DNA from: Planctomycetaceae bacterium
GTDB taxonomy: Bacteria > Planctomycetota > Planctomycetia > Planctomycetales > Planctomycetaceae
DNA: 64,000 bases
Assembly (NCBI GenBank): GCA_021732845.1
Contig: JAKFUF010000023.1
Coordinates: 1-64,000 of the forward strand
Reading direction: 5' to 3'
How positions within the stretch are numbered: the first letter of the stretch is position 1; every line of letters begins with the position of its first letter. Below are positions 1 through 64,000 of the stretch, piece by piece. The notes below the pieces were generated by a model. That model had not been told where the DNA came from. It did not search any database and saw nothing but the letters and a program-made list of their open reading frames with translations. A program made the position numbers and the translations under genes.

Positions 1-297
1 CTGTCACCTCACGCGCCACCCCCGCCCCACCGCCCAATGTGGAAACGCCCATGTTCATCCCCAATGCAATAATATACCACAGTTCACATCACTGCACGAT
101 ACGAATGTCCAGTGCGGATGTCAAGATGAAAGCGGAAACTTCGCAAAAAGTTTTGACATCTCTCTGCGATCCGTGACAGGGCGAGGGTGATGGAATATCA
201 CCGGACGGCTTGCGCCGTGCCGCTAATGCCGCTGTCGAATCCTGCCCCGTGGGGGCGGTTGGCCAGAGTCGGAGTCATATCGGTCGTCCGCGCGCGG

Positions 298-400
298 TTT
301 CGTGTTCTTCGTGCCTTTCGTGGTTATTCCTTCACGGAATGATGGTCGAGATTTCGTTCACCTGGTTCACTGAACCACGAAAGGCACGAACAACACGAAA
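298..400. repeat. Inverted pair of a dispersed repeat (CCACGAAAGGCACGAA family)
   Basis: Positions 298-325 and 373-400 are inverted copies of one 28-bp sequence with a single mismatch, containing the core CCACGAAAGGCACGAA. Single copies recur at 30680-30707 and 34469-34496. The pair could fold into a long hairpin with a 47-nt loop. Positions 1-570 contain no convincing gene: the plus-strand frames at 210-530 and 559-822 lack any recognisable domain. The repeat is seen directly; any function is unknown. Confidence 0.8.
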
Positions 401-570
401 GGTCGAACCACGAGTCGCACAATCCTCAACGAATGAGAAAACGCCGAGTTCAGGTCAATGGCTCCCGGGTCGATTTCGCCGTGCGAGTCTTTCGTGCCGG
501 GGTAATATCGCGAGCCGGCTCATTGGCTGATCGACATTCCGAAAACTGACAGTTAATTTTGCCACGATCC

Positions 571-2907
571 TTACCGCGATGGGCTTTTCAAGCGGATGTT
601 GCAGTACTGCACTTCAGACGTGTTGCTTTGCAGAACAATTCTTCCCGGACCGACCTCGCTGAATTCCGCATCGCTCCCGAGCGGTCCCGCCTGCGTGGCT
701 CGCTGCCGCCAGTCCGGGCTCCCCTTCGTGCAGCTCAATACTTTCTTGCCATTCAGCCAATGTTCAATTTCCGCCCCGCGTACGACGATGCGGCCCTGGT
801 TCCACTCGCCCGCAGGTTTTGAGGCGTCCTCGGTCGGCGCATACATGCCATAGATCGAAGCCGCAGCCGTTTTTGGGTTCCTCCCATTGGGATGCAAAAC
901 ATTGTCTACGATTTGGTATTCAGGCGCTGCAGGATACGTGTTGCGCGTTTTGCCCTGCCACCCATAGAAAATTCCGCCGTTGGCACCCGGTGCCACCTTC
1001 CATTCAAAGTCCAGCTCAAAATCGGAATACAGGTCGACCGTGGCGATGGAGGTTGCACTGCCCGGGGTAACGATCGCTCCTTCCATGACTTTCCAGCCCG
1101 GCGGAAGTGCGTCACTGGTCAAGCCACGCCATCCGGCGAGCGTCTGGCCGTCGAAGAGTGGCTTTCCCTTCGGCTCAGTCACGTTGTCGGCGTTTGGCTG
1201 GTTTTCAGTCTCCGTGGCCGTCGCGTCGTCCGCGGACGACGGGCGGGCGCGCCCCACGAGCGTCTGATTCACCTTGATTTCCAGCCATCCGGCCAGAATC
1301 CTGGCGTCGATCGTGGCTGTCTCTGCGGAATTCAGCATGAATCCTTTTGTCTCGAAGTGAACCTGGCCGCGGCGCACGAACAGCGCCTTTTCACCCGGTG
1401 GCAGTGCGATTTCGTCACCCTTGTTGGCTGCTTTGAGAACGATGTCCGTCCCCTTGATCCCGATTTCGACCTGAGGGTCACGAATGTCGACACGAATCGT
1501 GCCGTCCCGTTCGGGCATCGAGAAAAAGATTCCACACAGGACCAGCAGTGCCAGCACACTTCCGCCGATGGCAGTCATTCCGATGCGTCCCTGCCACCAC
1601 ACCTGGGCCGTTTTTTTCTGAATGCGGGTCCGTGTTCGCCGGCTCGGGGCGGCGGGCTGCAGATCGGGGTCCGTATCCACAGCGAAGGACTGAAAGCCCT
1701 CCGTGGTTTCAGCGGCTGTGGCCACTGCGGGGGACTCGACCTTTGTCGCATTTTTCGCCGCTGCTTTTCCTGACGCGATTTTACCCGACGTCGTCTTTCC
1801 AGATGCGGTCGCCTCCATTCCGTGGAGAAAGGCGCTCAACCGGCTGTCTTCGCTGGGGCCGCTGGACACGGAGGGCAAGGTCGCCGACCGGTTCGAGCAG
1901 CGCTCCAGGCTGGCGATGACTTCGGTCATCGACTGATAGCGGGCCTCCACCGTCTTGGCGACCATCTTGTTGAAGACCGCGTCCAGTTCCGGCGAGACCT
2001 GCGGGCAGACGGCGCACAACGACGGGATGGGGCTGTTCAGGTGCATCATCAGCCGCTTCATCAGCGAGTCGGCCTCATAGGCCGCCTTGCCCGTCAGCAG
2101 ATACCACAGCGTGATTCCCAGCGAATAAATGTCGGCCCGGGCGTCGGCGGTCTTTGTGTCCATCGCCTGCTCAGGGGACATGAAGTCCACCGTTCCCATG
2201 ATCTCCCCGGTCCCGGTAAGTTGATCCTGCGTGCCTCCCGCCGAATCGAGCCGGGCCAGACCCATGTCCAGAATCTTGACCGTTCCCTGCGCATCCAGCA
2301 GCAGATTGGCCGGCTTGATGTCCCGGTGAATCACGCCCCGCTGGTGCGCATATTCCAATCCCCTGGCCGCCTGCAAGATGCAAGGGAGCGCCCGCTCGAC
2401 CGACAGCGGCCCCTTCTCCTTGACCAGGGCGGCCAGGTCGGTCCCTTCGACGTACTGCATGACCAGAAAATGCGTGCCACCGGCATCATCGGCGTCGAAG
2501 GCGGTGACAATGTTGGGATGATCGAGCTTCGCGGCGGCCTGCACTTCCCGTTGGAAGCGGCGGGCCGCGTCGGCGTCCTTCTGAACGTTTGGGGACAGCA
2601 CCTTGAGCGCCACCACGCGCTTCATCCGCCGGTGTTCGGCCTTCAGCACCATCCCCATGCCACCTTGGCCGAGTTTGTCCAGGATGAGATAGTTTCCCAT
2701 CAGCAGGGTCTTCGCCTTGCCGGCATACGCCTGCTGGGCCTGATAGGCCGTCAACAGTTTCTGCTTCACCAGCAGCCGCGCCAGTTGCTCGGCGGATTCC
2801 AGCTTTTGGTCCGCGCGAAGGCGTGCCAGTAGCTGGTTGAGTTCCTCTTCGGCCAGCACCCCGCACGAGAGCAGTTGCTGCTGGAACTGCTCCAAAGAGA
2901 TCGCCAT
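571..2907 (-). CDS. Transmembrane Ser/Thr protein kinase with C-terminal DUF1080 domain
   Basis: Hanks-type kinase of about 778 aa. Residues 1-70 form a leucine- and glutamine-rich N-terminal region often seen in planctomycete kinases. The glycine loop LGQGGMGMV is at 79-87, the ATP-binding Lys of ALK at about 102, the catalytic HRDIKPAN at 184-191, and the DFG position reads DMG (204-206). A single membrane segment (GGSVLALLVLCGIFF) follows an Ala/Lys/Ser-rich linker near residue 480. The last roughly 190 residues begin LFDGQTLAGW and match the DUF1080 (3-keto-disaccharide hydrolase, concanavalin-like) family, predicted to lie outside the cytoplasm. The open frame extends to 3120, but the upstream part looks untranslated, so I start at ATG 2907. 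The gene is divergent from the DUF1549 gene. The kinase call is secure; the ligand or substrate of the outer domain is unknown. Confidence 0.92.
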   Translation of the reverse strand: MAISLEQFQQQLLSCGVLAEEELNQLLARLRADQKLESAEQLARLLVKQKLLTAYQAQQAYAGKAKTLLMGNYLILDKLGQGGMGMVLKAEHRRMKRVVALKVLSPNVQKDADAARRFQREVQAAAKLDHPNIVTAFDADDAGGTHFLVMQYVEGTDLAALVKEKGPLSVERALPCILQAARGLEYAHQRGVIHRDIKPANLLLDAQGTVKILDMGLARLDSAGGTQDQLTGTGEIMGTVDFMSPEQAMDTKTADARADIYSLGITLWYLLTGKAAYEADSLMKRLMMHLNSPIPSLCAVCPQVSPELDAVFNKMVAKTVEARYQSMTEVIASLERCSNRSATLPSVSSGPSEDSRLSAFLHGMEATASGKTTSGKIASGKAAAKNATKVESPAVATAAETTEGFQSFAVDTDPDLQPAAPSRRTRTRIQKKTAQVWWQGRIGMTAIGGSVLALLVLCGIFFSMPERDGTIRVDIRDPQVEIGIKGTDIVLKAANKGDEIALPPGEKALFVRRGQVHFETKGFMLNSAETATIDARILAGWLEIKVNQTLVGRARPSSADDATATETENQPNADNVTEPKGKPLFDGQTLAGWRGLTSDALPPGWKVMEGAIVTPGSATSIATVDLYSDFELDFEWKVAPGANGGIFYGWQGKTRNTYPAAPEYQIVDNVLHPNGRNPKTAAASIYGMYAPTEDASKPAGEWNQGRIVVRGAEIEHWLNGKKVLSCTKGSPDWRQRATQAGPLGSDAEFSEVGPGRIVLQSNTSEVQYCNIRLKSPSR

Positions 2908-3220
2908 GAACGTCATCCAAAAGCCAAGGCTGCTCGACAGCAATGCAGCGAAAAAATGGATAAGTGGCAGTATACCGTCGGAGACTGCGGGAAGCGCAAG
3001 GCCGAGTGGGAAAATTGGCGAGACTTCTTCGGCCGCGGTCCGAACCGTGGTGGGAAGCCAGTCGGACGTGCCTTGAACAGAGACACAAATCGCGGAAACT
3101 GTTCCGGCGCGGTATAACACACACGGTCACAGTTGAAAGACGATGTCAAGTCTGGTTCCAATGACGTTGAAATCATTCTGAACTCCGCCGGCGAACTGCC
3201 GACGGCCTCGAATAGTCCTT

Positions 3221-3241
3221 CGCAGGCGAAGAGCGCCTGCG
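3221..3241. other. Intergenic hairpin between divergent genes
   Basis: CGCAGGCG and CGCCTGCG form a perfect 8-bp stem around a 5-nt loop, in the spacer between the divergent kinase and DUF1549 genes. No T-tract follows, so a terminator is unlikely; an operator or repeat is possible. Confidence 0.35.
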
Positions 3242-3402
3242 GCTGCGATGGGCCTGAGCCACAGCTCGACTGATCACGTTGCGTCACTTTCGCACCTCCA
3301 ACCGCAATGGCGGCAGGCTGCTGCGTGCCACCACTTTTTGGACGTTCGTTTCACACATCTCCGCGTTGACAATTCGGTTGTGAGTTTGAAGGGGCAGGGC
3401 AC

Positions 3403-6108
3403 ATGCAGGGACTTCGAGGACAACAGAGGCAGGTGTGCGGGTGGTCGATCGCTTTGGTTCTGCTCTCTGCCACCGCGACCCTGGCTCAGCCGGCGGGTAC
3501 CCCGCCGGAAGGCATTCAACCCGCTCAACCCGTGAACGAAGAAGCAGCCGTCGAATACTTTGAAAAGCATGTCCGCCCATTGCTCGCGGCAAACTGTTAC
3601 GCCTGCCATTCGGCGAACACGAATTCGCACGGGGGACTGCGCGTCGACGACCGTAACGGGCTGGTGGCTGGCGGCGGTCGTGGCGGCGCGATTGTGCCAC
3701 ACAAGGCGGCCGACAGCCTGCTCATCAAGGCGGTGGGCTACCAAGACAAGCTGAAGATGCCGCCCTCAAAACAACTGGCCGCCGAAGAGATCGCAATTCT
3801 AACAAAATGGATCGACGATGGGGCGGCATGGCCCAAGCCACGGCTTCCGTCTTCCGTTGGCAAAAGTGCCGAGGAGTATGAGCGGCTGCGAAAGCAGCAC
3901 TGGGCCTGGCAACCGCTGAACTCTTCCGCTGTCCCGGCCGTGAAGGAACTGGCATGGCCACGCGATGACATCGACCGGTTCATTCTCGCGAAGCTGGAGG
4001 AGAATCAGCTTCCGCCGGTTGCCGACGCCGACCGCGTCCAGTTGGCGCGGCGGATCACCTTTGACCTGACGGGGCTGCCACCCACACCAGAGGAGATTGC
4101 GGCCTTTGTCGCGGACACCTCGCCAACCGCCGTGGAAACATTGGCCGACCGGCTGCTGGCTTTGCCAGCCTATGGCGAACGGTGGGGCCGGCACTGGCTG
4201 GACGTGGCGCGTTACGCCGAATCCACGGGCTCCGCACGCAATCTGCCGATGCCGCATTCTTGGCGCTATCGAGACTATGTCATCGACGCCTTTAATGCCG
4301 ACAAGCCATACGACAAGTTTCTCCGTGAACAGATCGCCGGGGATCTGCTGCCGGCCACCTCGCCTTACGAGAAGGCCGAACAGCTTGTCGCCACCGGCTT
4401 TTTGGCGCTGGGCGTAAAGGATGTGAATCAGCGGTTCAAAGTGCGGTACATCATGGACAACGTCGACGAGCAGATCGACGTCGTGAGCCGCGCGGTGCTT
4501 GGTCTGACCGCCAGTTGCGCCCGCTGCCATGACCATAAGTTCGACCCGATCCCCACGGCCGACTATTACGCCCTGGCGGGAATCTTCCGCAGCACCGACC
4601 TCTGCGCCGGCCTGCGAAACAAAATGGGCGGCGGCGGACTGGACTATTACGATCCGCAGATGCTGCTGTCGCTCGGAACACAGGCCCCCACGGTCGCGGG
4701 CACCCCAAAGGTTCAGGCCGCCAAGAAAGCCTTTGAAGCGGCGCGGTCCGAATTCCTGGCACTGCGGGATGTGCCCGCCGGTGACGAAAAAGCGGCAGAC
4801 GGCCGGCCCAAGCGGGCTCATGCCCGCGAGAAGATGCAGAAACTGCAGAACGAACTGGTCAAACTCAACGACCCCGCCATGCAGGGCCCCGTGGCGTTTG
4901 GTGTCCGTGATTCGAGCGCGGTCAGCGACACGGAAATCCGCATTCGTGGCGAGGCCGAGAAGCTGGGGCCGGTAGTGCCCCGCGGGTTCCTCGGGATCAT
5001 CCAATACGAAGGCCAGCCCACCGTCAATCCAAAGCAGAGCGGGCGGCTGGAACTGGCCGCGTGGCTCACCAGCGACAAAAATCCGCTGACATCCCGCGTC
5101 ATCGTCAACCGCGTCTGGCAGCATCTGTTTGGAGCCGGGCTCGTCAAAACCGTCGACAATTTTGGGACGACCGGCGATCTGCCCTCCCATCCAGAATTGC
5201 TGGATCATTTGGCGTCGAGATTTGTCCGCGAGGGCTGGTCCATCAAGAAACTGGTGCGCGCCATCGTGCTGAGCCACAGCTATCAGTTGAGTTCCACGGC
5301 AACCGACGCACATCTCCTTGCCGATCCGGCCAATCGCCTTGTCTGGCGGCACAGCCCGCGGCGGCTGGAGGCCGAGGAGATCCGGGATGCGATGCTCGCG
5401 GCGTCGGGAAAGCTGGATCCATCACGTCCGACCGGGTCTCCCGGGAAGGAGTTCAAGGTCATCGAACTGCGGAACAACGGTCCGGAAGCGAAAAAGCTGC
5501 TCGATCAGGCACGGGCCAGCAGGTATCGCAGCGTGTATCTGCCGTTGCTGCGTGGCCTGGTTCCCAATTCCCTGGAGGTCTTCGACTTTGCCGAACAGGG
5601 GATGGTGACCGGCAGCCGCGACGCCACGACCGTGGCTCCGCAGGCCCTGTACCTGCTCAATGACCCGTTTGTCGTCCGACAGTCGTTGAACCTTGCCGAG
5701 CGATTGCTGGCCCGGACGGACCTGGACGACCTCGGCCGCATTCAGGCGGTCTACGGGCTGACTTTGGGGCGGACGGCCTCGTCACCGGATCTGGACCGAG
5801 CCGTGGCGTTTCTGGCACGTTACGAAGGCGACTTGCGTCAACTGCAGGCCGAAGCCGAAGCGGCCAAACAGGCCAAGATTGCCGCAAGTTCCGCAGCGGC
5901 TGAGGGGCAGCCGGAAGCCACCGTCGGGGGGGCAGGGATGACGGACGCGGCAAAGCAGCCGGTGCCACCAGTGAATCCGGATCAGCCTGGCCGCACTGAT
6001 GAACTGGCGCAGGAGGAAAAACTGGAGATTGCCGATCCGCGGACCGCGGCCTGGGCCAGCTTTTGTCAGGCGCTGTTTGGCTCGGCAGAGTTCCGTTTCG
6101 TGCGCTGA
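3403..6108 (+). CDS. Secreted planctomycete cytochrome-type DUF1549/DUF1553 protein
   Basis: A 901-aa protein with a signal peptide (hydrophobic stretch at residues 13-28, cleavage near AQP). A class-I-like haem motif CYACH at 65-69 sits in the planctomycete cytochrome c (PSCyt1) region. A DUF1549 domain follows (from about residue 175, FILAKLEENQLPP), and then DUF1553 (from about 540, LTSRVIVNRVWQHLFG). These are large envelope proteins typical of the phylum, often paired with DUF1501 proteins. Here no DUF1501 gene is adjacent, although two occur elsewhere in the window. A low-complexity Ala/Glu stretch precedes the C-terminus. The family assignment is firm; the biochemical role of the family is not established. 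Confidence 0.93.
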   Translation: MQGLRGQQRQVCGWSIALVLLSATATLAQPAGTPPEGIQPAQPVNEEAAVEYFEKHVRPLLAANCYACHSANTNSHGGLRVDDRNGLVAGGGRGGAIVPHKAADSLLIKAVGYQDKLKMPPSKQLAAEEIAILTKWIDDGAAWPKPRLPSSVGKSAEEYERLRKQHWAWQPLNSSAVPAVKELAWPRDDIDRFILAKLEENQLPPVADADRVQLARRITFDLTGLPPTPEEIAAFVADTSPTAVETLADRLLALPAYGERWGRHWLDVARYAESTGSARNLPMPHSWRYRDYVIDAFNADKPYDKFLREQIAGDLLPATSPYEKAEQLVATGFLALGVKDVNQRFKVRYIMDNVDEQIDVVSRAVLGLTASCARCHDHKFDPIPTADYYALAGIFRSTDLCAGLRNKMGGGGLDYYDPQMLLSLGTQAPTVAGTPKVQAAKKAFEAARSEFLALRDVPAGDEKAADGRPKRAHAREKMQKLQNELVKLNDPAMQGPVAFGVRDSSAVSDTEIRIRGEAEKLGPVVPRGFLGIIQYEGQPTVNPKQSGRLELAAWLTSDKNPLTSRVIVNRVWQHLFGAGLVKTVDNFGTTGDLPSHPELLDHLASRFVREGWSIKKLVRAIVLSHSYQLSSTATDAHLLADPANRLVWRHSPRRLEAEEIRDAMLAASGKLDPSRPTGSPGKEFKVIELRNNGPEAKKLLDQARASRYRSVYLPLLRGLVPNSLEVFDFAEQGMVTGSRDATTVAPQALYLLNDPFVVRQSLNLAERLLARTDLDDLGRIQAVYGLTLGRTASSPDLDRAVAFLARYEGDLRQLQAEAEAAKQAKIAASSAAAEGQPEATVGGAGMTDAAKQPVPPVNPDQPGRTDELAQEEKLEIADPRTAAWASFCQALFGSAEFRFVR

Positions 6109-6354
6109 ATGACCTTCTGAAATTCCGGGTTGAGCTGTCCGTCAGAGGTTTCGAACATTCGTCCTGGGCATTCCCGACCAAGCTACACACAGACGGTCGC
6201 GAGGTTCCTGCAAATCCTACATGCCGGCGCTTTCCGGCATATTTGACACTGACGACGATTGAAAATTGCGACACTCCACAACGGTCTGTCGGAAAATGAG
6301 TAACGTCAACAGGACCCTTGAAGCGACTGGTGCCGCAGCGATGTGCCGAGAGCA

Positions 6355-6371
6355 TTGGCACGGTCCTTGCT
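6355..6371 (+). promoter_or_regulatory. Consensus sigma-54 (RpoN) promoter
   Basis: TTGGCACGGTCCTTGCT matches the -24/-12 consensus exactly: GG at 6357-6358 and GC at 6369-6370 are separated by 10 nt. Initiation would be near 6382, about 445 nt before the next annotated start at 6828. The surrounding gap (6109-6827) holds no recognisable gene. It contains two overlapping micro-ORFs (6394-6447 and 6444-6491) of unproven status. Confidence 0.5.
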
Positions 6372-6827
6372 TTATCCTTCACACGACGCAAGGATGAGTC
6401 GCAAACCGTGGCTCAATCGCGTCTTGGTTCACGACAGCGTCACATGACAAGAAGCATGTGGCGACGACTGCTCAACACGCATGTGAGTTGAGCCCACGCG
6501 TGCAGCGACGTCTCGCAGGCCCACTGATTTCTCAGTTGGGAAAAGCAATCGCGAGCGGAAAGCGCGGCAGACTCCACCCTAGATTGACTCCTGCGCATTT
6601 GCCGTAGTCTTTACGCCAACTGCATTTCGAACGGGCATTCCGTACAGAGAGCAGGAAATTCCGAAGGACATTCATGTTCTCCGGTGCTGCTCTCCAAACG
6701 CATGCTAGAGTTGCTGCAACGCGGGGGCCAGATGCCGGTCAGCCAGACCGGTTCACGTTCAGTTACGAGCAGCCGAATTTCAGCATATCGGACGGCGACC
6801 ACGGTCGTCGGCTGCAGGGTTTACGCC

Positions 6828-7511
6828 ATGGGTTTCCTCAAGCGATTTTTCAAAAATGTGTTCCGCGATGGGCACCCCCACGCCAGCACCAGCAGCTTCG
6901 AGAACCTCACCGAGGAGCAGCTCGAAGCGCACATGAAGGTTTCCCGCTACGGGAGCTTTCAGTTGACCGATGCGGTGCGGCCTTCGTTCGACCTGCAGGT
7001 TGTGCCGGAATCGGGCTACCGCCACGATTCGTACCATGACAAGGAAACTGGCACCGAGATCCCCGTGATCATGGCTTCGGCCTCGCGTGAAGTGCTGGTG
7101 GACCTGTTCCTGGACCTGCTCGATCCGCTGGGTTTCGAAGTCGACCTGGTGTTGGAGACGAGCCACGACCGGACGGGTCGCGGGCACGACGACCTGTACC
7201 GCGAACACATCGATCTGCCGGTGCTCAAGAGCACGCTGTACGACTTCGAGGATCTGCTCCTTGATGACGGCTGCACGGGCGTGGCGGTTCTCAACCCGAA
7301 CATCCCGCTGGAAGTCCAATTCGACGAGCACAAGCTGCTGATCGTCTACGGTCAGGACCTCTCCGATTTTGAAGAGATCCTGCAGAATGCCGGACTGCCG
7401 CGCAACCCTGGCATCCGCTTCATCACCGAAGCCGAACACGTTCACTCGTCCAGCGATGATTTCGCCCGGCAGTTTGAACAAATGCAGTATCGGCTGGGAC
7501 TGGACGACTGA
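6828..7511 (+). CDS. Conserved hypothetical protein (unrecognised)
   Basis: A 227-aa protein with no recognised domain. It begins MGFLKRFFKNVF, a short basic amphipathic stretch that could touch the membrane, but it has no signal peptide. The body is acidic, with regular alternation of hydrophobic beta-like segments (PVIMASASREVLVDLFLDLLDPLGFEV and GVAVLNPNIPLEVQF in shorter pieces), ending in a helix. It looks like a soluble alpha/beta fold. The open frame extends back to 6684, but the upstream residues are compositionally unlike the rest, so ATG 6828 is preferred; its ribosome site is weak. It lies downstream of the sigma-54 site, with no clear operon partner. Function unknown. Confidence 0.7.
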   Translation: MGFLKRFFKNVFRDGHPHASTSSFENLTEEQLEAHMKVSRYGSFQLTDAVRPSFDLQVVPESGYRHDSYHDKETGTEIPVIMASASREVLVDLFLDLLDPLGFEVDLVLETSHDRTGRGHDDLYREHIDLPVLKSTLYDFEDLLLDDGCTGVAVLNPNIPLEVQFDEHKLLIVYGQDLSDFEEILQNAGLPRNPGIRFITEAEHVHSSSDDFARQFEQMQYRLGLDD

Positions 7512-7691
7512 ACGGACGTGACTGGCTTCGCCGGTCACCCGCAAGGTGAACGAACAAGACACCGTCTGCGCGACTCTGCCTTCTCTGGAACGATGGATGA
7601 GCAGAGGACGCCGGGACGCGCAGCGGACCGCACCACACCACCATGATTCTACTCCCTTAGATTGACGACGAAGAAAAGTCAGAAGGCTAAC

Positions 7692-8846
7692 ATGATGCGC
7701 CTGCCTCAATGGACGACGATTTGCGTTCTGGGACTTTGCGGGTGTTCGACAACAGCGCCGTATCAACAAAACCGCGCGCCGACTCCCGCTCCGCTGCCCA
7801 CCCCGATCAGCCCGCAGAACCCCGGGCCGCAATACACCCCGGGAGTTGGCGGCCCGACGTCAACGATGCCCGGCCCAGTCTTGGGGGTGCCGGAATCGTT
7901 TCGCGATCTCGACAGCGACCCAATCCGCTCGGCGGGTGTTTCTGCTCCCCGGCCGCGGTTCAGTGGCTATCGGGGAGGCGTCGATGTGACCAATGTGGGG
8001 AGTGGAAAGGCGACCATCGCCTGGAATGCTCGCGACAAAAGCACCCGCGGCCGCCCCATCGAATCTCTCACGCTGGGTGACGGCGACCGCCGGGTGGTCA
8101 TCCTCGGCAGCCTGCATGGCAATGAGCCACAGAGCATTGAGATTGTGGATGCCTGGACGCAGTATCTGCTGGAACATCCAGAGGTCGTGTCCGGCCACAC
8201 AATCCTGATCATTCGCAACCCAAACCCGGATGGCTCCTCCACCCAGTCGATCTTCAACGAACTGGGTGTCGACCTGAACCGCAATTTTCCATCCAGCAAC
8301 TGGACGCTGCTGCCGCAAAACCGCAGCGGACCGCGTGTGGCGAGCGAAGTTGAAACCCGCGTGGTCATGCAGCGTCTGGAAGACTTTCGCCCCGAGATGC
8401 TGGTCCACGTGAAGGACTTTCGCGGCCGTTCAATGATCAACGCCGAAGGCGCTGCGTTTGAGCGAGCGCTGGCGATTGCCCGCGAATCGAATTTCAAGGA
8501 CGCTCACGACCTCGGCAAAGCCACGTCTGGCTCGGTGGAATACTACGGCGCGACGCGGCTCAAATGCGCCTGCCTGACCCTGTTGATCAACCGGGAAGCC
8601 TCGGCGGCGACCGCCTGGAAGGTGAATCGTCAGGCGTTGTTGGCAACGCTGGCGGATGACACGCTGCCCGAAAAACGGGCTGGCAACGAAGACCCGGGCG
8701 ATCCGTTCACCAATTCGGTCGGGTTCCACGGTCGCGGCCTGCAAGACGACGACCTGCCATTGCTCCCGGGTAAATCGGTCCCGCTGAATGGCCGTGGCAC
8801 CCCGATTCCCAACAGCGGCTACTTCGAGCTGCCGCCTTCACCGTGA
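7692..8846 (+). CDS. M14-type zinc carboxypeptidase/succinylglutamate desuccinylase-like lipoprotein
   Basis: A 384-aa exported protein. An AGAAGG ribosome site lies 5 nt ahead of ATG 7692. The N-terminus has a hydrophobic segment ending in GLCGCS, giving a plausible LCGC lipobox, followed by a long Pro-rich linker. The catalytic domain shows the zinc motif HGNE (142-145), then RNPNPDG and DLNRNFPS, hallmarks of M14 peptidases that trim cell-wall peptides or amides. A later His in EMLVHVKDF is a candidate third zinc ligand. The usual catalytic Glu near the end (here in LLINREAS) is shifted, so activity is likely but not certain. It may act on peptidoglycan peptides in the periplasm. It stands alone between unrelated genes. 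Confidence 0.8.
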   Translation: MMRLPQWTTICVLGLCGCSTTAPYQQNRAPTPAPLPTPISPQNPGPQYTPGVGGPTSTMPGPVLGVPESFRDLDSDPIRSAGVSAPRPRFSGYRGGVDVTNVGSGKATIAWNARDKSTRGRPIESLTLGDGDRRVVILGSLHGNEPQSIEIVDAWTQYLLEHPEVVSGHTILIIRNPNPDGSSTQSIFNELGVDLNRNFPSSNWTLLPQNRSGPRVASEVETRVVMQRLEDFRPEMLVHVKDFRGRSMINAEGAAFERALAIARESNFKDAHDLGKATSGSVEYYGATRLKCACLTLLINREASAATAWKVNRQALLATLADDTLPEKRAGNEDPGDPFTNSVGFHGRGLQDDDLPLLPGKSVPLNGRGTPIPNSGYFELPPSP

Positions 8847-8975
8847 GGTGGTGCCAAGCCTGGAGGCGATGCTGCGGGATGGCCTCAGTTCCTGAGCCAC
8901 GGTGAGCGGTGCGCGCTGATTTCACGCATCGTCGTTCTCCGTTCCTGCCGAAGAGCGGTGTCGTCTGTAACTCGC

Positions 8976-8995
8976 GGCTCTGGAGGACCAGAGCC
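8976..8995. repeat. Hairpin in the M14-cytochrome intergenic region
   Basis: GGCTCTGG and CCAGAGCC form a perfect 8-bp stem around AGGA, with no T-tract. The rest of the 8847-9183 gap holds no gene. It also contains ATCGCGAGCGGAAAGCG near 9010, which recurs near 6548, so this spacer is repeat-derived. Confidence 0.5.
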
Positions 8996-9183
8996 CTCCC
9001 GCCACGCTGATCGCGAGCGGAAAGCGAACGGTTGGCAACGCTGGCGTGGATGAACAAGGGCGAAAACCCCGCAAGATTGCAATCGCGCCGACGCCAAGGG
9101 ACAGTAAGGACGTTCGTGCGGCACTCCTCCGGATCGGCCGGAGAAGGAGTGCCAACGAACGCCTGCTGTCTCAGGAGTCGTCA

Positions 9184-12100
9184 ATGATTCGCCGGACCCT
9201 GTCTGCTTTGTGCGTTGTGTGCGGTTGCCTGGCCCTGTCGGGCCTCGGAGTTTTCGCTGCGGAACCTCCGGAGATTCGCAGTCCGCAGACGCCCGCGCAG
9301 GAGTTGGCCTCGTTTGTTTTTGCCCCCGGATTCAAGGCGGAACTGGTCGCCGCCGAGCCGGAAATCGAAGCCCCCGTGGCGATGGCCTTTGGTGCCGATG
9401 GCCGGCTGTGGGTCGTCGAGATGCGGGATTACCCCAACGGTCCGGAGGAAGGTGAGCCACCGCGCGGCAGGATCAAACTGCTGACGGACACCGATCAGGA
9501 CGGACGCTTCGAAACGGCGAAGATTTTTGCCGACAAGATCTCGTTCGGGAACGGCTTGCTGCCGTGGAAAGACGGCGTGATTGTCACCGCCGCCCCCCAA
9601 ATCCTGTGGCTCCGCGACACCGACGGCGATGATGTCTGCGACACGCGCGAAGTGCTGTTCGAAGGCTTTTCGGCTGGCAATCCCCAGTTGCGGGTGAGCC
9701 ACCCGATTCTGGGGCTCGATGGATTTGTGTACGTCGCCAATGGCCTGCGCGGCGGTGAAGTGGTCCGTCCCGCGAAGGCTGGCGAACCGCCGGCGGAACC
9801 GGTCAAGCTGGCCGGCATGGACTTCCGCTTCAACATGCTGGATGGCCGCTACGAAGCGATCTCTGGCATGGGCCAGTATGGCAACACGTTCGACGACTGG
9901 GGCCACCGCTTCGTGTGCGACAACCGGCATCACCTGCGGCAGGTGGTGCTGGAGAGCCGGTATATCAAGCGGAACCCGTTCCTCGCCGTGGCCGATGTGG
10001 TCCAGGACATCTCCGCCGTGGAAGAGACCTTTGCCGGAGCAGGTGCGAAGATCTATCCCTTGAGCCGCAACTGGACAACGTCCAATCTCCACGCCGGAAG
10101 ATTCACCGCTGCCTGTGGAGTGTTCATTTATCGCGGAAATGGGTTGCCGAAAGACTACTACGGCGCGGCGTTCACCTGCGACCCGACCGCGAACATCCTG
10201 CATGCCGAACATCTGGAACAGCGCGGCGGCTCGTACTTGTCAAAGCCGATGCAGGAGGGCCGCGAATTTCTCGCCACCCGTGACGAATGGTTCCGCCCGG
10301 TCTCGCTAACACATGGTCCCGATGGTGCGCTGTACTTGGTCGACATGTACCGCGCGGTGATCGAACACCCCGAATGGATGCCGGTGGAACTGCAGAAGCG
10401 CAAGGACCTGCTGCTGGGCCGGGAATTGGGACGAATCTGGAGAATTGTGCCCGTGGAGAGTGCGCCTGATGCCGCGAAGGCTGTTGCCGCGCCTGCATTG
10501 CAGAAGTTGAATGCACCCGAACTCGTGGCGCAGCTTCGTTCGCCAAACGTCTGGCAGCGCGAGACCGCGCAACGTCTGCTGTTGGAACGCGGCGTGGCTC
10601 AGGCTGTCGATCCCCTGCGGGCGGCGCTCACCGCACCATCGCCACAGACGCGTGTGCTGGCCGCCTGGCTGCTCGGTGGAGGTGCGAGTGGGAACGCATC
10701 CGCATTCTTGTCGCCAGACCTTGAGAAGCTGTTGAGCGATGAACACCCGCGGGTGCGGGAGCAGGCCATTCTGCTGTGGGAGAAGCGTACGACAATTCAG
10801 GAAGCCGGGAAACCCGTTGAAAACGCCGACTTGCTGCCGCGCGTGATGCAGATGTCCGACGACCCCGATTCGCTGGTGCGGATGCAGGTCGCCTTGTCGC
10901 TGGGGTTTTGCGGCCATTCCCCCAACGCACCGTTGCAACGGATTGGTGTCGCCTCGAATGATCTCTGGACGCGGACCGCCATACTCTGCAGTCTGACGCC
11001 GGAAACCGCAGGCCAAATGCTGGCTTCGCTCGGTGGAACGGCTCCGGTCACGAGTTTGTCGCCCGAATTCGCCCGTGAACTGGCGATCCTCGCCGTGGCT
11101 CGAAAGAATCCTGCGGAGGTCGCCCCGGTGTTTTCCGCCCTTCCAGCAGTCGGAGCCGACCTCAGGCTGACATTGCTCGGTGCTGTGGCGGAAGGGCTCC
11201 GGCGGCGTGGAACAACTTTGACCGCCTTCCTGCGTGGGTTCCCGGACAGTCAAAAAGTCGCTGCCGACCAGGCAACAGCGGTGCTGGCGGATGCGGCAGT
11301 TCAAGCCGGTGCTGCCTCTGCTCCTGGCACCGCCCGATTGACGGCGATCCAGTTGCTGAGCGAGGCACCGTGGGACATCGGCGGCCCAGTCCTGCTCAGG
11401 CTCTTCACCGAGGATCCTGCTCCCGAGATCCGTGCCGCAGCCGTTCGAGCACTCGGTGCCCAGTCCGACCCTGCCATCGGTGCGACGCTGCTTGCCAGTT
11501 GGAAGGCTTCATTGCCCGGATTGCGCCGGGAAATCCTTGATGCCCTGTTTCGCAACGGGGAGCGTATCTCGCTCGTGCTCGAGGCCATCGAGAAGGGTGA
11601 CCTGAAGCCCGGTGACATCGATCCGATCCGCACCAAGCAACTCATGAGTTCCCCGAACGTCACCATTCGCGATCGGGCCAAGAAACTTCTGCAAGCCAGC
11701 GTGGCGGCCGCCGACCGGCAGCCAGTCATTGAGAAGTACAAGGCGGCCCTGGAGATGGCCGGCGATCCAAAGCGCGGCCAGGCTCTGTTCGCCAAGACCT
11801 GCGCGGCTTGCCATCGGATCGGCGAGACTGGCAATGATGTCGGCCCCAGCATCGCCGACACCCGCACCAAAACCCCCGCCGCGCTCTTGACCGACATTCT
11901 CAACCCGAATCAGGCCATCGATAACAACTTCGTTCAATATGTCATTGAAACGAAGGCGGGACGCACAATTTCGGGAGTGATCGCCGTCGAAACCGCGTCC
12001 AGTGTCACACTGAAACAGGCCGAAAGCAAAACTGAGACCGTCCTGCGGCAGGACATCGAAGACCTGACATCCACGGGCCAGTCGATGATGCCCACCGGCT

Positions 12101-12201
12101 TCGAGAACAACCTCAGCCTGGCTGACATGGCCGACCTGCTGAACTTCCTCAAAAACTGGCGGTATTTGGATGGCCTCACGCCGCTGGCGGGCGAAAAGTG
12201 A
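9184..12201 (+). CDS. PVC-type membrane-bound dehydrogenase/HEAT-repeat cytochrome c
   Basis: A 1005-aa secreted protein. AGGAG lies about 7 nt before ATG 9184, and a signal peptide ends near VFAAEP. Residues from about 35 to 430 form the putative membrane-bound dehydrogenase propeller (FKAELVAAEPEIEAPVAMAF, then calcium-loop-like DTDQDGRF and DTDGDDV). HEAT-like repeats occupy about 440-830. A C-terminal haem domain carries CAACH (873-877) and a downstream Met in the GPSIAD/NNFVQY region. This architecture is a planctomycete/verrucomicrobial speciality, thought to act in periplasmic oxidation of sugars or related compounds. No substrate can be read from the sequence. It is monocistronic as far as spacing shows. 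Confidence 0.92.
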   Translation: MIRRTLSALCVVCGCLALSGLGVFAAEPPEIRSPQTPAQELASFVFAPGFKAELVAAEPEIEAPVAMAFGADGRLWVVEMRDYPNGPEEGEPPRGRIKLLTDTDQDGRFETAKIFADKISFGNGLLPWKDGVIVTAAPQILWLRDTDGDDVCDTREVLFEGFSAGNPQLRVSHPILGLDGFVYVANGLRGGEVVRPAKAGEPPAEPVKLAGMDFRFNMLDGRYEAISGMGQYGNTFDDWGHRFVCDNRHHLRQVVLESRYIKRNPFLAVADVVQDISAVEETFAGAGAKIYPLSRNWTTSNLHAGRFTAACGVFIYRGNGLPKDYYGAAFTCDPTANILHAEHLEQRGGSYLSKPMQEGREFLATRDEWFRPVSLTHGPDGALYLVDMYRAVIEHPEWMPVELQKRKDLLLGRELGRIWRIVPVESAPDAAKAVAAPALQKLNAPELVAQLRSPNVWQRETAQRLLLERGVAQAVDPLRAALTAPSPQTRVLAAWLLGGGASGNASAFLSPDLEKLLSDEHPRVREQAILLWEKRTTIQEAGKPVENADLLPRVMQMSDDPDSLVRMQVALSLGFCGHSPNAPLQRIGVASNDLWTRTAILCSLTPETAGQMLASLGGTAPVTSLSPEFARELAILAVARKNPAEVAPVFSALPAVGADLRLTLLGAVAEGLRRRGTTLTAFLRGFPDSQKVAADQATAVLADAAVQAGAASAPGTARLTAIQLLSEAPWDIGGPVLLRLFTEDPAPEIRAAAVRALGAQSDPAIGATLLASWKASLPGLRREILDALFRNGERISLVLEAIEKGDLKPGDIDPIRTKQLMSSPNVTIRDRAKKLLQASVAAADRQPVIEKYKAALEMAGDPKRGQALFAKTCAACHRIGETGNDVGPSIADTRTKTPAALLTDILNPNQAIDNNFVQYVIETKAGRTISGVIAVETASSVTLKQAESKTETVLRQDIEDLTSTGQSMMPTGFENNLSLADMADLLNFLKNWRYLDGLTPLAGEK

Positions 12202-12532
12202 TACAGCCGTATTCTGGGCGCAGCGGGAAACTCGATCGAACTCACCCCTTCTTCCCTCTGCCTGACACCCCTGTTCGTCATCTCCAACACCATCAACTAC
12301 ATTCCGGCGCTACCGCGGGAACGCCGCCGCTGGCGATAGAATTTCCTCACACAAAGGCTGTCCACCAAAACTCAAGAAACATCGGGTGACGTGTCGTGCG
12401 TCCGGCGTTCAGCCCCACTCGACGGGCCGGAGCCAGTTTGCCATCATACACGCCGAGGCAGCGTCACAACCGGCGCCGGGAACGGGCGGACTGTCGAGTG
12501 TCGATGTTGGACCCCTCAGGAACGATGATTCG

Positions 12533-14284
12533 ATGGCCCATACTGGACTGGAAGCGTGGGTTGAGTCCGTGGCTCGGGAGACGCTCCCGGTCTCTGTCTA
12601 CTGGTGCGACGGCAGCGAGGGTGAGAGCCACCAGTTGAACGAAGGGCTCGTCCGCAGCGGCGGGTTCATCCGCCTCAATGAAAAGTCGCTACCCAACTGC
12701 TTCCTCGCCCGTAGCGACCCGCGCGACGTGGCCCGCGTCGAGGAACAAACCTACATCTGCAGCCGCTCGCCCGATGACGCTGGTCCTTCCAACAACTGGA
12801 TGGCACCCGACGAGATGCATGGGCGCCTGGCGGGCATCATGCAGGGCTGCATGCGCGGCCGCACCATGTATGTCGTCCCGTATTTGATGGGTCCCCCCGG
12901 CAGCCCGCTGTCCAAAGTCGGAGTCGAGATCACGGACAGCCCGTACGTCGTGGCCAACCTGCGGATCATGACGCGGATGGGACGTGTGGCGCTGGAAGCC
13001 CTGGGGTCGAACGGCACCTTTTCCCGTGGCGTGCATTCCACGGTCACGCTCGACCCCGCCCATCGGCACATCAGTCATTTTCCCGATGAAAACCTGGTGA
13101 TCAGTTGCCATTCCAACTACGGCGGCAACGCCCTCCTGAGCAAGAAGTGCTTTGCACTTCGCCTGGCGAGTGTGCTGGCCCGCGATGAGGGCTGGCTGGC
13201 AGAGCACATGCTGATCTTGCGGCTGACCGATCCGCAGGGACGCCGCACCTACATCACCGCGGCCTTTCCATCGGCGTGCGGCAAAACGAACCTGGCGATG
13301 CTCATTCCTCCACCGCGCTATGCCGAGGCCGGCTGGAGGGTGGAGACCGTGGGCGATGACATCGCATGGCTCAAATTCGGCACTGATCGGCGGCTATACG
13401 CCATCAACCCCGAAGCCGGTTTCTTCGGCGTGGCTCCGGGCACCAGTTCCCGCACCAACCCGAACGCCCTTCAAACCTGCCAGTCCAACACGATCTTCAC
13501 CAACGTCGCCCTCCGACCCGACGGCACCGTCTGGTGGGAGGGTTTTGGCGGTCTGCCACCAGATCAAGCCATCGACTGGCGGGGTCGCGATTGGACCCCC
13601 AACAGTCCAGAACCGGCAGCGCACCCCAACAGCCGCTTCACCGCTCCGGCACGTCAATGCCCCAGCATCGCTGACGACTGGGAGCGGCCGGAAGGCGTGC
13701 CGATCAGCGCGATGATCTTTGGCGGCCGGCGTTCCAGTGTGATGCCGCTCGTTTACGAAGCTCCATCTTGGCAATACGGCGTGTATGTCGGCGCGGCCAT
13801 GGCCAGCGAACGCACCGCCGCCGCGGCGGGAAAGGTCGGCGAACTGCGACACGACCCGATGGCCATGCTGCCGTTCTGTGGCTACCACATGGGCGACTAT
13901 TTTCAGCATTGGCTCGATCTCGGCCAACGGGGTGGCGCTGCCATGCCCCGCATTTTCCACGTCAACTGGTTCAAGAAGGATGCGGCGGGAAAATTCTTTT
14001 GGCCCGGTTTTGGCGAAAGCCTGCGCGTGTTGAAGTGGATTGCCGACCGCTGCCGTGGCGGGGGGGCCGCGACGGAGAGTCCAATCGGCTGGCTGCCGAC
14101 ACCCGAAGCGCTCGACACCGCCGGCCTAGACCTGCCGCCACATTCGCTGGATGCCCTGCTGCAGGTCAACCCCGAGGAATGGATCGCCGAGACTGACAGC
14201 CGCACGGCGTTTCTGGCACGATTTGGCGACAAACTGCCGGCCGCATTGTTGGAAGAAAACACGGCGCTCCGCTCCCGCCTGTAG
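12533..14284 (+). CDS. pckG: Phosphoenolpyruvate carboxykinase (GTP)
   Basis: A 583-aa cytosolic enzyme converting oxaloacetate and GTP to PEP, GDP and CO2, the first committed step of gluconeogenesis. The nucleotide loop FPSACGKTNLAM carries the family-specific reactive Cys (C249) before GKT. VGDDIAWLKFG, the RTNPNAL segment, and the FGGRRSSVMPLVYEA and WFKKDAAGKFFWPGFGES regions all match GTP-type enzymes; the ATP type lacks the Cys. The length is near the usual 590-620. The open frame extends to 12386 but starts fitting the family only at ATG 12533 (MAHTGLEAWV), with AGGA upstream. The 12202-12532 spacer shows no other gene. Confidence 0.95.
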   Translation: MAHTGLEAWVESVARETLPVSVYWCDGSEGESHQLNEGLVRSGGFIRLNEKSLPNCFLARSDPRDVARVEEQTYICSRSPDDAGPSNNWMAPDEMHGRLAGIMQGCMRGRTMYVVPYLMGPPGSPLSKVGVEITDSPYVVANLRIMTRMGRVALEALGSNGTFSRGVHSTVTLDPAHRHISHFPDENLVISCHSNYGGNALLSKKCFALRLASVLARDEGWLAEHMLILRLTDPQGRRTYITAAFPSACGKTNLAMLIPPPRYAEAGWRVETVGDDIAWLKFGTDRRLYAINPEAGFFGVAPGTSSRTNPNALQTCQSNTIFTNVALRPDGTVWWEGFGGLPPDQAIDWRGRDWTPNSPEPAAHPNSRFTAPARQCPSIADDWERPEGVPISAMIFGGRRSSVMPLVYEAPSWQYGVYVGAAMASERTAAAAGKVGELRHDPMAMLPFCGYHMGDYFQHWLDLGQRGGAAMPRIFHVNWFKKDAAGKFFWPGFGESLRVLKWIADRCRGGGAATESPIGWLPTPEALDTAGLDLPPHSLDALLQVNPEEWIAETDSRTAFLARFGDKLPAALLEENTALRSRL

Positions 14285-14301
14285 CGTCGGCTTCAGCCGA
14301 C
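14281..14301. repeat. GTCGGCTTCAGCCGAC palindrome, copy 1
   Basis: A 21-bp unit consisting of GTAGC followed by the palindrome GTCGGCTTCAGCCGAC. It overlaps the pckG stop codon. Related units occur at 23515-23535, 33970-33990 and 40266-40286, all at gene ends or in spacers. Confidence 0.75.
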
Positions 14302-14416
14302 AAGCGAGATCGTCGCCCTGACTCAGGATCGCGTCATCAATAAAAGGGAGTTTTATGTCGGCGTGTTGAGGAGCACAGAACAGCAGTTTATTGAAAGAAC
14401 AGCGTCACCAAGGATG

Positions 14417-14640
14417 ATCCCGGAGGGATCACAGCTCTTAGCCGGGGGTTGAGCGAAGTGTCGACAGACACGAAGCGACACCCCCGGCTAAGCGATCGTG
14501 ACGAACGCACCCCGGCAGGGGTGCCAGCACCGTTCCTCGCCAGATGCTGCGATCCCTCCGGGATCGGATCATTTCCTGGTTCCTAACCGGGGGTGTCGCT
14601 TCGCTCAACCCCCGGCTAAGAGCTTTCATCCCTCCGGGAT
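14417..14640. repeat. Large imperfect inverted repeat (AGCTCTTAGCCGGGGG family)
   Basis: Positions 14417-14458 and 14599-14640 are inverted copies matching at 40 of 42 positions, each containing ATCCCGGAGGGAT and AGCTCTTAGCCGGGGG. Between them is a further inverted fragment of the same core near 14480. The element fills the spacer between the convergent pckG and permease genes (14285-14725, no gene). A truncated copy of one arm lies near 44359-44380. Confidence 0.8.
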
Positions 14641-14725
14641 GATCTTTTGGCATCGTCGCCCGGGAGAGTAAATCGTTCCAAGAGTGCGACAGTTATTCTT
14701 TCTCCGACCCTCAGCTCCATTCAAA

Positions 14726-16072
14726 CTACTCGTGCCGGAGCGCCTCAATCGGGTCCAGCCGCGCCGCGGCGCTGGCGGGATAGAGGCCGAAGATCACGCC
14801 GATGCCCACGGAGATGCCAAAAGCCAACGGCAGGCTTCCCCAGGCGATCTGGGGCTGCATGTCATTAAAAATCCGCGCGGTGTCGGACATGGCCCCAGCG
14901 GAGACGGACGTGTCGGTGGCAAACGAGGCCAGCCACCGCATGAGCGAGAAGGCCCAGGGGGTCGACAGCCCGAGCAGCACCCCCACGATGCCGCCCATGC
15001 CGGACAGGACGATCGTCTCCGCCAAAAACTGCTCGATGATGTCGCTTTGCTTCGCCCCCAGGGCGCGGCGGATGCCGATTTCGCGGGTCCGCTCCGTCAC
15101 CGTGGCCAGCATGATGTTCATGATGCCGATGCCGCCCACCACCAGGCTGATGGCGGCGATCGAGCCGAGCACGATGTTGAAAATCTGCCGCAACTGATCG
15201 GCCTGTCGCTTCAATTCCAGCGGCACAACCACCGCGAAGTCCTTTTGCGTGTGAAACTTGGCCACGGTGGTCTGCACCAGGTCGGCGGTGCGCATCACCT
15301 CATCAATGTCATGGACGCTGAGCGTGATCTGGTTAAGTTCAACCCGTTCCGAATCCATGCCACCGGCTTTCGGAGTGAAGACTTCGTCACCGATGCGGAC
15401 GCGCAGCGTCTTGATGGGAATGTACAGATCCTTGTTGAAGTCTTGAGCGGAAAGGCTGCCACCGATGCCGGCGGAGGCGGTGCGTTCTGCCGTGATGCCG
15501 ATCACCGTGTAGAAAATCGAACCGACCTGGATGGACTTGCCCAGGGGATTTTCCAGGGGGAACAGTTTTTCAGCGATTTCCGAGGCCAGCACCACATAGT
15601 TGGCCAGGGCGTCGTTGTCGGCATCGGAAATGAAGCGGCCGCCGCGCAGCCGCAAATGGTTGACCTCCAGATAGTCGGCGGTGCAGCCCACAAGCCGCGC
15701 GTTGATCGCCAGCCGCTGATAGCGGGCTTCGCGGGGGATTTCACGGATCGGCAGGGCCTTGCGGATCGAGGGGATCGTCAGCATGATCCGGTCGTAGTCG
15801 GCACGGGTCAGGCCATAGCGTGGCATCCCGCGCATGTTCTGATTACTGGACGATTCCTCGATCGGCTTCACGCTGCGGACGATGATGTTTGTCGCCCCCA
15901 GCTCCACGATCTGCCGCTGCGCCTGGTTGCTGGCCCCCTCGCCGATGGCGAGCATGGCGATGACGGAGAAGACACCGAAGACGATGCCCAGCATGGTCAG
16001 GCCGGACCGCAGCTTTTGGAGCCACAGGCTCTTGAGGCCGAGCAGAACGGTGCGGTAATAACGGGCAAACAT
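14726..16072 (-). CDS. MacB/FtsX-type ABC transporter permease
   Basis: A 448-aa inner-membrane protein with the MacB layout: TM1 right after the N-terminus ([17 protein letters not shown]), a large periplasmic MacB_PCD domain (about residues 45-290), then three TM segments near the C-terminus ([58 protein letters not shown]). [18 protein letters not shown] is the conserved cytoplasmic loop that contacts the ATPase. It is the last gene of the efflux cluster, 474 nt beyond the ATPase gene. Such pumps use ATP to drive a periplasmic adaptor/channel complex; the cargo is unknown. Confidence 0.93.
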
Positions 16073-16291
16073 GAGGCGGGACTTTGGGCGAACGTTGGAG
16101 GCGGGAGTCGCGGCTTGTGAGGGAATTTCAAATTTCAGATTTCAATTTTAACAGTAAAATACTTTTTATCGAGATGTGGACCAGAGGGCGTCCTTCAGAA
16201 GTCGTCTTTGCCGCTCTTAGGATTTCAGATCTCAAAGATAAAGGGCGCGGCAAAAATAACTGTCGGTTTTTGACGCACCATCCAGCCAATG

Positions 16292-16355
16292 AGCCGGCAC
16301 GCGTTAGCGTCCGGTTTGGACGTTTCCCGGAACCGGACGCTAACGCGTGCCGGCT
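16292..16355. repeat. Perfect 25-bp inverted repeat with 14-nt loop
   Basis: Positions 16292-16316 and 16331-16355 are exact reverse complements (core GGCACGCGTTAGCGTCCGG). The repeat sits in the 16073-16546 gap between ABC permease and ATPase genes. The same gap also has AT-rich AAATTTCAGATTT tracts and an ACAGTAAAATAC piece near 16151 related to the MITE-like elements at 32.7 and 38.2 kb. No gene is visible there. It resembles a REP-type palindrome; in the transcript it would form a very stable hairpin. Confidence 0.85.
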
Positions 16356-16546
16356 GATGGAGCTATCCATTTCGGGCAACCAACTCCAAATCAAAATCAC
16401 CCTGTTATTGTTGCCGCGATCCTAAAGTGAGCAATTCCGTCTCAAGAAGAATTCAGTCAACTCGCGTTGGTGGACTTTTATGAGATCTGAGATTTGAGAT
16501 TGTTTTGTCCTCGCCTCAACTCTGCAACGAGGCATTCAAAAATCCC

Positions 16547-17275
16547 CTAATGGTGCAAGGCGGCTTCGGCGGCGAGCCGGTCGGCGGTGAGCGTCTCCCG
16601 AAATACGAGGCCGTCGCGCATCACGATCTGGCGGCGGGCGTGGTCGGCAATGTCCTGTTCGTGGGTCACCATCACAATTGTGCGGCCTTCGGCATTGAGG
16701 GCGGTGAGCATCGCCATGATTTCAACGCTGGTGGCCGAGTCGAGGTTTCCGGTGGGCTCATCGGCAAGGATGATTTCGGGATCGTTGACCAGAGCCCGAG
16801 CCACGGCAACGCGCTGCTGTTGGCCACCGGAGAGCTGAAACGGCCGGTGGTCGAGCCGCTCTGCCAGACCCACCTTTTCGGCCAAATCCTGGCAACGACG
16901 TTTGTCCTGGACCGACAGTGGCTTGTGACCCGGGCGGTAGTGAAGCGGCAGCTCGATGTTCTCCAGCACGGTGTACTGGGGAATCAGGTTGTAGGACTGA
17001 AAAATGAAACCCAGCAACTGGTTGCGGACCTGTGACAGCTCGCCATCGCTGAGATTGGCCACATTGGAGCCACCAAGCAGATATTCGCCGGAGGTTGGCC
17101 GGTCGAGGCAGCCCAGCAGATTCAGCATGGTGCTCTTGCCGCTGCCCGAGGCCCCCATGATGGCCACGAAGTCGCCGCGGGGAAAATCGAGGGTCACGCC
17201 CCGCAGCGCCTTCACGAGGTGCGACCCCAGCAGGTAGTGCTTGTGCAGGTCGCGGATTTGGGCGGCGTAGGACAT
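16547..17275 (-). CDS. MacB/LolD-type ABC transporter ATP-binding protein
   Basis: A 242-aa ATPase. Walker A is GASGSGKST (residues 41-49), the Q-loop lies at [11 protein letters not shown], the signature is [15 protein letters not shown], Walker B is [13 protein letters not shown], and the H-loop is VMVTHEQD. This subfamily energises MacB-like permeases that drive tripartite efflux or lipoprotein extraction. It belongs with the permease downstream and the adaptor and channel genes upstream on the same strand. It is 52 nt after the Uma2-like gene, so it is probably on the same transcript. Confidence 0.95.
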
Positions 17276-17327
17276 GCAATAAAAGAACTCGAAGGAAGTT
17301 GCGGTGCTGAGTGGGTGATCCCCATGG

Positions 17328-18263
17328 CTATTCGCCTAGTTCATTTAACCAGCGATCCAACTGGTCGATATCCGTGGTTGTCGGCAGAGCGTCCAAGATA
17401 TCCTGCCGTTGGTGCAGTGTGGCGAACATTCGCACGCTCTTCTGCAGCAGGCGTAGTGTCTGCCCTTGTTCAACGTCCCGCTTTTGCAGTTCGGCGGTCT
17501 TTTCCGCCAATTGTGCTGCACTCTTCAACAGCTCGGAATCCTTCTTCGCCAGCTCAGTTTGATTCTTTGTCAGCTCAGTGTCCTTTCGCCTGAGCTGCGT
17601 ATCCATCCTTCTCACGCTGGCCTGACTCTCGCGCAACTTGAGGCCCAGCTCTCCGGTCAGGTCCAGGAGTTCCTGCTGGTGCCAGAAGCGTGTCCAGCCA
17701 TCCAGCAGGGCGACCTCCAATTCAATCTCTGGAATCTCGAACCGTCCGTTGGCGTTTTTCTCCAGGATCACGAATGACTTACCATCGTGCCGGAAGATCC
17801 GCAGGTCATTTCGGTCTGGATCGAAAATCAGCGCGTAAGTGGGACGGATGAGGGCTTCATGCTTGCGGAAGTTGAGTTCGTAATCCTTCCGCTGCCCGTT
17901 GGGAGACACATACTCCAGCACCATGAATATTGGATGGTGGTGCTCGATGACGTAGTAGCCCTTGTCCTCGATCGGCTCCGCCGACAGCACCAGCATGTTG
18001 TCGGGACAGACGCGCAGGATCTCCTTTTTCCCCGACGGCCCGACAAAGGGTTCCATCACCAGCAGCTCGTTGTAGCACTGCACGCCCGGGCGCTGGATTG
18101 CGAGCAGATCGAAGCTTTCCAGCGTGATCTTGCGCTGCGTGGCCTGAGGGGTGGCTTCCATCAGGTTCTCGATCGTCAGACTTTGCTGATATTCATCGGC
18201 GGCATGATCGTAGTCCGCGATCGTCGGAAAACGCGGGGCAGCCGGTGGCAGGATGACGGTCAT
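17328..18263 (-). CDS. Uma2-family (DUF820) PD-(D/E)XK-like protein with C-terminal coiled coil
   Basis: A 311-aa protein. Residues about 40-205 fit the Uma2/DUF820 fold: YYVIEHHHPIFMVLEYVSP gives the acidic and core strand, and RPTYALIFDPDRNDLRIFRHD the following strands. Residues about 225-290 form a heptad-like coiled coil made of near-repeats (TQLRRKDTELTKNQTELAKK). The family is nuclease-like by fold and abundant in cyanobacteria and planctomycetes, with no settled role. It lies 20 nt after the adaptor gene and 52 nt before the ATPase, so it is embedded in the efflux operon. Catalytic residues cannot be assigned with confidence. Confidence 0.78.
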   Translation of the reverse strand: MTVILPPAAPRFPTIADYDHAADEYQQSLTIENLMEATPQATQRKITLESFDLLAIQRPGVQCYNELLVMEPFVGPSGKKEILRVCPDNMLVLSAEPIEDKGYYVIEHHHPIFMVLEYVSPNGQRKDYELNFRKHEALIRPTYALIFDPDRNDLRIFRHDGKSFVILEKNANGRFEIPEIELEVALLDGWTRFWHQQELLDLTGELGLKLRESQASVRRMDTQLRRKDTELTKNQTELAKKDSELLKSAAQLAEKTAELQKRDVEQGQTLRLLQKSVRMFATLHQRQDILDALPTTTDIDQLDRWLNELGE

Positions 18264-18283
18264 GGTGCAGTCTCGCGCTCAAA

Positions 18284-20203
18284 CTATTCCGCTCCCGTGG
18301 CTCCGCCGCCACCGCGCCGTCCTTCGCCACGCGGGCTGTCCTCGGCACCCGGTCCGCGGCCTTCTCCCCGCCCACCGCCGCCCCCACCCGCAGCGCGGAA
18401 GGCGGCCGATGCCTTGGTCCATTCGTCCAGATCCACGAACTTGTCGCCATTGGCGTCCATCGTGGCGAAGCGGTCCTTCATGAACGCTGGGGCTTCGGAC
18501 TCTGACATCTTACCGTCGCCATCAGTGTCAATCCGCTTCATGAAGGACGCGGGATCGGGAGCACCGCCAGCGCCGGGGCCGCCTCCCGTCTTCTTGCGCT
18601 TTTCGGCGCGGTCCTTCGTTTTGGTGTCAGCAGCGACATCACCTGAGGCTGGCTTGTCACTCGTTCCGCTGCCGGCCGGAACTGCAAGCGGTTCCTTGGG
18701 AGCCTCGGCGGGAACCTCAGATTCCAGTTCGATCATCATGGAAGACAATGCGGCACGCGGATTCTGGACCGCCAGCTCGCCGGCGGTCAGGCCGTCCTTG
18801 ACCTCCACGTGGCTGTCGTTGGTCCGGCCGATTTTGACTTCGCGGCGTGTGACCACAGGTCCCTTCGCCACGAAGACGAAGTGCCGCCCCCCACGTTCCA
18901 CGATGCACTGAATCGGAATGAGCAGGGCATTCGAGATCGTGTCCACCAGGATCTCAACTTCCGCCGTGAGCCCCGGCTTCAGGGAGCTGCCATTCACCTC
19001 CGCTTCGAGAATCGCCACCGTGGTGGAGTATTCCTTCAGGTTCATGTTCGGCCAGTTGCCAGAGAGCGGCACCAGCGAGACCGTGTCGACCTTTCCGGAA
19101 AACACCTTTCCAGGCTGGGCATCCACACGAATGCGGGCGGGCAGGCCCTCTTCAATCAGGTCGATCTTGGACTCATGAATGCGGGCGTTGACCCGCATCC
19201 GCGAGATGTCCGGCAGATTGATGATCGCCTGCCGCTCGCGGACCATCGCCCCTTCCTGGATCATCGGTTCCTGAGATCCGCCACCGCGGCCGCTTTGCTG
19301 GTTGGCATAGACCACCAAGCCTTCCTGCGGGGCGAACAGCTTGCACGCCTCGATTTGCTGGTTGAGCCGTTCCAGCTTGGATTTCTCGACGGAGGCGGTG
19401 AGTTTTCGCGATGCCAGATCAGCTTCGCACTGGGTCAGTGCGGCTTCGCCCTTGCGGCGGACCCGTTCCAGTTCGCGAACGAACTCTTTCGCGTTGGCTT
19501 CCTTCTCTTTAAGCTGCCGGACCGACTCGAATTCCACCAGGACCTTCAATTTCTCCAGCGCGGCCTCATGATTGATGACAGCTTTTTTCTCGGCAATACG
19601 GTCGGCCTCGACGGCGGCGGGGGTCGCATACCCCTTGCTGGCGATGCGTTTGGTGAACTCATAGGACTCTTTGGCTCGGGTGACTTCCTCGCTGGCCAGC
19701 GCGATTTCGCCTTCAATCGTGTTCTTCAACTGCTTGAATTCGCCTTCCTGATATTTCGTCAGGTCCAGCACCGCCAAGTCCAGCTTGAGCTGTGCCGCGG
19801 CAATGTCGCTTTCGTTCTGCGTCCGCTGGATCGCCAGGGCTTCGACCGCGGCCATCTCGGCCGCTTCGGCCTGCTTCACCACGATTTGCTGCTGGGTGTT
19901 GTCCGTCCGCAGTTTTGACGAATCCAATTCGACCAGCAACTCCCCTTTTTTGACGCGGATTCCCTCCTCCACGATCTTGATGATCGCGGTGGAACCCTCC
20001 ACTTTGCTCGTCAATTGAACGTTGGCCGCGCTTTCCAGGCTACCGCGTTCAATGACCTTGATATCGAGGGTGCCGCGGAACGCGGGCGTGACAATCTGGT
20101 TGGTGGCCTTCTGGTCCGAAAACCAGCCATTCCGCATGCCGATCACCGTCACGGTGACGACACCCGCCCCCATCAGTCCGAGGACGGCCAGCACCACCGT
20201 CAT
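18284..20203 (-). CDS. HlyD/MacA-type periplasmic adaptor with C-terminal EF-hands
   Basis: About 639 aa. An N-terminal membrane anchor (TVVLAVLGLMGAGVVTVTV) is followed by a biotinyl-lipoyl-like half (VEGSTAIIKIVEEGIRVKKGELLVELDSS), a long coiled-coil hairpin (about residues 90-300), and the second lipoyl half and beta-barrel (FAPQEGLVVYAN; LPARIRVDAQPGKVFSGKVDTVS). The C-terminus adds two EF-hand loops, DTDGDGKMSESE and DANGDKFVDLDE, and a Gly/Arg-rich tail. The open frame extends to 20413, overlapping the channel gene by 190 nt. ATG 20203 follows that gene's stop by 19 nt and puts the anchor at the N-terminus, so I prefer it. The adaptor links the ABC pump to the outer-membrane channel. 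Confidence 0.88.
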   Translation of the reverse strand: MTVVLAVLGLMGAGVVTVTVIGMRNGWFSDQKATNQIVTPAFRGTLDIKVIERGSLESAANVQLTSKVEGSTAIIKIVEEGIRVKKGELLVELDSSKLRTDNTQQQIVVKQAEAAEMAAVEALAIQRTQNESDIAAAQLKLDLAVLDLTKYQEGEFKQLKNTIEGEIALASEEVTRAKESYEFTKRIASKGYATPAAVEADRIAEKKAVINHEAALEKLKVLVEFESVRQLKEKEANAKEFVRELERVRRKGEAALTQCEADLASRKLTASVEKSKLERLNQQIEACKLFAPQEGLVVYANQQSGRGGGSQEPMIQEGAMVRERQAIINLPDISRMRVNARIHESKIDLIEEGLPARIRVDAQPGKVFSGKVDTVSLVPLSGNWPNMNLKEYSTTVAILEAEVNGSSLKPGLTAEVEILVDTISNALLIPIQCIVERGGRHFVFVAKGPVVTRREVKIGRTNDSHVEVKDGLTAGELAVQNPRAALSSMMIELESEVPAEAPKEPLAVPAGSGTSDKPASGDVAADTKTKDRAEKRKKTGGGPGAGGAPDPASFMKRIDTDGDGKMSESEAPAFMKDRFATMDANGDKFVDLDEWTKASAAFRAAGGGGGGRGEGRGPGAEDSPRGEGRRGGGGATGAE

Positions 20204-20222
20204 CGACACGCCCCGCCGCGGG

Positions 20223-23200
20223 CTACCGGCGCGGCGTGACCGGCTTTGGCTGGACACGCTTGGCCGTCGCAGGGCGCGCCGCGTGGCTCGATGGCCAGTC
20301 GGCAGTCTGGACTCGTCGTCCGCCTGAATATCGCACGGCGCTGGCTGGCTGGACCGCACGGTCGACATTGGGCGGAGGCAATTCATCAGCCGGTTGGCGA
20401 AGTCCATTTTCATTCAACTCCTGCGCGGGAGGGCCGGGCATCGTGGCTGGGTCGTCCGGACCTGGCACATCAGTACCAGCCCCTTCGTACGACTCGAACA
20501 GCGACAAACCGGAAGCTGCGGAAGCGGGGATCAAGGTGGGAGGATCGACCAATCGCAATTCGGGCAGCATGACACCGCCAGCTTGGATCAGCCGATCTTG
20601 ATAATAATTGTCCGTCCAAACACCACGTTCGTCAATCTGCATTATCCCCATGTCACGGTGGATATTCAGACGGTTTGTCTCGAAATTCACCCAGATCTGA
20701 ATCAGATTGTTCTGTGCGGAGAGAATGGCACTGAAACCCTGCAGTAATTGCAGGCCCTGCTGGCCGCTGTTGTTGTTGGCACCCTGCCGCAACGGCGCGT
20801 TGGTTTGTTCGGCCGTTTGGTCGTACTGCAGGGCGGCGATGCGGGTCTGCTGCTTGGCGACAGCGAAGTTTCGCTTGAGGACCGTCAGTTGACGCCAAGC
20901 GTTGCGGATGTCCAGTTTGACCTGGTCTTCCTGCCGCATGTAATTACGCCGTGACCGCTGATAATCGATGATTGCCGCACGGTAGACGTTCCGCTCGCGG
21001 ACCAGTTGGATCGGCGTGGTGAACTGCAGTCCGACCTGGTAGTCACTGTTCATCGCCCGGAAATCGAGCGGGTTGTCATTGAGCTGGCCGAGGGTCCGGG
21101 TTCCAATGCTGCCCTGAGCCACGACGTTCATGGTGGCCTGCAACTGGTTCGCGGCAATTTCCATGCGGCGGCGGGCGTCGACAACGACGCTGCGCTGGTT
21201 CATCAGATCAACGCGGTTTTCCAGGGCAGTGTTGACGGCGTCCTGCAGGGGCAGGCTGTAGGGGTTCAGCGGGATGACCTCGACCCGCAGGTCGACCTGC
21301 ACGCGGGCCAGGCCCTGCGTTTCCTTATAAAACGCTTCCTGCAGCTTGGTGAGATCTGTGCGAAGAGCTTTGCGCGCTTCCAGATCCTGCTTGCCATCCT
21401 GCAGGAGTTTGAGCAGCGTTTGCAGCCGGACTTCGGCCGCCGCCAACCGCTCCAGAATCTCGTTGAAGATGAACTGGTCTAGTTCGGGATCGTAAACGTA
21501 GGCGGCTGGATCAGTCACGTCCGTATCAACCGCCGTGGACGACTCTTTGCCGTTGGACTTCAACTGCTTCCGTACGGTGTCGAAGTCATTCTGGATCACA
21601 TCAAGGCCATCTCGCCGCAGTTGCAGGCGCAACGCGTCAAGTTTCTCGGCCACTTTCAGCAGTTCGGCGTTGGACGGGTCGTCCTCGTTGATGGCCGACA
21701 CATCCCGGATGTAGAAGCGAAACGCATCCTGCAGCGCCACCAGCCGCGGATCGATCAGCTCAAAGGGTTTTAGCATCGACTTGTCGATCGTGATCAACGT
21801 GTCGGTGGGCAGCCCCAGGGCGAATTTGAAAGTATCGATGCTGCTTTGCAGTTGAATCTGCTGATTCGCCAGTTGAATCCGGCTGTTGGCCAACTGCGTT
21901 TCAATCTGGGCAACGTTGATCGTCACAACTTCCAGTCCGGCCCGCTGGGCCAGCCTGCGAACCGCTTGGGTAAATTCGACATTGTCGGTGGCAGCTTCGA
22001 TCTCCCGGAGTTGAGCTTCGGTCAGGTCGCCACGGAGGCGCAACAATCCCGCTTCCTGATCGAAGGCAAACTGGCCCTGGACAGAGGGAGGAAATGTGAA
22101 GCCCGGTGGCAGGGCGAATGTGTCATTGGGACCGGGAACCGACGTGAATGACACTTCGTTGCGCGCCTCTTGCGAGGCCTGAGCCCGCAGTTGGGCCAAC
22201 TGCTGCTCTTGCAGTCGAATATTGAACTTCAGGTTTTCAATCGTCTGCAACTGTCCGAGCAGACTCAAGTAGCCGTTGCCGGCGAACTGCCCGCCGACGC
22301 CAGAAACACCGGCGCTGGAGCGAGTTCCAGCGACGATGTTGGTGAAGAAGCCCATCCGATAGCGCGAAAAGTCGCGAATCGCGTACAGCACCGACCGCTC
22401 GGCCTGGGTCAAGTTCTCCAGGGCGAACTTTCGTCCGCCATTGCGAAGCAGTGGTTGAACCAGCGAGTACGACAGGAGTGACTGCGTATTGCTGTTGTTG
22501 GGACCGGAAAAGAGCCACAGGGTGTTGTTGGCGAGTTCGGCGGCGAACTGCCCGCCCGTCGGGAAGAATTTGTTGATGCCAGCGCGATTCGTGGAGGTCA
22601 GATTGCTGAACCGCCCGGGGGCCGCATCGAAGTTCAAATCGCTGCTGGGCGCGCGGTTGCTGATGCCGAAGAACTGCACGTCAAAGCGGAACCGTTCAAA
22701 CGTCAGAGCCAAGGACGTCAGGTACAGGTTCTCGAGGTCGGTCTGGAACTCGCGGCTGTGCCGGTAGGACAGACCCAGCGATTCTTCGAGCGTGAGATTT
22801 TTGATTTCCGGCAGAGTTCCGCCGGTGGAATAATTGCACGTCACGACCGACTCGTCGCCGCCGTAAGGTTCCAGCCAGGCAGGATTTTCGACTGTCGGGA
22901 TGTCACCGTTGTCGTGCCAGTGCTTGGAGCCCCGCATCCCATACACCCAGTGCATGTACTCGTGCGATTTGGGGTCATCGGGCGGCAACGGCGGTTTGTC
23001 CGGATCGTACGGATCATAAAACCGGCTGTTGGGGTCAGGCGTCAAATCGACCCTCGGGAGTTCCCAGCGAGGATCTGAAAATTTGTCCGCCATGGCAGTA
23101 TACGTCTTTGTGTCCGCCTGCTCACGCCAATGCTGCCGCGTGCAGCCTGTCACGAACAGACTCAGCGCCAGCGCGCCGAGGGAGAGCGTCAATCCACCGT

Positions 23201-23291
23201 GGCTGAGGAAGCCATACCAATTCACCAACCGGCTCTTCACGTTGCGGTTGGCCGCACCATTGGCCGACCGCGACACCTTGGATGAGCGCAT
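20223..23291 (-). CDS. TolC-like outer-membrane efflux channel lipoprotein
   Basis: A protein of 1022 aa, about twice the length of proteobacterial TolC. The N-terminus has a hydrophobic segment ending in the lipobox VTGC. The long alpha-helical regions carry outer-membrane efflux protein repeats (TQAVRRLAQRAGLEVVTINVAQIETQLANSRIQLA in shorter pieces, and VNTALENRVDLMNQRSVVVDARR near the C-terminus). A Pro-rich tail ends the protein. ATG 23291 is chosen over an in-frame TTG at 23312. It is first in the efflux operon, upstream of the adaptor, Uma2-like, ATPase and permease genes. The extra N-terminal roughly 130 residues (DPYDPDKPPLPPDDP) are lineage-specific. Confidence 0.88.
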   Translation of the reverse strand: MRSSKVSRSANGAANRNVKSRLVNWYGFLSHGGLTLSLGALALSLFVTGCTRQHWREQADTKTYTAMADKFSDPRWELPRVDLTPDPNSRFYDPYDPDKPPLPPDDPKSHEYMHWVYGMRGSKHWHDNGDIPTVENPAWLEPYGGDESVVTCNYSTGGTLPEIKNLTLEESLGLSYRHSREFQTDLENLYLTSLALTFERFRFDVQFFGISNRAPSSDLNFDAAPGRFSNLTSTNRAGINKFFPTGGQFAAELANNTLWLFSGPNNSNTQSLLSYSLVQPLLRNGGRKFALENLTQAERSVLYAIRDFSRYRMGFFTNIVAGTRSSAGVSGVGGQFAGNGYLSLLGQLQTIENLKFNIRLQEQQLAQLRAQASQEARNEVSFTSVPGPNDTFALPPGFTFPPSVQGQFAFDQEAGLLRLRGDLTEAQLREIEAATDNVEFTQAVRRLAQRAGLEVVTINVAQIETQLANSRIQLANQQIQLQSSIDTFKFALGLPTDTLITIDKSMLKPFELIDPRLVALQDAFRFYIRDVSAINEDDPSNAELLKVAEKLDALRLQLRRDGLDVIQNDFDTVRKQLKSNGKESSTAVDTDVTDPAAYVYDPELDQFIFNEILERLAAAEVRLQTLLKLLQDGKQDLEARKALRTDLTKLQEAFYKETQGLARVQVDLRVEVIPLNPYSLPLQDAVNTALENRVDLMNQRSVVVDARRRMEIAANQLQATMNVVAQGSIGTRTLGQLNDNPLDFRAMNSDYQVGLQFTTPIQLVRERNVYRAAIIDYQRSRRNYMRQEDQVKLDIRNAWRQLTVLKRNFAVAKQQTRIAALQYDQTAEQTNAPLRQGANNNSGQQGLQLLQGFSAILSAQNNLIQIWVNFETNRLNIHRDMGIMQIDERGVWTDNYYQDRLIQAGGVMLPELRLVDPPTLIPASAASGLSLFESYEGAGTDVPGPDDPATMPGPPAQELNENGLRQPADELPPPNVDRAVQPASAVRYSGGRRVQTADWPSSHAARPATAKRVQPKPVTPRR

Positions 23292-23514
23292 GGACGAGAA
23301 TCCACAGTCCAAAAACGTGACTCTCCGGTCACAATCGAGGAGAGACGTTTCTAACTTCGGAACTCGTACAGGCAGCCCTCAAGGAGAAAACGACAAAGGC
23401 GTTCAACCCGGCATGACCGGAAAAGTCGAGTCCATTCAAACTTCCCAGCTTTCCGGCTGAACGTGAATTGCCGTCATTCTGAAAGTGGCCGCGAGTTCGC
23501 CTCAAGTTACAGCG

Positions 23515-23535
23515 GTAGAGTGGGCTTCAGCCCAC
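23515..23535. repeat. GTAGnGTsGGCTTCAGCCsAC palindrome, copy 2
   Basis: GTAGAG followed by TGGGCTTCAGCCCA, the same layout as the 14281 copy but with compensating base changes in both arms. It lies in the 23292-23836 spacer ahead of the candidate retron RNA. Confidence 0.6.
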
Positions 23536-23608
23536 ACGCCGCATGGAAAGTGATAACAGCACCACCGCAGGCGTACCAAATTCACGCAGCCGTCTCTAAA
23601 GTGCATTC

Positions 23609-23805
23609 ACGGGCTGGCATGTTTCTGGTGAGTGATCTGTCCGTGACACAAGTTGCTGGCAACAGCACCTGGAAATCGGCGGTCGCTGGTTCGGGGCAAC
23701 CCCGAAGGTTTGAGATTGGCAGGAGAAGTTCGTGGCGTGGGCGTGGGACCGCTCCACGGTCGATGGCTCACGCTTCACAAGACATGGCGGAGCGTGCCAG
23801 CCCGT
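23609..23805 (+). ncRNA. Candidate retron msr-msd RNA
   Basis: Positions 23609-23623 (a1) and 23791-23805 (a2) pair over 15 bp (13 Watson-Crick, two G-U), enclosing 167 nt. Inside are three hairpins. At 23654-23667, TGCTG/CAGCA closes on a GCAA tetraloop. At 23690-23706, TTCGGGG/CCCCGAA closes on CAA. A long stepped hairpin at 23732-23778 (GTG, GCGTGGG and CGTGG stems) would suit an msd. a2 ends 31 nt before the reverse transcriptase start, the standard retron order. A competing stem, GGCGGAG/CTCCGCC (23786-23792 with 23821-23827), overlaps a2 and the RT leader. The branching G cannot be assigned by eye. Seen in the sequence: arms and stems. Inferred: msDNA production. Confidence 0.65.
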
Positions 23806-23836
23806 CTTGTCGAGATGAGTCTCCGCCGGGACAGGA

Positions 23837-25210
23837 ATGAGCACGAGCCATTTTTTCGCGATCGAAGAGGCCATTCTTGGCGGCCCCTGGGAACGCTCTG
23901 CCATCGAGGCGCGGCTCCGCACAATTCTGAAGCCGATCGGCCGGGCCACATGGGTCAAACCGATCACGCGGCGGGTGTGGATCACTTATGGAACTTCCGT
24001 CCTTCCGCCGCGCCGCCATCTGCTCCACCGCCTGCTCGTTCAGGACTACTGGATCCGCTTCAAACTGGCACGCTTGCAGGATGATTTAGACCAGATTGAA
24101 CCGGACCAGTTGTCGCTGCCCGACAGCCTCTTGCTCCCTCCGGCGGTCATGACCCCGGATCCGCGCCTCCCGCCGCTCGATATTCCTGCACTTCCCACCG
24201 GTGGCCAGCTTGCGGCGTGGCTCGACCTCACCCCCGGCGAAATGGACTGGTTCGCGGACCAGTTCGGCCAGGAGCGCCAGCGCCCCGCAGGACCGCTGCG
24301 GCACTACCGCTACTTGTGGAGAACCAAGAATTCCGGTGGCCTGCGGCTGTTGGAGAGTCCGAAGCCACGGCTCAAGACGATCCAGCGGGCGATTTTGGAT
24401 GGAATTCTGAGCCACATTCCGCCGCATGCCGCGGCCCATGCGTACCGATCCGGTCGCTCGGTCCGCACGGCTGTTGCACCGCACGCCGGCCAGCGGGTGG
24501 TGCTGCACGTTGACCTGCGGGAGTTTTTTCCGTCGATCACCGCGGCCCGAGTGTTCGCTGTGTATCGCACAGTAGGCTTTCCCGAGCGCGTGGCCCGCCT
24601 ATTGACCGGCCTGTGCACGAACTCCGTGCCGCACGACGTGTTGCGAACCTTGTATCCGCTCAACGCCGCCAGCCGGGCGACCGAGCGTCTGCACAGCCGG
24701 CCGCATCTGCCGCAGGGAGCACCGACATCGCCCACACTCGCCAATTTGTGCGCGTACCGCCTGGATGTGCGGCTGGCCGCTCTGGCACAAAGGACCGGAG
24801 CGGTTTACACGCGGTATGCCGACGACCTGGTCTTTTCCGGCGGACGCGAACTCCTGCGCATGCTGCCGCGCTTTCGAGTTCTCGTCTGCGCGATCGCCAT
24901 CGGCGAAGGGTTCGAGATTCGCCGCCGCAAGACACGCGTCATGGTCCGGGGAGGGAGGCAGCAACTCGCGGGAATCGTTGTGAACTCGCATCCCAACATC
25001 CCTCGGTCCGAGTTCGACGCGCTGAAGGCGCTGCTCTTCAACTGTATCCGGTTTGGACCCGGATCACAAAATCGCGATGAACATCCACACTTTCGCGAAC
25101 ATCTGCGGGGGCGGATTGCGTGGTGGGTGCAGGTCAATCCGGTCCGCGCCAAGAAGCTCAGCCTGTTGTTTGACAGGATCGTTTGGGACGAACCTTCAGC
25201 GGGCAAATGA
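23837..25210 (+). CDS. Retron-type reverse transcriptase with N-terminal extension
   Basis: A 457-aa RNA-directed DNA polymerase. RT motifs in order: RLLESPKPRLKTIQR (170-184), HVDLREFFPSI (224-234), LPQGAPTSPTLANL (291-304), the catalytic YADD (327-330), LAGIVVN (377-383), and the C-terminal HLRGRIAWWVQVNP typical of retron-like enzymes. AVAPH at 213-217 sits where retron RTs have NAxxH, and LAG where most have VTG. About 160 residues precede the RT core, as in myxobacterial long retron RTs; their function is unknown. AGGA directly precedes ATG 23837. No effector gene is adjacent: upstream is the efflux operon on the other strand, downstream a glycosidase. A DGR is unlikely (QGAPTSP, no Avd, no template/variable repeat seen). 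Confidence 0.9.
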   Translation: MSTSHFFAIEEAILGGPWERSAIEARLRTILKPIGRATWVKPITRRVWITYGTSVLPPRRHLLHRLLVQDYWIRFKLARLQDDLDQIEPDQLSLPDSLLLPPAVMTPDPRLPPLDIPALPTGGQLAAWLDLTPGEMDWFADQFGQERQRPAGPLRHYRYLWRTKNSGGLRLLESPKPRLKTIQRAILDGILSHIPPHAAAHAYRSGRSVRTAVAPHAGQRVVLHVDLREFFPSITAARVFAVYRTVGFPERVARLLTGLCTNSVPHDVLRTLYPLNAASRATERLHSRPHLPQGAPTSPTLANLCAYRLDVRLAALAQRTGAVYTRYADDLVFSGGRELLRMLPRFRVLVCAIAIGEGFEIRRRKTRVMVRGGRQQLAGIVVNSHPNIPRSEFDALKALLFNCIRFGPGSQNRDEHPHFREHLRGRIAWWVQVNPVRAKKLSLLFDRIVWDEPSAGK

Positions 25211-25324
25211 GCCGGCAAGTCGAATTGCAGACCAGCATCACTTGTCGACGGACTCACACTCCACGTGGGAAAGTGTAAGATTGCGGTTCGAAGGCCAACT
25301 CCCCCTGGCAATTGAGGAACGACA

Positions 25325-27496
25325 ATGAGAATTGGAACGTGCGTCTGGTTGTTCCTCGCGCTGCTCTTGCCCACCGAGAACCTGCTCGGTGCCGATGGCT
25401 GGTTTGACTTCACGCCCGCGGCTGAGGTGAGCAAAGACAGCACAATCGGGCTGCGGAGACTCAATGAGGCCTTCGCGGGCGAGCATGGTTTCATCTCCGC
25501 CAAAGACGGGCAGTTCGTTCACAGCCAGACAGGCAACCCCGTGCGGTTTTGGGCGGTCAACGGACCTCCCGAGTCCGTGAAGGGTGATGATCTCAAGCGC
25601 TGCGCCCGGCTGTTGGCACACTATGGCGTCAATCTCGTCCGTGTGCATGGCCCGCTGTTCGACAAGCAGGGGGAAGTCGATCCCGCGAAAATCCGCCGGG
25701 CGCAGGAGATCGTCGCCGCGATGAAGGCCGAGGGGATCTACACCCATTTCTCAATTTATTTCCCGCTATGGTTTACGCCGGACGCGAAACTGCCGTGGCT
25801 CAAAGGCTACGATGGAAAGCAGCATCCATTCGCCGCTCTGCAGTTCAACCCGGAGTTTCAGGAGAAGCATCGTGGCTGGTTGAAAGCGTTGCTGACGACG
25901 AAGAATGAGCAGACGGGAGCCACGCTGCTCGACGACCCCGCCGTGTTCGGTGTCGAACTCCAGAATGAGGATTCGTTCTTTTTCTGGACCTTCAATCCCC
26001 AGGCGATTCCCGACCCGCAGTTGCAGATCCTCGAAACCCGCTTCGGCGCGTGGCTCACCAAGAAGCATGGTTCACTCGGCAAGGCCGTTGCCAAATGGAA
26101 GGGGCTCGTGACCCCGCGCGATGTCCCCGCGGAAGGCCGGCTGGGATTTCGACCCTTATGGAACATTGCCCACGAGAAGACGCCACGCGACCAGGACACG
26201 GCGCAGTTCCTGCTGGAAGTGCAGACCGAATTTTATCGCAGCAACTACGACTTTCTGCGCAAGCTCGGATTTCGCGGCCTGATCCACGACAGCAACTGGG
26301 CCACCGCCGATCCAGAAACGCTTGGCCCGCTGGAGAAACTGAGCTACACGGCTGGCGACTTCATGGATCGGCACGGTTATTTTGAGTGCCACCACGAGGG
26401 GGACAATGCCGCCTGGTCGATTCGCAACGGCCACACCTACATGGATCGCAGCGCCCTGCGGTTTGAAGCTTCGGAACCGGGCAAGCCACGGCAGTTTGTG
26501 CATCCCGTCATGGACCCGCACTACGATGGGAAGCCCTCCATGATTTCCGAGACGACGTTCACCCGCCCCAACCGGTACCGCTCGGAAGCCCCGCTGTATT
26601 TCGCCGCCTACGGAGCACTCCAGGACAGCAACTGCATCGTGCATTTTGCCTTCGATGGCGCGAAGTGGGAGGTCAAGCCGGGCTACTTCATGCAGCAGTG
26701 GACACTGGCAACACCGGCAATGCTCGGGCAGTTTCCGGCCGCGGCATTGATCTATCGGGAAGGGCTGGTCTCGATGGGAAGCGTGCTGGTCAGTGTGCGA
26801 CTCAACAAGAAAGACTTGCAACAATTGAAGGGCACCCCATTGCCCCAGGATGCCGCCTTCGATGAACTGCGGCTGAAGGATGTCCCCCAGGGGCAGCAGG
26901 TCAAACCCGGCCAGCGGCTCGACCCGCTGCTGCACTATGCCGGGCGGTCGCAGGTCCAATTTTCGGACGAGCCCGGACGGGTGTCCGTCAAAGATCTGAA
27001 GCCGTTCGTCAACCACCAGGCCCAGACGGTGACCAGCACCACGGGCGAGTTGAAGCTCGATTACGGCAAGGGGCTCTTGATCATCAACGCGGACAAGGCC
27101 CAGGGGATCAGCGGCAATCTCAAGGCTGCCGGCACCACGAAACTGAAGGCGCTCACGATCACCTGTGAAATGGACCTGGCGCACATTGTCGCCGTGGCTC
27201 TCGATGATCGTCCGTTGAATTCCTCACAAAAGATTTTGGTCCAGGTGATGTCCGAGGAACAGGGGACCGATTTTGCGACCGAACCTGTGGATGCGACGAC
27301 CCGCCGGATTACGAACATCGGCCACGATCCCTGGCAGGTCAAACGTCTGCGTGGCTCTGTCGCGTTTCAGCGTCCCGATGCGGGACAGCTCAAGGTCACG
27401 GCACTTGACGCCGGCGGAGAGCGGAAGTCTGTCGTCGGCACGGCGAACCGATTCGAACTTCTGCCCGATGCGCTTTATTACCTGATCGAACCCTGA
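25325..27496 (+). CDS. Secreted glycoside-hydrolase-like (GH clan A TIM barrel) protein
   Basis: A 723-aa protein with a signal peptide (MRIGTCVWLFLALLLPTENLLGA) and a GAGGA ribosome site 6 nt ahead. The N-terminal half resembles (alpha/beta)8 barrels of the GH5/GH2/GH42 clan: NLVRVHGP after strand 2, VFGVELQNEDSF with the probable acid/base Glu after Asn (E215), and SMISETTF with a likely nucleophile (E409). The C-terminal roughly 230 residues are beta-rich and unassigned. Likely role: extracellular or periplasmic cleavage of a beta-linked polysaccharide. The GH family number cannot be fixed by eye. It begins 114 nt after the RT gene but shows no functional link to it. Confidence 0.75.
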   Translation: MRIGTCVWLFLALLLPTENLLGADGWFDFTPAAEVSKDSTIGLRRLNEAFAGEHGFISAKDGQFVHSQTGNPVRFWAVNGPPESVKGDDLKRCARLLAHYGVNLVRVHGPLFDKQGEVDPAKIRRAQEIVAAMKAEGIYTHFSIYFPLWFTPDAKLPWLKGYDGKQHPFAALQFNPEFQEKHRGWLKALLTTKNEQTGATLLDDPAVFGVELQNEDSFFFWTFNPQAIPDPQLQILETRFGAWLTKKHGSLGKAVAKWKGLVTPRDVPAEGRLGFRPLWNIAHEKTPRDQDTAQFLLEVQTEFYRSNYDFLRKLGFRGLIHDSNWATADPETLGPLEKLSYTAGDFMDRHGYFECHHEGDNAAWSIRNGHTYMDRSALRFEASEPGKPRQFVHPVMDPHYDGKPSMISETTFTRPNRYRSEAPLYFAAYGALQDSNCIVHFAFDGAKWEVKPGYFMQQWTLATPAMLGQFPAAALIYREGLVSMGSVLVSVRLNKKDLQQLKGTPLPQDAAFDELRLKDVPQGQQVKPGQRLDPLLHYAGRSQVQFSDEPGRVSVKDLKPFVNHQAQTVTSTTGELKLDYGKGLLIINADKAQGISGNLKAAGTTKLKALTITCEMDLAHIVAVALDDRPLNSSQKILVQVMSEEQGTDFATEPVDATTRRITNIGHDPWQVKRLRGSVAFQRPDAGQLKVTALDAGGERKSVVGTANRFELLPDALYYLIEP

Positions 27497-27632
27497 AGAT
27501 TGCACGGTATAACTTGGCGTGATGCCATTTGGTGCCGCAACCAAGACATGTCTGTTTTTGGCTGAGCGAATTTAAACTTTTCGACTTCAAAGTTCACAGT
27601 AAAATGCCTTTTGTGTCACTCGGAGCCTCCCC

Positions 27633-28979
27633 ATGGATCGCCGGACCTTTCTGCAGTCGACAACCACGACGGGGCTGGGCCTCGCCGTCATGAACCCGGG
27701 ACTGTTTGCCGCGGCACAGGACAAGCCACTGCGGGTGGGGCTGATCGGCTGTGGCTGGTATGGCAAGGCTGACCTGCTGCGGCTGATTCAGGTTGCTCCG
27801 GTGGAGGTGGTGTCGCTGTGTGATGTCGACAGCACGATGGTCGCCGAGGCGGCGGAGCTGGTCGCGCAGCGGCAGAAGTCACAGAAGAAGCCCGAGACCT
27901 TTCACGACTACCGCGAACTGTTGAAGAAGACACAACCCGAACTCGTGCTGATTGGCACTCCCGACCACTGGCATGCGTTGACGGCGATCGCCGCGATCGA
28001 AGCGGGGGCCGACCTCTACCTGCAGAAGCCGATCAGCGTCGATGTGGTCGAAGGACAGGCGATTTTGACGGCCGCGCGGAAGCATGGTCGCGTGGTGCAG
28101 GTGGGCACGCAGCGGCGGAGCACACCGCACCTGATCGAGGCCCGCGACCGGATCTTGCGGGAGGGCAAGCTCGGCAAGATCGGCCTCGTGGAAATCTACT
28201 GTTATTACCACATGCGATCGCGTGAAAATCCGCCGGATTCCATGCCGCCCGCGAATCTGGACTACGAGTTGTGGACCGGACCCGCGCCCATGCGCCCCTA
28301 CAACTCGCTGGTTCATCCGCGCCGCTGGCGGGCCTTCATGGAGTATGGCAACGGCATCGTCGGCGACATGTGCATCCACATGCTGGACATGGTCCGCTGG
28401 ATGCTCGAACTTGGCTGGCCCGAACGGGTCAGCTCGACCGGCGGGATTCTCGTCGAGAAGAACAGCAAGGCGAACATCTCCGACACGCAGTCGGCGACGT
28501 TCGACTTCGGCACTCTGCCAGTGGTCTGGCAGCACCGCACCTACGGACATCCGGCCGACCCACAGTACCCCTGGGGAGCCACATTCTACGGCGAGAAGGG
28601 GACGCTGAAATGCAGCGTCAACGGCTACGATTTCATTCCGTTCGGCAATGGCCAGCCGGTTCACAAGGATGTCGTCTATGAGCTGGAACAATACCCCGAA
28701 GACAAGACGGAAAAGGATCTGGAAAAGCATGTGGCTCCAGCGATTCGCGGGCACATGCTCGACCTGCTGAAGGCCCGCGAATCCCGCGGCCGGCCCGTCG
28801 CCGACATCGAGCAGGGCCACATCTCCACCGCCAGTTGCCTCCTCGCCAACATCTCGATGGACCTGGGCCGGAGCCTGGCTTGGGATGTGAAAACCCACCG
28901 CATCCTCAACGACGAACCCGCCAACCTGCGGCTCCGCCGGCCGTACCGGGCACCCTGGGTGCATCCGGAGCCGGTGTGA
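27633..28979 (+). CDS. Tat-exported Gfo/Idh/MocA-family oxidoreductase
   Basis: A 448-aa protein. The N-terminus MDRRTFLQSTTTTGLGLAV is a twin-arginine signal. The Rossmann dinucleotide motif is VGLIGCGWYGKADL (about 35-48), LIGTPDHWH marks the second strand, and LYLQKPIS carries the conserved Lys-Pro. The C-terminal alpha/beta domain includes GDMCIHMLDMVRWML. Such proteins oxidise sugars or inositol-like compounds with bound NAD(P), and exported Tat versions are numerous in planctomycetes. A MITE-related ACAGTAAAATG piece lies near 27597, just upstream. The gene follows the glycosidase on the same strand with a 136-nt gap. Substrate unknown. Confidence 0.92.
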   Translation: MDRRTFLQSTTTTGLGLAVMNPGLFAAAQDKPLRVGLIGCGWYGKADLLRLIQVAPVEVVSLCDVDSTMVAEAAELVAQRQKSQKKPETFHDYRELLKKTQPELVLIGTPDHWHALTAIAAIEAGADLYLQKPISVDVVEGQAILTAARKHGRVVQVGTQRRSTPHLIEARDRILREGKLGKIGLVEIYCYYHMRSRENPPDSMPPANLDYELWTGPAPMRPYNSLVHPRRWRAFMEYGNGIVGDMCIHMLDMVRWMLELGWPERVSSTGGILVEKNSKANISDTQSATFDFGTLPVVWQHRTYGHPADPQYPWGATFYGEKGTLKCSVNGYDFIPFGNGQPVHKDVVYELEQYPEDKTEKDLEKHVAPAIRGHMLDLLKARESRGRPVADIEQGHISTASCLLANISMDLGRSLAWDVKTHRILNDEPANLRLRRPYRAPWVHPEPV

Positions 28980-29215
28980 GGCATTTCCATGTGTCCAGCT
29001 TAGCTCAGCTCAGAGAGTGTCGAAAAATCCTCAAAGTCTGCGCTGTTGACAAGGAACCCATTCACTGACATGCTTTTATGGACAGATGCAGCGAATGTGA
29101 TGCGTTACCACAGCCGAAAAAACTAATGATCGGCCCGGATACACGACGTTCGCTCCCGATGAAGTCCCGCCAGATGTGACCCCCACAGTCCCGCCCGAGA
29201 CTGAAAGTGCCTGCA

Positions 29216-30640
29216 ATGTCCCACAGTTCCACTCCGCGTTCCTGTTCCGGACCGGTCAGTCGGCGTGAGTTTTTGCGTGTGGGGATGCTGGGGTTGGGCG
29301 GGCTGACCCTGCCGGATCTGCTGCGGCTGCGGGCGACGGCGAACGAGAGTGCGTCTCGAAGTGACGAGAAGGACACTTCCATCATTTTCGTGTGGCTGCC
29401 CGGCGGGCCGCCCCATATGGAAATGTATGACATGAAGCCCAATGCTCCGGCGGATTATCGGGGCATTCTGAACCCCATCGCCACCACCGTGCCGGGGCTC
29501 GATGTCTGCGAGCACATGCCGCTGCACGCGAAGCTGGCCCACAAATACAGCATCGTGCGCTCGATCGCCCACGAATTTGCCGACCATGGAGGCGGTCACA
29601 AGCGGTTCCTGACCGGGCGGATTCCGAAGTCGCCCGTCGACACCGTCAACGACAACCCAATGGCCGGCGGCATCATCGCCAAATGCCGCGAACAGCGGAT
29701 GGTGGGCGTGCCCAACTACGTGAATCTGGCCGATGGCGGCCGCGAAGGCGTGGACGTTTTTGCTTTTGGCTCAGCCTATCTCGGGCCTTCCTATGTCCCG
29801 TTCGCTGTTCCTGGCGACCCCACCGCACCGAACTTCAAGGTGCCCAACATCTCCGCGCTGCCTGAGGTGACCGGGCGTGTCGACGACCGGCTGCGTCTGC
29901 TGAGCGGGTTCGACAGGCTCAAACGTTCGGCCGACACGCATGGACTGATGGACTCGATGGACCAGTTCAACCAGCGGGCCATGGACCTGCTGACGCATGA
30001 CAAGGCCCGCGTGGCCTTCGACCTCACCCGCGAACCCGAAGCGTTGCGGCAAAGGTATGGCAAACATGCCTGGGGCTCACGCATGCTGATGGCCCGCCGG
30101 CTCGTCGAAGCCGGTGCCAGTTTTGTCACCGTGCTGATGGAGAACCCCTATCAGTCTGGCATCCCGTTCTTGAAGCAGGGCACTTACAACTGGGATTCGC
30201 ACGCCGTCAACTGCCACATGTACGACGACTTGGCGGTCCGCCTGCCGATTTATGATCAGGCGGTGACCGCATTGATTGAGGACCTTTACGACCGTGGACT
30301 CGACAAGCGCGTGTTGCTGGTGGTGACCGGCGAGTTTGGCCGCACGCCGCGGATCGAAAACACCGTCGGCTCGCAGACCGGCGTGAAGCAGCCCGGCCGC
30401 GACCACTGGCCGCAGGCGATGTCGCTGCTGGTTTCCGGCGGTGGCCTCCGCATGGGCCAGGTTATTGGCTCCACGAATTCGCGCGGCGAACACCCCAAAG
30501 ACTGCCCGCTGACCCCCAACGATCTGTGGGCCACGGTCTATCAGCACCTGGGCATCGACCCCGAGCGGACCTTCCCGGATTACCAGGGCCGCCCCATGCC
30601 GATCCTGCCGTTCGGCAAACCGATTCCCGGCTTGAGCTGA
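29216..30640 (+). CDS. Tat-exported DUF1501 protein
   Basis: About 474 aa. SRREFLRVGMLGLGGLTL near the N-terminus is a twin-arginine signal. The body matches DUF1501: FVWLPGGPPHMEMYDMKP at the start, EFADHGGGHKRFLTGR, GSRMLMARRLVEAGASFVTV, VVTGEFGRTPRI and GRDHWPQAMS. The fold is alkaline-phosphatase/sulfatase-like, but no catalytic role has been shown. I use ATG 29216; an in-frame GTG lies 9 nt upstream. The usual DUF1549/1553 partner is not adjacent. The GH/Gfo/DUF1501 trio on one strand may form a loose catabolic neighbourhood. Confidence 0.93.
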   Translation: MSHSSTPRSCSGPVSRREFLRVGMLGLGGLTLPDLLRLRATANESASRSDEKDTSIIFVWLPGGPPHMEMYDMKPNAPADYRGILNPIATTVPGLDVCEHMPLHAKLAHKYSIVRSIAHEFADHGGGHKRFLTGRIPKSPVDTVNDNPMAGGIIAKCREQRMVGVPNYVNLADGGREGVDVFAFGSAYLGPSYVPFAVPGDPTAPNFKVPNISALPEVTGRVDDRLRLLSGFDRLKRSADTHGLMDSMDQFNQRAMDLLTHDKARVAFDLTREPEALRQRYGKHAWGSRMLMARRLVEAGASFVTVLMENPYQSGIPFLKQGTYNWDSHAVNCHMYDDLAVRLPIYDQAVTALIEDLYDRGLDKRVLLVVTGEFGRTPRIENTVGSQTGVKQPGRDHWPQAMSLLVSGGGLRMGQVIGSTNSRGEHPKDCPLTPNDLWATVYQHLGIDPERTFPDYQGRPMPILPFGKPIPGLS

Positions 30641-30657
30641 AGGTTTCCCCGAGTATT

Positions 30658-30683
30658 GGTTCAAAACAGGGGTGTTTTGAACC
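30658..30683 (+). terminator. Hairpin after the DUF1501 gene
   Basis: GGTTCAAAACA and TGTTTTGAACC form a perfect 11-bp stem around GGGG, 17 nt after the stop codon. No T-tract follows, so termination by this hairpin alone is uncertain. Its right arm runs into the CCACGAAAGGCACGAA repeat. Confidence 0.5.
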
Positions 30684-30707
30684 ACGAAAGGCACGAAGAA
30701 CGCGAAA
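30680..30707 (+). repeat. CCACGAAAGGCACGAA dispersed repeat, single copy
   Basis: Nearly identical to the inverted pair at 298-400: one base differs from the left arm's complement. It sits in the spacer between the DUF1501 gene and the isochorismatase-ThuA gene. Confidence 0.7.
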
Positions 30708-30880
30708 ATTGTGGTCTGACAACCACAATCAGGTTTCACCGTCAAACCAGCGCGTTTACGGACCTGCCTCTCACACCCGTTCCGCCGTTTGAAAGTCCGT
30801 GCTCCTTCGCAGACGCGACCGCAACTCTTACAATGCCGCCGCAAGTGGTGGTTTGTGGTATGTCCGGCGGAGATCGATCC

Positions 30881-32473
30881 ATGCGGAACTTCCGGTTCGG
30901 GACGGGTTCGCTCACTCTGTGCGTGTTCGTCCTGCTGATGACAGTGGCACAGGCCAAAGACTCCAAGCCGTTGCTGCTGCACACCCGCCGACAGGAGCCG
31001 ACCCAACCGCCTACGGCAAAAACCGGAGTGGCGGTGGCAACGAGCCCAGATTTTCGCCCGGTGCAAACCGTCGCGTCGTGGGATCCGAAACAGACGGCCA
31101 TCGTCGTCTGCGACATGTGGGACAAGCACTGGTGCCCGGCTTCGACCGAGCGCGTGGGCGAAATGGCTCCGCGGATGAACGAGGTTCTGAAGGCGGCCCG
31201 GGCGCGGGGTGTGACGATCATTCACTGCCCCAGCGACACCCTCGATTTCTACAAGGACACGCCGCAGCGAAAGCGGGCGCAGGCTGCGCCGGTCGTGGAG
31301 ACCAAAATCCCCCTGCAGCGCTGGTGCCGCATCGACGGCATGAAGGAAGCCCCGCTGCCGATCGATGATACCGACGGTGGCTGCGACTGCGAGAATCCCG
31401 GGAGCCACAAGGCGTGGAGCCGGCAGCATCCGGCGCTGGAGATCTTTCCCGAAGACGCGATCACCGACAGTGCCGAGGCCTACTATCTGATGCGGCAGCA
31501 GGGGATCACGAATGTCATTGTCATGGGTGTCCACACGAACATGTGTGTGCTTGGCCGCCCGTTCTCGATCCGTCAGTTGGTGCAGCAGGGCCAGAACGTG
31601 GTGCTGATGCGCGACTTGACGGACACAATGTACAACCCAGCCAAGGCCCCGTACGTCAATCACTTCACCGGCACGGATCTGGTCGTCGAACATATTGAGA
31701 AATATTGGTGCCCGACGATCACCAGTGTTGACCTGATTGGTGGTGTGCCGCTCAAGTTCAAGGCAGACACCCGCCCGCAACTCACGATGGTCATCGCCGA
31801 GGACGAATATCAGACCGAACGGACGCTGCCCCAATGGTCACGGAAAAACCTGTGGACGAGCTTCCGCGTCTCGTATGTGTTCGCCGATCCCAACGACAAA
31901 TTCAGCCTGCCAGAGATTGGCCAACTGGACCAGGCCGATGTGGCGTTGTTCAGTGTTCGCCGCCGTCCGCTTCCCGTGGCTCAACTCGACGTGGTCCGGC
32001 GCTATGTCGCTTCGGGAAAGCCACTGGTGGCGATCCGGACTTCGAGCCACGCCTTTGCCCTGCGCGACGGAGCGGTTCCAGAGGGGCTGGCAGTCTGGCC
32101 GGAGTTCGATCAGCAGGCACTTGGCTGCCACTACGCAGGGCATCTGGGGAAGAAGGCCGACGGGCCGAGCACCATCGTCAGAGTTCTCCCGGAAGCCGTG
32201 AAGAGTCGGCTGTTGGAGGGGATCTCTCAAAGCGAATTCGGCAGCCCCTCGTGGCTCTACAAATCTGTCCCACTCGCCGAAGGCGCGACGCCGTTGCTGA
32301 TGGGGCGGTTCGACAACGAGGAGCAGCCAGTCGCCTGGACCTGGCTACGTCCGAGCAAGGGGCGGACGTTCTACACTTCGCTGGGACACCCGGGAGATTT
32401 CGAAATCCCCGCCTTCGAACGCCTGCTGTTGAACGGGACCGCCTGGGCCGCCGATTTGAAGCCGGTGCCGTGA
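30881..32473 (+). CDS. Secreted isochorismatase-like hydrolase fused to a ThuA-like domain
   Basis: A 530-aa protein with a signal peptide (LTLCVFVLLMTVAQA). Residues about 65-290 are a cysteine-hydrolase (isochorismatase) domain: VVCDMWDKHW with the catalytic Asp (D78) and GVHTNMCVLGRP with the nucleophile Cys (C222). Residues about 300-525 resemble the ThuA/trehalose-utilisation, glutamine-amidotransferase-like fold: LTMVIAEDEYQTERTLP, VALFSVRRRPLP, KPLVAIRTSSHAF and RTFYTSLGHPGDF. Both domains are common in secreted planctomycete proteins. GGCGGAG lies about 10 nt before ATG 30881; the open frame upstream to 30656 reads through repeat DNA and is not used. Substrate unknown. Confidence 0.85.
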   Translation: MRNFRFGTGSLTLCVFVLLMTVAQAKDSKPLLLHTRRQEPTQPPTAKTGVAVATSPDFRPVQTVASWDPKQTAIVVCDMWDKHWCPASTERVGEMAPRMNEVLKAARARGVTIIHCPSDTLDFYKDTPQRKRAQAAPVVETKIPLQRWCRIDGMKEAPLPIDDTDGGCDCENPGSHKAWSRQHPALEIFPEDAITDSAEAYYLMRQQGITNVIVMGVHTNMCVLGRPFSIRQLVQQGQNVVLMRDLTDTMYNPAKAPYVNHFTGTDLVVEHIEKYWCPTITSVDLIGGVPLKFKADTRPQLTMVIAEDEYQTERTLPQWSRKNLWTSFRVSYVFADPNDKFSLPEIGQLDQADVALFSVRRRPLPVAQLDVVRRYVASGKPLVAIRTSSHAFALRDGAVPEGLAVWPEFDQQALGCHYAGHLGKKADGPSTIVRVLPEAVKSRLLEGISQSEFGSPSWLYKSVPLAEGATPLLMGRFDNEEQPVAWTWLRPSKGRTFYTSLGHPGDFEIPAFERLLLNGTAWAADLKPVP

Positions 32474-32503
32474 GGCAGTGGATTGCCGGCTGGTCAAACG
32501 GTT

Positions 32504-32617
32504 GGACAGGATGAAAAAGGATGGTGGAGGATCAGGAAAGGATTTGTTTGTGAGGGCTTTTGATGGAGACATCCTTTCTTAATCGCTCACATCTTTTTTC
32601 ATCCTGTCGCAAAATCC
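32504..32617. repeat. Long palindromic element (GGACAGGATG family), copy 1
   Basis: GGACAGGATGAAAAAGGATG and its neighbours (left arm, from 32504) are mirrored by ATCCTTTCTT...CATCCTGTC (right arm, ending 32608), giving a roughly 105-bp imperfect stem-loop followed by CAAAATCCT. A second copy with the same spacing and trailing bases is at 50416-50530. It occupies the spacer after the isochorismatase-ThuA gene (32474-33002, no gene). Confidence 0.8.
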
Positions 32618-32713
32618 TCGCTAAAACAACCGGCTGGCTTCCAATGTCCGTGACCAAAAAGCATTTTACTGTGAAATTTGAAATCTGACGTGTTCGACAA
32701 AAGCCAATCTCAA

Positions 32714-32836
32714 ATTTCAAATTTCACAGTCTGTTCAGCCACACCGAACTGTCGACTGAGCTTCAATGGCGCGAATGTAACTGTTGCCCCACAGTGTGGA
32801 TGCTGCGACAAAGTATTTTACTGTGAAATTTGAAAT
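32714..32836. mobile_element. MITE-like element, copy 1
   Basis: Terminal inverted repeats ATTTCAAATTTCACAGT (32714-32730) and ACTGTGAAATTTGAAAT (32820-32836) are perfect over 17 bp and bound a 123-bp element. A further inverted copy of the end (32668-32684) lies outside. The interior (CAGCCACA, GAACTGTCG, GCAGTGTGG-like segments) matches a second element at 38189-38302. There is no coding capacity. Target-site duplications are not obvious. Confidence 0.65.
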
Positions 32837-33002
32837 CTGAAATTTGAAATTGCGTTGAAACCAGCGAATGGACTTTTGTCGGACACGTCAAATCTGAAAT
32901 TCTGCAGGTACAACTGCGGTCGAACAGATCGCGGGCCAGATTTCAATCCGCTCCATCAATCCAACGACACCACACCACTCTTGCCGACTCTCAGGACCAC
33001 AC

Positions 33003-33953
33003 ATGGATCTGCTCAGCACGCTGCCTGGTTCGCTCATGGAAGGTTTTTTTCCCGCGGGATGGGATCTGAAGAAAATCGACGCGTGTGTCGACAACGACCC
33101 GGGCACGGTGGGCAAGCGGCAGAAGTGGTGGCACAAAGAGTTCACTCCGGTTCCCTGTTCGTCGTTCGGCGACTTCGACACGATGATGGGCCATGAGATC
33201 GCATTGACCATCAAACGCAGCCGCGATGCGGGCGAGCAACTCATCCTGATTCTGCCTGTCGGCCCCATGGGCATGTACCGCTGGGCGATCTACTTCCTCA
33301 ACGAGTGGAACGTCGCGTGCGACCATGTGCATGGCTTCAACATGGACGAGTGGAGCGACGCCGACGGGAACAACCTGCCTGCCACCAACCCGGGCGCTTT
33401 TCAATACGCGATGCAGCAGGCGTTTTACGGGCCGCTCGGCAAGAAGACGGTGCCAACCAAACAGCGAAACTTCGCCACGAAGAAAAATCTGCCCACATAC
33501 GCCGAAAAGATCGGCGAACTGCGGGCCAAGGGTGCGAAGCTGACCGTCATCTTCGGCATTGGCCGGGTGTGCCACATCGCGTTCTGGGAGCCGCACTTCG
33601 CCGGCGAGTACTCCAGCGAGGCCGACTGGAAGGCCCAGTCGCACCGGCTGGGTGCCAAGCTGCACCCGCTGACGATCGAACAGAATGCGATCACCAGCTT
33701 CAAGAGCCGCACGACGCTGGTTCCGGCCTTCGCCAACACCATCGGCCCCGCCATCTTCCTCGGTGCGGATTCCATCATTGGCGGCGCTGACGGCACCCTG
33801 GCGCGGGGCATGATGTGGCAGGGGCTCAGCCTGTGGATGTCGCTGCGTCATGAACCGACACCGTGGATCCCCTCGACCTACATGCCGACGCAGAAGGGCA
33901 AGCTGTTCTACCACACCGACCTCGCCGGCCCGCTCGTGGCCGAGTGCAATTGA
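33003..33953 (+). CDS. Glucosamine-6-phosphate deaminase-like (NagB-family) protein
   Basis: A 316-aa soluble protein of the NagB/GlcN6P-isomerase fold. Matches include the phosphate loop [17 protein letters not shown], the conserved HGFNMDEW (Asp of the enolisation step) and [14 protein letters not shown]. In true NagB the last motif reads GxDGHIAFNEP. Here the His and Glu remain but the Asp-Gly before His is Val-Cys and Asn is Trp. The enzyme would normally convert GlcN6P to Fru6P and ammonia; the altered loop suggests a different substrate or lost deaminase activity. AGGA lies upstream of ATG 33003. It is followed by a tRNA-binding-domain gene. Confidence 0.8.
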
Positions 33954-33969
33954 TTGCCGCAGGCACACC

Positions 33970-33990
33970 GTAGCGTCGGCTTCAGCCGAC
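33970..33990. repeat. GTCGGCTTCAGCCGAC palindrome, copy 3
   Basis: Identical to the 14281-14301 unit over 21 bp. It lies 17 nt after the NagB-like gene and 54 nt before the tRNA-binding gene, where it may act as a transcript-end hairpin. Confidence 0.75.
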
Positions 33991-34043
33991 ACCACGGTGC
34001 TCGCAGCACTACCGAACTTCAAGACAAGTCCCACGGAGAAGCG

Positions 34044-34442
34044 ATGTCGACGGAACCCACAGACAAGCCGGCCGCAGCCGCAACGGCACCTGCCGCTGTC
34101 CCTGCGGTGGAGCAGAAGCCACTGGTGACCTACGACCACTTCGCGCAGCTCGACCTGCGCGTGGCCAAAATTCTCGAAGCCCGCGAGCATCCCAATGCCA
34201 GCAAGCTGCTGCTGCTCAAGATCCGTGTGGGCGATCTCGAGAAGCAGATCGTCGCGGGGATCAAAGGCCATTATGACCCTGCCGCCCTGGTCGGCACCTC
34301 GATCATCATCGTCAACAACCTCGCTCCGGCGATGATCCGCGGCGAGGAAAGCAACGGCATGCTCCTGGCGGCATCCGATGCCAATTCGGTGATCCTGCTC
34401 CGCCCAGAGCGCGAAATCGCCGACGGATCGCGCGTGAAGTAG
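34044..34442 (+). CDS. Stand-alone tRNA-binding (MetRS beta-subunit-like) domain protein
   Basis: A 132-aa protein. After an Ala/Pro-rich 25-residue N-terminus comes an EMAP-II/MetRS C-terminal OB-fold: FAQLDLRVAKILEAREHPNASKLLLLKIRVGD, QIVAGIKGHYDPAALVGTSIIIVNNLAPAMIRGEESNGMLLAA. These domains dock tRNA to synthetases, either as a separate MetRS beta subunit or as free-standing homologues. No methionyl-tRNA synthetase catalytic gene is in the window. GGAGAAG sits 3 nt before ATG 34044. The GTCGGCTTCAGCCGAC palindrome is just upstream. Confidence 0.88.
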   Translation: MSTEPTDKPAAAATAPAAVPAVEQKPLVTYDHFAQLDLRVAKILEAREHPNASKLLLLKIRVGDLEKQIVAGIKGHYDPAALVGTSIIIVNNLAPAMIRGEESNGMLLAASDANSVILLRPEREIADGSRVK

Positions 34443-34468
34443 GCAGTTTCCAATGTCAATGAATCGAC

Positions 34469-34496
34469 AACCACGAAAGGCACGAAGGACACGAAA
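34469..34496 (+). repeat. CCACGAAAGGCACGAA dispersed repeat, single copy
   Basis: Close to the copies at 298-400 and 30680. The surrounding spacer (34443-34777) also has a degenerate inverted pair built on AACCACGAATTTTCACGAA (34537 onward, mirrored near 34622-34650). No gene is visible there. Confidence 0.7.
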
Positions 34497-34777
34497 CTGT
34501 GTGAATTGAAAGCCGGTCCTAGACGACGAGAAGGTGAACCACGAATTTTCACGAAGAGGACGAATGTCACGAATGGCAACGAGATTCGTTTTGGTGACCC
34601 GCGATGCGAAGCCGGCTGACCATTCGTGAAAATCGTCAGATTCGTGGTTTAATTCTGAACGTACGATTCACGCACCGTTTTGCCGTGTCAGACGACGTGC
34701 TTTTGTGGTTCAAAAACGACAGTTTAAAGTTCATTGCTTCACCAAAAACCACCTCGCAACCTCCTGAGTCCCGCACC

Positions 34778-35710
34778 ATGCTCCAGCGTTCCCTGCTCGT
34801 GTCGCTTTTGCTGCTCAGTTCCGTGGCTCACGCCGCCGACCTGCCCGACGCGGCGAAGGTCAAGGCGGTCAAGATTTTGGAAGTGGGCCACTACTGCGAG
34901 GGTGTGGTCTTCGACCATGCCGGCAACGGCTACATTTCCCACAAGGACACGATCACGCGGTTCAAACTGGATGGAACACACAAATCCTGGGCGGTGACCG
35001 GCGCGCCCAACGGGCACAAGATCCTGGCAGACGGCACGCACCTCGTCTGTGATGCCAGCCAGCACGCGGTATTGCATCTCGATGCCGAAGGGAAACTGCT
35101 GCCGCACGCATCCAAGGAATGTGATGGCAAGCCGCTCCGTGGCCCGAATGACCTGACACTCGACCCCGCCGGCGGCTTCTACTTCAGCGATCCGGGCGGA
35201 TGTGAAGGCGGCGCGGCCATTGGCACCGTGCATTATGTCGATCCGCAGGGCGTCACCCACCACGTGACCGGCGGACTGATTTATCCCAACGGCATGGTGC
35301 TGGTTCCCGGAGGCAAAAAGCTCCTCGTGGCGGAAAGCCAGAAGAACCGCATCCTGGAGTACCCCGTCCTGTCGCCGGGCAAAGTCGGACCGATGAAGGT
35401 CTTCGCCGACCTCCCCAAGAAAGAGGGGGATCAGGTCGACAACCAGCCCGACGGGATCTGCCTCGACGCCGCCGGAAACCTCTATGTGGCTCATTACGGC
35501 ATGCATCAGGTCCAGGTACTCGACCCGACCGGCAAGCTGATCGCGCGTTACAACAATGGCAATCTCACCACCAGCAATGTCGCCTTTGGCGGTCCAAACA
35601 TGGACACGCTGTTTGTGACCGGCGGGCTCGATGTCGAAGCCGGAAAGGGCGGATTGTTCCGGCTTGACCTGGGTGTCAAAGGCCTGGTGATCCTGCCGGC
35701 CAAGAAATGA
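34778..35710 (+). CDS. Secreted SMP-30/gluconolactonase-like protein
   Basis: A 310-aa protein with a signal peptide (LLVSLLLLSSVAHAADLP). It is a six-bladed beta-propeller: GVVFDHAGNGYISHKDTITRF, GPNDLTLDPAGGFYFSDPGG with the metal-binding Asn/Asp pair, VADGGLIYPNG-like GGLIYPNGMVLVPGG, and NQPDGICLDAAGNLYVAHYG, the classic SMP-30 NxPDG metal site. It probably hydrolyses a sugar lactone in the periplasm. ATG 34778 places the signal peptide at the N-terminus; the 58 upstream codons of the open frame lie in repeat DNA. A strong terminator follows. Confidence 0.92.
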   Translation: MLQRSLLVSLLLLSSVAHAADLPDAAKVKAVKILEVGHYCEGVVFDHAGNGYISHKDTITRFKLDGTHKSWAVTGAPNGHKILADGTHLVCDASQHAVLHLDAEGKLLPHASKECDGKPLRGPNDLTLDPAGGFYFSDPGGCEGGAAIGTVHYVDPQGVTHHVTGGLIYPNGMVLVPGGKKLLVAESQKNRILEYPVLSPGKVGPMKVFADLPKKEGDQVDNQPDGICLDAAGNLYVAHYGMHQVQVLDPTGKLIARYNNGNLTTSNVAFGGPNMDTLFVTGGLDVEAGKGGLFRLDLGVKGLVILPAKK

Positions 35711-35752
35711 GTCTTCCGGGAGGCTGATCGCGCAGCCGCGTTTATGAAAAGG

Positions 35753-35792
35753 GTTGGAGCCGTGCGATTCGTCCACGGCTCCAACGTTTTTT
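35753..35792 (+). terminator. Rho-independent terminator after the SMP-30 gene
   Basis: GTTGGAGCCGTG and CACGGCTCCAAC form a perfect 12-bp stem (35753-35764 with 35774-35785) around a 9-nt loop. One G and then six T follow. It lies between convergent genes. Confidence 0.88.
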
Positions 35793-35825
35793 GAGCAAGC
35801 CCGGTGACGCAGGACGGCATCCGTG

Positions 35826-37310
35826 TCAGGCGAAAATCTCTTCGGCCACCTGTCCCGCCACATCCGTGAGCCGGAAGTCGCGGCCGGCGTAGCGATAGGT
35901 GAGATGCTCATGGTCCAGGCCCATCAGGGCGAGCAGCGTGGCATGCAGGTCGGTGGTATGCATCCGGCCCTCCACGGCATGGACGCCGAATTCGTCCGTC
36001 GCTCCATGGGAGAAGCCGGGCTTCACGCCGGCTCCGGCGAGCCACATGGGGTAGCCGGTGATGTTATGGTCGCGGCCGTCGGCACCCTGCGCGGTGGGCT
36101 GGCGTCCGAATTCGCTGCCAAATAGGACGAGCGTGTCGTCCAGCAGGCCCCGCTGCTCGAGGTCGTTCAGGAGCGCGAACGTTGGCTGGTCGGTCTTGGC
36201 GCAGTTGTCGATCAGACCCTTGTGCAGGTTGTCATGGTGGTCCCAGCCGGACTGGCAGATCTCCACGAACCTCACACCCGCCTCGCTCAGCCGCCGCGCC
36301 ATCAGGCATTGGCGGGCGAAGCTGCCGGCCGGCCCCGGCTTGATGCCGTAGGCATCCTTCACCGCCTGGGGTTCCTTGGAGATATCCAACAGTTCCGGCA
36401 CCTTGCCCTGCATCTTGAACGCCAGTTCGTAGGACCGGATCACGCCCTCCAACTGGTCCGGCACTCCCGGCACCGCGGCAAGATCGCGGTTCATCGACTG
36501 GATCAGATCGAGCTGCTGCCGTTGCAGCGAGGCGGCGGTGCGCGCCTTGAGGTTTGGCAGATGCCCATGATCGTTGATGCGGGTGCCCTGATACTGTGCC
36601 GGCAGGAAGGCGCTGCCGTAGTTGATCGCACCGCCGAAATTGGGCGGCGGATTGATCGTCACGTAGCCGGGCAGATCCTGGTTCTCGGTGCCAAGGCCAT
36701 ACATGAGCCACGCGCCGAGGGACGGGCGGGTGAGGGAGGCCAGCGCCGTGCCAGTGTGGAGCTGGATCACCGCCTGCGGGTGGGCCGGCGTGTCGGTGTG
36801 CAGTCCGCGAATGAAGCAGAACTGGTCCACCTTCTTCGCCAGGTTCGGGTACAGTTCCGAGACCCAGGTTCCCGTCTGCCCGTGCTGGGCAAACTTGAAC
36901 TTGGAGGCGGTAAGCCTCCCCCCCTCGGGACCAAACTTGCCATCGCTGGCCTGCAGGGCCGGCTTGTACTCCCACGTGTCCATCTGCGAGGTGGCCCCTT
37001 CCATGAACAGGAAGATCACCCGCTTGGCTTTGACCGGAAAGTGCGGGGCCTTGGGTGGCAGTGGACCGGGATTGGGGGTGGGCTCACCTGTAAGTTTTGC
37101 TCGCTGCGAACCCCCTGGCGCGGATGGGTGGCTCGCGCCCCCTTCTTTATCCGCTATCGGGGTTCCTCGCTCACTGGCCCGGGCGCGGGGTTGGTTCTGA
37201 CCCAGCAGTGCGGCCAGGGCCAGGTACCCGAAGCCTCCGCTGGCCCCCTTGAGGATCTGACGCCGGGACAAAAGTGGCGAGAAGTCAGACTCTGGACGGC
37301 TGTGGCTCAT
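35826..37310 (-). CDS. Tat-exported DUF1501 protein
   Basis: About 494 aa. LSRRQILKGASGGFGYLALAALLG is a twin-arginine signal. DUF1501 landmarks: RVIFLFMEGATSQMDTWEYKP, FIRGLHTDTPAHPQAVIQLHTG, QCLMARRLSEAGVRFVEICQSGWDHHDNLH, LVLFGSEFGRQPTAQG and GRDHNITGYPMWLAG. A Pro-rich linker separates the signal from the domain. ATG 37310 has GGAG 8 nt upstream. It differs from the 29.2-kb homologue by carrying the WDHH segment typical of the DUF1501 subgroup paired with DUF1553 proteins, though none is adjacent here. Confidence 0.93.
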   Translation of the reverse strand: MSHSRPESDFSPLLSRRQILKGASGGFGYLALAALLGQNQPRARASERGTPIADKEGGASHPSAPGGSQRAKLTGEPTPNPGPLPPKAPHFPVKAKRVIFLFMEGATSQMDTWEYKPALQASDGKFGPEGGRLTASKFKFAQHGQTGTWVSELYPNLAKKVDQFCFIRGLHTDTPAHPQAVIQLHTGTALASLTRPSLGAWLMYGLGTENQDLPGYVTINPPPNFGGAINYGSAFLPAQYQGTRINDHGHLPNLKARTAASLQRQQLDLIQSMNRDLAAVPGVPDQLEGVIRSYELAFKMQGKVPELLDISKEPQAVKDAYGIKPGPAGSFARQCLMARRLSEAGVRFVEICQSGWDHHDNLHKGLIDNCAKTDQPTFALLNDLEQRGLLDDTLVLFGSEFGRQPTAQGADGRDHNITGYPMWLAGAGVKPGFSHGATDEFGVHAVEGRMHTTDLHATLLALMGLDHEHLTYRYAGRDFRLTDVAGQVAEEIFA

Positions 37311-37386
37311 CGGGAACTCCTGAACAACAACGGTTGTTGCCATCGCCTATGTGGCTGTTTGAAAAAGCTGCCGAACTGAGCCGGCA

Positions 37387-37794
37387 CTACCCCCAGACCC
37401 GCCTGCGCAGGTCATCCACCGCCTCATGCCATGCCTCGTTGCGACCACATTCGTCCCACAGCTCTGGCAGTTCGGAGTCGGGACCGAGGATCCGTTCAAT
37501 GGCGGCGTCCGCGGCCTTCTTGAGTTTCTCAGGGACTTCGGTGGGATTCGCTTCAATCCACGCATCCAGTTTCTCACTGTAGGGGTTTCTCTGCCCCCAC
37601 TGACCCTGCAGCCGGGCGACGACCTCACAGGCGGCGAGACAGTCGCTCGCCTCATCGCTGTCCAGGTACTCCTCCGAATTCTGCACGGCCATGATCGCCG
37701 CCCACACCGCTTTCAGTCCGGGCTTCTCCAAGAACGAGCCAGCCCAGTCGCATGCGGTGTCATTTCCGAACGTATCCTCTGCCCAAGCGCCCAT
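37387..37794 (-). CDS. DUF4259-like protein
   Basis: A small cytosolic protein of about 135 aa. MGAWAEDTFGNDTACDWAGSF matches the signature start of DUF4259 proteins (MGAWG..PFDND.A.DW), which fixes ATG 37794 over the longer frame to 37845. The rest is helical and acidic (YLDSDEASDCLAACEVVARL, and a C-terminal LPELWDECGRNEAWHEAVDDLRRR in two pieces). Members are sporadic in bacteria, and no biochemical function is established. It lies downstream of the DUF1501 gene's divergent promoter region, with no clear operon. Confidence 0.75.
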   Translation of the reverse strand: MGAWAEDTFGNDTACDWAGSFLEKPGLKAVWAAIMAVQNSEEYLDSDEASDCLAACEVVARLQGQWGQRNPYSEKLDAWIEANPTEVPEKLKKAADAAIERILGPDSELPELWDECGRNEAWHEAVDDLRRRVWG

Positions 37795-38188
37795 CATCCA
37801 CCCCGTGCTTTCGTGGCTCAAAGCGAATCCGGCTGCGTCCGCCAAAAGTCGATTCGCTGATTTTAGAGCTGACTCTGACTTTTTCTATGTGCGTCGAGTG
37901 GAGTCAACGCGAACGTCCGCAGGCGAGTGCCGCAGTGGCAGACAGTTCCGAACGGTCACCGGGTGACCGGCAGATCTGTCTGGTGATGTCCCGGCAGCAG
38001 TATGCCGAACTGTGGGACGCACCCGCCAGAGCATATCGAGAAACTCATCCCCTGTCAGCCCGGACGGGAATGCCAAATGCTGGAGGCCTTGCTGCTGTCG
38101 AACAACGTGCCGGCACACCGGGTCGCCAGGGTCTGCGACGCGAACGAGATGTGCTGGATGCGGCTGATGGGCCGGCAGGTTCAAATCT

Positions 38189-38302
38189 CAAATTTCACAG
38201 TCTATGCAGCCACATCGAACTGTCGGCTAAGACTCAGTGGTGCGAACGTCACTTCTTCCCCGCAGTGCGAACACTGCGAAAAAGCATCTTACTGTGAAAT
38301 TG
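38189..38302. mobile_element. MITE-like element, copy 2
   Basis: CAAATTTCACAGT (38189-38201) and ACTGTGAAATT (38291-38301) are terminal inverted repeats. The interior aligns with the 32714-32836 element (GCAGCCACA, GAACTGTCGGCT, GCAAAAAGCAT-like segments). The surrounding 37795-38430 region contains no supported gene. Confidence 0.6.
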
Positions 38303-38430
38303 CATCGAATTCAGAGACGGGACTCTTGTCGGAATCGTCTAATCTGAAATTGCCACTCCCCGTGATCTCCTGCGGAGATCTGGCGGATCACTGTGAGCCC
38401 AATCGAAAATCCTTCTTCGAAAACCGAAAT

Positions 38431-39384
38431 TCACTTGGCCGCCGTGGTCGGTGTCGCCACCGCCTTCGGCAGGGTCTTTTCGAGTTCGATGTTTTCCTTC
38501 CGCACGGCATCGAAGCGGTCGTTGGTCGCTTTGAGGCGGTGTCGCAGGTCATCGGCTTGGATCAGGGCGGCGTTGCGGGCTTCTTCTTCGGCGATCAGGG
38601 TCTTCATCAACCCGTCCTTGATCTCCGGGGGCAGATCTTTGCCGTCCACATCCGTGGGCTGAATGATCTCGGCGGTTCGCCGTGCCACCTGCAGCTTCGC
38701 GGCTTCGACCATGGCGACCTGGTGGTCGTACTGGCGGGCCATGTCCATCAGCCGTTCGTCCGCGATTTGCAGATCGACCTCACCCTTGGTCATCCGTCCA
38801 ATGTGGGACGAGGGGATCAGCGTGCGGATGCGGATGGCACCGCCCAGTTTCCAGTCGGCCAGATCGTTGTGGTTCTTGACGCGTCCCTGGACATCCTGCT
38901 TGACGATGTCCAAACCGGTGGGAAAACCGGCAAGGGGGTCTTGGAATCGCAGTTTGAACACTGGCGTCAGCGTGGATTGACCCTGCTGAGCAGCCGCAAC
39001 CTTGAACTGCCCAATGTAGTTGATCGTGTTGTTTTCGCCGGGGGCGAAGGCATACACGTACTGGTCGGCGGCCAGGATGACGGGAGCCCCGCTGGCATCG
39101 CGGGGCTGAATTTGGAATTCACCCTTGGGATTGGCCTGCCCGGAGGGGACGCCGGTCCAATAATGATCCCAGCCGATCATCTCCCGCACCAGTTCTGACT
39201 GCCGCTCGGCGAGGAGCTTGCGTTCCTTGACGATGTCAGCCTTTCGGGCCAGGAGCGTGGCTTCGTCCTTCTGCACCGATTCCATCCAGGCGCTGCGGGT
39301 GTAGACCACACGGGCGGAAAAATAGAGCGCGGCCACCCAGCTAATCGCCACGAACCACACCAAGGTTCTGCCGGTCCAATGCAT
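38431..39384 (-). CDS. Hypothetical single-pass membrane protein with coiled coils
   Basis: About 317 aa. One N-terminal membrane segment (LVWFVAISWVAALYFSARVVY) is followed by a charged helix (ATLLARKADIVKERKLLAERQSELV), a beta-rich middle (AADQYVYAFAPGENNTINYIGQFKV) and a long C-terminal coiled coil (LMDMARQYDHQVAMVEAAKL; DDLRHRLKATNDRFDAVRKENIELEK). The frame extends to 39438, but ATG 39384 gives the natural N-in anchor. No family is recognised. It may be an envelope scaffold-type protein. Confidence 0.7.
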   Translation of the reverse strand: MHWTGRTLVWFVAISWVAALYFSARVVYTRSAWMESVQKDEATLLARKADIVKERKLLAERQSELVREMIGWDHYWTGVPSGQANPKGEFQIQPRDASGAPVILAADQYVYAFAPGENNTINYIGQFKVAAAQQGQSTLTPVFKLRFQDPLAGFPTGLDIVKQDVQGRVKNHNDLADWKLGGAIRIRTLIPSSHIGRMTKGEVDLQIADERLMDMARQYDHQVAMVEAAKLQVARRTAEIIQPTDVDGKDLPPEIKDGLMKTLIAEEEARNAALIQADDLRHRLKATNDRFDAVRKENIELEKTLPKAVATPTTAAK

Positions 39385-39677
39385 GTGCGAACTATCCGGT
39401 CTGGTGATGAATCGTCGTTCTGGGAATCGGCCGCTCAATTTTCAGGCCGAACAATCTCGGTCGTTGATCTCTATCGACAATAGGCCCCCTCCGCTTCCGG
39501 CGGGAACACCATCATTCAAACTGTGCCTGATCCGGCGGACGTATGCAAGCAAACGGTCGCATGGAGTGGGAAATTCGCTGCTGGATCTGCCGATTTGGCA
39601 CGAAGTTTCGACTTTAAGGGGGATCTGCCGAACGCCACGCCGCCCTCAGTCATGATACGCCTCGATTTAGAGGAGGG

Positions 39678-40175
39678 TCAAGCAGATTCCGGCGGTCCTA
39701 TGGACGCCTTCAACCGGTCGAGAAGTGCCATCCCGCCCGGGCTCATCGTCTCAAACCGAAACTCCCGCTCGAATTCCCCCGTGGCTCCAATGGTGATTCT
39801 CAAATCCGGCCGCAGCGAGCCCTCCAGACGGTCGGCCCATTCGATGAAGCAGATCCCGTCCCCGTTCAGGTACTCTTCGGCCCCCAGATCGAGGAATTCG
39901 TCGTCGCCGCCCAGGCGGTAAACGTCGAAATGGTAAATCGGCCAGCGGCCCTCGTACTCCTGCACCAGGACAAACGTCGGACTGCTCACCTCCCGCCGGT
40001 CGACTCCGGCGGCCGTAGCCACGGCTTGCACCAACCGCGTCTTCCCCGCCCCCAGGTGCCCAATCAGCGCCACCACCGTCCCGCGTTCGAGCACACTGGC
40101 CAGGGCCACGCCCAACCGGGCGGTCGCCTCTTCTGAACGTGACTGAAAGGTCCAGGAGTTTGAGACAAAATTCAC
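39678..40175 (-). CDS. tsaE: tRNA threonylcarbamoyladenosine biosynthesis ATPase TsaE
   Basis: A 165-aa cytosolic P-loop protein. Walker A GHLGAGKT (39-46), SSPTFVLVQEY, YHFDVYRL and the EYLNGDGICFIEWADRL block are diagnostic for TsaE. It works with TsaB/TsaD to load threonylcarbamoyl onto A37 of ANN-decoding tRNAs. The frame begins with GTG at 40175; no better in-frame ATG is nearby. tsaB and tsaD are not in the window. The gene is essential in many bacteria. Confidence 0.95.
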   Translation of the reverse strand: MNFVSNSWTFQSRSEEATARLGVALASVLERGTVVALIGHLGAGKTRLVQAVATAAGVDRREVSSPTFVLVQEYEGRWPIYHFDVYRLGGDDEFLDLGAEEYLNGDGICFIEWADRLEGSLRPDLRITIGATGEFEREFRFETMSPGGMALLDRLKASIGPPESA

Positions 40176-40265
40176 AGGATGACCATGCTTTCACGGTGTC
40201 GATGCGGATCGGCTTCAAGCCACGACATGGTAGCATGCGGAACCCCTCAATTCGTTGCTGGCCCC

Positions 40266-40286
40266 GTGGCGTCGGCTTCAGCCGAC
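40266..40286. repeat. GTCGGCTTCAGCCGAC palindrome, copy 4
   Basis: GTGGC plus the palindrome GTCGGCTTCAGCCGAC, one base different from copy 1. It lies in the 40176-40591 spacer between tsaE and the N-acetyltransferase gene, which holds no supported gene. Confidence 0.7.
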
Positions 40287-40314
40287 GACCAAGACTTCGT
40301 CCGACTTAGTCCCC

Positions 40315-40382
40315 GACCGGTGGCGCGGACTGACCGGTGGCGCGGGGCGATCGGTGGCGCGGACTGATCGGCGGCGCGGATG
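40315..40382. repeat. Four-copy 17-bp tandem repeat
   Basis: Unit GACCGGTGGCGCGGACT repeated four times with 2-4 differences per copy (40315, 40332, 40349, 40366). Intergenic. No motif is recognised; it could be a binding-site cluster or a variable-number repeat. Confidence 0.75.
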
Positions 40383-40591
40383 GAGGACCTGGCACGGATT
40401 CCCAATCGAGGCGATGTTCGCGCCAGAATTATGATGCCACACTCTTTCGCGAATGGTCTCAGCAATGAACTGGCCGCTGTCACCCTCAGACGAGGCTTGG
40501 CTTTCAATTCTTTGGACGCGGAGAATGGTGGGCTGACGGAGGTGGCTCTCCAGCCTGCCCGGGCATGACGCGAAATCTCCGCCCTAATGAT

Positions 40592-41413
40592 TCACGTGGG
40601 CCACGCCATTCCCGGCGGGCCGAATCGCGTTCCGGCGGGAAATCTCAACCCAAACCGCTGGTCGAGCAGGCTGAGCAGGTGCTCGGGGGTGGCGATGTTG
40701 AACTGCTCCAGGATTTCCGCGCCGCGGCGGTGGGTGAATTCGCTGTTGAGAATCGAGACTCGCGTTCCGTCACGACAGGCCAGACCCGTCATGAGGTTCA
40801 GGCGAAACTTGGATTTTGGATGAGTGCTCGTCCAGCAGTTGCCGACCTCACGATCGATCAAGGGCATCTCTTCCAGTGTGAACTCATGGACATCCACCCA
40901 TTGGTCCACGAGTTTCGCCTGATGAAAATACAGTGGTGACGGCGATCGCGGGACGCTCACGACCCGCCGTGGCTCGTGAGGCGTGGCTTGCTCGGTCTCA
41001 AGCCTGTCGAGCCGGAACGGTCCCGTGGGTGACAGCCCGCCCACGCCAACATCCACCAGCCACGGGACCCCCTCGATTTCGACACGAAGAAACAGGTGTG
41101 TGCGTGGCGTGATCACCTCACGAGGAATTTTCACGCGGACGCGGGCCGAAAGCGGAACGACAGAAAACCCGATCTCGGCCAGCACCCGCATCAGCAGCGA
41201 GTTCTGCTCAAAGCAATAGCCGCCACGCTGGTCGTGAACCAGTTTCTGCTCGACCGCCTCGTCGTCAATCGAAATCCCGCGGCCCAGCAGGACATTGAGA
41301 TTCTCGAACGGAATCGAACAGGCGTGAGCCAGTTGAATGTCCCGCAACACGGCCAGCGTGGGCACCAACGGCCCGTCATATTGAATGCGGTTCAGATACG
41401 ATCTGAGGTCCAT
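40592..41413 (-). CDS. nat: Arylamine N-acetyltransferase
   Basis: A 273-aa cytosolic enzyme transferring acetyl from acetyl-CoA to arylamines or hydrazines. The catalytic triad is visible: Cys in RGGYCFEQN (C67), His in RTHLFLRVE (H106), Asp in LVDVGVGG (D121). SIPFENLNVLLG near the N-terminus is the family's conserved first helix. The length is normal for bacterial NATs (about 275). Its natural substrate in planctomycetes is unknown. It is flanked by tsaE and the esterase gene on the same strand, with gaps too long to assume an operon. Confidence 0.95.
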   Translation of the reverse strand: MDLRSYLNRIQYDGPLVPTLAVLRDIQLAHACSIPFENLNVLLGRGISIDDEAVEQKLVHDQRGGYCFEQNSLLMRVLAEIGFSVVPLSARVRVKIPREVITPRTHLFLRVEIEGVPWLVDVGVGGLSPTGPFRLDRLETEQATPHEPRRVVSVPRSPSPLYFHQAKLVDQWVDVHEFTLEEMPLIDREVGNCWTSTHPKSKFRLNLMTGLACRDGTRVSILNSEFTHRRGAEILEQFNIATPEHLLSLLDQRFGLRFPAGTRFGPPGMAWPT

Positions 41414-41484
41414 GAAACCTGGCTCGTTTGCAAAATTCGTGGGTGAATTGGCACGGGGCGAGAAATGAATCTGCTCGACACTGC

Positions 41485-44088
41485 TCAGTCCCGATGACGG
41501 AAGAACTCTTCCGGTGTCCCCCGCCAGCTTTTACGGTAGTCGGAGTGCGACCCGACCGGCAGTGTGAACTTCTGTTCGCCCGCAGCAGACCGCAGGCGCA
41601 CCAGCATGGGGGTCGAGACCGGATAATCGTGCGTGGCTCCTGGCTTCAGCGTGTAGGGCCCGCCCCAGTCGCTGTACAGCCCCTTGGTTTCGTAGGTCAA
41701 CGGCTTCTCGCTACGGTTGGTGACTTTCACGCCGGGCGGCCCAAAGCCGGCAACCAGGTTCGGGGCCTTCCAACCCGCCGAGTCCATCCGCAGCTTGGCA
41801 TAGCCCAGGTCGATGTCGGGAACCTCCATCTGCATTGGGCCTCCTCCGTGAATGAACTCTTCCCAACCGGCCGCGAACAACGCCTGCACCTTGTCGTTGT
41901 CGATCTGCATGTCTTTGGCGGCATATCCGCCGATGAATTTGCCTTCAACTTCGATTGAGGCCTTGTCATCGAGAGTCAGCGACAAGGCCCGTGACAACTC
42001 GGTGGGAGTTGCCAGCGAAGCGGCGAACGGCTGACGAACTTTGAGGATAAACTCCGCGCATGGCCGGAAGGCCGCCTCGGTGGGCGCGGCCTTGATGGAA
42101 ACGACCAGTTTCACCTGCGAGGCGTCCAGGGCGGGGCGGCCGCCGGGTTGGTCGATCACGCTGATTGGGCCGGTCAGGGCCAGTTCGGTCCACACCTGCA
42201 GTTGATCTCCGTATTGTTTGAGATCCGGAATGGCTTCAGACATCAGTGCCGCATCCGCCAACTGGGCCATTGCTTTGGAGGGCGTGTCGGCCACGTGAAT
42301 CCGCGCCACATCGGCTTCGACCATCAATTCCGAGAGCGGAGCCAACATCTGGGGGGCGAACCCCACCTGCAGTTTGGCGGATTGTGAGAAGGCCGCAGAG
42401 TTGATGCTTGGCAACGGGGCGATGCGCAGCTTGGCGGGAGCATGCGCGGTGTCGATTGCCGCGGCCGTGGCTCCCATGACCAGCGTCACCCCCTGCTCGT
42501 CGGCACTCGCCTCCATCGGCCAGAACTTCAGCCGTGGCTTGTAAACCGGCAGGGGCCAGAGGCCCAGCGTCGTTCCGGCCGAATTGCCCGAACCGAGCGC
42601 CGAGCCCAGCGAATTGACGTCGAACCGCTGCTCGAGTTCCGCGATCAGGCGGGGGATGACTCCGGCCACCTGCTGTTCCAATGTGGCCTTTTTCCCATAC
42701 AGGCCGCTGACCAGGCCACGCGAGACCTTGGCTTCGGTGATTCCCAGGCCACGGGTCGAGACACCAGCGGGGGCGGTGACATACCAGTTGTCGTTGGGGA
42801 TGGAAAAATAGGTTCCGACATGCTGGAACCGCAGCTTGCGGTCGACAACCGTGGGGGTGATATCGAAGCTGAGCCACACCGGGCGTTGATGCCCGATGCC
42901 GATCTGGATCGGCCCCGCCTGCGCCGAGTGCTTCCGTCCGCTGAGGGTAGTCCCGCCGATGGTCACCACCACCTGGCTGAGCGCGAGCTGAATGTTGAGC
43001 CGGTCGCGTGCGTACGCCTTGACCCTGGCGCGTGTCACCTGACCCTGATAGGTCAACCCGTACATGCTCACCTGAAAATCGATCCCTTCCGCCGACGTGG
43101 AATCGGAGATGTTGCCCAATGTGCCCACCAGGGCGTCCGGCGGAATCAGTTGCGGGATCGAGTCGGCCAGCGTCGCCAGCATCTCATTCCCAAGCCGCAC
43201 GTGAGCCACACGCGGCAGCTCGACGGCGGGGATAAACGGTGGCTCAGGAATCACGAGGGGACCACGCGACCGGGCGGTGACGAGCGGCAGCTTGTCGGGG
43301 TCACCCTGCGGGTTCAGCATCCAGGCATACAGCCGGTCGTCGTCGTAGGCCTGCTTCCAAACATCATGATCCGCCGCGGCCGGCTCCGAAAAGCGTGGTG
43401 TGCCGCCAGCCGTTTTCACGCCCTCGACCATCTGCCGCGAAACCTCTGGAAGCACAATCTTGTCCGTGGCTCCATGCCAGGCCCAAAGCGGCACGTTCTT
43501 CAGTTTTTCGCCAGTCGCCACATCGCCTCCGCCGGCCAGCGGGACGACGGCATGCCAGCGTTCGGGGAAAGCCGCGGCCATCTCCCATGCTCCATATCCT
43601 CCCATCGACCAGCCGGTGAGAATCTCGCGCTTGGTGTCGACCTTGTACTCCTGCTCCACCTGCTCCAGGATCTTGAGCGCCCGTGGGCCGTCAGCGCTTT
43701 CCAGCGACCAGCCTTTCAAGATCCGCCCATGCAGGTCCTCACACTGGGGGAAGACCGCGATGAAGGGAAAGTTCGCTTCGCGCAGCTTGATCAGCGGCCC
43801 GAGCCCATATTGGAGCGGCAGCCAGCCATCGCGCCCGCGCTCGCCCGCCCCGTGCAAAAACAGGATAACCGGCCAGGATTTCGCCAGCGTGTAGCCATGC
43901 GGCACAAACACCGCATACTTGTGACTGCCCGCCGCATCCTTGAAGACGCGGGCCTGAAACCCCGTCGCCTGGGCTGTGGCCGTTTGTGCCACGGCTGGAG
44001 TGTTTGTGACGGAGCCCAGAACCAATGCCAGCATCAGCCCGGCGACCGAGATCCGCGCCTTGCGGGTGGAGTGAAGGAGACTGCGCAT
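41485..44088 (-). CDS. Secreted alpha/beta-hydrolase (PHB-depolymerase-like esterase) with large C-terminal region
   Basis: About 867 aa. A signal peptide (VAGLMLALVLGSVTNTPAVAQ) is followed by a roughly 240-residue alpha/beta-hydrolase domain: VILFLHGAGERGRDGW (oxyanion loop), GWSMGGYGAWEMA with the nucleophile Ser, and AADHDVWKQAYDD with the probable His. The next roughly 580 residues are beta-rich and unassigned, ending in a small domain before the C-terminus. It resembles the predicted peptidases/esterases of planctomycetes. ATG 44088 has AGGG at good spacing; ATG 44094 is the alternative. Substrate unknown. Confidence 0.82.
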   Translation of the reverse strand: MRSLLHSTRKARISVAGLMLALVLGSVTNTPAVAQTATAQATGFQARVFKDAAGSHKYAVFVPHGYTLAKSWPVILFLHGAGERGRDGWLPLQYGLGPLIKLREANFPFIAVFPQCEDLHGRILKGWSLESADGPRALKILEQVEQEYKVDTKREILTGWSMGGYGAWEMAAAFPERWHAVVPLAGGGDVATGEKLKNVPLWAWHGATDKIVLPEVSRQMVEGVKTAGGTPRFSEPAAADHDVWKQAYDDDRLYAWMLNPQGDPDKLPLVTARSRGPLVIPEPPFIPAVELPRVAHVRLGNEMLATLADSIPQLIPPDALVGTLGNISDSTSAEGIDFQVSMYGLTYQGQVTRARVKAYARDRLNIQLALSQVVVTIGGTTLSGRKHSAQAGPIQIGIGHQRPVWLSFDITPTVVDRKLRFQHVGTYFSIPNDNWYVTAPAGVSTRGLGITEAKVSRGLVSGLYGKKATLEQQVAGVIPRLIAELEQRFDVNSLGSALGSGNSAGTTLGLWPLPVYKPRLKFWPMEASADEQGVTLVMGATAAAIDTAHAPAKLRIAPLPSINSAAFSQSAKLQVGFAPQMLAPLSELMVEADVARIHVADTPSKAMAQLADAALMSEAIPDLKQYGDQLQVWTELALTGPISVIDQPGGRPALDASQVKLVVSIKAAPTEAAFRPCAEFILKVRQPFAASLATPTELSRALSLTLDDKASIEVEGKFIGGYAAKDMQIDNDKVQALFAAGWEEFIHGGGPMQMEVPDIDLGYAKLRMDSAGWKAPNLVAGFGPPGVKVTNRSEKPLTYETKGLYSDWGGPYTLKPGATHDYPVSTPMLVRLRSAAGEQKFTLPVGSHSDYRKSWRGTPEEFFRHRD

Positions 44089-44664
44089 GTTCATCCCTGT
44101 TTGCGAATTCGACGAGGGGCGGAGTTCACCATCACTCCGGCCATACACGGGCCAAGCCCGGCCGCCGATTCTAAGCGTGCATGATTGCAGGGGTACAAGC
44201 AGCAGATCGCGGGCGACCACCGCCTTCAACAGGACGACGCAAGCACCTGCTCACGCCAGTCCACCCCGTGGCTTCGGAAGACTGAGTATCGAAGAATGAC
44301 CGGCGCGACGCAAGCACCCTGCACGATCTCACCAGTCCGGCCAGTTTTCGAGAAGTCAGGGATGAAAGCTCTTAGCCGGTGATGATGCGATCCTTGGTCG
44401 CTCGCAATCCACTCTCGCGGACACGCCGATGTGCCATAAACTGCGAATCGCCCAAATTTCCGCGAACGTATTCCAGCCTTGCTGTGTCATTCAATAACAT
44501 AGCGCGGTTGTGACGAAGGTGTTCCTCAAGCTTTCGCTCAGTTTCAGGAAGAGCCCGCTTGCGAGTCTGAGATGATGCGCACACCTCAATTCGATCGCAA
44601 ACAGAGCAACTGGAAACCACCATGAACCATCGGTCCAAAGATCCAACTGCCGTTTGGGACTACA

Positions 44665-44704
44665 CGTAACTATGACGGCCCTAAGGTAGCGATGTCGGGC
44701 GACC
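44665..44704 (+). pseudogene. 23S rRNA fragment (helix-71/I-CeuI-site region), internally deleted
   Basis: Positions 44665-44692 match the universally conserved 23S segment CGTAACTATGACGGCCCTAA plus GGTAGCGA. The next bases TGTCGGG and CGACC match the following 23S hairpin, but with two 7-nt pieces missing. Remnant or mimic; too short to be functional rRNA. Confidence 0.75.
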
Positions 44705-44868
44705 GACTAGTCAAGCGGTCCGAGTCTCTCGCAGACGAAGCCGCGTGTCCACTGTCAAACCCTGGTTTGATAAGGACGGCGTCTCAACACCCCCTCGTTG
44801 GATCCTGGATTTTTTGAAGACTTCCGCCGCGAGGCGGAGGCGGATTGACTGCCGGCTCGGAGTACAGG

Positions 44869-44910
44869 TTTGGGACCTCGTGGTCGTGGGTTCGAGTCCC
44901 ACCAGTCTCC
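44869..44910 (+). pseudogene. tRNA 3' part (tRNA-Pro-like)
   Basis: The sequence TTTGGGACC (loop like anticodon UGG) with variable TGGTC is followed by a perfect T-arm, GTGGG-TTCGAGT-CCCAC (44886-44902), and the acceptor strand CAGTCTCC (44903-44910). A matching 5' acceptor and D-arm are not present in normal form; GGATTGACTG at 44842 could pair only with a TT bulge. Confidence 0.6.
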
Positions 44911-44920
44911 CTTCACACAT

Positions 44921-44947
44921 GGAGGCTGTAGCTCAGTGGTAGAGCAC
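44921..44947 (+). pseudogene. tRNA 5' part (acceptor strand plus D-arm)
   Basis: GGAGGCTGTAGCTC then AGTGGTAGAGCAC is a standard tRNA 5' end with an intact D-arm (GCTC/GAGC). It breaks off before the anticodon arm into GGAAACCTCTGGCC. Its acceptor strand pairs (8 bp, one G-U) with the 3' acceptor strand lying 10 nt upstream, as expected for a captured tRNA-tRNA junction or a permuted order. Confidence 0.6.
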
Positions 44948-45090
44948 GGAAACCTCTGGCCATCCCTTCGTCAGTCCATTTTGAACAGCTTTGCAAGTTT
45001 CCGAAACACCACCAGCGGATCCGCGACAGGTGTGCCGGAATCTTGCGATATTTCTAGCGCAACACACTCGACTGCCGGTCTGGAGTCCAT

Positions 45091-45121
45091 GGTCTAGCTG
45101 GTTCGAATCCCGCCCGGCCCG
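45091..45121 (+). pseudogene. tRNA 3' part (second)
   Basis: GGTCTA followed by a T-arm GCTGG-TTCGAAT-CCCGC with one stem mismatch and the acceptor strand CGGCCCG. CGGGCCG, which could pair with it, appears at 45140-45146, again downstream instead of upstream. Confidence 0.55.
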
Positions 45122-45455
45122 AATCCCCGAAGCGGCCATCGGGCCGGAAACTCTGGCCACAACTTCGTCGAGGTTCTCGCATCAGCCAATGTGGCTTTCA
45201 TTTCCGATTATTGATGCTGTCACAAACGTGCTGCATTGCCCGGAACGGCGCGACAACCGTTGATCCCGGAGGAATCATGGTGAATGGTCGGGTGTCGAGC
45301 GGCTGAGGCGATGCCCCCGGATCGGACTGTTTTTGCGCCGCCGACAAGGTCGGGTGCGCGGCCGCCAGCCCGCCGCTTGGCTGGTTCGCTGTTGTTGGGC
45401 CGCTCCAACGCTTATTCTGCGTGTTCCCCTGGCCCGCGCGGAACTTGCAGTCTCC

Positions 45456-46679
45456 ATGAAAGACGCCTTCCTCAGCTACGTCGAAGAAGATGGTGATGTT
45501 GCGGGAATGCTTGCCCGTGAACTCGAAGCCTGTGGCTGCAGTGTCTGGCACTACCAGCGGGATGCGATTCCAGGATTGTCGTATTTGTCGCAGACTCGCC
45601 GGGCGATTGATGAAGCCCGGTGCTTCCTGTTTTTGATCTCCGCCACCTCCATTGAACGGCACTACCAGGTCGACAAGGAACTGGTTCATGCCCACGAAGT
45701 GGGCAAGCCGATCATCCCGCTGCTGCGGGACATTCGCTTTCGCAGCTTTCAGCAGGCACGCCCCGAGTGGGATCAGGCGATTGGCGCTGTCGTCGGCGTC
45801 GAGCTGTCCGTGGATACGACGAAGGCCGTCATCCCGCGGTTGATGCAGGGGTTGAGGTCACTGGGAATCGCGGTCGATTCCGCGGACAGCGAGCCGCCGC
45901 CAGTTTCGACCGCGGAATCTTTTACCGTGGAGGACATCGACGCCGGCGCGAACGATGACGACGGTTTCGAATCGGCCGCGTTCGAGAACTGCTTCGAAGT
46001 CGGAAACGCCGACGCGGTCACCGCCAAGGATTATCTTCCAGCCACGATCGTTCACGAACACCCGAAGACAGGCTTTCTGGCCGACGTTGTGGTGACAGAA
46101 ATCGATTCGAGCGACACGCTGCGAATCGGCTTTTCGCATGTCCTCTTGAAGGCCGATCCGCATGTCGTCGAATTTCAGCCGGGGAAGTCCCGCGATGCCC
46201 TGCAGTACTTCCGCTTTCCCGATCTGATCCACGGATATCCGGTCGTTCTGCGGCTGCATTGGCTGACCCGGCTGCCGAAATGGTCCACGTTTGTGCAGAC
46301 TTTCGGAGTGACAACCGCGCCGGCAGTGCGCATTCGCCACACCGTCCAGGACGTGTTCAACGAAGACGCCGTGGGGATGCTCGTGAAGGGCAAGTTCAAA
46401 CTCATGATTGAACCCGGCCAGCAGTTGCCGAACACGCAAAGAAAAAGTCTCCGGACCCGGCACGACAGCCAGAATTCGATCAGCGTCATCCCCGCCGTTC
46501 GCCGCGCCGATGGAGAAGTGCAGATTTTTCCGAAGCTCAAGATCACCGTGCCGCCAGCTCCGGCGGGTGTCGCCTGGCTGGAATTCGTCTTTCACATCGA
46601 TCCTGACGGGCGCTTTACCGTTTCCGCGCGGGATCCACTCCACGCGTTGAAAATTCGGGATCTGATCATCGTCCAATGA
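45456..46679 (+). CDS. TIR-domain protein with Hsp70 substrate-binding-like C-terminus
   Basis: A 407-aa protein. Residues 1-135 are a TIR domain: DAFLSYVEEDGDVAGMLAREL, CSVWHYQRDAIPG, ARCFLFLISATS, and VDKELVHAH with the candidate NADase Glu (E75), then GKPIIPLL. An acidic linker (150-175) and an unassigned region (175-305) follow. Residues about 308-400 match the beta-sandwich substrate-binding domain of DnaK/Hsp70: GKFKLMIEPGQQLPNTQRKS, DSQNSISV, LKITVPPAPAGVAWLEFVFH and IDPDGRFTVSARD, while the ATPase domain is absent. ATG 45456 is preferred to the frame's first codon at 45333, since the TIR fold starts there. The neighbouring downstream gene is convergent, so the protein appears to act alone. 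The role is inferred: NAD-consuming or signalling TIR gated by a peptide-binding sensor. Confidence 0.82.
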   Translation: MKDAFLSYVEEDGDVAGMLARELEACGCSVWHYQRDAIPGLSYLSQTRRAIDEARCFLFLISATSIERHYQVDKELVHAHEVGKPIIPLLRDIRFRSFQQARPEWDQAIGAVVGVELSVDTTKAVIPRLMQGLRSLGIAVDSADSEPPPVSTAESFTVEDIDAGANDDDGFESAAFENCFEVGNADAVTAKDYLPATIVHEHPKTGFLADVVVTEIDSSDTLRIGFSHVLLKADPHVVEFQPGKSRDALQYFRFPDLIHGYPVVLRLHWLTRLPKWSTFVQTFGVTTAPAVRIRHTVQDVFNEDAVGMLVKGKFKLMIEPGQQLPNTQRKSLRTRHDSQNSISVIPAVRRADGEVQIFPKLKITVPPAPAGVAWLEFVFHIDPDGRFTVSARDPLHALKIRDLIIVQ

Positions 46680-46693
46680 TCATTTTTGAGTGG

Positions 46694-47857
46694 TCATCTT
46701 CCGGCGAGGACCGCCTGATAGATTTCCCGTAAGCGGCGCGTCATGGTCTGGTGGCGAAACTGGTCGGTGAACCGCGCGCGGCCGGTGAGTCCCAGACGCT
46801 CGCGCAAGGCCGCGTCGCCGGCCAGCTCCAGGATCGCCCGGGCCATGCCGTCGATGGAATGCGGCGGCAGCAGGTAGCCGGTCTCGCCGGGAATGGCCAC
46901 TTCGCGGGCACCATCCACGTCGTAGGTGACGACGGGCTTGCCGGCAATCAGCCCCTGCGGAAGCACCCGTGCGAGGCCTTCGCGGAGGCTGGCATGGACC
47001 ACGATGTCCATCGCCCCCACCAGTTCCGGAACGCGTTCGGGGGGCACGAGGCCGGTAAACACAAAATGCTCGCTCAGACCGGCCGCGGCGATTTCGCGCT
47101 GCAATTCCTCCCGCAGGAGACCGTCACCGACAAACAGGAACCGCAGGTTCGGACATCGGGGGACCGCTTGGCGGGCGGCGGCGATCACGTCGGCGTGGCC
47201 CTTCAGTTCAAACAACCGCGCGATCTTGCCGACCACAATCTGGTCGTCTGTGAACCCCAGGTCACTGCGGATCTCGGCCCGTGGGCGAGGTGGATTGAGA
47301 AATGGCTCGACCTCCATGCCGCTGTAGACGGTCACGAACATCTCACGCGGAGCCACGCCGGCGCGCACATACTGGTCGGTCATGGCGTCGCAGACGCTGA
47401 TGAGTTTGTCACAGCGCCGCGCGGCCCAGGTTTCGGCCAACCGGTAGAGGTGATATGCGGTGCGGCTTTGGTAGGGATGAAACGGCGAACCGTGAACGGT
47501 ATGAACGCACGCAATGCCAAGTTTCTTGGCCGCCGCCCGCCCCAGAATTCCCGCCTTCGAACTGTGGGTATGCACCATTTCCGGGCGCAGCTCACGCAGG
47601 GCACGGACCAGTTCGCGGTAGCTGGTCCAGTCGCGCCAGGGATGCAGATTGCGGCGCAGCGCGGGGACCAGCCGGACTTTGATCTGACTGGCTTGCGCGC
47701 GCTCCAGCAGGCTTCCCTCGGGACCCAGCGCGGGGCCGGTGAGCAGCGTCACATCGTCGCCGTAATCCCGTTGCTGGTCTTCAAGGGTCAGCAGCGTGTT
47801 TTCCTGAGCCCCGCCGAGAATCATCCGCGTGATGATATGGACGACTTTCAAACTCAT
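46694..47857 (-). CDS. Glycosyltransferase family 4-type
   Basis: A 387-aa GT-B enzyme. The N-terminal acceptor domain begins VVHIITRMILGGAQENTL. VHTHSSKAGILGRAAAKKLG and VHTVHGSPFH follow. The C-terminal nucleotide-sugar domain has VGKIARLFELKGHADVIAAA, LRFLFVGDGLLREEL and the EGLARVLPQGLIAGKPVV segment with the E-x7-E motif altered. It probably adds a sugar to a cell-surface glycan or lipid. ATG 47857 overlaps the upstream gene's stop as ATGA, so translation is likely coupled. The frame's upstream 122 codons are the other gene's shadow. Confidence 0.92.
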   Translation of the reverse strand: MSLKVVHIITRMILGGAQENTLLTLEDQQRDYGDDVTLLTGPALGPEGSLLERAQASQIKVRLVPALRRNLHPWRDWTSYRELVRALRELRPEMVHTHSSKAGILGRAAAKKLGIACVHTVHGSPFHPYQSRTAYHLYRLAETWAARRCDKLISVCDAMTDQYVRAGVAPREMFVTVYSGMEVEPFLNPPRPRAEIRSDLGFTDDQIVVGKIARLFELKGHADVIAAARQAVPRCPNLRFLFVGDGLLREELQREIAAAGLSEHFVFTGLVPPERVPELVGAMDIVVHASLREGLARVLPQGLIAGKPVVTYDVDGAREVAIPGETGYLLPPHSIDGMARAILELAGDAALRERLGLTGRARFTDQFRHQTMTRRLREIYQAVLAGR

Positions 47858-50292
47858 TCGACGACTTTCAATGGCAGCGTGGCTTCGCTGATGACCTGCA
47901 CGCCATCCGCCATCGTGCCAATCGCGCGGAACTTCAACTGTCTTAGAGCGGGTTGCCTGGCTCCCGCGGGCGAAGCAGCAAACGCATCTGCCGCCAGGTT
48001 GACCACGATTTCTCCGCTCGTCGCGCCCTCGGGGATGCTCACAGGTTTCGCGGAGATTCCTGATGCGGCATCCGGTTCGACAAGCTGCACCTGCATCGGT
48101 CCGCTGAAGTGGGACGTGCGGTCCAAAGCCACGCGGCAGGTGATCTCCGCGCCGCGCTTCGCCACAAGTTCCCGCTCCACCGTCCGCAGCTTCGCCACCG
48201 TGGGAAGTGTGCGGATCATGCACCGCATGGTCGAGACCACCAGCAGGGTTTGTTTTTGCCCGTGCTTGTCAACGAATTCCACATCCCCCTGGGCATAGAC
48301 ATTGGAATGTGCCTGAACATTGATGTGCATTGTTTCCGGCAGGTAGACCGGCAGCATGAACTGCGATTGCTCCGGTTTGACCGTGGTGTCGACCAGTTCG
48401 ATGCCGTCCAGATCCTTGATCTGCCGGTCGGCCACCTGCAGGCGGATCGGTCCGGCAAAACCGTCCAGCCGCTCGACCTCCATCAGGTAGGGATAGACCG
48501 TGCCACGGTGGGCGTACTGGTACGCCTCGTTGCAGTACAGCTTGAAGACCGGCTTGTGCATCACGGTCAGTTGCACATTGTCGATGGTTGTGGGGCCGAG
48601 GCCCACGCCGTCGGCATCGTGCCCCAGGTGCGTGGCTGCCGCCACGCGCTCCACCGGCTTGCCGGCAATTTCAGCGACACCCGTGATCGTCAGCGTGACA
48701 TCCTGCGAACGGGCGTCGGCATCGGCAATCAGTGCGAGCCGCGCGGTCTCCTGCCCGGGAGCCACCTGCTGGCCCTCGATCTTGAATCCTTCCGGGAGCC
48801 CCTGCACCTTGAGTTCCAGCGGGCCGTTGAAGCCGCCGCGGCGCTCGACCGCCACCTCCAGATCCGCCCGACCGCCCTGAACAACATTGGCGACATCACT
48901 CTTAAGAAACAGCGAAAAGTCGGGAGTCGCCGGCCGCACGCCGAGGCGATAGATGAATTCCGGTCCGCCGCGGACGCCCTGCTGCAGGTCGCGCACGCGG
49001 ATGCGGTAGTCGCCATCGGCGGGCGGTGCCCATTCGATGCGGATTGAGCCACGCGGGGTTTGGACGGCACTGAGATGCGCCAGCGGACCGCCGTTGATGT
49101 CCGTCACCGTGACGATCGGCAGTGCGGGCGACCAGCGCGGGACGGTCACGCATTCGATGGTCAGGGGCGTGTCTTTGCGGGCAGCCAGGCGGTACCAGTC
49201 GTCGTCGGTCTTCGACTGGAATTGCCCGTTCATCGTCAGCGGCCAGGCCAGTTCGGTCGCGGTCTCCTTCGTGTCATTGCCTTCGGTTTCGATGGCCTCG
49301 GGCAGGTCGCCGACGGTAAAGGGCAAAGCATTCATGCCGGTCTGTGCCGTGAGCCACTGCTCACCCAGCGCCGTTGGCAGAACCAGTTGTTCAGGCAGCG
49401 GGAACAGCGTTCCCTCGCCCGACAGCGTAAAGCAATTTGTCTTCAGTGCTGCTCCCGCCGTGCCCCCGGCCGGAAACGCAAAGTGCGCGAAAGGAGCCGT
49501 CGAGATCGTGACTCGGTAGACGTAGGACGGACCGCCATGAAAATTGACATTTGAGACCAGCAACCGGTACTCACCGGGACTGACGACCTTGTAGGCCAGC
49601 ACCGGATCGGCCCCCACGCGGACTTCGTCCACCGCCACCCTGCTGCCGTTCGGCCCGTACAGTTCGATCACCGGATCGAGCGCGGAACCGAGCCGCGCGG
49701 CGACCATGTCAACACGCACCAGGTCGCCTGGTTGAGCGTCAAAACTGTAGTAGTCGAGATCGCTCTCGCCCGCGATCTGTCCGTTGATCGTCACCGGGAG
49801 GGTGACCTTTTGAGCCTCGTGGGGGCGGGAATTGGGTTCGGTTTCGATGAACTCCGGCAAGTCACCAACGATGAACGGTCGGCCGCCAGTCCCACCCCGC
49901 GCGCAACTGAGCCTCCAGAGTTTGGCCCCCAACGGTGCCTCGGCCCCAATCTCAATCTGCGACTGCCACTCGCGGACGTAAGTGATGGGTAACTCCGTCG
50001 GCTTGCGCCGCGGCGAGGGTGCATAGTCCCCCGCGGTCGCCGGTCCGAGTTCGAGCGGAGCGCTGACCCCCGCGCCCCACAGGCGAAACCGCGAATGCGG
50101 CGGCAGGCACTCGCTGCCCACCCGCACATCGACCTTTGATCCGCGCCGGCCACCGGCGGGGAAGATGTGCGTGCTGGTGGGATCCGTCGGCACCTGTTGA
50201 GCCACCGCGCAATTCTGAAACCCAAGTCCCAAGAGCGCGGTACACAGGAGGACAATGGAGAGGCGGCGGGACGGGGCAATGGCACCAAACAT
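47854..50292 (-). CDS. Secreted PPC-domain (pre-peptidase C-terminal) protein
   Basis: An 812-aa exported protein with a signal peptide (LSIVLLCTALLGLGFQNCAVAQ). At least two PPC-type beta-sandwich domains are visible: INGQIAGESDLDYYSFDAQPGD and MNGQFQSKTDDDWYRLAARKDTP, each preceded by FIVGDLPEFIETEPN or FTVGDLPEAIETEGN. The C-terminal half is beta-rich with Ig-like character. Planctomycetes encode many such proteins, with no known catalysis. GGGAG lies 8 nt before ATG 50292 (an in-frame TTG precedes it). It is coupled by ATGA to the glycosyltransferase downstream. Confidence 0.85.
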   Translation of the reverse strand: MFGAIAPSRRLSIVLLCTALLGLGFQNCAVAQQVPTDPTSTHIFPAGGRRGSKVDVRVGSECLPPHSRFRLWGAGVSAPLELGPATAGDYAPSPRRKPTELPITYVREWQSQIEIGAEAPLGAKLWRLSCARGGTGGRPFIVGDLPEFIETEPNSRPHEAQKVTLPVTINGQIAGESDLDYYSFDAQPGDLVRVDMVAARLGSALDPVIELYGPNGSRVAVDEVRVGADPVLAYKVVSPGEYRLLVSNVNFHGGPSYVYRVTISTAPFAHFAFPAGGTAGAALKTNCFTLSGEGTLFPLPEQLVLPTALGEQWLTAQTGMNALPFTVGDLPEAIETEGNDTKETATELAWPLTMNGQFQSKTDDDWYRLAARKDTPLTIECVTVPRWSPALPIVTVTDINGGPLAHLSAVQTPRGSIRIEWAPPADGDYRIRVRDLQQGVRGGPEFIYRLGVRPATPDFSLFLKSDVANVVQGGRADLEVAVERRGGFNGPLELKVQGLPEGFKIEGQQVAPGQETARLALIADADARSQDVTLTITGVAEIAGKPVERVAAATHLGHDADGVGLGPTTIDNVQLTVMHKPVFKLYCNEAYQYAHRGTVYPYLMEVERLDGFAGPIRLQVADRQIKDLDGIELVDTTVKPEQSQFMLPVYLPETMHINVQAHSNVYAQGDVEFVDKHGQKQTLLVVSTMRCMIRTLPTVAKLRTVERELVAKRGAEITCRVALDRTSHFSGPMQVQLVEPDAASGISAKPVSIPEGATSGEIVVNLAADAFAASPAGARQPALRQLKFRAIGTMADGVQVISEATLPLKVVE

Positions 50293-50415
50293 CAAGAAGC
50301 TCCCAATGGAGTGCGCGGCAGGGTCTTCTCAACGGGGGAAGGAATTTCAGATTGACTGATCGTCACGGATTTTTGGGCGCGGGATCCGTCGTGAAGATGG
50401 GGTGATCTCGATATT

Positions 50416-50530
50416 GGACAGGATGAAAGAGGATGGCAGAGGATGAGGAAAGGATCTGTTTGTGCCAGCTTTCCATCAGAACATCCTTTCTTATCCTCTG
50501 TCATCCTCTTACATCCTGTCCCAAAATCCT
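50416..50530. repeat. Long palindromic element (GGACAGGATG family), copy 2
   Basis: Left arm GGACAGGATGAAAGAGGATG onward and right arm ATCCTTTCTT...CATCCTGTCC give a roughly 105-bp stem-loop followed by CAAAATCCT. It is more symmetric than copy 1 at 32504. It fills the 50293-50730 spacer between divergent genes, which shows no gene. Confidence 0.82.
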
Positions 50531-50730
50531 GACTCCAAGAACGCTGAGTCAAGCCGGATTGTACAGTCCCGCGCGGGGAACACGTAGCTTGCCGGTGTGG
50601 CACGCGTGGCACACTTAAAAGCATCTTCGCGGCCCTTGGCCTGCTGGATATACTTGCGTGGTGTGCTTGTTGATCCATGGCCGCTGCGCACACCGGGTGA
50701 TTGTGGTCGGACGGAAAGGCTTTTAGACCC

Positions 50731-52299
50731 ATGTCTGTCGCAGAATTGTCGTTCCAACGCAGCCACCGGTGGTGGATGCCGGTGTCGATCCTGGTCGTGG
50801 CGATCGCCGCCGCGCTGGCCGCGCTGTACGCCCCCCGGGTCATCAACCCGCTGCGGTTTCCGCTCGTCTTCGTGACGGGCGTGCTGGCCATGGGTCTCTT
50901 AAACCTGTGGTTCCTGTTCCTCAGCCGGTTCACGTGGCGTGCCAAAGGGCTGGGGGTGGCGCTGCAACTGGCGGTGATCGTCGCCCTGGCAAGCTGCTTC
51001 ACCTTCAAAGCCAATGGCTTTACCAGTGATTCGCTGCCGGAACTCACATTTCGCTGGACAAAGCCGGCGGATGCGGTGTTGCCGGTGGTGACCAAGATTC
51101 CCGAAGCGGCGCGGGTGGACCTGACCAAAACCACAGCCCAGGATTTTCCCAAATTCCTTGGCCCCGACGGCGACGCCCGCGTCGTCGGCTGCAAGCTGGA
51201 GACCGACTGGAAGGCCCACCCGCCGCGCGAAGTCTGGCGCAAGCCGATTGGTGCCGGTTGGTCCGCCTTCGCCGTCGTGGGCGACTACGGCGTGACGCAG
51301 GAGCAGCGCGGCAACGAAGAACTCGTCACCTGCTACGACCTCAAGAATGGCGAAATTCTGTGGACGCATGCCGATTCCGGCCGGTTCAGCGAGGCGATGG
51401 GTGGCGACGGGCCGCGCTCGACGCCAACGGTTTTTGAAGGCCGGGTGTATGTGACCAACGCCTTTGGTCTGTTGCATTGCCTCGACGGTGGCACGGGCAA
51501 ACCGATCTGGACACGCGACACGCTGAAGGAGAACAGCGCCAAACTGCCGGTCTGGGCCAAGAGCTGTTCGCCGCTCATTGTCGATGACCTGGTGGTTGTG
51601 ACCCTCAGCGAAGAGCCACATGCCAAATCGCTCGCGGCCTATTTCCGGGACTCTGGAAAACCGGCCTGGGTGGCGGGAAACGATGGTTCCAGCTACGCCA
51701 CGCCGGTGGTGGCGGAACTGGCGGGCAAGCGGCAGATCATTTGCTGCAACGATCAGTCGGTTTCCGGCCATGACATCCGGACTGGCGCGGTGCTGTGGGA
51801 GTTGCCCTATGGCGGGGTCATCAAGAAATGTTCCAACCCGATCGTGATCTCACCCACGGAAGTCCTGTTCTCGGCCTCATATGGGACGGGAACCATGCTG
51901 CTTAAGGTCTCGCCCAAAGGTGACGGCTTCCATGTGGAGAAGGTCTGGTCGGCACCCGTGTTGATGCGGACACGCTACACCAACGCCGTGGTTCACGGCG
52001 GGTATGTGTATGGCCTCGACGATGGAATTCTGCAGTGCGCCGACCTCCAGACCGGCAAGTCGAAGTGGAAGAACGGCCGCTATGGGCACGGGCAGGTGCT
52101 GCTGGTGGACGATTTGCTTGTGGTCCAGGCGGAGAAAGGCTACATCGCCCTCGTGGCTGCCGACCCGAAGAAGTTCCAGGAATTGAGCCGCCTGAACGCC
52201 CTGGCGGGCAAAACGTGGAACACCTCTGTCGTGGCGGGAAACCGCCTGCTGGTCCGCAACAGCGAAGAGGCGGTGTTGTACGAGCTTCCGACGAAGTAA
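50731..52299 (+). CDS. Membrane-anchored PQQ-type beta-propeller protein
   Basis: A 522-aa protein. Two to three N-terminal membrane segments (WWMPVSILVVAIAAALAALYA, LVFVTGVLAMGLLNLWFLFL, LGVALQLAVIVALASCFTF) precede a propeller of PQQ-like blades: LVTCYDLKNGEILWTHAD, LHCLDGGTGKPIWTRD, VSGHDIRTGAVLWELPYGG and LQCADLQTGKSKWKNG. No catalytic PQQ-dehydrogenase residues are evident, so it is more likely a scaffold of the BamB/outer-membrane type. It probably faces the periplasm. It precedes a thioredoxin-fold gene by 142 nt. Confidence 0.85.
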   Translation: MSVAELSFQRSHRWWMPVSILVVAIAAALAALYAPRVINPLRFPLVFVTGVLAMGLLNLWFLFLSRFTWRAKGLGVALQLAVIVALASCFTFKANGFTSDSLPELTFRWTKPADAVLPVVTKIPEAARVDLTKTTAQDFPKFLGPDGDARVVGCKLETDWKAHPPREVWRKPIGAGWSAFAVVGDYGVTQEQRGNEELVTCYDLKNGEILWTHADSGRFSEAMGGDGPRSTPTVFEGRVYVTNAFGLLHCLDGGTGKPIWTRDTLKENSAKLPVWAKSCSPLIVDDLVVVTLSEEPHAKSLAAYFRDSGKPAWVAGNDGSSYATPVVAELAGKRQIICCNDQSVSGHDIRTGAVLWELPYGGVIKKCSNPIVISPTEVLFSASYGTGTMLLKVSPKGDGFHVEKVWSAPVLMRTRYTNAVVHGGYVYGLDDGILQCADLQTGKSKWKNGRYGHGQVLLVDDLLVVQAEKGYIALVAADPKKFQELSRLNALAGKTWNTSVVAGNRLLVRNSEEAVLYELPTK

Positions 52300-52441
52300 T
52301 CGCCGGCGGCACGGTGGTATCTTCGCACCGCTTGACAGGCGGGACGGCAACCCCCTATCAAACAGTGCAGACTTTTAAGCCACGCGTTTGTTGGCCGGCG
52401 GAGCGCATTTCCAGCCGGCCGATTCGTCAAGGAGGTCGGTC

Positions 52442-52915
52442 ATGTTGAAGATCCGGACTGTCGCCGCGCTCATTATTTCCCTGATTGCCGCCACCCAGAC
52501 ACTGCAGGCGGCCGATGCCCAATGGCGCACCGACGTCGGACCGGCTTACCAGGAAGCACTCAAGAAATCGCAGCCACTGGTGATTTTGTTCACCTCCGCC
52601 AATTGCCACTACTGCCAGGAGCTGAAGCGGAACGTGATCGATGCCGGCACGCTCAAGCCGCTGGCCGGTCAGGCGATCTTCGTGCTGGCGGACACCCAGC
52701 GGGATGACAAGTTTCGCAACGTCGCCACGATGCAAAGCAGCCTGCGCATCGCCCGCTTTCCAACGCTGGTGGTGCTGATGCCGGCCAACAAGAAGCTGGA
52801 GGACAAGGGGCACATGGAAGGCTACGACTCGCCCGCCAACTATCTGAGCCGCCTGAAGGCGCTTTTGCCCAAGCCCGCGACAGCAGCCAAGCCAGCGGCT
52901 GCCCCAGCCAAGTAG
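52442..52915 (+). CDS. Secreted thioredoxin-fold protein
   Basis: A 157-aa protein with an excellent AAGGAGG ribosome site and a signal peptide (VAALIISLIAATQTLQA). The redox motif CHYC (55-58) lies in FTSANCHYCQELKRN, FPTLVVLMP is the cis-Pro strand, and an Ala/Pro-rich tail follows. It resembles the thioredoxin-like SoxW/YyaL-type periplasmic family, which reduces disulfides or aids haem-protein maturation. Partner unknown; the ccs locus is 2.2 kb away. Confidence 0.88.
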   Translation: MLKIRTVAALIISLIAATQTLQAADAQWRTDVGPAYQEALKKSQPLVILFTSANCHYCQELKRNVIDAGTLKPLAGQAIFVLADTQRDDKFRNVATMQSSLRIARFPTLVVLMPANKKLEDKGHMEGYDSPANYLSRLKALLPKPATAAKPAAAPAK

Positions 52916-52946
52916 AGCATTCAGCCACTTGCACCAGTCAAACGAC

Positions 52947-52978
52947 CAGACGCGGGCGGAAGTCTCCGCACGCGTCTG
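52947..52978. terminator. Bidirectional hairpin between convergent genes
   Basis: CAGACGCG/CGCGTCTG and inner GCGGA/TCCGC form a 13-bp stem (one G-A mismatch) with a 4-nt loop, 32 nt after the thioredoxin gene. No long T-tract follows. It probably ends transcripts from both sides. Confidence 0.6.
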
Positions 52979-53026
52979 TGATTGCAAATAACGGATGGTC
53001 GCACCGGCGGGACGGGACGGGATTGA

Positions 53027-53506
53027 TCAGCGATTGGTCTTTGATCTTTGGCTGCTCGCCTGGCGAACGTCGGACTTGGGAACCGGCTTGAGTTCCACGG
53101 TTTCGTGGATCGAGGTTCCGCTGCCCTCGGTGGAAGTGACCTGCTCTTCCTGACCGTAATTTGGGTTGTAGCTGAGGGCCTCAGCTTCGGAGATCTGCCG
53201 GTCGCCGTCCTTGTCGCAGACCCGGATCTGGTCGTTGTAGTAGGCCGCTTCGCTTTTCATGCGGTGGGTGCTGGACCACAGCAGGAAGGGGACGGCGACG
53301 ACATTGGTCTTGCCGTCAACCGCCCGCGCCACAGGATTCGCGGCACGTGATTCAAAAACGCGCTGGGCCTGCACATTTTCAAAGACAACCTGCTGCTGCA
53401 TCTCCTTCTCGCGGTCAATTTTCGTGTGGTGCCGCACGAACAGACAGCCAGCGAGGCCCGGCAGGCAGATCAAGAACGCCATCAGTTTCAAACAGGTACG
53501 GTTCAT
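53027..53506 (-). CDS. Small EF-hand lipoprotein
   Basis: About 159 aa. The N-terminus MNRTCLKLMAFLICLPGLAGCLF ends in the lipobox LAGC. One EF-hand-like loop, DKDGDRQISEAEA, lies near residue 107. The rest is charged and basic at the C-terminus (ASSQRSKTNR). It is a probable calcium-binding outer-membrane or envelope lipoprotein of unknown role. ATG 53506 is preferred because GGGGGG sits 8 nt upstream; ATG 53512 is the alternative. Confidence 0.72.
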   Translation of the reverse strand: MNRTCLKLMAFLICLPGLAGCLFVRHHTKIDREKEMQQQVVFENVQAQRVFESRAANPVARAVDGKTNVVAVPFLLWSSTHRMKSEAAYYNDQIRVCDKDGDRQISEAEALSYNPNYGQEEQVTSTEGSGTSIHETVELKPVPKSDVRQASSQRSKTNR

Positions 53507-53727
53507 GTGCATGGCCCCCCGGCAAACATGGATGGGATCGGCGGGCCGTCTCGCTCACCCAGAAAGGGTGACAGCGCAGCGTGTTCACGGTTGACTCAAT
53601 GGCCCCGGTTGTATCAATCGGCGGAATTAGGAAGAAAATTCAACGTGTACGGGTGGAACCGATTGTGACAGCTTTCTTGAAGAAATCTCAGCAGTTCGCG
53701 TAGATCAAGCTGTGATCCAACTCGCGT

Positions 53728-54927
53728 TCACGGCCGGGTTTTGGGCCGGGACTTGGTTTTGGACTCCGGCGCAGCTCGGACCTGTGGCACAGGTTCACGC
53801 TCGGGGGTGGAGAGCACCGTCACCCACAGGAAGGGCTTGCCGGCTTCGTCGATCATCAGATCCGGCCGCATCTTCAACGGCACGATCAGGTCCTTGAGCG
53901 CGATGCTCCAGGTCGTCCGCTTCGAGGGATGAGTGACCTTGAGCTTGGGCAGGTCAATCTTGTTCGCGGCGATTCCCAGCGTGTCGATCAAGATGGGCAC
54001 TCCGATCGCATCGCCCAGCGCGTCCAGGACTCCATCCAGTTCAATATCCTGCAGGTCGACCGTGGTATAGGCATACATCTTGGGGGCCATGACCGGGCCG
54101 GGGTTGGGCAGCGGCCAGCCAACCGGCCAGCACTGGCCCGGTTCGGCCAGGTCGACCATGACGAGTTCAACCGTGCCGGTTGTGCCACGGCGGGGTTGAA
54201 ACCCCAGCCCATACTCACGCAGCAGCGAGGAGAAGGCGGTGCCCAGGCTCACCCCTTCCAGCGACTCGCGGACCAGCTTGTCTCCGCGCGTGGGCTCCTT
54301 GAGCGCCAGTTTCGCCTTGTCGCTGAGCTGCAGGGAATAGCCCTTGGGCAATCCGATCTGCGCCAGTGCCTCGTCGAGTTTGAGCCCCTGTAGGCTTTCT
54401 TTGACGGGAGTGCCCAACGCCGCGAAAAGCTGCTCGAACTGGGGCTTGGTCAGCCCCCACAAGGGCTGCCCGGCGGGGTCACCCTGGGCTCCGTACTGCT
54501 TCAATTCTCCGAGCCACTTCTTGAGCTTGTCGGTCTCGCCGTCGGTGAACTGCCGCCCGGCAAACTGCAGCCGCCCCTGCGGATCGAGCCGCCCGACCAC
54601 CCGCACTTCCCGCAGCCCCGACTGCATCCGCTCGGTGACCTGGACCTTGTCGCTGACCGTGGCTGAACGGACCGAGAAATCGCAGTCCAGCGTTTCGAAG
54701 ATCTTGAGCCACTGCTGGGCTCGCACACCGATCCCCTCTTTCCCCGTCAGCAGTTCAACGGAGATTGTCGTCAGCGGGGCCTTGCCTGCAGCCGTGCGCG
54801 TCGGCTGCCTTGGCTGCGCCTGCACTGGTGCTGCGGCGCTCATCAGGCCGACCCACAGCCCGACAAGTGCGACAGAGAATCTCCAGCCCGTCACCAGGCG
54901 AGACGAATGGAGACAGTCGGATTTCAT
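53728..54927 (-). CDS. Hypothetical secreted protein (weak STN-like domain)
   Basis: A 399-aa protein with a signal peptide (FSVALVGLWVGLMSAAAPVQA). The C-terminal region, YTTVDLQDIELDGVLDALGDAIGVPILID followed by KRTTWSIALKDLIVPLKM, weakly resembles secretin/TonB short N-terminal (STN) domains. The N-terminal 250 residues (ISVELLTGKEGIGVRAQQWLKIFETL) are unassigned. The C-terminal tail is basic (KTKSRPKTRP). It is probably periplasmic. Function unknown. Confidence 0.65.
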   Translation of the reverse strand: MKSDCLHSSRLVTGWRFSVALVGLWVGLMSAAAPVQAQPRQPTRTAAGKAPLTTISVELLTGKEGIGVRAQQWLKIFETLDCDFSVRSATVSDKVQVTERMQSGLREVRVVGRLDPQGRLQFAGRQFTDGETDKLKKWLGELKQYGAQGDPAGQPLWGLTKPQFEQLFAALGTPVKESLQGLKLDEALAQIGLPKGYSLQLSDKAKLALKEPTRGDKLVRESLEGVSLGTAFSSLLREYGLGFQPRRGTTGTVELVMVDLAEPGQCWPVGWPLPNPGPVMAPKMYAYTTVDLQDIELDGVLDALGDAIGVPILIDTLGIAANKIDLPKLKVTHPSKRTTWSIALKDLIVPLKMRPDLMIDEAGKPFLWVTVLSTPEREPVPQVRAAPESKTKSRPKTRP

Positions 54928-55142
54928 GGTCGACTCCGCTTCGACGGTGGCTCAAGCTGCCGGACGGGACACTCAATTCTGATGGCTCGGTTCGTCCATT
55001 TTGTCCAGATGTCACCGATCGTACCAGAGGATCTGAAAGTACGGATGATGAACATCCATGCTCAACGGTTGGATGCCCAATGCAAAAGGGCTCCGCCGAC
55101 GGATGGCGGAGCCCTGAAGAGAGCCTTCAATATCGGCGGGCA

Positions 55143-58100
55143 TCACACCGCCAGGACATCGGAACGGGAGTCCTTTCGGGTCCAGTACTTCAACGGCAGG
55201 CAGCCGATGCCAATGACCACCAACTGCGACAGCACGAACACCGCCAGCTTCTGCATCGCCCCTTCGGTGAAACCGTAGGAGTGCAGGCCGACGCCGAGTT
55301 CGTTCACGCCGAACCACGACCAAGCGGTGCAGATGTTGCCAAACACCAGCAGCACCGCCATGCCCCGGTCCTTCACCATGCCACCCCACCGGGCATGCAG
55401 CACCAGTGCGTTCCACAGCACGATGATCAAGGCCCCGTTCTCCTTGGGATCCCAGCCCCAGAACCGACCCCACGAATCGTCGGCCCACAGCCCGCCAAGG
55501 ACAGTGCCCCAGAAGCTGAAGAACGTGGCAAAGCACAGCGTCCCGTACATCATGCGGGTGATGTCCTTGCGGATGGACGGCGTCAGCTCTTTGCACAAGC
55601 CACAGAACAGGGCGGCGAGCAGGCAAATGCCGGCGTGGATGGCGTAGGCTCGCTGATCGCTGATGTCGAACGATTTTGCCAGGTTCACGATGGAAAAGAC
55701 CATCGCATACCCGGCGAGGAACAGCGCGAACACACCGGCCCGCTTGGCAAGACCTTCGGTCGACTCCGACAGCGTCGGTCCCATTGAACCGGCAAAGGCT
55801 GTCAGCAGCAGCGCCAGCCCCAATGCACCCGCAAAAAACGTTGTCGCGTACCCCAGCGTGATGCAAACCACGTGTGTCGACAGCCAGAACTGGGTGTCCA
55901 ACACCGCCTGCAGTACGGTAAACGTGTCGCCCTCGCCCGCCAACTGGTGGGCGATGATCAGACCCGCAAAACCGGTGGCTCCCGCCAGCACATTGCCCAC
56001 TCCCAACCGGAAGATCCGTTCGAGAATCAACCCAATCACCACGCAACCCCAACTGATGAACACCGCCGAGGAATACAGGTTCGTCACGGGTGGCCGGCCA
56101 GAAATGTAGATCCGGCTGGCGAGCGCCAGTGTGTGCAGCGTGAGCGTGAAAGCGATCAGCCAGAAGGACGCATTCTGCAGTGGCTTGGGCCAGAACAGCC
56201 AGCCCATCGCCGCCAGCACGAAAGCCATCACATAGAACACCGCGCCATAGTAGAACGGCGTGGCATGGTTGAAGTGAGCTTCAAAATCGCTCCGCGCCAG
56301 CCTGTCGTGAATCTGTGTGGGAGGATGCTTCAGCAGATCCGCTCTCAGGGCCTGGGTCAGCTTGTTGAATTCAGCGACGTTGCCGTCTTCGTAGGCTTTC
56401 AGCACGTCGGCCCAAGCCTGGGTCATCGTCGGACGGCTTTGCTCCATGAAGCTGCGCCCCCGGGCGATGCTGTACGGTTCCCAGACGTTCTCCACCTCGC
56501 CCTTCTTCAATTCCTGGGGCACGATCAATGGCACCTGCATCTTCTTGAACGCCTCGGGTGCGCGCTCGACGAAGTCACGGAGCGTAGCCACATATTCCTG
56601 GACCCGTTCCATCGCGCCATTCTTGCCCGCCTGCAGGTCCTCACGGGTCACATCCGGCGGCGGCGGAACGCGGAAGGTGGCGGTCAGCAGGGTGAAGGCT
56701 TTGATCCGCCGGTCCGTTTCCAGCAGCTTTCGCTGGTACAGTGACAATTGCTCGCTGGGAACCTCCCGCGCCTCCTGCACCTGTCGCTCAAACTCTCCAA
56801 TCTTTCCGCCTTCCTGAAGCTGCTGCAGGGAGTACAGGAAGTGCTTTTGACGGTCGAGACCGAGTGTTTGCTGCACGTCCAGACTGTCGATCTTGAAGAC
56901 CTTGTGTTTGTAGCCGGCTTCCGTCTCGGCAATGATATCCAGCAGCCAGCGGATCGCCGGCTGGTATTTGTCCTTGTCGTCGACATACGCCTCGCGGTTG
57001 GACATCACCTTCAGCGTGTTGCGGGCCAGCGTGTCGATCGGCTTGATCCGCCCGCCGGCGAGAATGGGCAACTGCCCAAAGGCGTAATAGTCGAAGCTCT
57101 GTTTGGGGCTGGGCGGCCGCACCTGTGTGAACAGCCATGTGGCACACAGGCTGACCACCAGTCCGGGCACCACGATTTCCAGCAGGCTGAAGTCCCTGGC
57201 TCGCGCAGGCGTGGACATGGACGATGCCGCAGGCATCCGGTGTTTGCCAGCTCGATTTCCCCGTTCTGGCGAATGCGAAGCCGCCACGATCGCTGAGGGG
57301 TCGCCACTCATCACCGAGGCCACCGAGTTCATCGCGGCGAGCGACATGCTGCGGCGGTTCAAAAACTGCAGCAGGGCATGCATGAAGTGGTACATCATGC
57401 CCACCACCACGATCATGCAGGCCACGTACGGGATCATCCAGCCGGTATTCTTCACGACCTGCAGGCCGGTCATCTCGCCGTCGGTGTCCTGCAGGAAGTT
57501 GGACTGGTAGAACGTCTCGCTGGCGTACCGCAGTGGGTTGTTCATCCAAATCCGGACTTCGCGGTCCTTCACGTGCCGCGAAGGGTCGTTCAGCACGATG
57601 TCCGAGGAATAGTTGCGGGCGGTTTCGGTGCCCAGATACTTGTCGAAGCGGACATCGTTCAGGGTCAACGAATAGGGCTTATAGTGGCGGGTGAACCGCA
57701 GGTTGACCGCGTATTTCTTGCCGTTCGCGTCCGCAATCTCTTCGAAGGCCGGCGGCGACTGCATCGACTGAAACAGCCCGAGCAGGTAGGTGCCGACCTT
57801 CTCGTCGGTGCCCTTCTTGTAGAGCGTCACATACACCGAGGTCATGTTGACCGCGCCGCCACTGTCGGCCCCGGTCGTCTTGGGGCGCTCCTCCACGAAG
57901 ATCTCCTTGCCGACTCCCGCCGTGGCGGGATTGTCGTCGCTGGCCATGACTTTCCGTGGCTGCGAGTTCAACAAGGTCCGGTCGAGTTCCACGTCGAATG
58001 GCAGCACCTCATCCTTCACGCGTTTGCCGACTTTGAGCCGGGACAAGGGCACGACGATATGCCGGTCCTCTTCAATATTGGACGAGTCGACGAAGGCAAT

Positions 58101-59066
58101 TTCAGGAGTGTTGATGTCCTGCACGAAGTTCACGGTCTCGCCTTCGTGGATGTACATCTGGCTTTCGACAGCCATCAGCCCTACGAGCAACTCGTTGAGC
58201 ATCATCAGCCCGACACCCAGGTGCAGCACCACCACCCCGCCACGCCGCTTGAAGATCAACAGGCAGCCGGCGAGCAGGACCGAGGCGGCAATCGTCGAGA
58301 GCATCAATTGCCAGAGGATTCGCATGGAGGAATCCCCCAGCGTGACGCGGGTGTCCAGCAGGAGCCACAGTGAGAGTGGGGCGACGAGAGCCACAAGGCC
58401 AACCAGCAGCCAGCGCTCCGCGCTCCGCTGGGGCGGCAGCATGGCGATCCCGAAGGCGGCGGGAATGACAGTGGCCGCCATCAACACCTTCAGGGCCATC
58501 CACAACCGAGCCCACATGATGGGCGGCACGGCCTGCAGGCCGTCGACGTTGCCCATGGCAATCACGCCCCAAGTCACCGCGACACCGAGTGCCATCGTGG
58601 CCAGGCCGGCGTACAGCATCATCCCCTTGGCCTGTGGCTTAAAGCGGATGAGATGCGCGGCAAACAGGTTGACGCACATCGCCGCCCCAATCGACCAACC
58701 GCCGGGAATCCACAGATAGCCGGTGAGCTTGGGCATCTTGGGGAACCACGCCTTGGGAAACAGCGCGGCGAACTCCATCTTGGCGATGAAGCAGCGGAAG
58801 TATTGGTGAATGGCGGTTTCGATGTCGTGCTGCGCCTGGGCCAGCGTGCCCACGAAGACGATGAAAATCGCCATCGCCAGCAGCACCACCGTCAGCCGCA
58901 GTGAGGCCAGCGGCCGCAGGATTTGCTGAACCGTGGCCCACAGCGAGTCGTCCGTCCGCAGCCAGTTTCGCGAGGCGAGGTCTGGCCCGGAAGTGCCGAC
59001 ATTTTCGACAATCGGGGTGTCTTCTGAACTCGTCACGGCTTCCGCCGGAGATTCAACGCGGGACAT
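55143..59066 (-). CDS. Cytochrome c maturation fusion ResB-CcsA (System II)
   Basis: A 1307-aa inner-membrane protein. The N-terminal half is ResB/CcsB-like: LRLTVVLLAMAIFIVFVGTLAQ, several membrane helices, and a large periplasmic domain to about residue 560 (DVELDRTLLNSQPRK, RVKDEVLPFDVELD). The C-terminal half is CcsA/CcmC-like with haem-handling WGWDPKENGALIIVLWNALVLHA near residue 1200. The protein would export haem and attach it to apocytochromes, matching the several c-type cytochromes in the window. A central linker (about residues 560-660) joins the halves. Its ATG overlaps the upstream lipoprotein's stop as TAATG, so translation is coupled. Confidence 0.93.
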   Translation of the reverse strand: MSRVESPAEAVTSSEDTPIVENVGTSGPDLASRNWLRTDDSLWATVQQILRPLASLRLTVVLLAMAIFIVFVGTLAQAQHDIETAIHQYFRCFIAKMEFAALFPKAWFPKMPKLTGYLWIPGGWSIGAAMCVNLFAAHLIRFKPQAKGMMLYAGLATMALGVAVTWGVIAMGNVDGLQAVPPIMWARLWMALKVLMAATVIPAAFGIAMLPPQRSAERWLLVGLVALVAPLSLWLLLDTRVTLGDSSMRILWQLMLSTIAASVLLAGCLLIFKRRGGVVVLHLGVGLMMLNELLVGLMAVESQMYIHEGETVNFVQDINTPEIAFVDSSNIEEDRHIVVPLSRLKVGKRVKDEVLPFDVELDRTLLNSQPRKVMASDDNPATAGVGKEIFVEERPKTTGADSGGAVNMTSVYVTLYKKGTDEKVGTYLLGLFQSMQSPPAFEEIADANGKKYAVNLRFTRHYKPYSLTLNDVRFDKYLGTETARNYSSDIVLNDPSRHVKDREVRIWMNNPLRYASETFYQSNFLQDTDGEMTGLQVVKNTGWMIPYVACMIVVVGMMYHFMHALLQFLNRRSMSLAAMNSVASVMSGDPSAIVAASHSPERGNRAGKHRMPAASSMSTPARARDFSLLEIVVPGLVVSLCATWLFTQVRPPSPKQSFDYYAFGQLPILAGGRIKPIDTLARNTLKVMSNREAYVDDKDKYQPAIRWLLDIIAETEAGYKHKVFKIDSLDVQQTLGLDRQKHFLYSLQQLQEGGKIGEFERQVQEAREVPSEQLSLYQRKLLETDRRIKAFTLLTATFRVPPPPDVTREDLQAGKNGAMERVQEYVATLRDFVERAPEAFKKMQVPLIVPQELKKGEVENVWEPYSIARGRSFMEQSRPTMTQAWADVLKAYEDGNVAEFNKLTQALRADLLKHPPTQIHDRLARSDFEAHFNHATPFYYGAVFYVMAFVLAAMGWLFWPKPLQNASFWLIAFTLTLHTLALASRIYISGRPPVTNLYSSAVFISWGCVVIGLILERIFRLGVGNVLAGATGFAGLIIAHQLAGEGDTFTVLQAVLDTQFWLSTHVVCITLGYATTFFAGALGLALLLTAFAGSMGPTLSESTEGLAKRAGVFALFLAGYAMVFSIVNLAKSFDISDQRAYAIHAGICLLAALFCGLCKELTPSIRKDITRMMYGTLCFATFFSFWGTVLGGLWADDSWGRFWGWDPKENGALIIVLWNALVLHARWGGMVKDRGMAVLLVFGNICTAWSWFGVNELGVGLHSYGFTEGAMQKLAVFVLSQLVVIGIGCLPLKYWTRKDSRSDVLAV

Positions 59067-60154
59067 TAGCGGGCTCCTTCGTTGAATTTCACGGATGTGA
59101 CGAACGCTTCAAACCGCGGCCGTTCTCGTTCCGCCAGTCCACCGTCGCCCAGAAGTTTGAAAAACCAGGTCGCTTCCGCCGTCTGCAGCACCACGCCAAA
59201 CAGCGACTTTTCGGCACCCACAAGGCGGATGTACTGACCCTTTTCCGTGCCAACGGGAAGCTCCTGCAGATCCTGTTTGAGCTGCTCGGCGGTGGTTGGT
59301 GCGAGCTGCACCTGGCCGCGCCAACGGTTGATGTTCTGCAGCAGGTCGCCACCGGCGCTGCTGATGGTGATCAAGACTTTCTTGTCGCCATCCTGGGCCT
59401 CGAACGAGGCCAGCACAAATTGGCGTGAAGGAACTGACTTCCAATCCGCGGGGAGGTCGTAGGTGAAGGGCAGGTCGGCTGCCGGGCGGGCGGGCGGAGT
59501 CGCCGCGGCCGGCCCCATCGGCGGATGGCCGTCCATCCCGTCGGCCCCACCCATCATCGGACCCATCGCGCCGCCCATCATTGGTCCCATCGAACCCTTT
59601 TTGGGCGTTGGTCCGGGCGTCCCCACGAAATCCACCACCGTCCCCAGCAGTCCCGGGACTTCCAAAGGCTTGGTCTGCGCCACCAACTCCTTGGGCTCCA
59701 ACGGCGGCAACTGCAACTGCTTGCGCCAGCGGTTGACATTCATCAACTGGTAGTCCGTCCAGTCGCCGGAGGTCGCCGCCAGAGGCAGCTTGGTCACGCT
59801 GACTTCCAAGGGCGGATTGACCGAATCGATCTTGAGCGTGGCGAACCGCATGGTGTCGCCCGGCTCCTGCACCCAGTGTTCTGGAAGCTTCCAGTCGGGC
59901 GGATCCGAGGGCTTGGCGAATTTCACGGACGCCAGAAAGTCGTCGAAGTTTTTCGAGATCTCGTTCACCGACTTGATGGGGCCGGTCAGTTTGAAGAACC
60001 AGGCGGCATCATTCTGCCGCAGCATCGCCCCCATCGTCCGGTGCTTGAGGCTGCTGACCGTGTAGCTCCGAATCGGTTCTTCCCGATTCGCGCAGCCAGC
60101 CAGGCCAATTGCGGCCAACACGAAAAATGGCATCCAGGGGATTCGAATTCTCAT
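59066..60154 (-). CDS. Duplicated-domain lipoprotein coupled to the ccs gene
   Basis: A 362-aa lipoprotein with the lipobox LAGC (MPFFVLAAIGLAGCANRE). It is built of two related halves joined by a Met/Gly/Pro-rich hinge (GPMMGGAMGPMMGGADGM): AAWFFKLTGPIKSVNEISKN versus ATWFFKLLGDGGLAERERPR, and MNVNRWRKQLQLPPLEPKEL versus QNINRWRGQVQLAPTTAEQL. Its stop overlaps the CcsA-type gene's start as TAATG. The partnership suggests a role in cytochrome c maturation or redox assembly, which is inference. No family is recognised. Confidence 0.75.
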   Translation of the reverse strand: MRIRIPWMPFFVLAAIGLAGCANREEPIRSYTVSSLKHRTMGAMLRQNDAAWFFKLTGPIKSVNEISKNFDDFLASVKFAKPSDPPDWKLPEHWVQEPGDTMRFATLKIDSVNPPLEVSVTKLPLAATSGDWTDYQLMNVNRWRKQLQLPPLEPKELVAQTKPLEVPGLLGTVVDFVGTPGPTPKKGSMGPMMGGAMGPMMGGADGMDGHPPMGPAAATPPARPAADLPFTYDLPADWKSVPSRQFVLASFEAQDGDKKVLITISSAGGDLLQNINRWRGQVQLAPTTAEQLKQDLQELPVGTEKGQYIRLVGAEKSLFGVVLQTAEATWFFKLLGDGGLAERERPRFEAFVTSVKFNEGAR

Positions 60155-60219
60155 GAATCAAGCTTCAGGCGGGGCCAACGGACTGCCGGCGGGAATCGCA
60201 AGCCGGCTTGGCAAAGGCG

Positions 60220-60241
60220 GTTGCGGAACTGGCTCCGCAAC
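60220..60241. other. Intergenic hairpin
   Basis: GTTGCGGA and TCCGCAAC form an 8-bp perfect stem around ACTGGC in the 60155-60651 spacer upstream of two divergent genes. No T-tract and no gene are visible in that spacer. Confidence 0.35.
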
Positions 60242-60651
60242 AAGACCTGCGAACAGGGAATTATAGTCCGGTGCAGCCGATAAAGTACACGCGAATCGCC
60301 TGTGAGGGCTCCGTGGGGTGCCGGCTGATTGGTGGAGCGAATTCCAGCCATGGCAGACGCCGACAATGCAGACGTTGGGCGGCTGCCGGCGGCACTGACC
60401 ACAACGATTCCAATTTTCGTCGGCTCCCCGCAGGCGGTGCGCAGGCCCCACAGCCACCGAGGTGACCTTGGCGGAGGCAAACGTCTCAGGCTCGGAGGAC
60501 GAGGCGACGCACAGTCGCCGTTCGCTCCAGCGGTAAAGTCGGCGAAAGCACGAGCACCACGCTCCCGCAGCCGACATTCCGCCATTTGCCGATTCTGCCA
60601 CTCCCGATAGAATCCGCCCGGCTGCCGCCGCGTGAATTCCAGGGAGGGATG

Positions 60652-63600
60652 ATGCGACACATTTCAACTCGGTCCATCGCCAAGTTTCATCTCAGTGGCA
60701 GCGGCATTGCCGTGGCAATCCAACCCGCGGTGTGGCTGGTTTTTGCCCTTTTGCTGAATGGTTCCCTCCAAGCCCAACCCGTTCCGGGGGAAGCACCTGC
60801 GGCAAGGCCAGCAATAGTCCTCAAGCCGACAGCCCGACAAGAGGATGCCCGGTTGCACGATGTGCAATGCTTGGGGAGTTTTGCCTGGGCGGTTGGCGAC
60901 CAGGGTGTCGTCTGGCGGTCTGTTGACGGCGGGCGGACCTGGGAACTGGCCTCCAGTGGCGTGACCAGCCCGTTGCGGTCGGTCTGTTTTTTGACGGACC
61001 AGATTGGCTGGGTGGCCGGGGGTGAAACCTCGCCCTTTACCGGGCAGTCGGCCGGAGTGCTGCTGGCGACAACGGACGGCGGCAAGACATGGACTCCAGT
61101 CACTCCGCCGGGTCGCAGTTTTCCGCCAGCCAGCGACCGCGGCCGCGAACAACGTTCCAAAGCGGACTTGCGCCCCGACGGAGACTGGCCGCGGCTGCAT
61201 CGCGTCAAGTTTTTCAGCCTCGAAGAAGGATTCATCGTCGGCGACAGCGATGCCAAACACCCCACCGGTGTGATGTTCCGCACCGAGTCCGGCTGGGAAG
61301 AGCTGCCGGGGACTGCCGTGGGCAACTGGCGGGCGGCGGATTTTGCGGCGATGGAACTCGGTGCCGTGGCTGGACTCCGGGGAGCCTCGGCGGTGATCGC
61401 CAACGGCAAGCTCCTTCCCGCCCGCAATGCCCTTCCCGAACTTGCCTCTTATGGGGCGATGGCGCTCCATCCCTCGGGTCACGCGTGGCTCGTGGGTGAA
61501 GGCGGAACCGTGCTGCGCTCCGACAACATGGGGGTGGTCTGGGAATCGCCCGCCGGCGCACTGCCGGAAAGTCTGCCGGAAACCTCCGACTTCCACGCCG
61601 TCTGTTGCCGCGAGGAAAAGGCATGGATCGGCGGCAGCCCCGGCAGCATCATTTGGCATACCCCCAACGGGGGCAAATCCTGGATCAAACAGAAGACCGG
61701 ACAGTCGCTGCCGTTGTCGTCGATCTCGTTCACGACGGATACCGATGGGCTGGCGGTGGGTGCGTTGGGAACCATTCTGCGGACGGACAATGGCGGCCAG
61801 ACCTGGAACATTGTCTGCGGACAGAACCGCCGGCTGGCGTTGCTGGGGCTGTTCACCACGCCGAGTCAGATTTCACTGCCGTTGGTCACGCAGTTGGCTG
61901 GCGAAGACGGCTACCGCTGTGGGATGCTGGCCATGACCCGCGATGATGTGGGGCCGGAGGGCCGTGGCCTGCCCGATGTTGACGCTCGCCTGCAGGAGGC
62001 GGTGCAGTCCATCGGTGGTTCGGAGGCGTCGATCGACTGGCAGTTTCCACTGCTGGTGCCGGGACTGAAAGGTGACCGCGAAAAACTGGTCTCCGAGTGG
62101 AACCTGCGCACCGAAGGCCGGCTCTCGGAAATTTTGGTGGGGCACCTCGTCCGCCAGCTTCGCACCTGGCGTCCCAGTGTCGTGGTTGTCGACCAGCCGA
62201 CCGACACGGACGCCGTGGCCCTGGTCCTGCATCAAGCCACGCTGCTGGCGGTGGCCAAGGCGGCGGATCCAACGCAGTTTCCCGAACAACTGGCCGACGC
62301 GGGGCTCAAGCCGTGGCAGGCAGAGCGGATCTGCGTGCGGCTTCCCAACGGCAGCCGCGGACCGATTACTCTCGACCCGCATCGCTATCTGCCCTTCACG
62401 GGTCAGTCTTTGGAAATGGCGGTTTCGGCCGCTCAAGCCCGGCTTTCCATCGAGACGCCCGACGGTAACGCGGGTTTGAGTCTGACAGCCACGCCGTTGG
62501 GACACCGGGAATCGTTTCGGGTCGATTGGACGCGGACTGGCGGACAGAAGGATCCAGAAGCCGCGGCTTATCAGGATTTCTTTTCCGGGATCTCGATCCA
62601 GCCCGGCACGGAGGCCCGCCGGGCCTACCCGCCGCTCGATGAAACCCTCCTGGCAAAGAAGGCCGACATTGCCAAACGGCAGCGAAACTTTGCCGGCATT
62701 GTTCAAACGTTTCTGACGGATGGCCGTCAGTCGGCCAACATGCTGGCCCAACTGGGCGAAGTCACCAGGAACATGCCCGAGGACCAGGCCGCGCTGCAGA
62801 TGGCCCGGCTCGCGGAATCGCAACTGGCCATTGGCCAGTGGGAGCTGGCCGAGCTGACGATGCTGGAACTTGTCGCCAAATTTCCGGAGCAGCCGGTGGC
62901 CATCCGGGCCGCATGGCGGTTGACGCAATTTTGGGGCGGAGCCGAAACGAGCTGGCGGCGGCTGCAATTGTCGACCATCCGCCACGCACAGATGCAGCCC
63001 ACCGGCGAATCCACCGTGCAGGCGATGCAGTCCCTGCTGTCGCAGCTCAATGCCCAGGACCAGCAGTTGCAGAAGGAGGGCCTGCCGTTTGGTCTGCCCG
63101 CTCTGGATTCCGAGAACCCGGTGAAAGTCCAGCAGGCCTCGGCGAAGACCGGCAGCCTGACGTCGCGCGGCCAGTTGTCGGCCAAGTTCAACTACTGGCA
63201 GGGCCAGTCCGTCAAAATGGCCAAGGACCTGGAAATCCGTGCGCCGGGACTGTTCGCCGATGCCGAGACTCAGTTCGCGCTGGCGGCCGTGTTCCGCGGA
63301 CGCGGTGCTCCGGAGAAGGCGAACGAAGTTTACCGCGAATTCGCCAAGGATCCGCAGCACCGCTGGCATCGGGCGGCAGCCGGCGAGCTGTGGGCCACGG
63401 CCCCCAACGGTCCGCCGGAGCGTGCGCTCTGCACCTGCAATTACACCGCCATCCGCCCGGTGCTGGACGGTCTGTTGTCGGACCAGTGCTGGCAGAACGC
63501 CGAGGAACTGCCGCTGCTGGAGTCTTCGGACAGCACCAAAGTCGAAAATCATGCCTTCGTGATGTTCTGCTCCGATCAGGAATACCTGTATCTGGCCGCC

Positions 63601-64000
63601 CGCATGCCGCGGCACCCGGCGGTCCGAACGGACCGCCCGCTGAAAACAGGCCGCAAACACGATGACAACCTCAACGACTTCGACCGGTTCACGTTCATGC
63701 TCGATGTCGACCGCGACTATGCCACCTGGTACCGGTTCTCGGTCGATCAGCGCGGCTGCACCGCGGAAGACTGCTGGGGTGACACCAGTTGGAATCCGAA
63801 ATGGTTCGTGGCGGCCGACGGCGATGAAGGCCACTGGCGCATCGAAGCCGCCATCCGCCTGGACGAACTGGTCCCCGTGGCTCCCGTCGAAGGCGCCCTG
63901 TGGAACCTGGGCGTGACCCGCACCATCCCCGCCGCCGCCGTGCAAAGCTGGACCCAGCCCGCCCACACGGCTCCGCACCCCGAGACTTTCGGACTGCTCC
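60652..64000 (+). CDS. Large secreted BNR/Ycf48-like propeller protein with CBM9-like C-terminus (partial)
   Basis: At least 1116 codons, open through the right edge. AGGGAGGG precedes two start codons; ATG 60652 is used (ATG 60649 is possible). A signal peptide (VWLVFALLLNGSLQAQP) is followed by BNR/photosystem-II-assembly-type blades, VVWRSVDGGRTWELA, LLATTDGGKTW, VLRSDNMGVVWES and ILRTDNGGQTWN (to about residue 385). A region with LRTWRPSVVVVDQPTDTDAV is weakly PIG-L-deacetylase-like. A helical TPR-like stretch follows. A carbohydrate-binding family-9-like domain lies near the edge (FVMFCSDQEYLYLAARMP, FDRFTFMLDVDRDY, HWRIEAAIRLDEL). It is probably an outer-surface glycan-binding protein; the order of domains is unusual. 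Confidence 0.8.
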   Translation, partial: MRHISTRSIAKFHLSGSGIAVAIQPAVWLVFALLLNGSLQAQPVPGEAPAARPAIVLKPTARQEDARLHDVQCLGSFAWAVGDQGVVWRSVDGGRTWELASSGVTSPLRSVCFLTDQIGWVAGGETSPFTGQSAGVLLATTDGGKTWTPVTPPGRSFPPASDRGREQRSKADLRPDGDWPRLHRVKFFSLEEGFIVGDSDAKHPTGVMFRTESGWEELPGTAVGNWRAADFAAMELGAVAGLRGASAVIANGKLLPARNALPELASYGAMALHPSGHAWLVGEGGTVLRSDNMGVVWESPAGALPESLPETSDFHAVCCREEKAWIGGSPGSIIWHTPNGGKSWIKQKTGQSLPLSSISFTTDTDGLAVGALGTILRTDNGGQTWNIVCGQNRRLALLGLFTTPSQISLPLVTQLAGEDGYRCGMLAMTRDDVGPEGRGLPDVDARLQEAVQSIGGSEASIDWQFPLLVPGLKGDREKLVSEWNLRTEGRLSEILVGHLVRQLRTWRPSVVVVDQPTDTDAVALVLHQATLLAVAKAADPTQFPEQLADAGLKPWQAERICVRLPNGSRGPITLDPHRYLPFTGQSLEMAVSAAQARLSIETPDGNAGLSLTATPLGHRESFRVDWTRTGGQKDPEAAAYQDFFSGISIQPGTEARRAYPPLDETLLAKKADIAKRQRNFAGIVQTFLTDGRQSANMLAQLGEVTRNMPEDQAALQMARLAESQLAIGQWELAELTMLELVAKFPEQPVAIRAAWRLTQFWGGAETSWRRLQLSTIRHAQMQPTGESTVQAMQSLLSQLNAQDQQLQKEGLPFGLPALDSENPVKVQQASAKTGSLTSRGQLSAKFNYWQGQSVKMAKDLEIRAPGLFADAETQFALAAVFRGRGAPEKANEVYREFAKDPQHRWHRAAAGELWATAPNGPPERALCTCNYTAIRPVLDGLLSDQCWQNAEELPLLESSDSTKVENHAFVMFCSDQEYLYLAARMPRHPAVRTDRPLKTGRKHDDNLNDFDRFTFMLDVDRDYATWYRFSVDQRGCTAEDCWGDTSWNPKWFVAADGDEGHWRIEAAIRLDELVPVAPVEGALWNLGVTRTIPAAAVQSWTQPAHTAPHPETFGLL

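Follow-up and report, generated by a model that had tools for sequence, protein, structure and literature searches.

Introduction

SpbK of Bacillus subtilis unites a TIR enzyme and a sensing part in a single protein; clustering on a phage portal, a dodecamer, is reported to activate it (PMC12847820). TIR effectors of other conflict systems are fused or adjacent to proposed ligand-sensing modules (available sections of PMC10907252 and PMC7159879), including FGE, a C-lectin fold proposed as a sensor (PMC10907252, in the sections at hand). Hsp70 machinery has also been tied to conflict systems: GTPase-centred systems, as far as the accessible part of PMC7159879 describes them, carry separate genes for full-length or ATPase-only Hsp70s, GrpE and DnaJ, and the same part describes inactive versions of cellular enzymes in conflict systems, with a proposed role as decoys. 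An Hsp70 substrate-binding-like domain outside DnaK occurs in FAP363, a 391 amino acid chain of Chlamydomonas doublet microtubules.

Here we describe a planctomycete gene encoding a TIR domain, a middle region and an Hsp70-type beta substrate-binding domain (SBD-beta, or SBD) in one polypeptide. It lies in a 64,000-nucleotide stretch of a Planctomycetaceae contig (the window), to whose first letter all positions refer. The fusion is real and apparently new to the literature; as originally predicted, no system with this pair appears to have been described, in that the open-access literature searched yielded no TIR-Hsp70 or TIR-DnaK fusion in bacteria. The closest working analogy would be SpbK or another single-protein TIR defence, equipped with a different sensor: the sensing part here would be an Hsp70 SBD-beta, and the likeness rests on working principle, not on sensor homology (SpbK as presented in the available sections of its source). 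With the FGE/C-lectin conflict systems the protein shares a TIR subfamily, some members of which have an FGE C-terminus; however, no DGR, vWA-MoxR or STAND partner was found near the gene, and the available sections of PMC10907252 and PMC7159879 hold no SBD module that we could find. Whereas GTPase-centred systems encode Hsp70 components separately, here the SBD alone is joined to TIR, and unlike the protein studied here FAP363 is a structural cilium protein without a TIR domain.

The domain resembles the SBD of Hsp70/DnaK in sequence core, predicted fold and most hydrophobic cleft positions, but lacks the ATPase and the lid, and has changed coupling residues, an arginine in the arch and a two-residue deletion. 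The protein is not an Hsp70 chaperone, since both ATPase and lid are absent. Nor can it be assigned to any catalogued TIR defence system: the Pfam-scanned neighbours do not include the adjacent short Argonaute gene that marks SPARTA (TIR-APAZ/short pAgo), and PADLOC returned only partial matches to the TIR region for Thoeris, CBASS and other catalogued TIR systems (best E 7e-5).

Results

Gene structure and TIR domain

The gene and its parts are as follows.

45456..46679, plus strand: gene for TIR domain, middle region and Hsp70 SBD-beta; ATG at 45456 to stop at 46679, 407 amino acids, complete
45456..45875, plus strand: TIR domain, residues 1-140, with box 1 FLSY and BB-loop RDAIPG (PF13676, AlphaFold2 model, fold matches)
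45678..45680, plus strand: Glu75 codon, candidate catalytic glutamate (alignment with the Glu of SARM1 WVHKE)
45876..46370, plus strand: residues 141-305, linker and beta-rich stretch (pLDDT mostly below 50)
46371..46643, plus strand: Hsp70 SBD-beta-like domain, residues ~306-396 (profile, PDB and fold matches)

The predicted coordinates, 45456-46679 on the plus strand, hold for the full 407 codons. Codon log-odds are +0.38 per codon in the gene frame, against about -0.5 in the other plus-strand frames and +0.17 in the best antisense frame, and native codon usage is uniform across TIR domain, linker and SBD; because this usage is even along the whole frame, the sequence represents one gene rather than a frame artefact. 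An alternative TTG start at 45333 would add 41 residues upstream; the TIR domain begins right at the ATG.

Pfam TIR_2 (PF13676) matches residues 5-94 at E 1.8e-14 (54.7 bits, cut-off 28). In a full-length AlphaFold2 model built with seven TIR relatives and no Hsp70 sequences (model 1), pLDDT is 92-95 for residues 1-60 and 73-92 for the remaining domain, and the modelled fold matches the TIR domains of SPARTA (Z 18.9, rmsd 2.5, 143 residues), SARM1 (Z 18.2, rmsd 2.1, 130 residues) and AbTir (Z 16.8, rmsd 2.3, 129 residues). Glu75, in QVDKELVHA, is paired by phmmer with the glutamate of SARM1 WVHKEIVTA, which we take to be the catalytic residue E642; it is invariant in an eight-sequence alignment and replaced by Gln in one further relative. 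By this alignment Glu75 occupies the position of the SARM1 catalytic glutamate, and the TIR fold together with this residue makes NADase activity of the protein likely. The original prediction, which had placed a TIR domain with a candidate catalytic glutamate at residues 1-135, is thus sustained, with the domain drawn at residues 1-140; the possibility that Glu75 lies away from the TIR active site runs against the SARM1 alignment.

The middle region opens with an acidic, probably disordered linker (residues ~141-190), followed by a beta-rich stretch (residues 191-305) modelled with low confidence; no relatives of the region were found in 392 phylum genomes. It includes a hydrophobic-basic segment, VVLRLHWLTRLPKW, which, with its hydrophobic core and basic flanks, presumably looks like a DnaK binding site and might serve the SBD as a ligand from its own chain.

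Hsp70 SBD-beta domain

Pfam HSP70 (PF00012) reaches only 15.7 bits (E 0.0045), under its cut-off of 20.6, so that the domain would go unannotated by the Pfam rule alone. Other comparisons also point to Hsp70: the SBD of Hsc70 in the PDB is matched with the whole protein as query (E 2e-4), that of a mitochondrial Hsp70 with the fragment as query (E 1.7e-5), and NCBIfam DnaK families match the same region (E 5e-4). A control profile of 26 DnaK SBDs from viral contigs scores the protein at 28.6 bits, versus 9.2 for the best of 2000 shuffles, and all other ORFs of the window at 4.6 bits or less. Judged from these scores, the homology to Hsp70 is beyond chance. No rival beta-sandwich family was found for residues 306-396, the better matches being Hsp70 SBDs throughout, and an alternative assignment of this kind, entertained at the outset, has fallen away; VIA fold lists were taken up entirely with TIR or Hsp70 chains, and the absence of other folds from them is uninformative.

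Model 1, built without Hsp70 sequences, places strands at residues 341-344, 347-349, 355-357, 361-364, 376-381 and 387-392. A second model, given DnaK relatives, places them at 339-349, 355-357, 361-368, 374-381 and 387-392, with pLDDT of 80-89 across most of the SBD, a confidence that stems in part from the DnaK alignment supplied; it matches an Hsp70 SBD with Z 12.4 and rmsd 2.2 over 102 residues. Because the core strands are present in both models, they are independent of the DnaK alignment. At ~30% identity to DnaK, the domain keeps the sequence core VPPAPAGV and FHIDPDGRFTVSARD. The ATPase is missing, as had been noticed from the sequence: PF00012 matches at profile positions 399-486 only, and residues 1-140 are TIR. 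The helical lid is absent as well, the protein stopping ~11 residues past the SBD match. Profile and structure comparisons, both proposed with the original prediction of a DnaK beta-domain at residues ~308-400, agree with it and refine it, the match ending near residues 394-396.

For the cleft, we used the E. coli DnaK sequence and the cleft and coupling roles that we take its residues to have. Five cleft positions map as I401 to Met308, M404 to Val310, F426 to Leu332, V436 to Ile342 and V440 to Val344; all five are still hydrophobic, and most of the hydrophobic pocket therefore survives. The arch position A429 corresponds to Arg335, and there is a two-residue gap near I438, changes that could close or reshape the cleft. 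Positions coupling the SBD to the ATPase are altered (K414 to Pro320, R467 to Ala370), as expected with the ATPase gone. This pattern suggests a peptide-binding domain freed from ATP control.

Distribution and TIR relatives

A second TIR-SBD protein was found neither in 99 relatives nor, from the C-terminal part, in 392 phylum genomes, nor in viral contigs, plasmids and phages, nor in an 84,980-species collection, where the few short patterns used could be escaped by diverged copies. The architecture was found in this one genome and in no other of ~1,000 relatives (overlapping sets), and the survey across planctomycetes suggested by the original prediction returned no second example in the relatives searched. 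Two proteins of similar size (366 and 361 amino acids, in G516 and G725) had been candidate orthologues and were rejected as TIR-DinB proteins; a Shinella match over residues 264-393 proved to be an ordinary DnaK.

The TIR subfamily itself was searched in 170 family genomes, in the phylum set (matches at E 1e-20 in 5 of 392 genomes) and in the class set (matches in 12 of 397), three sets that overlap. Its commoner C-terminus is a P-loop ATPase-like form with kinase; examples of the ATPase-like form, with or without an N-terminal kinase, are L031-L034, L101-L107, L128, L217 and L268-L270, this C-terminus being read from sequence, as Pfam names none. Other relatives end in DinB (L100/L124 and L267, two genomes), FGE-sulfatase (L129, and L130 alike), Lcl_C (L125) or, as read from sequence, a membrane helix followed by a TPR-like region (L218). 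These varied C-termini mark the TIR subfamily as a module with exchangeable partners, of which the SBD is one.

Genomic context and host Hsp70 proteins

A glycosyltransferase gene (46694-48223, minus strand) converges with the TIR-SBD gene, and the genes around it that were scanned with Pfam are of kinds usual in planctomycetes (DUF1501, PSCyt, PEPCK, oxidoreductase, cytochrome c assembly). No partner gene or defence island was seen among them, and no mobile element was recognised around the gene; the look for nearby defence islands proposed with the original prediction showed metabolic neighbours here. At a distance of 20 kb, the window also encodes a reverse transcriptase of the defence-associated kind (23837-25210, plus strand, 457 amino acids; PADLOC RT_other, E 2e-150); the ORF after it, of 723 amino acids, has no Pfam match.

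The host genome encodes at least nine Hsp70-type proteins, namely DnaK and at least eight divergent ones. The SBD matches the canonical DnaK of the host (E 1.4e-6) and none of the divergent paralogues; derivation from the latter was ruled out, canonical DnaK being the sole match. The divergent Hsp70s lie on contigs C52, C5, C69, C42, C88, C140, C41 and C71 of the host genome, G000 (L247-L254); in one, ATPase and SBD are separated by a long insert of low complexity, and two appear to stop shortly past the SBD.

Upstream of the gene lies a further feature.

44637..45175, plus strand: Y RNA-like (YrlA-like) array of three tandem units, 280 nt before the ATG

Unit 2 scores 40.1 bits with Rfam YrlA (E 1e-6, gathering score 69) and has a permuted tRNA-like fold; within unit 1, 27 nt are a copy of 23S rRNA sequence, differing at one position from the 23S of relatives. 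An origin as tRNA and rRNA debris was ruled out by comparison with relatives, which reveals a Y RNA-like array that is conserved: G030 carries the block at 82% identity, G032, G073 and G081 have related units, and across six aligned units 18 of 42 predicted pairs show a compensatory change. A Ro60 gene (TROVE and vWA_Ro60) lies within ~3 kb of the array in all four of these relatives, directly downstream in three, so the TIR-SBD gene occupies the place of Ro60 here, perhaps by coincidence, given that there is one example. The sole Ro60 gene found in the host genome is on a different contig, with no array detected alongside.

A palindromic repeat (core CACCAGCGGATCCGCGACAGGTGTGCCGG) sits at ~44985-45053, between units 2 and 3; it has ~40 further copies in the genome and is missing at the same position in G030. 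A solo fourth Y RNA-like unit (G000:C6:103954-104090; L116, L275) fits the full YrlA model at 40.8 bits, and no Ro60 gene was noticed alongside it.

Discussion

The reading that we place first, tentatively, likens the protein to SpbK and makes it a TIR effector that carries its own peptide sensor, one that works independently of ATP. SBD-beta would bind hydrophobic peptide segments in extended form and exchange them fast and without ATP; single ligands would hold it weakly, while multivalent ligands, such as a protein that has unfolded or aggregated, or a phage assembly of repeated protein, would gather several copies of the protein. Such clustering would allow the TIR domains to assemble and cleave NAD+, and cell growth would stop. 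The wider TIR subfamily may reuse the same plan with other C-terminal modules. The sensor reading, which the original prediction had raised for unfolded or phage proteins, plausibly fits the anatomy, with a cleft mostly kept, coupling residues changed and interchangeable C-termini in sister proteins. Against it stand the occurrence in one genome, the metabolic neighbours, the lack of a partner gene, Arg335 in the arch and the gap near I438, as well as the missing lid, which would make peptide binding weak. The fuller proposition, that a motorless Hsp70 peptide-binding domain gates the TIR enzyme as an immune or suicide switch reading exposed hydrophobic peptide free of ATP, is doubtful.

Next in order of likelihood, though unlikely, is control by self-binding, in which the SBD would hold its own chain (for example VVLRLHWLTRLPKW) or a neighbouring copy and so govern TIR assembly, another signal releasing it. 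The presumed resemblance of that middle-region segment to DnaK binding sites favours this arrangement, but the region is modelled with low confidence. Control by oligomerisation is a precedent among TIR enzymes such as SpbK (PMC12847820, available sections). Quite unlikely, and third in order, the SBD could be an integrated decoy that mimics cellular DnaK, so that a phage protein seizing DnaK would bind it and trigger TIR; the closeness of the SBD to canonical DnaK rather than to the divergent paralogues speaks for this, as do the DinB C-termini of sister proteins, likewise copied cellular modules, and the inactive enzyme copies proposed as decoys in the available part of PMC7159879. However, only SBD-beta was copied, at ~30% identity, and the surfaces that an SBD forms together with the ATPase domain are missing.

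An improbable alternative makes the protein a housekeeping regulator of stress or cell death that would sense heat or proteotoxic stress and lower NAD+ or produce a cyclic ADP-ribose signal. Its setting among metabolic genes, outside any defence island, and the presence of eight or more Hsp70-type proteins in addition to DnaK agree with such a role, yet the singleton architecture and the patchy TIR subfamily (12 of 397 class genomes) look more conflict-like. Least probable of all is that the fusion arose recently by chance and serves no selected function, or that the gene is decaying: the architecture was found once and the SBD has diverged to a Pfam score under the cut-off, but 407 codons are open with uniform native usage, the TIR motifs and SBD core strands are intact, and an SBD only ~30% identical to DnaK is no fresh copy.

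If the anatomy alone is right, the protein still adds a domain pairing not described before, and one more sign that C-terminal modules are swapped within this TIR subfamily. If the sensor reading is also true, a general detector of unfolded protein would be wired directly to a TIR effector, bringing proteostasis and immunity together in one polypeptide; guard and decoy models would become testable with well-characterised DnaK peptides, and SBD-beta could act as a free-standing, ATP-independent binding module.
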